Shown: positions 1 through 44,031 of the stretch, in pieces | Layout of the letters: every line of letters begins with the position of its first letter | Numbering within the stretch: the stretch's first letter is position 1 | DNA from: Triparma columacea | Taxonomy: Eukaryota > Sar > Bolidophyceae > Parmales > Triparmaceae | Assembly: GCA_030267965.1 (NCBI GenBank) | Contig: BRYA01000552.1 | Span: 1-44,031 of the forward strand | Reading direction: 5' to 3' | DNA length: 44,031 nt | Program-made: the position numbers and the translations under genes | The notes under the pieces: generated by a model | What the model was told of the DNA's origin: nothing | What the model saw: the letters and a program-made list of their open reading frames with translations, nothing else | Databases searched by the model: none

Positions 1-3000
1 GTTTGTGAAATTGCCTCTCAATTCCGACTAGAATGTTCTTGAGTGCAGTGACAACTTTTCTTTTATCTCCCTTTCTCTTTTCTGTGCTGCTTGCATTTTT
101 GCTAGAGATACCCTTGGCGGCTTCCTCCTTTTTCTTTTCTTCTAGTATGTCAAAGTGCCCTTCAAAGGTAAGAGCAGTCTGCCCGAATTCAAATGTGTGC
201 AATCTGATGTGGCCTTTCACTACTCCTCTTGGGTTGATTAAGTTGTGTTTGTCAACTTGTCTTTCTTTCAGCTCTACCTCTTTGACTGGTTGAAGGTTGA
301 TGGTACACATAGATATCTCAGTGTAGCTGGTCACTGTGAGTTTGATGATAATTTCAGCTAGACACTTCCCTTTCTCTCTTAGCTTCCAAACTACAATCCT
401 TTCTCCTGCTGCACTAATTTGAATGGTCTGCTTTGTAAAGTCCCCCTCCTTTGTGTCACTTAAAATGAAATTGAGGACTTCCTCTAGGTTCTGGTGCACT
501 ATCACACCTAACGCAGTCATGGAGTCATGCAGGTCCTGACTTTGGTGAAGTAAACCTCCAAAGGCACCTCTTTCTTCTAATTTCTTGATAATCTTTGAGG
601 TAGCACTATCAATCTCCTTGCTGCCGTCTTTCCTTTTGTTAATTGCAGCTTTTAGTTTGTCTAGCTCTTGTTGTCTAAGCTGAGGATCATTTGTGTTGGC
701 CTCTTTGGTTTTGATAATCTCTCTACTTGTCGTTTCTACAGAGTTAGGGTCTAGAAAATCTTGCTCTTGGTTAGCAGGTTTAACACTCTTACTATCTGCA
801 ATGATATCTACAATTAAACCTCTTCTCTCTTTCTCTTGCTGCCTAGCTGTGGCAGTAGGGATATATTCTAATGGTATCCTTGCTCTCATTGCCTCATCTA
901 ACCACGTTGGCTCTTCTTCTTGCCACCTCTCCCAGTTTGCCTCAACCCAACCTCTCACTTCCTCTTCAATTGACTTCCAGTGGTGTTTCGAGTACTTGAA
1001 TGAGTACTTTCCTTTAACAGCTTCTGAGCCCTCTCTGAAGTTTTTCACTGTTAAGTCTTTTCCTCTCTGTAAACTGAAGAAAGTGCTCCAATATTGTTTT
1101 TCAATATTAAGGAAGAAGATAATAAAGGAAATGACAGTAAAAGGTATAACATACCACAAAACTGTGTATGCTATCTCTACCCCTCTCTTCGCACCTTCTA
1201 GATGCTCAGCTGCCATTATTGCAAATGGAAGACTTCCTATTGTCATAACCAAACCAAACGCCCAGTTAGCCCCTCCAACCTCATTTGGTTGCCTAAACTG
1301 AGCAATTGAGGTGAAATCTGTAACGATCTTAACACAAATTCTCATTAGCGTGCTGATCAAAACTTCAACATATCCTCCTGCCGGTATCCAATACCAGAAG
1401 TCCCCTCTCAAAGTCTTTACAGCTAAGTACAGACCAAGGTCTGCCCCAATGTAGGCAAAGGCCCATCTCCTCCCCAAAAGGCCCAACAGTACAATTGTTG
1501 TACACCTGATCAACAGCAACCCTGATGACACTAAAAGCATTGATGCAAACACTATTGTCCTCTTGCTGGCCAGTGCAGGCACATAGCCGTAAAAGTCTGG
1601 TGTTTGTTTTCGCTTTTCTGGGGTTGTGTCCCAGTCATAACTGATTGTAGCTGAAATAAACCCTGTAGAAAGAATTGAAACTACCAGTGAAATCCATGCT
1701 GAATTGGCAATTTCTTTCTCCTGCTTTGTTGTTGCAATGGCCATTAGTTGAATAATCACTGCAGGGATTGCTTCTGCAAACATTTCCGCAACTTTCATCA
1801 AAGTCATTTCCATCATTGGATCAAAAAGAAGCCCAACCTTTTGCTTCTCTCCTGTGGCAACTCTAAATGCGTCCAAGGCTGGTTTGAAACCAATCAAAAC
1901 TGGAAACCATTCCCTCAGCACTCTCTTCATCCCCAACTTTCTGTTCTGTGCCCAAACAGTAAACATTTGTATCCCAATTGACACTGCTAAACTTGCCAAT
2001 GAAGCATGAAAGTACCCTTGTTTTTCATCACCTCTCGAAAACATGAGTGTAACATAGATGTCAGTCAGCAAGTCCACCATGCTCGTGGCAGCCCCAACCA
2101 TTACCCTAGCCTTGACACCCCACCTCACTTCTCCCACCAGCGTGTACCCTATTGTCTCCAGCAGTGGCCTCAGCCAAATATACTCCTTCATTAGCTGCCG
2201 TACAGCAGAATACTGATGCGCCCACTCATCGACCCCATGAGTTGCAGTTAGAGTAGTTGCTAACGTTATGGCCAAACTTGAACCAATATCCCTTCCCTCC
2301 TTTTTCTCCAAGCACTCAGCCTTTCCTCCCACCTTCACCATTGGGCGTAGCTTGTTCTCAACAACAGCACACAGACACGGCTCCATGAAACTGTACTTCT
2401 CAACAAGCTCCCTTAGTGCACTATTTGCAGCAATGAAATCTTGCACAGCTTTTGCTTTTGTCTCTCCCTTCTCCCTCTCCCTCACCCTCATCATCAACTC
2501 CTCTGCCGCAATCTTGCCATCTTCTTCTGTCATCTCAGAAGAGCTTTGCAAGTTGTTGAAGTAGAAAGATGCTGTAGTGTTTTGAGCTAGATGCTTCTTT
2601 AACACTTCAGTGGTTGCACCCTTGCTCACATTTCCTCCCAGAGACAAATTTGTCACTAATTCTACCTTCGTGTCTTTCTCTCCAACCTTTGTGAACCTCA
2701 CAGTAGTAGACTCAGTTGCCTTGGTAATTGATTTTAATGAAGAACGTTTTCTTGAGTTTCTTCTTTGCACCTCTTCTTCTCCCTCTTCAGGCTCAACTGT
2801 CATAATAAGAATGCCATCATCGACCCTCACAAGCTTCATCTTGGACAAGAACTCCCGGGTATGGTGAATTCCCCCATGCTTACTTTCTAACTTTTCAAGT
2901 CTCTTCACAACCATCTCAAATCCTCCTCTCCTTAAAATCTCGACAATCCTTCCCTTTTTTACCCAAAATCGGCTATTGACATCACAGAAGAAAGCTGCTG

Positions 3001-6000
3001 TTTCCTCAAGACCTGCTCTCACAGTTACAACACTTTTCCCCCATCCCTTCCCCCCTTCAGCTTTCACCCAAGTGCTTTTCCCCTTTATCTTCTTAGCTCC
3101 CTTGACCTCCTCAAGCCTTTTGGCAACAGTCTCACTTCCAACGGTAGCAAGTTCATTCGTCTTTTCAACTAGCCTTTTCCTGCTTACTTTGTCAATTTCC
3201 TTACTCTTGTCAAACTTCTTTCTCAAGTCTGAGACTTGTGCAAGAAACCTTGGTGCAATCTTGTTCATGATGGAAGAGTAAAAAACACCACCAAGGTCTA
3301 CCTTTGTTGTAAAAGTCACTGATGTTTGTGGCACATCTCCAATAGAGTCAAGCGGTTCAAATACCCATACTGTACTAATCTTTGCTAAAACATTCCTAGC
3401 CATCACTGGAAAGTCACCATGAAGCTCCTCTGTATCTTCAATATTAACGATAACTTTGCCATCCTGTTGCTTAGACCAGGTAACGTTACTTCTATTGTCA
3501 CGCGGAGAAAATCCAGGAATGTCAATATTCCTCGTTGTTATGTAGTAGAGAGTGTGGGGATTAATATTTATTACCTTCATAGTGGTTATCCCATTCATTT
3601 TGGCTTTCTTCATTTCGTCTCTGCTGTTCAGACCGATTATTTCATTTGCTGCACACTCCTCTACACTGGCATCAACCACAGTAGTGGCAACACCAGTGCA
3701 AAGACTTTCCCCATCAACATGAACTAGCTTCATTTTCACTCTCTCATCAGGACTCTTCAGATCATCAAAGTTCTTATCTACCTTGCACTTCTCATAGAAT
3801 TCCTTCCCCTTGCTGATTGCATCCTTCTCGTCATCTGTATAATCTTGAGGCTCATTCTTTATGATGTTGGCAAGGGAGGCCAGTGCAGCTTCATCAATCT
3901 CTTCATCCCGCTGGAAAGTTTTTGCAATGTTGTAAAGAACTCCTAAGACTTTGGGGGCTAAGCGATTCAAGACAGGAACTGGAATATGACCGCCCAAATC
4001 GAACTTCTGTCTTATGTTCATATAGCACTGATTTACTTCACCTTCAACAGCCTCCACATTGGTAGCAGTGAAGATTGCTGTGGTTGTCCCTCTTACCAAT
4101 TTGCCAATGCTACCTCCGTAGTCAACCTCTTCACCGATTGGCTTGACACCTACTGAAACTCTGTCGTTTTTGTCTCGCTTCCAAATGAAGTGCATCAAAA
4201 ACTCTCTATTTCGTAGCAGCCCCGGCATCTTTCTGACAAACGCAAAGAATTTCTCATTGATCCTCCCTCCCTGTTTTCTAACCTCAAACCTTGCTGGGTT
4301 TCCTTCTTCTCTGTCCGTATTGGCTCTTGCCCTGCTGCAGAGCAAGAAATACCACGCAGCAGCTGTGGATATATTGTGGTTAACATTTGGCATTTCTTAT
4401 CTCCCCCACCCCCTTTAATACCACTTACCTTCCTCAGCCGTGCAATCTGCCCTTCCCTCAGCTTGCACAAGTGTGATGCTTCTCTCGTTTGACTTTTGCT
4501 GCCCATGCTTCACCCCCATCTTGACACCTTGATAAGGTGAAGCAATATCCTCCCATCCACCAACACCTCCAAACAGCTTCTCCAAATCCCCAAAGACATT
4601 CTTCTGGTCCTCCTCCAACTCACTACCCTCCCTCATCCTCTCCACCAAGGCCCCCCTGACTTCAGCATCAACCTTCTTCCCATTCCTCCTCAACTTCCCC
4701 TGCAACCTGTTGGCTTGAATAAGCTGACTCTTTGCAAGGTAGTCAATTGCTTTGTCCATCAGTGTCTTATGAATGCCACTAAATTTCAGATCAACTGTTT
4801 GAATGCGTGTCACTCTGCAGACATTTGGGGCAACCTCAGCCATGATGTAGATTCCTCTTGTTACTCCAACTACAAAGCCGTCCTTGCTAAGGTTGGTGAA
4901 GCTTGCCCCATAAAATTCACGCAAAGGCACAAATCCTAGCATGTATGCAGTCTGGCCATTGTCCAATTTAGCCTCCTTCCACACAGACCAAATCTCAAAT
5001 AGTCGATTGGTGATGGCAGGGACCTTCACACCTAAATGTTGATGCAAGCTTCGAGTTCCATCGACGCCATTCCTGATCACCCTTGGTAAGTTCCCATTAT
5101 TTTTGAGGTGCTCCTCTGACCTCTCAAATGTGTCATGCAGAAATTGCTCTGCCAATACACCCTTTGCTGACTTGTCCACAGTGACCCCAAAGGCTCCCCA
5201 CACCTTGTCCCCCTCTCTCCACAGGAACTTGTCGATGCCCTCCTTCAATGTCCCCTTGACTCTCTTCCCCTTTGTGTGAAGTCCCTTCTCTAGCCCCTTA
5301 ACCCTCTCCAACATTACCTCCTCCTCTCTTGTCAGAGGCGGTGCCCTCGGCATGACCTCCTCCACAAAATGCTTCTTCCTCCTCTCATCAACCACCTCAG
5401 GCTTGCGGAAGTACTTTTCAATCTCATCAACAATACCCTTTAGGGAGGAATCAAGGCTCTCGGTGTCGACCTTTCTTTCCTTCAATGAGGCATTCTCTTC
5501 TGCTCCCAGCTGTCCTGCAATGACAAGATGAGTCTGCCCGAATGTTGTCCTCATGAGTCTCAACTCACCCTCAAATTTGACCCTTGCAGTCCTCTTGCTC
5601 GTTTGCTGCAGCTCCTTCAGCGTAAGCTTTGCTGAATTAGTCAAGTCTGTGTCCTTTACAGACGTCAATTTGATTATGTGGGAATTGTAGTCGGAGGAGG
5701 AAGATGTCTCAATGACGATGATGTACTCAATAAGGTTCCCTGCCTTCAATTGATGCTGCCAGAACACCAGTCTCGTGTTGTCTTCAAACAAATCGAGAGT
5801 GTGCCTGTGCCATTTGCCATTGCTGCAGTCCTCAAGAATGAAGCCTATTGTTTTCTCTGGGATCTCGTGGATCGTTCTCCCCAATTCCAACTTCTTGACA
5901 ATGTTGTCCCTGGAAAGATCAAGCAGACCTTCAACCGCTCCTCTAGCCTTTAACTCTTCTAGAATATTGTCGTTGATAAGGGTATATTTCTTTTCTGCGG

Positions 6001-9000
6001 ACATGACGACTGGCAGCATTGAGGGAATGGCCGAAGGAGGTGTAATTGTGTGGGTTAGGATTATTCAGTGGCACAGTCTTGAGTGGCTACGTCGGCAGAA
6101 GCACAATATAGAGTATTATAATGTATTTTTCTTTTCTGACGCTCAAGTTTCAACGCTTCCTCCCGCGACTCTCCCGCTCTCCCCTAGAGTATTAAAGTGT
6201 GTTCTTTCTCTACCGGCGCTCAACGCACAACTCACCTCGTCCAGCGTCCTCGTGGCCATCTTCAGAGTCTGCGGTAATGGCGATTATGGTGTTTGTTAGT
6301 CAAAATGAAACAGATTTTCACACGTGCTCCTCGATTCTGTGTAGCATATCAAGCGCACCACACGGTCGCCGAAGACGGAAACCATGCGGTCGCCGCAGAA
6401 GCGCCCCATGCGGTCGCCGCAGACGGAAACCACGCGGTCGCTGCAGACCAGCGTTCGCACGCGTGCGCCGCGGCAACCGCCCATCAAGCTCGACGCCGAC
6501 GACCAGGCCCTCCACAAATAGCTCCGCGCGTTCCGCACGCAGGCGGTGAGGAAAAACTACAAAGTTTCAGCGCGCCCTCCCGCGACACTTCCGCTCTCCC
6601 CTAGAGTATCAAATTGTGCTCTTTCTTTTCCGGCTCCCAACGCACAACTCACCTCGTCCGGCGTCCTCGTGGCCATCTTCAGAGTCTGCGGTAATGGCGA
6701 TCATGGTGTTTGTGAGTCAACATGAAAAGATTTCCATGCGTGCTCCTCGTTTCTGTGTAGCATATCAAGCGCCCCACGCGGTCGCCGGAGACGCAACCCA
6801 TGAGGTCGCCGCAGAAGCGTCCCATGCGGTCGCCGCAGAAGCGTCCCATGCGGTCGCCGCAGACCGGCGAGCGTTTCTGTGTAGCATATCAAGGGTCTCC
6901 CCCCCTACAACCCCCTGAAACAAACTTACCTCGGTCTCGTCCAGCGTCCTCTTGAGAGCTTTTAGATTTAGAGACTGCGAAGGGGACAACATTGTTGCAA
7001 AAGTGAGAACAAATTACAACATTTCAACGCGCCCTCCCGCGACTCTCCCGCTCTCCCCAAGAGTATTAAAATGTGCTCTTTCTTATCCGGCTCTCAATGC
7101 ACAACTCACCTCGTCCGGCGTCCTCGTGGCGGTTTTCAGAGTCTGCGGTAATGGCGATCATGGTGTTTGTGAGTCAACATGAAAAGATTTCCATGCGTGC
7201 TCCTCGTTTCTGTGTAGCATATCAAGCGCCCCACGCGGTCGCCGGAGACGCAACCCATGCGGTTGCCACAGAAGCGCCCCATGCGGTCGCCGCAGACGGA
7301 ACCCATGCGGTCGCCGCAGAAGCGCCCCATGCGGTCGCCGCAGACGGAACCCATGCGGTCGCCGGAGACGGATCCCATGCGGTCGCCGCAGACCGGTGCG
7401 AGCACCCGTGCGCCGCAGCCTCCCGTCGAGCTCGACGTCGAGGGCCAGGCCCTCCGCGAATTGCGCTCCGCGCGTTCCGCACGCAGGTGGTGAGAAAAAC
7501 TACAAGGGTCTCCCCCCCTGCGACTCCCTGAATCGAACTTACCTCGGTCTTGTCCAGCGTCCTCATGAGAGCTTTTAGATTTAGACACTGTGAAGGGGAC
7601 AACACAACACATTGCAAAAGTGAGCAAAAAATACAAAGTTTCAACGCGCCCTCCCGCGACTCTCCCGCTCTCCCCTAGAGTATTGAAATGTATTTTTCTT
7701 TTCTGGCTCTCAACGCACAACTCACCTTGTCCCGCATCCTCATGACCATTTTCAGAGTCTGCGGTAATGGCGATTATGGCGTTTGTTATGTTAGTCAACA
7801 TGAAGAGATTTCCACGCGTGCTCCTTGATTCCGTGTAGCATATCAAGCGCCCCACGCGGTCGCCGGAGACGGAACCCATGCAGTCGCCGGAGATGGAACC
7901 CGTGCGGTCAACGCAGACCAGCGCGCGCGCGTGTGCGCCACGGCCGCTGCCCATCGAGCTCGACGCCGATAGCCAGGCCCTCCGCAAACGGCTCCACGTG
8001 TTCCGCACGCAGGCGTTGAGGAAAAATACAAAGCTTCGACACGCTCTCCCGCGACTCTCCAGCTCTCTCCTAGAATATTGAAATGTATTTTTCTTTTCTG
8101 GCTCTCAACGCACAACTCACCTCGTCCGGCGTCCTCATGACCATTTGCAGAGTCTGCGGTAATGGCGATTATGGTGTTTGTTATGTTAGTCAACATGAAG
8201 AGATATCAACGCGTGCCCCTCGTTTCTGTGTAGCATATCAAGCGCCCCACGCGGTCGCCAGAGACGGAACCCATGCGGTCGCCGAAGAAGCGCCCCATGC
8301 GGTCGCCGCAGAAGCGCCCCATGCGGTCGCCGCAGACGGAATCCATGCGGTCGCCGCAGAAGCGTCCCATGCGGTTGCCGCAGACGGAGCCCACGTGGTC
8401 ACTGGAGATGGATCCCATGCGGTCGCCACAGACCGGTGTGCGCGCGCGTGCGCCGCGGCTGCCGCCCGACAAGCTCGACGCCGAGGGCCAGGCCCTCAAC
8501 GAACGATTTCAACGCGTGCTCCTCGATTCCGTGTAGAATATCAAGCCCCCCCCCCCCTACCACTCCCTGAATCGAACTTACCTTGGTCTTGTCCAGCGTC
8601 CTCATGAGAGCTTTTAGATTTAGACACTGTGAAGGGGACAACACAACACATTGCAAAAGTGAGCAAGAATTACAAAGCTTCAACGCGCCCTCCCGCGACA
8701 TTTCCGCTCTCCCCTAGAGTATTGAAATGTATTTTTCTTTTCTGGCTCTCAACGCACAACTCACCTCCTCCAGAGTCCTCATGACCGTTTTCAGAGTCTG
8801 TGGTAATGGCGATTATGGTGTTTGTTATGTTAGTCAACATGAAGAGATTTCAACGCGTGCTCCTGGTTTCTGTGTAGCATATCAAGCACCCCACGCGGTC
8901 GCCGGAGATGGTACCCGTGCGGTCGCCGCAGAAGCGCCCCATGCGGTCGCCGCAGGCGGGACCCACACGGTCGCTGGAGACGGATCCCATGCGGTCGCCG

Positions 9001-9538
9001 CAGAACAGCGCGCATTTACGTGCGCTGCGGCCGCCGCCCGTCAAGCTTGACGCCGACGGCCAGGACCTCACCAAACAGCTCCACACGTTCCGCGCAGGCG
9101 GGGAGGAAAAAATACAAAGTTTCAACGCGCCCTCCCGCGACTCTCCTGCTCTCCCGCTCTCCCCTAGAGTATTAAAAAGCAGTTTTTCTTATCCGGCACT
9201 AAACGCACAACTCACCTCTTCCGGCATCCTCATGACCATTTTCAGAGTCTGCGGTAATGGCGATTATGACGCTGGTTAGTTAAAATGAAAAAGATTTTCA
9301 CGCGTGATCCGACATGTCGTTCTTTGTCCCTTTAGAATATCAAGGGTTTCGCGACTCTCTCACCTTGTCCAGCGTCCCCACGAGGTCTTTCCATTGCCGA
9401 AGACGGAGTAACTTTCCTCTCATGGTCTAGATCGGGTACTGAATGGCAGTTATCGGACATCGGGGCGTCAACCTGAAGTATATCACTCCCCCTCGCACGC
9501 TCTTCACTCCCTCCTCGGGATTCACTTTCTGTGTCCAT
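1..9538 (-). CDS. Giant START-domain multi-pass membrane protein, 5' micro-exon array, partial at left edge
   Basis: Proposed exons (minus strand): 9538-9364; ten micro-exons between 9248 and 6236; 5994-4429; 4362 to <1. The last stays open to base 1 (frame checked at both ends and across the duplication junction). The product exceeds 2,100 residues. Seen in order: acidic N-terminus; module M1 (about 5990-5520); three START-like folds (about 5209-4654; 4519-3880; 3690-3200), the last two with the family pattern around VDASVEECAA and RKKFDKSKEID; an alpha/beta region; about eight or more hydrophobic helices (about 2130-1100); then a second M1-like module (about 595-150). START folds bind lipids or sterols, so a membrane lipid role is an inference. 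An ATG at 6019 lies in frame before the START exon and could be an alternative start without micro-exons. The START/membrane part is well supported; joining it to the 5' exons rests on matching phase and splice sites. Confidence 0.72.
6236..6268 (-). other. Micro-exon A1 (33 bp, phase 1-1)
   Basis: CCGCAG acceptor and GTGAGT donor. It encodes DSEDGHEDAGR. It is the last micro-exon before the START exon, whose own acceptor (CCGCAG, exon from 5994) is also phase 1 and gives …R-EKKYTL across the junction. Confidence 0.6.
6653..6685 (-). other. Micro-exon A2 (33 bp, phase 1-1)
   Basis: CCGCAG acceptor and GTGAGT donor. It encodes DSEDGHEDAGR. Confidence 0.6.
6930..6974 (-). other. Micro-exon B1 (45 bp, phase 1-1)
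   Basis: CCCCTTCGCAG acceptor and GTAAGT donor. It encodes VSKSKSSQEDAGRDR. Confidence 0.6.
7110..7142 (-). other. Micro-exon A3 (33 bp, phase 1-1)
   Basis: CCGCAG acceptor and GTGAGT donor. It encodes DSENRHEDAGR. Confidence 0.6.
7543..7587 (-). other. Micro-exon B2 (45 bp, phase 1-1)
   Basis: CCCCTTCACAG acceptor and GTAAGT donor. It encodes VSKSKSSHEDAGQDR. Confidence 0.6.
7726..7758 (-). other. Micro-exon A4 (33 bp, phase 1-1)
   Basis: CCGCAG acceptor and GTGAGT donor. It encodes DSENGHEDAGQ. Confidence 0.6.
8121..8153 (-). other. Micro-exon A5 (33 bp, phase 1-1)
   Basis: CCGCAG acceptor and GTGAGT donor. It encodes DSANGHEDAGR. Confidence 0.6.
8582..8626 (-). other. Micro-exon B3 (45 bp, phase 1-1)
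   Basis: Pyrimidine-rich acceptor ending CCCCTTCACAG and a GTAAGT donor. It encodes VSKSKSSHEDAGQDQ. Confidence 0.6.
8765..8797 (-). other. Micro-exon A6 (33 bp, phase 1-1)
   Basis: ACCACAG acceptor and GTGAGT donor. It encodes DSENGHEDSGG, the most diverged A-type copy. Confidence 0.55.
9216..9248 (-). other. Micro-exon A7 (33 bp, phase 1-1)
   Basis: Flanked by a CCGCAG acceptor and a GTGAGT donor. It encodes DSENGHEDAGR when joined in phase 1. Confidence 0.6.
9364..9538 (-). other. Proposed first coding exon of the START gene
   Basis: ATG at 9538 is preceded in frame by a TAA stop. The 175-bp exon encodes 58 residues of an acidic, Ser/Arg-rich leader beginning MDTESESRGG and ends in phase 1 at a GTGAGA donor. 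Its 3' end (…GACGCTGGACAAG before GTGAG) is nearly the same as the 3' ends of the micro-exons downstream, which suggests they arose from it by duplication. Confidence 0.6.
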
Positions 9539-10095
9539 GTGCTGTGAGCTCAACTCTCGTGGGACTTAGATTCTGTGGGGGCATTCGTACGTTTGGTGAG
9601 AGTGAGAACACTGCCGGTCTCGTCCTATCTTTGAGAGAGATGTTACCCTCGGTCCCTCAAGTCGTTTCGCCCATCTTAGAATCCAACCATATCACAAAAT
9701 GGATCGCTTGAAACGATTCCTCTATCCTCATGGTATTTCTGTTGCCACTTTCCGTTGATTTACGCCCCTCCGCCCCCCCAACGCTTCAACTAATTTTTTC
9801 CTCCCCCTAAACTCACCTTCTCAGCCCCCACCCCTTGGCCCCAGTCCTTCAAGGGTTCAAGGAAAAAGTTGACTCGAGGACAGCTCAGATTGTAATTCAC
9901 TTATGGCCGGTGTATGCACGCAATTGAGTGCTCCCGGAGCTTCTCTTTTTTTTTTTAAATTTTTAGGCGCAGTCCCTTGGTTGTTATCAGTTTGATTGGA
10001 GTTATATTAGGATTCACAAATGTCCTTGGCCAAATCAGCTTAAAGTCCTGAGGATCAATGGCCCCATCAATGAATTTGGCTCTCACTTTCCACCC
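9539..10095. other. Divergent intergenic region (START gene / aldehyde dehydrogenase)
   Basis: This 557-bp stretch lies between two divergent start codons and presumably holds both promoters. It contains a T-run near 9949-9960. I see no ORF, RNA gene or repeat in it. Confidence 0.5.
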
Positions 10096-11917
10096 ATGAA
10101 TTCAAACCTTACTTCTCGTCTCCTTGGGGTTACAAACCCTCTTAGATCCAATTCTTCTCGAGGTTTTGTAAGAGCATTGTCCACATCTACATCCATAGAG
10201 ACCTTTACTCTGCCTTCCCCGAAGTTGTTCATCGGGAATGAGGTGAGATCTTGCCTCACTTCAATCGATCTTACCTCACTTCGATCTCATTTCAGCATTT
10301 CCGGGGTATAGCCACCCAAGATCTTAATCAACTAACCCAATCTCTCTTTGATCACCCCTTCCATCCTATCCCACATTCATCCATCCCCCCTGACAGTGGG
10401 TTGATGCTGAAAACAGCAGCACCATGCCCGTCCACAGTCCTCGTGACGGCCGCGTCGTGTCTTATCTCGCCAACGCTTCTTCTTCCGACGTGAATCTTGC
10501 CGTTTCCTCCGCCCGTGCCTGCTTTGATGAGCTCGCCAAGGGCACCGGGGGTTGGCCTGGTTCCCCCCCCGGGGAGCGTGCCGAGGTGCTGAGGAGGATG
10601 GCAGATGGGCTGCGCGACCGGATGGAGGAGTTCTCGTACGTGGAGAGCCTGGACTGCGGGAAGCCGATAGAGGAGAGCAGGGCTGATATGGACGCTTGCG
10701 CCTCCTTTTTTGAGTACTATGCGGACCTGATATCCAAGGGAGGCTTCCTTTCCACGGAGCGACTGCCCTGTCCAGAGGACGGGGTGGAGGGTCGGCTCCT
10801 AAGGGAGCCCGTCGGCGTCGTCGGGATGATAACTCCCTGGAACTTCCCCCTGATGCAGGCCGTGGTCAAGGTCGCCCCGGCCCTCGCCGCGGGTTGCTCC
10901 ATGATCCTCAAGCCTTCCCCTCTATCCTCGATGACCTGTCTTATGATGGGGGACCTCGCGAGGGAGGCTGGTGCGCCCCCCGGCGCCCTGAATATTATAA
11001 CTGGGGGGCCTCCTGGGCCGACCAACAATGACGGAGAGAGCTGCGGTGTCGCTCTCGGCAAGCACCCAGGGTTGGACAAGATGAGTTTTACTGGATCCGG
11101 GCCGACCGGGACGGCCCTCCTCCACGAGGGCGCTAAACTTTTGAGGCCAACGGGCCTCGAGCTTGGGGGTAAGGGCGCCATGCTGATCCTGGACGATGCG
11201 GACATGGACACGGTCGTAGACTGGGCCATGATTGGAATATTTTACTGCACCGGACAGGTGTGCAGCGCCACCAGCCGCGTCATCATCGACGAATCCCTCG
11301 TTGAGGAGTTCAGCGCGAGATTAGCAAAGGCCGTGGAGGAGAAGCTGGTCGTCGGGGATCCTCTCGATGCGAGGAGCAACATGGGGCCTATGGTTTCGGC
11401 TGACCAGCGCGATAAGGTCCTCGCTGCGGTCGCGGTAGCCTCCGAGGATGATAGGTGTGAATCGATTCTCAAGGACTCTTCGGCGACCTTCTCTGAGTCA
11501 GCTGATGCTGGCGGTTACTATGTGGCGCCCCAGATTTTCCGTTGCAAGAGGGGGGCGGACGGGAGTTGGCCTGAGGCTTGGACGGAGGAGATATTCGGTC
11601 CCGTTCTCTCGATCGGGACATTTTCTGCTGGAAGCGTTGACGAGGCAGTAGAAATGGCAAATGATAGTCCTTACGGGCTTGGGCACACTGTGTTTACAGG
11701 GGATGAGGCCCGGGCTGATGCAGTCGCCACCAGGCTGAGGAGCGGCGTTGTGTGGACGAATATCAACCAAGCCCTTTACCCCTCTACGCCCTTCGGCGGC
11801 TGCAAACAGAGCGGCTTTGGAAGGGAGTACGGTGAGCTGGGGATAGAGGACTTTTGCCATCACAAGACAGTGATAAGTGCAAAGCCTGGCTTTAGCTGGG
11901 GTTGGTACGGTGCTTAA
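10096..11917 (+). CDS. Betaine aldehyde / aminoaldehyde dehydrogenase (ALDH10-like), probably organelle-targeted
   Basis: Exons 10096-10242 and 10397-11917 give 555 residues. The junction restores the ALDH N-terminal strand (LFIGNE-WVDAENSS). The enzyme oxidises betaine aldehyde or related omega-aminoaldehydes to the acid with NAD+, making the osmolyte glycine betaine. Seen: the TPWNFP and ILKPSPLSS motifs of the cofactor fold, the FTGSGPTG loop, the ELGGK motif with its general-base Glu near residue 304, the catalytic Cys in GQVC near residue 338, EEIFGPV, and the family-typical C-terminal GWY. The first 33 residues are rich in Ser, Arg and Leu with few acidic residues, which fits a mitochondrial or plastid transit peptide. 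Substrate preference within the family cannot be told by eye. Confidence 0.9.
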
Positions 11918-12073
11918 TCAGGAGATTGGGCGTGCAAGGGGGGGGGGGGGGCATCCGATGAGAGTTTCAAATAGAGCCTTTTTCTTCTATTCCGACATTT
12001 AATTTATTCTCCCTTTCCGCTGCGAGGCTCGCTCCACTCGACACGGCTTGGCTCGCCTTGCCCGCTTATTCGC

Positions 12074-13772
12074 CTAGTATTCGTCGTCCTCCTCCTCCTG
12101 AGTTTTCTGGTTCATAATCATTAATATGCTTGCCTTAGAGTCCTCAACAAACTTGTAAAGCTCCATTATCCTCGAGCGGTTCCTCGTGGCAGCGTCGTCC
12201 GTGTACTTTTTAACTATGGTTTCTGCGTTTTGCTTCTCTTTTTCTTCCATGATTGACTCTGCGGCGTAGGCCTTGGAAACGTGAATGTCGTGGCTGCTGG
12301 AAATCGACGCCATTAGGGCATCCCTATCAACGAGCAGATTCTTGGCGTCCTCGGTGAGCCCCTCAGGGAGCTCGCCCTCTCCGGCCTTGGAGAGGAGGTC
12401 GTTGGCAAGCTTCGTGACGTCCTCGTGGTACTTCTCCTCCGCCTCCTGTATGGTCTTGAAGTAGTTGGTAGTTTGCTCGGCGCACTGCGACTTGAGAATG
12501 CCGTAGGCATTTTCAAACTGGTCGAGGAGCTCCTGGAACTGCTGAACCTGCTGCATCTCCATGTCCATTAGTTGGTCGTAAAGGTCCTTGAGGTTGTCGA
12601 GCAGCGGCTGCGCCTTTGTTAGGGAGGCGTCGTTAACTTCAATGTCCCTGAACACTCTCTTTTTCTGCCGGGCGAAGTCCTCGATCTTTTTGATTGAAAT
12701 GCTTGCCCCCTTGGCCCTGACGCCCTCGAGCGCCTTCTCGAACTTTTCGATCTCCTCCTCCTTCTGTTTCTGCAAGGCGAGCCCTTTGTCCTTGAGTTCC
12801 TCCGACTGGGTGTTGATGGAGTTTTGAAGGTCCTCGACGATGTCGTTAATTTGGGGTAGGTGTTGAAGCTTGTTGTACTCTGTGTCCTCCTTGAAAAAGT
12901 CGTCAAAAATGGTCTGGGTGACTGTCAAATTGGCAGCTTCCAGCATGGCCGTCTCCTGGGCCGCGGTGGCGTCCCTGTTGGCCTTGTCGGCCTCTATGAG
13001 CTCCTGCTCCTCGGCGTCCTGGAGCTCATCCTGGTACTGCTCCCTGGCGTTGGCTACATCTGAGGCGTGAATGAGGGCGTAGTCAAGGTACTTGATCTTG
13101 GGCAGGAAGGCGAGTAGCTGCGCCTTGTACTCGGGCTCCCCACAGACCGGGTTGCCCTCCAGGTTGATGAGGTGAAGCTTCTTGAACTTCCTCAGGTACT
13201 GCGTGAGGCGAGAGGAGTGACGACGCGAGGAACGAAAAGTGTGAGAACGAGCCCAGTACACCAACAAGCAAGCAAATCACTCCCTCTGCACGAGCCTACA
13301 GCCCTTGCTGCTCGCCAACATACATACACACCTGGCAAATGTCCAAACTGTTGATCTTGTTGTTCCCCAAACTTAGGCACTGCAGTTCCTTGCACTCGTC
13401 AAGGCCCTGGATAGTATCTATCTTATTGTTGAAGAGGGAGACGTCCATGAGCTGCGTGCACGAGTTGAGGCCCTCAATCTCTGTGATGTTGTTGAAACTC
13501 AGGTCGAGCCACTTGAGCTGTGTGAGGTGTGAAATATTACAGATGCTGTCGATAACGTTGTTGTCAAGGCAGAGGGTGGTGAGGTTCTCGAAGCCGGCAA
13601 GGTTGTCGATCTTCTTGATGCTCTTGAAGGAGAGGCGAAGGGAGGTAGCCTCGGACACCATGGAAGCCAGGGAGAGGGCACCCCCGGCAGAGGGATCCGC
13701 AGAGTCGGCGAGGGCGTGCTGTATCAGCTCCTCGTCGATGACTGCGATGTCGTCGTTCTCATTTGAGGGCAT
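12074..13772 (-). CDS. DRC3: Dynein regulatory complex subunit 3 (LRRC48-like)
   Basis: Exons 13772-13332 and 13198-12074 (133-nt intron, phase 0) give 521 residues, almost the length of animal DRC3. The N-terminal third has SDS22-type leucine-rich repeats (LTTLCLDNNVID, LKWLDLSFNNIT, LMDVSLFNNKID, LQCLSLGNNKIN) closed by the cap HLINLEGNPVCGEPEYK. The rest is long charged coiled coil ending in an acidic EEEDDEY tail. DRC3 is part of the nexin-dynein regulatory complex between axonemal doublet microtubules and controls ciliary beat. It sits head-to-head with another axonemal gene at 14006. Its presence implies a motile flagellate stage. Confidence 0.88.
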
Positions 13773-14005
13773 GATTAGGGAAGGGGAGGAGGCTTTCGTT
13801 GCGAGGGGGACGTGGCCTCAATTCAGTGAGTAGACGTACGGAGGGTGTAGGAGGGGCTTGGGGACCAGTAAGTGGAGATAGTGCACGCGGGGGGCGAAGA
13901 GACGGTTGCGCAAAGGCAAAGGGGTCGTTGGAATGTTTAAGAAAAGTGCAGCAAAGGAGCACCTCAACAGTGCTTAACAGCTAAAGTTTGGAGTTGCCAT
14001 AAACC
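13773..14005. promoter_or_regulatory. Shared divergent promoter region of two axonemal genes
   Basis: Only 233 bp separate the start codons of DRC3 (minus) and the DPY30/GAF radial-spoke-like gene (plus). No classical TATA box stands out. A bidirectional promoter giving flagellar co-expression is an inference from spacing and function. Confidence 0.5.
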
Positions 14006-15831
14006 ATGGATTCTGAGTACCTGAAGAGCACCGTGGGGCCCGCCCTGACTGCGGCCATGAGTGCCCTCGTCGTTGAGCAGCCCAGCGACAGCGTGGAGGT
14101 GAGTGGCTTTCCAACTGACCCAACCCCGGTGGGCGGCCATCTCGAATATGTGGGTGTTTTGTCCTGCCAGTTCTGACTCTTTCGACCCATTTCGCCCCTC
14201 CCTGCCCTCCCAGTACCTCGGCACTTACCTCTTGTCGTACGTCAAGTCGAAGGAGATGGAGGCCTCCAAGCAGGAGGCTGAGAAGAGGATGGCGGTCCTC
14301 CTCGAGGAGGCAAATGCTGCCAATGCTGCTGCTGAGGCAGAGGCCGCCGCCGCGGCTGCTGCTCAGGCCGAAAAGGATAAAGAGGAAGAGGCCCTCGCCA
14401 ACGAACTCGCTACATCGACCGATACTGCCTCTCTCTATGGCAAGGTGCTCGATCTCATCAAGGTGAGGAGGAGATGGAGGATGGAGGATGGATATACGAG
14501 TGCGTGCTGTGCTTGACCTCCCCCTCCCCCCTACTTAAACCGTCTCCCCACCCCCCTTTCCCATTCAGGCCCGCACCAACTCCTCTTCTGTTTACCTTGG
14601 TCGCAAGGAAACCACTGATGCCGGAGTGTCCCAAATTCAGTACCTTGCCTCCACCCAGGAGGACATGGTCGGTAAGGTTCTCAAGGGCGTTGCTGACGGG
14701 GAGGAGGAAGGAATGGAGGGTGTCACCTGGCCAATCTTTACCTCGAGCGAGGTTGAGGAGACCCTGACTGACGCTGAGACTGGGGAGGAGTCCACCGTCA
14801 CCAAGACGGTCTTCCCGGAAGAAATTGTCGTCCCAAATGTGTGCCGCGACCCCGCCATCAAGTGCTTCGGGCTGCCCAAGCTTGGGAGCTACGTTGCCGT
14901 TCCCGTTAGGTACAGCAGCTGCCTTCACGAGAACGGTATTGAGGACGCCCCCCCTCCTCCCGAGCCTGTCGCCGCCGAGGATGTGGACCCTGAAGCTGCT
15001 GCTGCGACCGCCGAGCCCGTTGTTGAGGAGCCCCCTCCTAAATTTTCTCCCGTCAACGTAACGTCCGAGTTCATCATCGGCTTTGACAGTGTCGGCCAGG
15101 GAAGGGAATTCACCAAGGAGGAGAAGACGTTTGCCAAGGCCTGGGCAAGCAAGCTCGCGGAGGCCAGCCAGGCTGCGGAGCTCAAGCTCTGGAACGAGGA
15201 CATTGTCGCCATGGAAGCCGCTGCCGCCGGTGAGGCTGATGTCGTTGCCGCCATCGCCGCCGCGAAGGAGGCCGCCGCCGCTACGGCTGCCGCCGCGCTC
15301 GCGGAGCTCGGGGAGGAGGTTACCGAAGATGAGAAGGCCTACAAGGATGCCGAGTCAAAGGCCACGGCAGCTGTCGAGGTTGTCACTGCCGTCAAGGACA
15401 GCCTCTTTGCCATCGCCAAGAGCAACGTGGTCCCAAAGTCAGAAACTGTCAAGGCTCTGACCGGCCTTGTCATGATTGCCGGCTGCGAAAAGGGGGAGTA
15501 CACTGACATGCTCACAAATAAGGTCGAGTGGGGGAAGCTCAAGGGGCTCATTGGGGATGGGTTGATTGAGAAGCTCGCTGCCATTGACATAACCACATGG
15601 GCCGCGGAAGGGGCCCTTGATGGTGTCAAGGGGGTCATTGAAGGGCTCGAGGATGCTGGAACCCCCTTCTCCCACATTGTTCCTGTGGTCTCCGTGTCCG
15701 GCACCGCCATCTCCCTCATCAATGCGGTCGCCGCCAAGGCCGAAGCTTATACTGTGTTTGAGGCCAAGAAGGAGGAGGCGAGGGTCGCTGCTGAGGAGGC
15801 CGCCGCTGCTGCTGCTGCCGGAGGGGAGTAA
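14006..15831 (+). CDS. DPY30/GAF-domain axonemal protein, radial spoke protein 2-like
   Basis: Exons 14006-14098, 14214-14462 and 14569-15831 give 534 residues. Residues about 4-43 form a Dpy-30 dimerisation motif (YLKSTVGPAL … YLGTYLLSYV) split by the first intron. A charged Ala/Glu-rich helix follows. A GAF-like region comes next (VYLGRKETTDAG, QIQYLAST, VTWPIF, CFGLPKLGSYVAVPV, and FIIGFDSVGQG after a proline/acidic linker). The C-terminal half is Ala/Glu/Lys-rich helix. The DPY30-then-GAF order is that of the RSP2 radial-spoke neck protein, which docks with RSP3 in the axoneme. Divergent pairing with DRC3 supports a flagellar role. The assignment to RSP2 itself is tentative; another DPY30 axonemal protein is possible. 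Confidence 0.75.
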
Positions 15832-16096
15832 GTAGGCTTTTGACCGCTTGCGATGAGTGTTAAATTAATAGTGGTGGAGAGAAAACTGTCGTATTGGAAG
15901 TCAAGTGTTCTTTTTGTTCCATATAATAATAACAGGGGGATCTTCTGTTTCAAGTGGAGGAATTAATAAACTTCTTGTGGTCTGTCGGTATGCAAAGTGC
16001 AGTCTAGATACGTCCATTCAGTCCTCAACAATAAAACCCACTCAAACAGCTCCAAAACAGCTCCAAAACAGCTACCAACCACACATCGAGTCGAGG

Positions 16097-17549
16097 ATGG
16101 CTTCTTTAGATCCTCAATCACGGCTATATATTGATTGTTATACCCATTATGCCCCTCCAACGCTCTTAAATTACCTATCTAAACACTGTGCTAATGGAGA
16201 AGCTCCATTCTCAGGCCTTTTCTCCAAGATTCCAACTCTCACAAGCATCGACAAGCGCATAGTAAGTCACTCCCCCCCACACTTACCGTCCTGGATAACT
16301 TCGCACCCAAATGTTCTAACCCTAATACCCCTCCTTGCAGAGCTATATGGACAAAATAAGCGCCAAATTCCAAGGTAGATTGGTGCACGTCCTAGTCCCC
16401 CTCCCCTGGCTCCAAGCTTGCCCCGTAGTCTCAAACTCCGTCCCCCTTAGCATAGAAGCGTGCATGGTATGCAACAGGTGGGTTCCCAACTTTTTCGGCC
16501 CAACGTCTATTCTGGTCGTCGTCCCCCTGTCGAGTCAAAAAGAGCCCCCTTACAGTCCCTGTTATCTAACCCCATAACCCCATACACAAAGAGCCATGGC
16601 TACAGTCGTGTCCCTCCACCCCACCTATTTCGTAGGCGTCGGTCTAATTTCAACCGAGCTAACAACCTCCGCCCTAATGTCAACCGCCCTCTCCGCTCTT
16701 TCTCTCGGTTTATCAGGTTTCGCCGTATTCGTAGGTCCCGATATGTCGCACCCCATGGACGACCTTAATTTCTGGGGTGAATTCTACAAGCTATGCGAGG
16801 AGAGGGACGTTGGAATATGGTTGCACCCAAACCGCCCACAGTCCCACTCCGACTACAAGGTAGATAACAAGGGTTCGAACGGAAGCAAGTACGCAATCTG
16901 GAATAGCTACGGGTGGATATACGATACCTCGGTTGCCATGGTGCATATTGCGGGGGGAGGGGTATTCGAGAGGTACCCGAAGATCAAGATTGTGGGACAC
17001 CATGGGGGGGGGATGGTCAAGGTGAGAGGGCTTAGGGGGGGGAGGGGGAGGGGGGGATTTGGGGGGGAAGGGGGGGGGGGCTTTGGGGGAGAGGGGGGAT
17101 TTTGAAATGTTCGGGAAAGGTGGGTATGGAGTGAATACGCGTCACTAACATCCATCCCCCGTGCACCTGTATCCCCCCTTTCTCCCCCCTTTTCTCAGGA
17201 TTTCACCGACAGGTTTGAGGTTCAACGAGGTAATTTTGGTATGAAGGGTCGTGACTGGACTTCCGATTTGCGTTTGTTCTACGTGGACACCGCGTCCTTC
17301 GGTTACCAGCCTAGCGGCGTAACCAGGAGCAGGGAATTCTTCGGGGAGAAAAGGGTATGCTGGGGGACGGATAGTCCGATGGATATGGAGATACCTGGAC
17401 TCTTTCATAGGGAGGGGGTAAGAAGCGTTGAAGACGCTGTTGGGGAGGACGAGGAAGCGAGGGAGAGGATTATGGGACGGAACATGGAGGAATTCTTGGG
17501 GGGGGAAATCGTTAAGAGATTAAGGGGAGGGAGGGGGGGGAAACTGTAG
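16097..17549 (+). CDS. Amidohydrolase-2 family protein (ACMSD-like decarboxylase/hydrolase)
   Basis: Exons 16097-16261, 16341-16477, 16592-17021 and 17199-17549 give 360 residues. Family marks: HPTYF, the metal-region histidine in GIWLHPNRP, the helix YDTSVAMVHIAGG, the active-site KIVGHHGGGM, and the Asp of CWGTDSPMD. These resemble aminocarboxymuconate-semialdehyde decarboxylase and related TIM-barrel decarboxylases. The usual N-terminal HxH metal motif reads DCYTH, so the first His is replaced by Tyr; substrate and metal use are uncertain. The third intron is strongly G-rich on its 5' side. The 3' 195 bp of the last exon are tandemly repeated just downstream. Confidence 0.75.
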
Positions 17550-17767
17550 TGGATTTTCTGAAGGGGAGATGAGGGTTTGCTGGGGGACGGATAGTCCGAT
17601 GGATATGGAGATACCTGGACTCTTTCATAGGGAGGGGGTAAGAAGCGTTGAAGACGCTGTTGGGGAGGACGAGGATGCGAGGGAGAGGATTATGGGACGG
17701 AACATGGAGGAATTCTTGGGGGGGGAAATCGGAAAGAGATTAAGGGGAGGGAGGGGGGGGAAACTGT
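17353..17767 (+). repeat. Tandem duplication of the amidohydrolase terminal coding segment
   Basis: 17353-17547 and 17573-17767 are near-identical 195-bp copies at a period of 220 bp, differing at only a few positions (for example gaag/gatg, gttaag/ggaaag). Both are open and end with their own stop. The second copy has an AG acceptor just before its start (…GGGGAG|ATG), in frame with a possible GTATGC donor at the start of the first copy. Confidence 0.9.
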
Positions 17768-17908
17768 GACTTGTTGTGGGGGGAAGGGGGGGGGAGCGAA
17801 AGGTAGAAGGGCGTTGCGCATGAGTGGCTCCTGCTCATTCTGTGGGTGGGGGGAATGAATAATATCCTCACTGTGTGTGTGTTTTTTTTTGAGAAATAAT
17901 AGCGTCAA

Positions 17909-19203
17909 TCATCTTAAGTCTACGTTAAGTATACCGTTTGTGCAGCATGTTCTCCCCCCTCTACCCCCCTCCTTAATGACCGCCGTGTGTACGAATCCCC
18001 TGTTACCCATGACCTGGTTGTTTACTGTTCCTGTGCAAACGGCTAAGAGGGTACGGGAGTCTATTATTTGCGACGTGCATGCAAGGACAGTGAAGGTGGA
18101 AGTGGAACGGAGGGACTGGACGGAGGAGACAACGGAATCTAGGCCTGGGAGGGGGGGGGAGGGGGGGAGGGGGGGTAAGTTATGGAGATGGGAGGATTTG
18201 GGGGGGGGGAGGAAGATGGGTTCAGAGAAGTAAACTCACCCTCTGATACAGTGCTCACGGCTGATCCCGCTGTTAGGGTGAAGCGCGAGTCCTTGTGGTA
18301 GAGGTCTGGTATGTTCTGCAGCGGCTCGGTGTGGAATTTCTTGAAGAAGGTCTCGGATATGTTTGACAGGGGGGAACTTGGTTGGGGTTGGGATTGATGG
18401 ATGGCTTGGGGTTGCGACGTTGAGGGGGGGGGGTAGGAGGGCACGGTCATTCCAGGAGGGAAGGAGTTGTAGCCGGCGGGGGGGTTGCGTAGTGGGAGGG
18501 GGTTAAAACCTCCTGGAGGCGGGGGGGGGAGGGGGGTTTGGAGGGAGGGGGGGGCACCCTTGTGGGTGGGGACATTGTGGGTGGGGATATTGTGGGTGGG
18601 GACGCCGTTGGACGCAGGGACGCTGTTAGGCGCGACGTTGTTGGACGCAGTGACGCTGGACATCCCCTCATCTTCCTTTGCCCCCCCTTCTTTTATCTTA
18701 GTCATGACTTCCTCAGGAATGCTGTAGCTAACTTCCTCCTTGCAAGCCTCCCCCTTCTCCTCCGCCCTGCTTATCTTCTTCCTCTGCTTCTTCCTCTCTC
18801 TGTAAATCTCCAGCACCCTCTTTACATCAGGAGCGGCTAGGGACACTGGGGTCTCGGACTCTAAGGGGAGTGACCAGATGGTCTTTTGTGGCTTTTTCTT
18901 ATTCCTTATCTGTAGACGGGTACGGGGGGGGAGATTTAAGGAGTTTATCATGAACATGTCGACTATTTGTGAGCCAGAAGGAGAAGAAGAAGAAGAGCGA
19001 AGAATTTTGACAGCCCAAGCTGGGGACGTGTAGGAGGGGTGGAGGGGGAGGGGAAGGATGACTGGATCTACTGAATGATTGTCCATGGTGTGTAGTGGTG
19101 TGTAGTATGGGGGGGGATGGCGTGTAGTTAGTATGAATAAATGCTCGTTTGAGGAGAATTTGCTGATTTTAGATTGGAGATGAAAGTGAGTCGAGAGACT
19201 CAA
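17909..19203 (-). CDS. Proline-rich protein with C-terminal NTF2-like domain
   Basis: Exons 19203-18240 and 18144-17909 join in phase 1. The start may be 19203 or the later Met at about 19086. A basic helix (EIYRERKKQRKKIS) is followed by short NV/PTHN-type repeats, a Pro/Gly-rich linker (PPPPPGG), then a domain running from ETFFKKFHTEP across the intron through SVQSLRST, VLACTSQIID, LLAVCTGTV, RGFVHTAVI and GILNVDL to the stop. That pattern fits the cone-shaped NTF2 fold, used in nuclear transport factors and G3BP-like RNA-binding proteins. Here it is C-terminal, unlike G3BP where it is N-terminal. No RRM is visible. The intron is a G/C homopolymer-rich 95 nt. Confidence 0.6.
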
Positions 19204-19455
19204 AACTCGAAAGTGAAATCCCTAGATCACAAACCAAGGCACTTTTTGCATTTTGGTAGTTTCACACGGAAAAAATTACACTTCTGCGCACTCCCACCCT
19301 TGAATCGTCCGGATCTCGTATATTAAATCCATTTCGTCTAGTTTGAAATTCCCATTTCCACCTTCATGGAGTATGGAGTCTGACCAAATCTTCTGGGGAT
19401 TCTCTTCCTTCTCTCTGATATACATATATCTTCCATATATCTTAATTGTGTACGT

Positions 19456-20694
19456 ATGAGTACTAAAGAAAGGCCAAATAAGAATAATTCAACGGCTAGT
19501 AGGCCACTACTAAGCTCAAATAGTCGTACAGGTGTTGGAATGAGGAATAACTCACACCTGCATCAATCCCATTTAGAGAATGGACATTCTGTTGGACATT
19601 CTTTCACACAATCAACACAATCAACACAATCTGTCACACAATCCGTTGAAGACTCGCTACATGAGAGATTGATTGCCTTAAATACTGGTGATACTACATC
19701 AAATACACGTACAAATGAACATACAGTTATTGCACATCCAATTACAGAATCGAATCAAAATACACCATCCTACGCACCCACCTACGCACCAACCTACGCA
19801 CCTACCTACGCATATCCAATACAAGCAACAGTCGTCGAAGGCTACCCAACAACAACAACAACAACAACAACAACAAATGACGACAACAAAGAAAGAATTC
19901 AAGTAGGAGCAAACCACCGTTCTAATCAAACCACTACAATTAGAGCAGCAGAAGGTATACCTGTGAGAGGAGACGGGTACATGAACCTTGAAATGGCTAT
20001 GGGTGACAGACAAATGGAGGAGGAGAAAGGTTGGGAGGGTGGGGAGGAGAGGTGAGAGGGGGGGTGGGGGGGTGGGGGGGGGTTGTGGGGGTAGGGGGAT
20101 GGGGGGGTGGATGTTTTATTTTATTCTCATTGAGGGGGGGGGGGAGAGAAGGCAGGGACTTTCAAAGTGTAGCGAAAAAACAGCGTCGCGTTTAACCCCA
20201 GGCTTCCTTCCACTCACACACACAAACCCCAAAAAACCACACACAGGCGCATGCCCTACTCTGACTACAGTACCGTAAGCACAGTCGGTCTCCGCGACAT
20301 CCGTCGTTACGACGGTGCCGAGCACCCTCTCTCAATTTCCGCGGCCGATCACAACGCCATGGTTACCCAGACCCTTGAAGACATGGGTAACAGGATTGGG
20401 CAAAGACACGGGAGGGAAAAGACGGAGGAAGAGGAAAGAGCTATTAGGAAAGCGAAGGAGGTGGCGAGGAGGAGGGTTAGGGAAGGGTTTGAAGTTGAGG
20501 ACCCGCATAGGGAATTAGTTGCGGAAAGAATTAGGGAGGAGGAGGAAAGTAACAGGAGGGAGAGAAAAGGAGAGGGGGAAGGCAAGGGAGGGGAAGAGGA
20601 AGAGGATATCTATAAAGCGGAAGGGGAATATAAGGTTGGGGAATATGAATGCCAGGAATATCAAACTCAGGAATATAAAAGCATCTATGAATGA
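19456..20694 (+). CDS. Unknown low-complexity protein with YAPT and poly-Thr repeats
   Basis: Exons 19456-20051 and 20247-20694 join in phase 2 (AG|G, Arg) to give about 347 residues. The first exon is Asn/Ser/Thr-rich, with QST repeats, four YAPT repeats and a run of nine Thr from an ACA microsatellite. The second exon starts with a better structured segment (STVGLRDIRRYDG … HPLSISAADHNAMV) followed by a long Glu/Arg helix and EYK-type repeats at the end. I recognise no family. The intron is G-homopolymer-rich and looks G-quadruplex-prone. No signal peptide or membrane helix is evident. Confidence 0.5.
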
Positions 20695-21237
20695 GGGTTT
20701 TGGAAACGATATTGTACTGCGGTACACAACAAGGAGAAAGGGGGGAAGGAAGGGACGCTTTGAGAACTAAGTGAAAGGAGGAGGAGTTATGATAAAGTTT
20801 CTTTCTTGAGAAAATGTTTTTTCCAACACTATGTGCGTTTGCTTTAAAACTCTCCGCACGGGATCTAGAGATTCTTCCGATGGATTGGGAGGGATTCGTT
20901 AACTACTTAACAAGAAAATAATAGGTCGAAAGAGGTCAAGTGAAGGCTTCAGTCCGAACAAAGAAAGGGCCTTGTGAGGATTTTGGCATTATTTGGCAAG
21001 AAAACTGTATTATAGACTTTTAGATACTTTCCACAACCGGCCTAACTCTTCATAATACAAACAACGATACTACTACCTACACCATATCCGAATACACTCA
21101 ACTTAGAGCTCAAATTTGGCCCAACAAAACTACATCGCCCAAATCCCTAACCTTTCAATCTCCTCCTCTCCATCTAATCATTCACGCTATATCTTAGCTC
21201 AAGCGCTATCAGTACTATCACTTTCATCCTCCCCGAG
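20695..21237. other. Intergenic stretch before the LRR gene
   Basis: This 543-bp stretch has no gene that I can see. The segment 21005-21040 (ctgtatta … cttttagatactttccacaaccgg) recurs as a diverged direct copy downstream of the LRR gene, near 22250-22283. Confidence 0.5.
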
Positions 21238-22164
21238 ATGTCCAGCTCAGCAGTGTACTCTGGCGTAGAGAGCTTCAGTGACAACGATGAACTCACAGAG
21301 GTGACTTTTGATAAGGGAGTGACAACGATTGGCGAACGCGCCTTCCAAGGATGCTCCTCCCTCGAGGCCATCACAATCCCTGACGGAGTGACAACGATTG
21401 GCTATGGCGCCTTCAGGGGATGCATCTCCCTTGCAGCCATCACCATCCCGGACTCAGTGACGACGATTGACAAATACGCTTTCCAGTTATGCTCCTCCCT
21501 CGCAGCCATCATAATCCCAGACGGAGTGACGACGATTGACTATTGCGCCTTCTACGGATGCTCCTCCCTCATTGCCATCACAATCCCGGACGGAGTGACA
21601 ACGATTGGCGAATACGCCTTCTACGGATGCTCCTCCCTCACGGCCATTACCATCCCAGACGGAGTGACAACAATTGGCGATCGCGCCTTCAGGGGATGCT
21701 CCTCCCTTGCAGTCATCACAATCCCAGACGGAGTGAAGACGATTGGCGATGCCGCCTTCAGCAGATGCTCCTCCCTCGCAGCCATCACAATCCCGGACTC
21801 TGTGACGACGATTGGCTGGTACGCCTTCTTCGAATGCTCCGCCCTGACGAGACTCAGTTTATCTCCTGCCGTCTCCATCGGTAATGAGTGCTTCTCAAGC
21901 TGCACTGCCCTAATCTCTGCAGCTGCCGATCAAAATATGTTGACTGTTGAGGACCTCCTCAATTCTAGGTGGCACCGCATACGTGAACGCGTCAACGCTC
22001 TGCTGTGCCTTAAGGGAACCTGGGATCACGTGGAGAACCCACCCAGGAGATCGGCGAGGAAGCGGAAGCGAACTGATGGAGTTGAAGCCCCAGCGCTAAG
22101 GGTAACTGAGGCACGTGAGAAGATCCCGAAAGTTTTGTGGAGAGTTATTCTGGAATTTCTGTAA
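21238..22164 (+). CDS. BspA-like leucine-rich repeat protein (LRR_5 family)
   Basis: Single-exon gene of 308 residues. About eight 23-residue repeats of the form AITIPDGVTTIG-xxAFxGCSSL run from residue 20 to about 215, at a 69-bp period in the DNA. A shorter C-terminal part holds a basic patch (RRSARKRKRT) that may be a nuclear signal. BspA-type LRRs form right-handed solenoids used for protein contacts, and such genes are often multi-copy in protists. There is no signal peptide or transmembrane segment, so this one is probably intracellular. The very even repeats suggest recent unequal crossing-over. Confidence 0.85.
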   Translation: MSSSAVYSGVESFSDNDELTEVTFDKGVTTIGERAFQGCSSLEAITIPDGVTTIGYGAFRGCISLAAITIPDSVTTIDKYAFQLCSSLAAIIIPDGVTTIDYCAFYGCSSLIAITIPDGVTTIGEYAFYGCSSLTAITIPDGVTTIGDRAFRGCSSLAVITIPDGVKTIGDAAFSRCSSLAAITIPDSVTTIGWYAFFECSALTRLSLSPAVSIGNECFSSCTALISAAADQNMLTVEDLLNSRWHRIRERVNALLCLKGTWDHVENPPRRSARKRKRTDGVEAPALRVTEAREKIPKVLWRVILEFL

Positions 22165-22375
22165 CTCTAAGGCCTTGTTGAGCGGATGCAAAAGGATCCC
22201 GAAATATTTACGAACACAACGCTTTCTTTTTCCTTTTTTACGAACAAAGGCTGTATTAGGCTTTAGACACTTTTTACAACCGACAATTATATTAGTACAC
22301 ACTGACGTGCTCGCCGCTCCACCTTTCCAAGGCCGACCATATCCAACCCCCTCTATCCAACCATCCATCCCACCC

Positions 22376-24253
22376 TCACCAAACATGGTCCCCATTATTC
22401 GAGCACATGAATCTCCATATATCCTCGCTTAGTTTACCCTCCTTTTTACCCCCAAAACAGCTCATCAGCAAACCAGCCCTCTCGTCGTCGGAGTTGCAAT
22501 TATTGTAGGCAGAGAGGAGGTGGTTAATTGTAGGGTAGTACTGAGACACTGATGCAGCCTTGGCTGCTGATACGGAGGGAAACTGAGAGACGAGAAAGAG
22601 CGAAGGCGAGGAAGCGAATTATTGGTGCGTTTGCACATGTGTATTAGAGGTGTTGCATGAGAGTGGTTTGGGGCAAGTTTCGGGGGGGTGAAATAATCAG
22701 ACGTGAGGCCACCGTTTGGGGCTCATTGGCGTTTGTCACACTCCTTAACGCCCTTTTATTTTCGGACCATTCCTACCTACCTGCTGTAGCATCCTCGTGA
22801 AGGCATATCTCGCCCTCGCGTCCTCCGACATACCCGCGATGGTCTTATCTGCCTTAAGTCCCTTCATGCACAGTAACTCCGTCGGTTCTTGCACATACGG
22901 CTCCTGCGCCAGAGACTTCGTAAGGTCGCACACAGCCTCAAAGGCCTCGGGGAGGGTGCGGGCTAATATACACTCAATACGAGCCTCGAGAAGCATCCAT
23001 ATAACAGCGTCCTCCAAGTCGGAGTCTGTGCAGGGGATACCGCTAGTGCGACGAGAGGGGGAGTTGTTCCACTGGTCCGTCAGCTGTGGGGGGAGAATGG
23101 AGGGTGAGAAAGTTATGAGAAGGATAGAGAAATACCGAAACACTTCAAATACCCCCTTACCTCGCCAGCCGCGTTTACCACTATAATAAAGACTCTCTTC
23201 TCTTTCCCCAACTCCTCCCTTGCTTCTTTCACCCACTTGGTAAGCTTGGGGTAGTCATCACTCAAGGGCGCGGGCTTCCTCAGGAGCCTTAGGAACACCT
23301 TAGGGTCGTCGAACAGCACCGCGACGACGTCAGACTCAACCGCACCCTCCTTCGTAATGTCGTCGGTCGCACCACCAAGGGTGAAGGGACAACGGTACCA
23401 ACGTAAGGAACCGGGAACCTTCGAACTGCTGTCGGGTCTGCACATGAGCTCGGAGGCCGAGAGGACAGACTTCATGCTCTGACCGGCGGAGGCATTATGG
23501 AGGGACTTTTCAACCATCACGCAAATCTAAGGGGTGGATAGGGTGGGTGGGTGGAACGATGAGGGGAATATATATGAGAAATCCAGGGTTGGAGGGGAGG
23601 GGGGGGTAAATTGGCAACCTTGTAAAGAGGAGCTAAACGACAGCATACTACTCGCTTCCTCTCCTCTCACCTCCTTGGTCGCAAAGTTTCCCTTGGCCTG
23701 CTGAAGTCGAAGCTTAGCGTCCTTCTTCGCGTCCTTCTCCTCCCTCTGCGGGTGGGTACGTATGGGGTTAATCTTGCGCCTTGTATTCCGGGCACTTTCG
23801 ACGTTCCCCGTCCTGTATAGCTTTCCTCACCTGCAACCGCTTCTTCCTGGCCCTCTCAAACGCCTTCTCTTGAGCCTTCGCCTCCTTCGCCGCCGCCTTC
23901 TCCTGAGCCTTCGTCCTCTTCGCCGCTACCTTCTCCGGGGACTGCCCCCGACGCCTGCCTCCCCGCTTCTCAGCTTTGCTAGGGGAAGGGGCTTCCCAAC
24001 CCTCCAGGAAGTCGGGCTGTGTTAAGAGGTCATCGTCATCAGAAAAAATCGACGTATTGTTGCTTTTATTTGTGGTAGTGGATCTTACGGACCGATTCGA
24101 CTTCCTATTTGAATCCAGCGTAGGGGGGGGGGGAGCATTGCCGAAGGGGGTTTCTTGAATTGGGTAAGGGATGGTAGAGGAGGAAGGAGGGGAGGGAGGA
24201 GACAGGCTCATGGACCGGGGAGGCGTGCATAGATCAATTGTCTCATAGTCCAT
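22376..24253 (-). CDS. EME1: EME1/MMS4-like subunit of the MUS81 structure-specific endonuclease
   Basis: Five exons, 24253-23831, 23745-23671, 23526-23161, 23083-22781 and 22582-22376, all phase 0, give 457 residues. The N-terminus is Pro/Ser-rich with an acidic SDDDD stretch, then a long basic helix (KAAAKEAKAQEKAFERARKK). The ERCC4-type nuclease-like fold follows (ICVMVEKSL, VPGSLRWYRCPF, VVAVLF … FIIVVNA) without a GDXnERKX3D active site, as expected for the non-catalytic partner. The last exons carry AVIWMLLEARIECILA, LAQEPYVQ and the tandem-HhH-like tail FPSVSAAKAASVSQYYPTI. EME1 pairs with MUS81 to cut branched DNA at stalled forks and recombination junctions. The length is below that of human EME1 mainly through a short N-terminus. 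Confidence 0.82.
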
Positions 24254-25163
24254 GGGTGGGAGCGTTGGGTGGAGTGGAGTGGGAAATTCGGGATTGGAGA
24301 GAGAGAAGCCTCCGAGGGATTTGCTGGGTAAAGGGAATGAGGGTACGCAGGTGTATGTAGAGGGGACTCGTGAGTTGAAGACGAAGATTTCTTTTGACGT
24401 GGATAAAATTTGTCGCCGATAGAATTGTACAGATTCTATTAGAGGACGTTGAATATTTTCATCATTTTTGGAGGGTTCATAAAACCTACTGTCATTTTCA
24501 GAAATAAATTAATGAAGATGCATCATATTCGTATTCACAATCGATTCAATAAATTGACTAGAGAGTAATTTCATAATGTCTACAAAATGTTTTTTTGGTA
24601 TTATCAAATCATCTTAATATCCCTTGTAAATTGTTCTTGATCATACAATATATTATCAAAAAGAAGTTAACGTTTAAAAATGAATTTTAATTTTTTGGGT
24701 AATCATATTTTCTGTAATCTTTCTTTAAATACACTAAATATTCGATTACTTATTGTTTTATCAAATATCAACAAAATGGATGTATAAAAATTTGATATCA
24801 AAGCCTTAATTCTCCACCAAAAAAATTTCCGTCATTTCTTCCTGGCTCTCTCGCGCTGATAAAGGCGACACGGTGACATGACGGGGTTTGTTGAGTGAAG
24901 GTCCCTTTGTGACCGAGGGATTTAGCGTTTTAATACTGGGACTTCCACTTCTCTCACCCTTGCATCAGATCAGCCATGAGAGGAAGTCACGGAAAGAAAG
25001 AAAACAGTTCCATCTCCAACAACATCCTCCCCACCCCCCACCCCACCCCCCATTCACCCCCATCTACCCCATCCCGTGCTTTAAGTTTCAAACCCATACT
25101 TTACGTTTCCGCAAACACCCCCATTCTCAAAACCACCACAACCCTACTAATCGCACCGCCAAG
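24254..25163. other. Intergenic region with an AT-rich island
   Basis: This 910-bp stretch separates EME1 from the carboxylesterase. At 24421-24840 I count about 103 G/C in 420 bases (about 25%), far below the neighbouring coding DNA. It includes a 12-bp palindrome (tttgatatcaaa, near 24790). No ORF of note is present. The rest, 24960-25163, is a C-rich probable 5' UTR/promoter of the esterase. Confidence 0.6.
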
Positions 25164-26886
25164 ATGATCTTTGCCATCTTGTTGCTCCTCGCCCTCCTTG
25201 CACCATTCCCCGTATACTCACACCCCTCTGATTCTTGTGTGACCCTTCCCTCCGGTGTCACGGCCTGTCCCTCTCCAACTTACCCAATTCCTACGTTCCT
25301 TGGGATCAAGTATGCTGAGGCATCAAGGTTCTCCCCTCCCGAGCCTTTCGCGTACGATTCGTCCACCACCACCACCACCACTTACACGTTTTCCGAGTTC
25401 GGAGAAAGCTGCGTTCAGGACAACTTCGATGGCAAGGGCATCTTCGGGTCGGAGGACTGTCTCTTTCTCAACATTTACACCCCTCCCAACATGAGGCCTG
25501 ACTCTGCATTGCCCGTGGGGGTGTATATTCATGGTGGGAGCTATGTCAACGGTGCCGGTGACGTGTACAACGCCACATCCATGATCGACTACACGGAGGA
25601 TTCAATGATTGTGGTAACCATAAACTACAGACTCAACGTCTTCGGCTTCCTTGCTTCAGACGAGCTAAGGTCCCTGTCACCGACGTCCTCCACGGGGAAC
25701 ATGGGTATCCAAGATCAAAGGTGCGTCGTTATTGATACTAATTAGAGTAATGTCATGGTGCTTCGCTTCTCCCTTCTCACCCTCTTTGTTCATCGCATCG
25801 CCTCGCTCATCTGAATCTCATTTCAGACTCGCCCTCAAATGGGTTCGCGACAACATTGCAGCCTTCGGAGGCGACTTATCTCAGATAACAATATTCGGCG
25901 AGTCAGCCGGTGCCGGTTCCGTCTCTGTCCACATGACGTCCCCGAAATCTTTCCCCTTCTTTGACCGTGGAATCGGCGAGTCTGGGTCGTTCTCGGAGTG
26001 GGTCGCCACTCCCTTTGAGCTAGCAAAGAACCTTTACAGCAATCTTATCGATAAGACTAATTGCAAGGACGTCACGTGTTTGCAGGATATCGATGCGAAG
26101 GAGCTTTTCCTCGCTGCTACTGAGATTGCCGCCCCAGGGTCACCAATTTCCCACTTCAGTGCAGGCTTTGGTTTCGGTCCTGTCGTTGACGGTGTCGAGC
26201 TCACCTCTCACCCCTACCTCCTTCTGCAATCGGGAGATTCCAAAGATGCACCCTTCGTCATCGGAACCAACAGTGACGAGGGCAGCGGTTTTTACCCCCT
26301 GGACTACAACTGCACAGATGATGAGGTAAAGGCCGACTGGAAAGTGGACGGTTTAAATTACTCCGCCTTTGGCTCAATATACTTGGACGACCCCTCCATG
26401 TCCTACCCTTCATCCGGCTCCGTTGTTACCAGCCGTAGCTGGTGGGGTGGTCAGCGTTCCTTCGGTGACTACATGTTCTCGTGTCCAACACGGTCCGCGT
26501 CGGCTTCGTTGTTTGAAACACACACTTCCAAGACTTTCGTGTACCATTTCGAGAAGCCGATGGAAGGTGAATTCACCGTGCCTCACACCGCGGAGCTTTT
26601 CTACCTCTGGATGGTCCCCGGTCTGTCCCCTGCCGACGTTATTATGGCGGAGAAGCTGATGACGTACTGGGGAAACTTCATCCGTACTGGCGACGTTAAT
26701 GACATGGGTGATGGTGGGGGTTATGACGGTCTGCCGCACTGGCCGACGTACGATTCTGAGAAGGACGAAGTCATGGCAATCGGGGGGGACGACCAAGGCG
26801 GTATCAGGGTCGTGACGGACCTCAAGGAGCACGAGTGCAAGTACATCGTGAGTGTGATTGAGGACGAGATGGCGGGCTACTGGTGA
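25164..26886 (+). CDS. Secreted type-B carboxylesterase (cholinesterase-like)
   Basis: Exons 25164-25720 and 25827-26886 join in phase 2 to give 538 residues. ATG 25164 was chosen because it opens a classic signal peptide (MIFAILLLLALLAPF). Alpha/beta-hydrolase marks: the SEDCLFLNIYTP motif, the oxyanion-hole HGGSY, NYRLNVFGFL, the nucleophile elbow GESAGAGS (Ser), the acid region NSDEGSG (Glu), and the catalytic His in VPHTAEL. The triad therefore looks complete. Type-B carboxylesterases hydrolyse esters, often extracellularly. Several NxT/S sites and paired cysteines fit a secreted glycoprotein. The substrate is unknown. Confidence 0.92.
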
Positions 26887-27011
26887 TAACAATAAAAACA
26901 AACGCTTTCATAGAAGTATAAAGATTATACCCCCCCCCCCATCTTTTCTCTAGCTTGTTGGTCTCACAGTGAAAGTGCTCCTCTTGTGACCCCCCCCCCC
27001 TACTCAAACCC

Positions 27012-27067
27012 TTTCCTCCCTATCTAGTATATCCTGCAGTTTCCTCCCTATCTAGTATATCTTCCAG
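27012..27067. repeat. 28-bp tandem duplication at the 3' end of a small gene
   Basis: 27012-27039 and 27040-27067 are two copies (tttcctccctatctagtata…) differing at two bases near their ends. As 28 is not a multiple of three, the second copy on the coding strand is read in another frame and supplies the stop. Confidence 0.85.
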
Positions 27068-27609
27068 TTTCCTAATCTCCCTCATCCTCCTCTCAACCTC
27101 TCTCTGTACCTCAAGTACATTCTTAACCCCTAGGATTTGTCTATGTAAATTAACAGTTGGGTCTTTAACGAGTATGGCGGAGGAGTCATCTCCGGAGCCA
27201 TGAGAGATTATTACCTGCAGAGAGATGAGCGACGTAACAAACCGAAGTATACAAGTCAGTTTACATCTCTTTCTTTCACCGTTACCCTCCCCCCCTTTCT
27301 GTCTTTTAATTTTAATATTTCGCTTGCCCGTCTCACCTCGACACCCTGTAGTCTTTCATCCCCCATCCCTTTATCATCTAGTACCTTAAGTCTCTTAAGT
27401 TCCTTGAAGTTACCCTCCAAATCATACACAGTTTCGCCATCCCTTTTACCCAGTACGAAAGAAGGTGCGCTAGAGTGTGACGAACTATCTGATGAGCTAG
27501 GGGGAGTTAAAGGAGAATTTGAGGGAGAGTGTGATGAAGTAGGTGTGGTTGAGGTAGTCAAACACGAATCCTCTACGTCGGGGATGGGTAGAGGGGTCTT
27601 TTGATCCAT
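27020..27609 (-). CDS. Unknown small protein with C-terminal coiled coil
   Basis: Exons 27609-27337 and 27214-27020 (phase 0) give 155 residues. Exon 1 is Ser/Thr/Pro-rich, then KRDGETVYDLEGNFKELKRLK. Exon 2 reads VIISHGSGDDSSAIL, then a charged helix (VLEVQREVERRMREIRKLED). I recognise no family. A 28-bp tandem duplication covers the C-terminal codons. Its 3' end lies 133 bp from the convergent esterase stop. Confidence 0.5.
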
Positions 27610-28454
27610 TTTTGTGCGCGTGTGAAAGGAAGCCTTGATTTGTTGAGGGTTAGGGTTGCTGTGTGTGTGAAATAAAATATGTTCGGTGTTTGTGAGTGTG
27701 GATGCGGTTTGTGGTGTGTGCGTTGGTTTTGGTGCGATGGTGTACTAGCGTGTGGGAGCGTTTGTCAATGAACGTGCGAAAATTCGTAAGGGCGAGGATG
27801 GGTAGCTAGCTTGGAGTGTGGGGATGAATTTGTGGGGATGAATTTGTGGGGGTGAATTTGAACGGGTGCGAGATATTATGTACACTGAGGGGACACCAAG
27901 CGCGTGAGGAGGAGCGGAGTGAGGGTGTGAGCGTTGAAAGTGATTGAATTCTGAACCTCAAGTGTGTGACCTCACTGAGGAAGCGAAGATAAAGTTTGGA
28001 TTTTGGCCTTATGGGATACATATGGCGGATATACGACATTGATGTTTGAGGATAGTAGTATTTAGTTGGGACATTGGAGAATGCTAACCCGATTGGTGCA
28101 TCCATCAGATAAATATGGGCAAATGTCAGGAGTCGTGAGCTGGTTTCTTTGCTTGCAACAATTTAATCCTTTAAGACAAATCAAGTGCTTCAAGATAGCT
28201 GTAAAGTAGAATCAAAGTTATACTTACAGTGATGTGATTGTGAGAGTGCGTGTGAATTGTGTGAAGCCCCAACTTATTTGACTCCAAAGGGTTCAAGGGG
28301 GGCAATCTGGAGAGATCTGGAGAACTGACTTTCTTTGGTCTTATTTCCGCTATTTCTACGCTATTTCTACAACCAAGGACATACACTACAACGCCATTTC
28401 GTAGGTATCATCATCATCATCCTCTCTACGAGCTCTGTTGCGTTTACAACTCAG
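27610..28454. other. Divergent intergenic region
   Basis: This 845-bp stretch lies between two divergent small genes. It shows marked G/T strand bias, with three 13-15 bp tandem copies of ggggatgaatttgt near 27821-27860. A 99-codon open frame on the minus strand (27806-28105) has no recognisable composition and is not called as a gene. Confidence 0.45.
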
Positions 28455-28907
28455 ATGTCAGCCATCCTTCACAATCTCTCCACCGAAGATGACTTCATCG
28501 CAGGCCTTAACGTCTCCTCCCTCAATAAATCATTGGATAAATACGCATCAAACAACAGACCCGCCGTCTGCCTTCCAACTACAGGCGAGCACGGTCTGAC
28601 AGGAGTCTTGCCTCTATTGGGGTTCGACGAGGCTTACGACCGTTTCTTGTTTAGACAATTTGATAGGAGTGATAGGAGTGATGGGGGGGCAGAGGGAGTG
28701 GTCGATGGCGTGATATCCAGCTTCAGTAACATTGCCATTGAGGGAGGAGTGAGTCCGACTGCTGATGGGAATGACATCAAGGCGAAGAACGACGAGAGGG
28801 AGGGGAGGGGCGTGGAGGGGGGCGTGGACGAGGGAAAGGGAGGTGGAGAGGGAGGAGGTTCCTCAGATGAGGACGACGAGGATTGGCTCGACAGTCAGAT
28901 CGGATGA
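28455..28907 (+). CDS. Unknown 150-residue acidic/Gly-rich protein
   Basis: I chose ATG 28455 because the open frame upstream of it has no ATG. The N-terminal 70 residues look folded (ILHNLSTEDDFIAGLN … PAVCLPTTGEHGLTGVLPLLGFDEAYDRFLF). The C-terminus is Gly/Glu/Asp-rich with an SSDEDDEDWLD acidic tail. I recognise no family. An AATAAA polyadenylation-like signal is at 28947-28952. Confidence 0.5.
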   Translation: MSAILHNLSTEDDFIAGLNVSSLNKSLDKYASNNRPAVCLPTTGEHGLTGVLPLLGFDEAYDRFLFRQFDRSDRSDGGAEGVVDGVISSFSNIAIEGGVSPTADGNDIKAKNDEREGRGVEGGVDEGKGGGEGGGSSDEDDEDWLDSQIG

Positions 28908-29148
28908 GAGGGCTGGAGAATATAATGCAGTAATTATTAGAATAGAAATAAATATATAGAGGTTTATTAAAAAGACGGCACGGAAGCACTTGGATTCAAA
29001 TCTAGTAAACCTGCTCGGAGATTGTACGTACAAGAGAGCGAACAACTTCCCATGATTCCAGACCTACAGATTGTAGCACAGCCACAGTCTGCAAGTCATC
29101 CGGACTGCGAGTGAATCTATCCAATAAGTTTTAATCCCCCCAAAAAAA

Positions 29149-29787
29149 ATGGATTCTCGCCCTCTCCTCTCGCCACCCTCCCCGACCCCGTTTACCCCAT
29201 CTACCAATCCGGCAGAAGACCTTGTTAGAATCGGCCAACTTCACGGTTCTGGTAAGATCTCCTCATCGGAGTTTGACACCCTTCTTCAAGGCACAATGAA
29301 AAGGCTGCACTCGTCACATCCACCGCCAGCCGAATTAAACTTCGCAGCATCCGCTCCATTTCCCACGGAACCAATGATAAGAGCGACCGCTGTTGATCCC
29401 ACTGTAGACATGGCAGAATTGCGAAAGAAGATGTATCGGGCAAACTTAAGCTTCGATCTGAAGGCGCAACGAGAAGTTTCTTGCTGCAGTGACGACGTGG
29501 AAGGTTCAATCCGAGAATCGTACGACGCAGACGACTGGCAGCAGCGTATATCGGAGTATGAATTCAGAAAGGTATTTTCAGAAATTCAGGTCCAGTACAC
29601 TAATCAGGATTGCTGCACGTGTTGCCCCGTGGATGCCAGGAAGGAGCGAGTCAACCACGTCCTTCAAAAGTACAACAACCTTTGGTACGCGAGCCGCGGT
29701 GTCAGGTTCGGCTTCGTATGCAGGACGACCCTCAATGGCGGTGAAGTTGCCTGGAGGATTGTTGTCGCTATCACTCCGCTCGCATAG
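29149..29787 (+). CDS. Unknown protein with SHOCT-like motif
   Basis: Single-exon gene of 212 residues. After a Pro/Ser leader (PLLSPPSPTPF) residues about 23-50 read EDLVRIGQLHGSGKISSSEF, the pattern of a SHOCT-type short helical oligomerisation motif. A cysteine pair cluster (QDCCTCCPVD) lies near residues 152-160, before a hydrophobic C-terminal segment (VRFGFVCRTT … AWRIVVAITPLA) that could be strands or a weak membrane contact. No function can be assigned. Confidence 0.6.
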   Translation: MDSRPLLSPPSPTPFTPSTNPAEDLVRIGQLHGSGKISSSEFDTLLQGTMKRLHSSHPPPAELNFAASAPFPTEPMIRATAVDPTVDMAELRKKMYRANLSFDLKAQREVSCCSDDVEGSIRESYDADDWQQRISEYEFRKVFSEIQVQYTNQDCCTCCPVDARKERVNHVLQKYNNLWYASRGVRFGFVCRTTLNGGEVAWRIVVAITPLA

Positions 29788-29874
29788 GCCTCGAATTACT
29801 ACTGCAAATTAGGATAATCTGAAAAACTTCGTATTAAAAAGAGAAGACTACTCACACGCATGTTTCTCCCCACT

Positions 29875-31887
29875 TCACTTCCTTCCTCTCTTGTTGTCAT
29901 CAATCCAATCAATCAACCTCACTCCGTTTAGCCATGCGCAGCCAAACACCATGAGGACATATGCATTAAGTCTCAGGGATCCAGCTAGTAGTATTGATTG
30001 ATTGGATATCGCAACGAAGAGCACGTAAGCCCCGATGCCAAACATCATGATTGGGTGGAAAGTCAGCCCCCTCTTCACGGTGCCCAACACTGACCCCACG
30101 GCCATAAGTTCTAAAGAGTTCAAATCCATGAGGAAGCTGAGGTGGGGGATGGGGGGGGGGGGNNNNNNNNNNNNNNNNNNNNNNNNNNNNGTAGGGTATT
30201 GGTTTACATGCCTTGCTCCACACACCTCGCGGCCTCCCGCCGTCCTCCCCACTCCACCCAATCTCACCATTTTTGACTGACCCCTTCCCACATGAAAACC
30301 CAGGGCAAAACGAACCGAACCCACTTGATGAATTCATTGTTCAGTTCGTTCTCCAACCTCCAATGGCTCGCTCCGCCAGCCCTCGTCCATCCCTTCCCTG
30401 CGAAAATGTAAACCAAGAAAGCGTACCACAGCACCACAGGTCCCCAGTGTGGCATCCCCATCGGCGCGACCAAGATGATAACGCCCTGGACGATGTTTGG
30501 GAAGAAGAGGCACGCACAGAGCCTGGGCTCATCTAAGACCTGCCGCATGGCTTGAACAACGAAGTCTGCCGAGCTGCCCACAAAGGCCTTTGAGTACGCG
30601 AGGACATTGTAGAACACCCCTCCAAAGATGCGCCGGAGGAATCGGAATATTAGCCAGGAGCCCACGTTCCACCCCCCTCCCCCAATAATCTCGGCCGAAG
30701 TTTCATCGTCATCATCCTGAGAGCCTTGCGACACGAGTCTCTTCCTCTTATCCTTCCCGGTGCCCCCTTTCTTCTTCGTTTTCTGCTTTTGCTTCTGCTG
30801 CTGCTGCTGCTGCTGCTTCTGCCTTTTGTCCTGTAGCTTTCCCGAGTCCCTTTTCTCTAAAACCCTCGATTCTTCCTTCCTAGACACCCCCTTGCTCTGC
30901 TCCTCCCCCTTCCTCCTCTTGCTCTCAATTTTCTCCTCATTCTTGAGTCTTTCCTCTTCCGAAACTCTCCTCATTTCCACCTCCTCTCGCAGAAGCTGCT
31001 CCCTGCGCCTAATACCCTCGATTCGCTCCTCGACCTCCCTGGCCTCAATCTCCCTCTGTTTGGCTCTCATATCTTCTTCAGTTAGAGGGATATCTTCTTC
31101 AGTTAGAGGGGGGGCGGACGCGGCGACGCTGATGTCCACCTTCGCACCAGCCTTGGCGTTGTTGGTAGTGGGTGAGGGGCTGTTGGCAGTTTTGTTGCCA
31201 TTGATGTGGACGTTGCTGTCGACGATATGGTTAGCGTTTGCCTGGGCGTTGGCATTGTTGTTGTTGCTGTTGTTGTTGCTAATGTTGTTGCTGTTGCTGT
31301 TGTTGTTGTTGCTGTTGCTGTTGCTGTTGTTGTTGTCGTTGTTGACGATGCTACCACGGTTGTTGTTGTTGTTGTTGTTGTTGTTGTTGCCGTCGATGCT
31401 CTTGCTACGATCCTTAACAACCTCTCCACTTTTGTTGCTGTACTCGAAGTTGTTGAGGTCTCTTAAAAAAGCACTGACGTGGTCATCAGAATTGGCACCA
31501 GCAATGGCACCAACATTGCCATGACTTCCTCGCCCATTGCCATACCCTGCCCTTCCGGCCATCCCTCCGTATCGACCTCCAACCCCCCTCCCCATTCTTC
31601 CGGCCATCCCCCTACCCCCCATCCTTCCTCCGTAGTTGGCGTTGTTGGAAAGTCTTCCCCTTCCTCCCCTCCCCCCATAACCCCCCCCCCTTCCATTGGG
31701 CGACATAGCCATCGCCCCTGCAAGTCCAGGAGGTGAAGAAACGGCCGTTCCGGGATGCCTTCCGATAGTAGATGGTGCCGTGTTTGCCTCGGAAATATTG
31801 TTCCTCTTCATCATATTCTCGTGCCTCCTCTCCATCTGCTGCCTGTAAGCCTCCTGTTGTTGTTGTTGTTGCTGCTGCTGCTGTCGG

Positions 31888-31933
<46 letters not shown>

Positions 31934-32483
31934 GCTGCTGCTGCTGTCGGTGTTGTTGTTGTTGTTGTTGCGTGTGGTGATAGTTATGTGTGCCATATAA
32001 TCTTCCTTGCCCCATATTCTCTCCGGCGAGACTTGGCACAGGAGCAGGGCTCGGCAATGCCATGGAGCTCGGGCTGGGCATTGATCCATTACTAGGCATG
32101 GGCCCCGGACTTGACATGGGACTCGGACCGGACATTGAGCTTGGACCGACCAGGTTGTCTTGGCTAGATATGCTCCCTCCACTCCCTAGCCGACTCCGTA
32201 CATTGGCCATGGGTTTTACCCCTCCACCCGCTGCAAAGCCCCCCAAGCCCCCCCCCCCAACACCCCTACTCTCCGGGTCGTAATACTCCCCCCCCAACCC
32301 ACCCAGTAAACTGGGGGTAAGCAATCCAATCCCACTCTTGCTCCTGCCACCATCTTTGACCCCTCCCGCTTGTCCCAGCGATGCCCCCAGGGAAAAAACT
32401 GAATTTGTAGGGTTTCCGAACGCAATAACGTCATCACCATCGTCGTCAACGATGCCCCCTGGGAGGAAGAAGTTATCAGACAT
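29875..32483 (-). CDS. Prion-like poly-Q/poly-N/RGG protein with C-terminal membrane domain
   Basis: Exons 32483-30268 and 30136-29875 join in phase 2 (TG|C, Cys) to give 825 residues. ATG 32483 is the first Met in the open frame. In order: acidic N-terminus; Gly-rich; Ser/Pro/Met repeats (PSPMSSPGPM); two long Gln runs split by HR; a Gly/Arg/Tyr block with RGG and GGYGG motifs; long Asn runs; a direct repeat LTEEDIP/LTEEDM; a Glu/Arg coiled coil; a Lys/Gln-rich basic patch; then several hydrophobic helices (SWLIFRFLRRIFGG, LCACLFFPNIVQGVIILV, VVLWYAFLVYIFAG, MMFGIGAYVLFVAI, YVLMVFGCAWLNGV). The architecture suggests a condensate-forming, RNA-binding-like cytoplasmic tail on a membrane anchor. 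Function unknown. The intron contains a run of Ns. Confidence 0.65.
30163..30190. other. Assembly gap (28 N)
   Basis: The run of N lies inside the last intron of the prion-like gene, right after a 12-base G run. The true length is unknown; neither flanking exon is interrupted. Confidence 0.95.
31253..31390. repeat. GTT/GCT trinucleotide repeat encoding poly-Asn on the minus strand
   Basis: Imperfect (gtt)n/(gct)n tract on the plus strand, read as Asn runs broken by Ser on the coding strand. Confidence 0.85.
31854..31970. repeat. GTT/GCT trinucleotide repeat encoding poly-Gln on the minus strand
   Basis: About 39 codons, nearly all CAA/CAG on the coding strand, broken twice by His-Arg. The internal order (Q-run, HR, Q-run, HR, Q-run) suggests one unit was duplicated. 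Confidence 0.85.
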
Positions 32484-32679
32484 TAGATCCCAAGACACAG
32501 AATGCAGCTGTACCTATTATCATACACCACGGCACGAAGGTGGTAAATGAGCCTGCCTTCAAACTCTCTCAAGGCACACCCTCCTCTTCTACCAAAACAC
32601 CCTTATAATCGGCCGACGAATCCTCCGTTCTCTGTATAAGTGCACAGGGTCAACACTCCTTTGAATTGTATGTGTGTTT

Positions 32680-34023
32680 ATGGGTGCCCGGATTTTCTTA
32701 AATCCTGCTTGGAGGATGTTGATGAATATGGCGTTGAAGTTCGGTTTGCTGCTTCCCTCTCCGTTGGTTCGGAGTATAGCGTTCTTTGTTTCTCTTCTAT
32801 CGGTGTGTGTCGGGACGCTCTGCCTGAAACTTGACAGGCAGATCATTGCTTTCGGCATACCACTACCTTTGGTATATTCCTACTCCCTCCCCTCAGCGTC
32901 GCCTGCTAGAGTTAGAATTACGAGATCGTCAGGATCCTCGACCCCTATACCATGGGGGGAGTTGGTAATTTCACTTGAGGACTATTACAATGCATCCAAA
33001 AAAACCCTGACTTTCCACGAGGATGAGGTACGAAAAGGGAAAGGGAGGAGGAGCGCAGTTATTTTCACAGTATACCAATCTCTAACATAACCCTTTTCTC
33101 GACTAAATGTGCTAAATTCGCTTGACCCATTGCAGGACGGGATTGTAATCTCGCCGATTTCTCGCACTCCCTCGAGCATCTCACTTCCCCACCACTCATT
33201 CGCCACGGTGTCGAAAGATTGGCGGGTAAAGAAATGGAAGGCCATGATGAGAGGGATTGAGGACACAGGAAAGATGGCAGGGGGGATGAAGCGACGGTTC
33301 GACGAGGGTTTTAGGGAGAATCAAAGGGTTGTGTCTCAAGGGGACGAGCAGCAGGGCCAGGGCAACATCTTGAGGCTGTGCGCGTGTGCAGTAGTGCGAG
33401 TGAGGGTAAGGAATAAACCCTACATCTTGCTTACACAGAGGCAGTCACGCAAATCCAGCGAAAGCACTTTCAGTGGAATGTGGGTGTTCCCCGGCGGTCA
33501 CGTCGACATGGTCAAAGGGAAGACGGAGGGCTTGGAAGTCGCGGCGAAGAGGGAGGTGCTGGAGGAAACAGGATTGAAAGTCAGCAAAGCGCGGAAGCTG
33601 TGTACGTACCAGGCATCGCTCCTTCACAAGAGCAGAGGGTATTTGATCTGCTTCTTCTCGTGCGAAACTGCAACGAAAGAGTTTGCCAGTGTAGGGGAGG
33701 CCCTCTTGGGCGTCTGTAAGAAGGAGGTAGGCGCTGCCGCTTTGATCCCAGAGGTGCTATTCAAGCATGGGATATTTAGCCCCGAACTTTGCAGCGAATT
33801 CAGCAGCGAAGAGGCTGCGCAGATGGCCAGGGACGTTGGAATGGGGGAGTTCGACGGCGTATTGGTTGAAGGCGACGAAGTTAAGAGCAAGAAATTTAGC
33901 ATCGAGGAGATTGTGGGGGACGGCGGGGAGGGGGCAAGGGGGGGCGGTATCGGAATGGCACATCGGTGGGCTAGCGAGTGTTTCCGAAATGAGGACAGTG
34001 ACGAGCGAAAAAAAGACGATTGA
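32680..34023 (+). CDS. Nudix hydrolase (NUDT17-like) with hydrophobic N-terminus
   Basis: Exons 32680-33069 and 33136-34023 (66-nt intron, phase 0) give 425 residues if ATG 32680 is used; 32719 is an alternative. The Nudix signature is clear: GMWVFPGGHVD … EGLEVAAKREVLEETGLKV, with the REVLEETGL metal-binding helix intact and a loop after GGHV longer than the usual five residues. Nudix enzymes cleave nucleoside diphosphates linked to other groups. The C-terminal IGMAHRWASECF resembles the end of NUDT17-type proteins. The N-terminal part holds one or two hydrophobic segments (FGLLLPSPLVRSIAFFVSLL), so membrane anchoring is possible. An upstream non-coding exon cannot be excluded. Confidence 0.78.
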
Positions 34024-34133
34024 GAAAAACAAGCGTGTTGTTCCATAGCTTCCTTCACATCCTTTACAATTTTCCATTGCCGCATACCAGCCCGCCCCTC
34101 TTATCATTCCCCCACAAGTCGGACACCCAACTC

Positions 34134-36665
34134 TCACCAAACGTCAACTCTCTCCTCCTTGGGCTTGAACATAGGGTCCGTTTCCTTGACGTCGAAGGCC
34201 TCGTAGAACTCCTCCATATTACGCAGCGGTCCATTGGCGCGAAAGTCGTTGGGTCCGTGCGGGTCGATTGTGACGAGCTGCTTCGCCCTTTCGTCCTTGA
34301 TGTTCTGTTTGGAAACAGAGCGCAGGAAGGATATGAGGGGGGTGTTAGATATTGTTCGTTTGGAAGTTGTGAAACTCGGGGACAACTGGGAACGCACCTG
34401 CCTCCACACAGTGGCCCAGCTCAGGAAGAACCTCTGCAAAGGGTTGAACCCGTCCACCAGCTTCGCATTCTTCCCAGTCAGCGGCTCATCACTCTTCTTC
34501 TTCAGAGCCCTGAGAGATAGCCGGAGACCCCCAAGGTCGGCAAGGTTCTCCCCAGCTGTGAGCTTGCCCTTAAGTTTGATCCCTAAGACCTCGTGCTCCT
34601 CAGCCTGCTTAACCATTACATCGACCCTGCCTTCGTAGCTCTTGAGGTCCGTCTGTGTTTGTGCGGGGAATGCGCGCGGGGGGGAGAGGTCAGAACTGTG
34701 AAGCAAAGGAGTGCTTGATTGGGATTTGTTACAGAACAATCTCACCTCGCTCCACCAGTTCACCATGTTGCCCTTGGAGTCGTATTTAGACCCCTGATCG
34801 TCGAAGCCGTGCGTCATCTCGTGTCCTACGACGGCGCCCATGCCTCCGTAGTTGACTGCGTCGTCCGCCTCGAGGTCGAAGAACGGCGGCTGCAGGATGG
34901 CTGCGGGGAAGCAGATTAGGTTCATCGAGGGGTGGTAGTAGGCGTTAACGGTCTGCGGTGTCATGTACCACCTGTTCTTGTCGGTGGGCTTGTTTATGCG
35001 ACTGATCTCCCTCATGTGCTCGAACTGGTTGCCGAGGGCGATGTTCGCGAGGTGGTCGGCACCAAGCTTGTCCGTGAAGAAACTGTAGTCGATCCAAGTA
35101 TCAGGGAACCCGATCTGGACCCTGAAACCGGCCATCTTCTCCATGGCTTTGGCCCTCGTATCCTCTCCCATCCACTCCACCTCCAACAATCTGTCCTTGA
35201 GCGCGTCCCTCACGCTCTCCACAATCTCCAGGGCCTTTGGTTTGGCCTCTCCGCTGAAATGCTCTTCGCAGTAAAGCTGCCCGAGCGCCTCGCCGAGGTT
35301 GCTTTCTACCATGCCCATCGCTCTCTTCCAGCGGGGCTTGTTCTCCTTCGTCCCAGCGAGCTGGCGACTGTAGAAGTCAAAGTTTTCGTCGACGAATCGC
35401 GCGGGGAGGTGGACGGCGAAGGCCTTTACGGTCTTCCACTTGAGGTAGTCCTTCACTGTGGCGAGCTCGGTGGTCTTCAGGATGGCCCCGAGGTTCTCAA
35501 GGGGGGCTACGGTCGCGAGGTTGATCTTTCCCACAGTTTCAGGGACCGCGGATGCGTCGACAGAGTGGGCGAGGGACAGGTAAGTGGTCCAGTCGATTAG
35601 GGGGCACTTTGTGGATAGGTCTTCAATCGTGACGATATTGTAAGTGGCCTCTGGGTCGCGAAGAGCAGTCTTGGTCATGAATTGAGAAGCCATGGACTTC
35701 TCGAGCTCGTACACGGCGTCTGCGGATGCGTCCCCTGAGGAGATACCGATCATTGAGAGCATCTTGGAGACGTGCTTCTTGTAAAGCTCCGTCTTCTCCA
35801 CCTTATCCTCGTCGAAGTAGTAATCCCTATCGGGAAGGCCCAGTCCGCTCTGATAAAGCCCTGCTATGGTCATATCCGAGTCCTTCTTATCGATGGTCTC
35901 CCCGTAGCTGAAGAAGCAGGGCACGCCCTTCTCATGAAGGCGGGCGACGAGGTTAGTGAGATCATCAATGCTGCTGAGGCTGTTGATCTCGTCAAGGATA
36001 GACTGAAGGCTGAGCGAAGCGACGACAGATGGGGATTAGTAATATGATACATTGTTATCCGAACCTTTAAATCCATCCCAAGGCTCGCTTCTTACCCCTC
36101 AGTTCCCTTGGTCTCAATGGCATCCTAGCGCGGCGAGGTTAGTAAAGATTGGCACTAACCACATTGTATCTTCCCTTTTTCGATTCCCCCCACCATGATC
36201 TCTCACCTCATCCATGGCAGCATTGAAGAAGGTCTTGCAGAGACCAAAGAGGAAGGCATTGTGTGGGTCAGAAGGGGGGACGGAAGCGTCGAGAATCTTA
36301 CGGCACCGCTCCTCATTGGCGTCCCTAAGCATGAGGAACGAGCCCCAAGCGGGGTAGATGTCTGGGATTGGGTTGCTTGCAAGCCACTTGCCATTGGCAA
36401 AGGAGTAGAAGTCATGCTGGGGACAGCACGCCTCATCGATATTGGAGGAAAAATTACACTTAAAGGCCTTGGCAAACGCCCCGGGTTCAGTCTGCGTCGA
36501 GGTGGAGGTGGGGAGTTAGAAAAATGAAAAATCCGAGGAGTGGGTATCATCAAATGGATATGCCCTATTTGCCTACAATATCGACATTTGAGCATTTGAA
36601 TGGTCGACACTGTCGTTGTTAAAGACTTTTAGAGCGTAGTAGATACTTACCAGATCAAGAGCCAT
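34134..36665 (-). CDS. M13-family zinc metallopeptidase (neprilysin/PepO-like)
   Basis: Six exons, 36665-36651, 36491-36207, 36124-36096, 36009-34746, 34652-34398 and 34304-34134, give 672 residues. Family marks: N-terminal PQHDFYSFANGKW, then NLICFPAAILQPPFF, the zinc site GHEMTHGFDDQG (HExxH), the third ligand region ENLADLGGL, NPLQRFFLSWATVW, and the C-terminal FRANGPLRNMEEFYEAF. M13 enzymes are oligopeptidases. Animal members are membrane-bound, but this one starts MALDLTEPGAF with no signal or anchor, like the bacterial PepO group, so it is probably cytosolic or its leader is missed. The first coding exon is only 15 bp and the third only 29 bp. It is convergent with the Nudix gene, 110 bp apart. 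Confidence 0.9.
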
Positions 36666-36866
36666 CCTTGAATTTGGAATAATAAACAATTGCCCAGGTT
36701 ATGACCCAAAAACCAAAATATTTACAAAGCTATCGCTCCGTTAGTCAAATAACTCCCATTGTGCCATCATAGCATTCTCTTGGCCTTTTCTTGAAACCCC
36801 CTGAATTGTATTCTTATACCTTCTCTAAGCGTCTAATTCTAACTTATCCTCCTTCCCTTTCTCGAC

Positions 36867-37349
36867 ATGTCTTCCCTTCGTCCAACCGTCCTCGGTTGTT
36901 ACAAGCGTTTGATGCGCGCTCGTCTCGTTGCCTTTTCCGGCGACTTCAACGCAATAGAAAAATCCCGCACGGAGCTCCGCATGCACTTCGTGAACAACAA
37001 GGCAGCGGCTCCGGAGGCCGTCTTGGGCATGGTGAAGGAGGTGAGGATTCGGGGAGCCGTGGGCAACGATTGCGCCGGCACTAAGAAGCGGTTGATTCTA
37101 ATGCTCTACCCCCTTCTCAACCCCCCCCCCCCCGTGCAGATGGGTGAGCTTGAAGATATGCTTCTGAATGGTTTGGTACAAGGTGAGGTTCGCCAGTCCG
37201 ACGACGAGGTGAAGGTGAAGATAGAGCTCAAGAAGGGCAACGCTGAGAGCATGGACAAGGACAGCATCAACCCGATCGAGCACTTGGGGGAGGGGCTGGG
37301 GGAGGAGAAGGGGAAGGGGCTGGACGAGGTCAAGCTGGATAAGTCGTAG
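36867..37349 (+). CDS. LYR-motif complex III assembly factor (LYRM7/MZM1-like)
   Basis: Exons 36867-37040 and 37140-37349 (phase 0) give 127 residues. The N-terminal helix VLGCYKRLMRARLVAFSGD carries a Y-x-R variant of the LYR motif. TELRMHFVNNKAAAP, a third helix, and DMLLNGLVQGEV follow, all matching LYRM7/MZM1. These chaperone the Rieske iron-sulphur protein for insertion into mitochondrial complex III. The C-terminus is charged and low-complexity. A short stretch of 201 bp separates it from the M13 gene start (divergent). Confidence 0.8.
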   Translation: MSSLRPTVLGCYKRLMRARLVAFSGDFNAIEKSRTELRMHFVNNKAAAPEAVLGMVKEVRIRGAVGNDCAGTKKRLILMLYPLLNPPPPVQMGELEDMLLNGLVQGEVRQSDDEVKVKIELKKGNAESMDKDSINPIEHLGEGLGEEKGKGLDEVKLDKS

Positions 37350-37492
37350 ATTATGGTCGGGCTACGAAAGACGACGACGGACAACGATTATAATTGACCA
37401 TTTCCTTTCTCAAAGAAATCTGATCCATCATCGTTAGTTTCCATCCCCCCCCGTACAACCCCTCCTCCCTTCCCCTCCTCCTTTCCCCTCTC

Positions 37493-39940
37493 CTACTTCT
37501 TGTTATCCCAGAACTTGATTTCCCCATCCCACCCACACGTCACCACCAGGCAGGGGTCCACCGGGCTCCACTCCACCCCTCTGGTCGGTCCTTTCTTGTG
37601 CGCGTTGAACTTGGTAAGGACCCTCCCCGTGTTCCAGTCCCATATCCATAGTTTCCCGTTGCCGTCTCCTCCCACTAGGAACTTCCCGCTTATGCTGAAG
37701 GCGAGTTCGCACGCGAAGCCGGCCGCCTGGTGTCCCTTGAAGGCCTTCTTCCTGACAAGCTGGTACCTGTTGGACGCCGCGTACACCTTGACCTCGTTGT
37801 CCATGCTCTGCAGGGCCATGAACTCGCCCTCTGGGTGGCAGGCGACCGCCGGCATGGAGTGCATGTCGGGCTCGGATATGTACTTGACGGGGACGCCGAT
37901 GTCCCACTCCCACACCATGACCTTCTTGTCGTCGCTGGTCGTCACCATCTTCTTGGCGTCCTCGGTGAAGGTGATGGTGTTGACCGCGGCGAGGTGGTGG
38001 TTGTACTCCTGGACGACGGTGCCCTTGGTGACGTCGTAGCAGACGACGCGGTTGTCGGACTGACCGACAACGAACAGATTGTTGTCGAGGGGGTAGAACT
38101 GGGAGGGTGAAGGGGTCGGTTGGGTGTGTGTGGGGTCAGTGTTGTTGTTTCTTGCAATGCAAAATTTTATTGATAACCTTTCAACTCTACCGTCCTCTCG
38201 AACGACCAACTCACCTTTACGCAGTACGGAACTCGGCGCGTGGTGAATGTTTTGAGGCACTCTCCAGTCTCACTGTCCCAGAGTCTAACCCAGCGGTCGT
38301 AGCTGCGTATTTGGGGGGGGGGAGTGTTTGGGTTAGTGTTTATTTGCTCGTGTTCATTTCCTCTTTCCCCCAGCCTTCTCTTTCACCCCAACTCTCTTAC
38401 CTGACACTAAGGAACTGGCTTCCATCATTGCTCCAAGCGATGTCTCTGACCGCGGCTGTGTGTCCTTTATAAACCCTCATAACCTTCCTCCTCGCCACAT
38501 CCCAGCACTTGACCTCCCCGTCAAGTCCCGCGCTCAGCAGCAGGTGCCCGTAGTCGGGGAAGAACCTCACGCAGTGCACGCCCTTCTGGTGAGCGTTCTT
38601 GATGGTGCCCCCGCAGCGGGTTGGGACGTAACAACGGTAGGATGACAGCTCGCTGGGATCGACGGGACGGGTGCCAGCGGGAGGGGTGAGCCAGGAACGA
38701 CCCTGGTAATCGCGGACGGAGGCACCGTGGAAGGTTGTCGAGGACTCGGGGGCAGTTGCACCGGGAGCCATGCGGGGGGGAAGTAGGTGGGAGAGTTTCC
38801 TAAAGGGTGGGTGGGACGGAGGGAGAGAAGTTAGGATTTGCGCAATGTGACGTTTTCGCTGGGTCTTTGAAAGCGATCGTAGCTACAACTCCCTCCCCAC
38901 CCACTCACCTCTCGATCATTCTGTCGAGATTGGAGTCGTCGTCAGCTTCTTCATCCTGCGCCTTCTTCGCCTTCTCCTTCTCTCTAATCTCCTCCCTCTT
39001 CTCCAGCTGGTAGTCGTGCATTTCCCCAGTCTGAACGTTCGTCATGGAATCCTCCATGAGCGCGAGTTCCGCCGCGCTAGGCTTTGTGAAGATACCGAAC
39101 TGACCGTCGTCCCCGACCAGGTCCTCCTCTGACGCAATATGTGGACCCTTCTTCCGCTTCTTCTTCTTCTTCTTCTTACCCTCAACCCCCCCCTGCTGCC
39201 CCACGGGCACGTCGTTCATCTCCCCAGGCCTCTTAACTCCCGTGCTCCGAGAGACGCCCTGCCGCCCGTCGCCAACGTTGACCAGGCCAGAACCGTCGAC
39301 TGCCTCTGTCCTGCCAGTTGAGTTGTACTGGTCATAGTGGTAGTCAAATGTAGCATTGTCGTACATAACCTGAGGAGGGGGGGGGGGAGGGGAAGGTGAA
39401 GGGGGACGGGATTGGATTCGGGATTAGAGGGATATGTTGTGGGAGAGGAAGCAAGCAAGTGAGGAAGCAAATGAGGTGAAGGGGGGAGAATGGAGCAAAA
39501 TTGACAAGTTTGCGACTCATTTACGACGCATTTATGACGTATTTACGACGCATTTACGGCGCACTCCCCCAATCTCCCACCCCCCTTCCTCCAACACCCC
39601 CCCACCCTTCTCCTCTCCTCACCTTTTTGTATACCCCCGCTGCCCCGACATTCCCCTCATTCCAATTATGTTGTTTAAACGTCCCCGACTTCACTGGCGC
39701 AACCTGTGGCCCAGGAGCAGGCCCTTGTTGACTAAAGGCATATTGCATATTACTAGCTAGCTTATTTTCACCCTGATCAACGAGGACTAAAGCCTTGGAC
39801 GATTGTGGGGTGGGTGCATTATTTTGTGAACGGTAGCTAATTGAGGGAGCAGGTGCAGCGTGCATCTTTAGAATTGTGTTTGCAACAGGGGCAGGGGATT
39901 CAGATGACGAATCACTGCCGTAGCCTGAAAGGAGATCCAT
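37493..39940 (-). CDS. CDC40: Pre-mRNA splicing factor CDC40/PRP17 (WD40)
   Basis: Five exons, 39940-39623, 39369-38909, 38799-38401, 38302-38215 and 38098-37493, with consistent phases, give 623 residues. The N-terminus opens MDLLSGYGSDSS, as in PRP17. A basic KKKKKKKRKK patch, IFTKPSAAEL and the conserved TTFHGASVRDYQGRSW follow. Seven WD40 blades include HCVRFFPDYGHLLLSAGLDG, VKCWDV, YDRWVRLWDSETGECLKTF, VPYCVK, AVNTITF, VWEWDI … YISEPDMHSMPAV, and the closing VVTCGWDGEIKFWD. PRP17 acts at the second catalytic step of splicing. It is divergent from the surface-protein gene at 40097, with a 156-bp gap. Confidence 0.92.
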
Positions 39941-40096
39941 AATTGGGCCACCACTTTTGCACTTTTTGTGGGGTAGAAAAATCCACCCCTGAAAAACACT
40001 GCAAATCTAAAAGGAACATCAGTGAATCCGAGACTCAAGCTTCCCTGAGCGTTGATTATCACGTCATTGTTGCAGGCCAAGTCAAAGCGCTCTCCG

Positions 40097-43000
40097 ATGG
40101 GGTCGAGGTGGTGTAAAAATGTCCCCCTCCCGAGGAGTTACAAAGTGTCCCATATGTGCCTAATCTTTTGGACCTGCTTAGTCCTAGTCGGAGGGAGGTC
40201 ATTGACTGAGGTGAATGTGGTCGATATGAACGGGCTGTTCAACACGATCAGTAATTATGCAAGCTCCAGTGTTAACACTGGCAACTCCATCATGGCGAAT
40301 GGTGACTCTGCGATTTTAGCTGATGGGTCGTATAAATGCTCAGAGGGGACTTGTGCAGATAGTGAGATCATGCTGTACACATATTACTTGAATGGAGAGG
40401 TCAAGTGTGTGGAGGACAACGCAAGCTGTGTGTTGGATGGAGAGAATGCAAGAGGAGGGATGTGGGTGAGGGGAACTGGGAGTGGTACACTTATTCTCCG
40501 AGCTCTCACCTTCGACAAGGGGGATAGTGCTGTTGGTGGAGGGGTTTACATTAGGGATGGTGCCACAGTGGACTTGAAGCTCTGTATCTTCTCAAACAAT
40601 AGAGCTACATTTGGTACTTGGGGAGGTGGAGCAATTTATATTGGTAGTACTGGAGGTACTGTAAATGCCTACGGAACAAGCTTCAATGGAAACACAGCAG
40701 ACTCAGGAAATGGTGATGATATTTACAACAATGCTGGAACCATCACCATCCACAATACGTGCCCTTCTCCCTACTCCTCCAACACTCCAATCCAAGGTAA
40801 GACGAGAATGAGGATTGTGTAGTCTGTAGAACCATTCCTAACCCCACAACTCAATTTACGTTACCGCTGCACCAATTCCTATTCCCTTCCCTCTCTCCTT
40901 TCCCCAGGGTCTGCTTTGGGCACTTCCGGCACCGTCAACGGCAATAAATACTCGTACTCTGAGTGCTATTACTACTGTGATGCTGGCTACTACAACCCAT
41001 CCGGTGGAGCTTCAAGTTCAGATTGTGACCCTTGTTCAGCAGGAACGTTCAGTGCTGTTGGAGCAACCTCCTGCTCTAATTGTGCTGCAGGGAAGTTTAG
41101 CTCATCAACTGGGGTCTCGCCAGACTGCACCACGTGCCCTTTCGGAACCTACACCTCCAGTCCAGGCTCCTCCGCTTGCACCAGTTGCCCTTCCGGCAAG
41201 ACGAGCTTCACCAGTGGCGCTACCTCGGACTCCGTTTGTGTGCACGACTCCACCCACGAATGGGACTTCATGGGGTGCTCAGATGAAAGCCCAACTGTGG
41301 ACGAAACTGACGGAAGCTCCCTCAAGGCAACGGCCAAGAACGGCGCGACCTGTTCTACAGAGGGAATGGTTTTTGATGGCGTAAACGATTGGGTTGACAT
41401 TGACGACTGGGAGTGGGGTGGGACCACGTCCATCGAGGTGTACGTCAAGTACGACAGCTTCAACAGCTACAGTCCTGTCTTTGATTTTAGCAACGGAGCA
41501 CAGAGTGACAATGTCAGGTTGGCCAACTCAGGAACTATATCCACAATCGGTTGGAGCGTTCGTCAGGGATTAACGAACAAGTACGTCTCAACGAGCAACT
41601 TTGACTCCTCCACCTGGACGCACGTGGTCGTCACCGTCTCAGGCACCACCATGAAGGTCTATAAGAACGGCGCCCTAATTGGAACCAATACAGACGCATG
41701 GGAGCCCGTCGTCCTCACTCGTTCCCAGCACTGGCTTGGCCGATCTGCCTGGTCAAGCGATGGCTACCTTGACGGCACCATCGCCAAACTAAAAATCTGG
41801 CACAACAAGGAGCTCTCCCTCGAAGAGATCAACGCGCTCCCCAAGATGTCTTGCCTCCCAGGCACTTTCGGTTCCGGCTACCCAGACTGCCAAGTCTGCC
41901 CTGCTGGTGCCTACTCCTCCTCCACCGCCTCCTCCCTTTGTACTACCTGCCCAATCGGCACGTACCTCTCTGACGACGGCTTGACCGCCTCTGAACACGA
42001 CCATGTTGAAGACTGCGCTGTGTGCGAGGCTGGAAAATACAATGACGACGCTGCCACCGACTCCAACCATCACATCTCCTGCAGCGTCTGTCCCGATGGA
42101 ACCTATAATGCTGATCAAGGCACCAGCGCCGCCAGCCACGTATCATGCACTAACTGCCCTGCTGGAAAGAAGAACGACAAAACCGGAGCCACCAACCACA
42201 ACGGCGCTGATGACTGTGACCTTTGCTCTCCAGGGACTTACGCCGCAAACCCTGGCTCTGCGACCTGCGCTACCTGCCCCGAGGGCGAGTCTAGCGGACC
42301 TGGTTCCACCAATTGCGGAGAATGCCCCGCAGGCTACGTCTGCACTTCTGACGGACGACAGGAACCTTGCCCCTCGGGTAAATATAGCTCCGGGAGCAGT
42401 GCGTGTTTAACTTGCCCCCCTGGTCACAAATGTCCAGGTGCTACGGACAAGATCTCGTGCGATGCGGCAACCTACCAGCAGAGCGAAGGCCAGGCGAAAT
42501 GCAAAATTTGCGGAGCTGGGAAATATCAGCCGGATGAAGGCCAAAACAGCTGCCAGACTTGTCCTGCGGGATACTTCTGTCCCAGGGCGTCCTCCACCGC
42601 CCTCCCTTGTGGAACACCCGCCCTCTACTGCCCCGAATCTAGCTCCAGTGTCACCCCTGTAGCGCCAGGCCACTACACCTTGCCTGCCTTGGACGAGTCA
42701 ACCACCACCCGCTCGGCACAGCAAATATGTCCAGTTGGCCATGTCTGCACTGGCGGAACGAAGAGGTTGTGCAACGACGAAGGCGAGTACTCGGACGAAA
42801 CAGGGCTCTCTGCCTGCAAGTCCTCCCCTGCAGGTTTCGTGCCAAACACGGGTCACACTGGGATCGTTGCGTGCCCGACAGGCAAGTACTCTTTTGGGGG
42901 CGAGACGAAATGCACTGTGTGTTCTATCGGCAAATATAGCGACACTCCCGGATCAGCTGGGTGCAAGGCTTGTGAACTTGGCTCAGTTACAGGCTATGTT

Positions 43001-44031
43001 GATGATAGAGGCACCTCTTCTTGCCTCCCGTGCCCCACTCCCTCGTATTCAAATAATGGTGAACATTGTAAAAATTGTGACGGAGAGGGTCAATTTAGCG
43101 ACAAAACTGGGGCCTTTTCCTGCCAAACTGCAAAAGCCGGACACAAGCCGACGGAAGACCGCAAGGGAGAGGAGCAATGCCCAGCAGGAAAATACTCCAC
43201 TGGCGGAGCTGACGAGTGTCTACAGTGCGGTGAAGGTGAAACCAGCAGCACGGGAGCAGCAGGTTGCTCTACCTGCGCTACTTGTGCTACCGGTAGATAC
43301 ATGATCAATGCCTGCACTCCTACTTCAGAGACAGAGTGCGGAGACTGCCTAGCGGGGACAGCGTCAATTGGAGGCGCAGTGACGGAATGCACTCCGTGCA
43401 ACGTTGATGGCAAGTACTCAGAGAGAAACCTTGCTAGGTGAGCAAAGGCGTAAATCAAATACTACAGCTCACAAATTTCGGCTCACAAACGCTAACTTTC
43501 TTGCTCTTCTGTTCGCTCACCTCAGCTTCTGCCAGACAGCCCCTGCAGGCTATAAACCCTCCTCCGACCGCACTTCCTTAACAATCTGTCCCAAGAATAC
43601 CTTTTCTATTGGAGCCAACGACACGTGCACAACCTGCCAAGAAGGAACTATTTCCAGGGTTGGTGCTTCCTCCTGCCTCCCCTGCCCCCAGCACGAGACC
43701 CCAAATGAGGATACGCAATCTTGCGACTGCATGCCATCCTTCTCCAGAATAGGTGATGGCGACTCATGTGCCTGCAAGGCCGGGGAGACCCTCATGGGTA
43801 CCTCCTGCGAACCTTGCGAGAAGGGGAAATGGAAGTCATCAATTGGCGTCACGAGCTGCTCTCGTTGCGAGGACACTCTGAAGGGGTCCATCACTGAGAA
43901 GCCTGGTTCAACCTCCTCATCTTCCTGCATCTGCCCAATGGCAACATATGACAACGGTGAGGGCAAGTGCATTGAGATTGTTGAGGGCATCAGGAACGAC
44001 GTTGAGGGCTTGACGCTGGAAGCTCTGACAC
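40097..44031 (+). CDS. Secreted beta-helix / LamG / GCC2-GCC3 cysteine-rich protein, partial at right edge
   Basis: Exons 40097-40796, 40908-43437 and 43526 onward (phases 1 and 2), giving more than 1,240 residues. The first 35 residues hold an uncleaved-type or internal signal segment (MCLIFWTCLVLVGG). Residues about 100-225 have parallel-beta-helix marks like bacterial polymorphic outer-membrane proteins (GGGVYI, FSNNRA, GGGAIYI, FNGNTA). Four ephrin-receptor-like GCC2/GCC3 repeats follow (CSAGTFSAVGATSCSNCAAG type), then a LamG/concanavalin-like domain (WTHVVVTVSGTTMKVYKNG … GTIAKLKIWHNKELS), then at least a dozen and a half more GCC2/GCC3 repeats to the edge. This is an extracellular adhesion- or receptor-like product. 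Such proteins are often multi-copy in stramenopiles. No membrane helix is seen yet; it may lie beyond the window. Confidence 0.85.

Follow-up and report, generated by a model that had tools for sequence, protein, structure and literature searches.

The window, the whole analysed stretch of 44,031 nucleotides of Triparma columacea DNA, contains on its minus strand ten micro-exons, seven of 33 nt and three of 45 nt, each with a CAG acceptor and a GTGAGT or GTAAGT donor. They are preceded by a 175-nt exon with an ATG start (exon 1) and followed by an exon with a predicted START fold, which starts at position 5994. The features of the locus are as follows:

9364..9538, minus strand: exon 1, 175 nt, ATG start, end in phase 1, donor GTGAGA, MDTESES...RGDAGQ (58 amino acids)
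9216..9248, minus strand: micro-exon 1, 33 nt, type A, DSENGHEDAGR
8765..8797, minus strand: micro-exon 2, 33 nt, type A, DSENGHEDSGG
8582..8626, minus strand: micro-exon 3, 45 nt, type B, VSKSKSSHEDAGQDQ
8121..8153, minus strand: micro-exon 4, 33 nt, type A, DSANGHEDAGR
7726..7758, minus strand: micro-exon 5, 33 nt, type A, DSENGHEDAGQ
7543..7587, minus strand: micro-exon 6, 45 nt, type B, VSKSKSSHEDAGQDR
7110..7142, minus strand: micro-exon 7, 33 nt, type A, DSENRHEDAGR
6930..6974, minus strand: micro-exon 8, 45 nt, type B, VSKSKSSQEDAGRDR
6653..6685, minus strand: micro-exon 9, 33 nt, type A, DSEDGHEDAGR
6236..6268, minus strand: micro-exon 10, 33 nt, type A, DSEDGHEDAGR
4429..5994, minus strand: large exon 3′ of the array, phase 1 acceptor, two START-superfamily folds
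4363..4428, minus strand: predicted 66-nt intron in the large coding region, GTAAGT...CACAG
1..4362, minus strand: continuing large exon, open to the contig end, weak XK-related (PF09815) match
6351..6448, no strand assigned: 24-bp GC-rich minisatellite in an array intron
6767..6863, no strand assigned: 24-bp GC-rich minisatellite in an array intron
7224..7393, no strand assigned: 24-bp GC-rich minisatellite in an array intron
7851..7909, no strand assigned: 24-bp GC-rich minisatellite in an array intron
8240..8433, no strand assigned: 24-bp GC-rich minisatellite in an array intron
8884..9004, no strand assigned: 24-bp GC-rich minisatellite in an array intron

The ten segments and their splice signals, which a first-pass annotation had proposed from the sequence, were recovered exactly in the range it gave. 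All ten micro-exons are in phase 1-1 and end in G, and the phases of the flanking exons are also as had been claimed (exon 1 with its 175 nt ends in phase 1, and the acceptor at 5994 is a phase 1 acceptor). The pattern CAG-(33 or 45)-GTRAGT occurred nine times in the slice 9364-6237 (the tenth donor lies outside this slice). In 1,000 dinucleotide-preserving shuffles, it was found 0.02 times on average and never more than once. The motif HEDAGR/HEDAGQ had been assigned to all ten segments; most of them carry it, and one 33-nt exon encodes HEDSGG and one 45-nt exon QEDAGR. The array had also been called acidic, which applies to the array overall (net charge −23 over 122 amino acids) and comes mostly from the 33-nt exons, the 45-nt exons being about neutral. 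Because each micro-exon ends in G, junction codons start with G and are never stop codons, so that any subset keeps the frame as previously claimed; the same terminal G was found in 165 of 165 micro-exons of the 40 arrays described below. The contig ends at position 1 before the gene does, and the 3′ end of the gene is therefore absent from the window. A scan of the window with Rfam gave no matches.

The model of the START exon comprises two START-superfamily folds (residues 33-196 and 221-435 of 521), in agreement with the START-domain protein expected downstream of the array, and fold comparison of this predicted model also recovered the helix-grip feature of the START fold. The START exon had no match in a Pfam search or in a PDB sequence search, so the label START rests on fold comparison and homologs. 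The XK-related family PF09815 matched the window protein with 18 bits, below the cut-off of 24.8, and the homolog P0001 with 25.0 bits. The micro-exons of the window add up to 366 nt and its large exons to more than 5.9 kb, and the protein should comprise about 2,000 codons or more. The site of the 66-nt intron (4363..4428) is continuous coding sequence in 14 of the 40 arrays; in the other 26 stretches the site was either unreached or its motif unmatched, two cases that were not told apart.

The array has many relatives. The searched assembly (37.9 Mb, 789 contigs) is presumably another cut or filtering of the published version, which is given as 43.0 Mb in 1,858 scaffolds (PMC10328945). The combination of acceptor, 33 nt and donor was found at 329 sites assembly-wide when up to three mismatches were allowed (the 100 sites listed are all mismatch-free), and a reversed-pattern control gave 0 sites. 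The acceptor anchor alone (up to two mismatches) occurred at 375 sites, and 18 further sites had a fused form in which the micro-exon opens the large exon, as in the loci L013 and L022. A 401-bp piece of the array used as query gave at least 142 matches (40 of 236 candidates scored), and the START exon likewise at least 142 (83 of 437 candidates scored; one with an in-frame stop among the matches listed), the copy counts for these large families being lower bounds. Inspection by eye sorted the array matches into 39 arrays besides that of the window, located on 36 contigs; together with the window they make up the 40 arrays. These 39 were the ones that scored best against the window array and are a non-random sample.

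The 40 arrays contain 165 micro-exons (110 of type A with 33 nt, 37 of type B with 45 nt, 16 of type B with 33 nt, and two of type B with 39 nt), a lower bound because counting was done by anchors; the array L043 has one extra 33-nt exon with a different acceptor outside this count. All 165 are 33, 39, or 45 nt long, with one to 10 per array and the maximum in the window, and part of the array stretches end at contig ends. The exons stand in 26 different orders among the 40 arrays. In the closest paralog among the matches listed, C422, the START exon is 85% identical and the exons run B a a B a a a; the window array reads a a B a a B a B a a. The suggested origin by exon duplication is supported.

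All 40 arrays face a contig end, which lies 7-9,709 bp away (median 5.8 kb). Among the sites listed, TTAGGG repeats were detected approximately 5-12 kb beyond the array or fused exon on C2, C34, C70, C83, C92, C105, C106, C118, C269, C277, C285, C313, C314, C327, C340, and C341. The telomere listed is at the end opposite to the array on C84, C133, and C223, and telomere repeats are absent at many of the faced ends, including that of the window. Exceptions to the contig-end position among the sites listed occur on C179, where an A anchor (minus strand, 82,796 of 91,413 bp) faces inward, on C58, where an A anchor (plus strand, 5,286 of 20,556 bp) lies about 15 kb from the faced end, and on C122 (56,951-57,880 of 72,407), with about 14.5 kb to the faced end. 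The window array thus looks like one member of a contig-end, telomere-proximal multigene family, which the first-pass annotation had not noticed.

The introns between neighbouring micro-exons (n = 125) are 120-577 nt long and show lengths modulo 3 of 47/43/35. Intron retention as a coding mode was rejected, as the frame is open in only five of the 125 array introns. For 110 of 114 type A acceptor anchors ending in AG, a donor was located exactly 33 nt further on, although the search left the donor position free (GT required, at most one mismatch to GTGAGT/GTAAGT); the remaining four represent the fused form opening the large exon, as checked in L013 and L022. Position +5 of the donor is G in 110 of 110 type A exons. 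The conservation of the acceptors is partly built in, because the anchors were selected with at most three mismatches. A branch-point-like CTAAC, CTCAC, or CTGAC is present upstream of 103 of the 110 type A exons (a raw count, taken without a control), and beyond about −30 the upstream conservation drops (pi of 0.55 at −60 to −31, calculated without gap alignment).

A homolog of exon 1 was identified in 24 of the 40 arrays, the window included. These homologs have 175 or 178 nt (1 mod 3) and a GTGAG donor, and all 24 contain an ATG-started frame that is open to the donor. In seven of them, the homologous place has AAG (six) or TTG (one) instead of ATG, and the start would have to be a later in-frame ATG. 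At the other end of the array, phase 1 acceptors of recurring sequence, in five kinds, precede the large exon in all 19 loci examined, a result obtained with a script that listed phase 1 acceptors only.

The deposited gene prediction TrCOL_g13771 (P0021) is 100% identical over 892 amino acids to L028 on contig C161 and joins two micro-exons of L028 to its large exon by predicted splicing. According to the genome paper's account of sequencing and gene prediction, no RNA was sequenced from T. columacea and genes were predicted from protein hints only; RNA reads are available from T. laevis f. inornata, T. verrucosa, T. retinervis, and Scaly parma (PMC10328945). Apart from P0021, which is such an RNA-free prediction, two protein searches did not retrieve a spliced array product. 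P0021 begins at an ATG (MLTNITNTIIAITA-DSENGHED) of the kind found upstream of many A exons (ATG of ATGTTGACTAAC...), as would be expected if each block had its own start and the array were a series of alternative promoters or first exons. The conserved exon 1 upstream of 24 of the 40 arrays speaks against this assumption, as does the loss of conservation upstream of about −30, with a conserved part that resembles a branch point and an acceptor; we regard such alternative starts as scarcely credible.

Five proteins from ena/jgi sources (P0032-P0036) contain the unspliced exon 1, some together with the intron and A-exon or array sequence, indicating that the arrangement exists outside this assembly, too; a joining of two micro-exons was not found among them. 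The MMETSP transcripts P0013 and P0016, presumably from bolidophytes, encode homologs with a different start and without the HED repeats. Relatives of the gene are therefore transcribed, and judging from these two transcripts, the array looks like a later addition to the gene.

For 89 distinct A exons, pN/pS was 0.298 in the predicted frame and 0.994 and 1.239 in the other two frames. The repeat with 53 A-exon sequences from other contigs gave 0.309 versus 1.55 and 1.31; these 53 were copied by hand from the 100 listed mismatch-free sites and share nine sequences with the 89 (union of 133). Differences of the A exons from their consensus comprise 194 synonymous and 176 nonsynonymous changes, with an expected synonymous share of 0.23-0.29, and a column permutation resulted in only P = 0.027. 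Since the arrays are recent relatives with shared ancestry, array counts are non-independent and substitution counts inflated. The most conservative count of variant states (16 synonymous, 38 nonsynonymous) is about the neutral expectation. Variation at high frequency affects codons 3 (E/K), 5 (G/R/S), 9 (A/S/T), and 11 (R/Q/G) of the A exons, and their splice borders hardly vary. A hypermutable CpG as the source of the third-position changes is not favoured: CpG observed/expected in the array is 1.22, and the CpGs of the acceptor barely vary, though the anchors were picked for similarity there. In the B exons, pN/pS was 0.594 in frame versus 1.445 and 0.508 (45 nt) and 0.827 in frame versus 1.03 and 0.60 (33 nt), so that a frame-specific constraint on the B exons alone is not clear.

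These data also bear on the question of whether the array is translated at all. The blocks might be a subtelomeric repeat, either a repeated leader or decayed duplicates, with translation beginning near 6019 before the START exon, where an in-frame ATG is present. The repetition of the unit including its introns (at least 142 matches), the near-neutral conservative counts, the seven exon 1 homologs lacking the homologous ATG, and an in-frame TGA in one B exon (L022) would all fit this scenario. It is opposed by the frame dependence of pN/pS in both sets of 33-nt exons, by exon lengths that are all multiples of three next to intron lengths that are not, by the donor exactly at 33 nt in 110 of 110 exons, and by the ATG-started open frame in 24 of 24 exon 1 homologs, seven of which have it from a later ATG only. 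Taken together, an untranslated repeat appears very improbable.

At the level of the DNA, the exact exon geometry, the conservation of the splice sites, the frame constraint on the 33-nt exons, and the position at contig ends are established. The pN/pS values, lengths, splice sites, and contig ends point to real coding micro-exons diversified mainly by exon duplication and loss. As the most probable interpretation (a probability of about two in three), we propose coding micro-exons, included by default, that make up the N-terminal tail of a giant, START-plus-XKR-like membrane protein; its gene would be telomere-proximal and belong to a large T. columacea family, with diversification at the DNA level. 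The arrays would be transcribed and their micro-exons spliced, and with default inclusion the number of repeats in the tail, which is mostly acidic and probably disordered, would be specific to each gene copy. The main source of new combinations would be changes in the DNA itself, in which exon-intron units are duplicated, lost, or exchanged among chromosome ends, and the GC-rich 24-bp minisatellites in the introns may help this exchange. Because each micro-exon is in phase 1-1 with a terminal G, gain, loss, or skipping should be harmless to the large protein body.

The first-pass annotation had instead suggested combinatorial alternative splicing, in which cells would use different subsets of micro-exons and the window copy could produce up to 1,024 N-terminal isoforms, a number that is arithmetically correct. 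The frame-safety of every subset and the many copies with intact-looking arrays are in accordance with this idea, and in the nearest analogue, the schistosome micro-exon genes, exons are skipped in vivo (PMC4015677). However, symmetric exons are no evidence of skipping, because tandem duplication of a phase 1-1 exon yields symmetry automatically, and selection for easy gain or loss of exons would preserve frame-safety as well. The donors are uniform and consensus-like, weak or differing sites were not seen among them, and constitutive inclusion seems to fit such uniform splice sites at least as well as alternative splicing. We therefore consider combinatorial splicing rather unlikely, and the earlier interpretation as a whole is partly supported. 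Its most far-reaching extension, a START-XKR-like gene at each of at least 100 chromosome ends with combinatorially spliced arrays, thousands of N-terminal isoforms, and a recombining telomeric repertoire, as a Dscam-like diversity system outside animals, is unlikely.

If default inclusion and DNA-level diversification hold true, T. columacea, a free-living alga of the sister group of diatoms, would possess a gene family with micro-exon arrays that lie close to chromosome ends, in regions of usually fast recombination, and are linked to a lipid-transfer/scramblase-like protein. The family would offer a natural test of tandem micro-exons as a source of isoform diversity versus copy-to-copy diversity, and a test case for the recognition of 33-45 nt exons among introns of 120-577 nt.

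START is among the most enriched domains of the Parmales, and Tetraparma gracilis has as many as 141 such genes (Ban et al., 2023; PMC10328945). This expansion and the family described here have the clade in common. T. columacea is a bolidophyte. The words "telomer" and "intron" do not occur in the main text of that publication, and its sections on START domains, sequencing, and gene prediction do not mention micro-exon arrays (PMC10328945). In the comparison with XKR proteins (PF09815), the scores fall on both sides of the cut-off of 24.8 bits, with the homolog P0001 at 25.0 bits and the window protein, whose XK-related part is joined to tandem START-like domains, below it.

Subtelomeric variant gene families include var and VSG. 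The Triparma family shares with such families, for example stevor and rif, its large size, a copy-specific variable part, and the position near chromosome ends, the 40 arrays all being less than 10 kb from the faced contig end. It differs in that the variation concerns the number of micro-exons in an N-terminal tail and that it belongs to a free-living alga.

The micro-exon genes (MEGs) of Schistosoma are defined by many very short exons with lengths divisible by three, and these exons are symmetric. Micro-exon lengths divisible by three were also found here in 165 of 165 micro-exons of 40 arrays, and the MEGs, including the tandem-exon 10.3 antigen family, are similar to the Triparma genes in their chains of very short exons and their multi-copy families. 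The MEG products are small and apparently secreted, exon skipping has been reported, and micro-exons account for up to 75% of the coding sequence (PMC4015677). In contrast, the 366 nt of micro-exons in the window, next to more than 5.9 kb of large exons, would encode only the tail of a large protein, in genes located near contig ends or telomeres of a photosynthetic stramenopile.

Inside the START-XKR coding region, which follows the micro-exon array on the minus strand, a short intron is predicted. It is given here with three other features of the window:

4363-4428, minus strand: predicted intron of 66 nt in the START-XKR coding region of the window gene
17343-17767: tandem duplication of 220 bp with 97% matches
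21238-22164: leucine-rich-repeat-like open reading frame composed of tandem repeats 69 bp long (GVTTIGDRAFRGCSSLAVITIPD)
40916-43441: protein rich in cysteine, in which ten ephrin-receptor-like stretches occur together with a laminin-G-like domain

The site of the 66-nt intron is read through without a break in 14 of the 40 arrays analysed; the other 26 stretches fell short or mismatched the motif. The two closest paralogs of the window gene, among the best 83 of 437 START-exon candidates scored, are located on contigs C422 and C740. Their open frames and that of the window gene are similar in length (549, 550, and 549), which would be consistent with a recent intron gain common to all three. 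In the array L022 (contig C277), an in-frame TGA lies inside one 45-nt micro-exon, and a long open exon is present downstream. L022 may be either a decaying gene copy or a copy whose TGA-bearing micro-exon is skipped.

Among the matches listed, telomere repeats were detected at both ends of the contigs C70 (75,484 bp), C71 (84,296 bp), and C75 (67,733 bp), which are apparently complete chromosomes of approximately 68-84 kb each. If these sizes are typical, the T. columacea genome would consist of hundreds of mini-chromosomes. The strings "telomer" and "chromosome" are both absent from the searched passages of the T. laevis genome announcement. According to PMC10328945, the N50 is 73-83 kb in four of eight parmalean assemblies and 63.5 kb in that of T. 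columacea.
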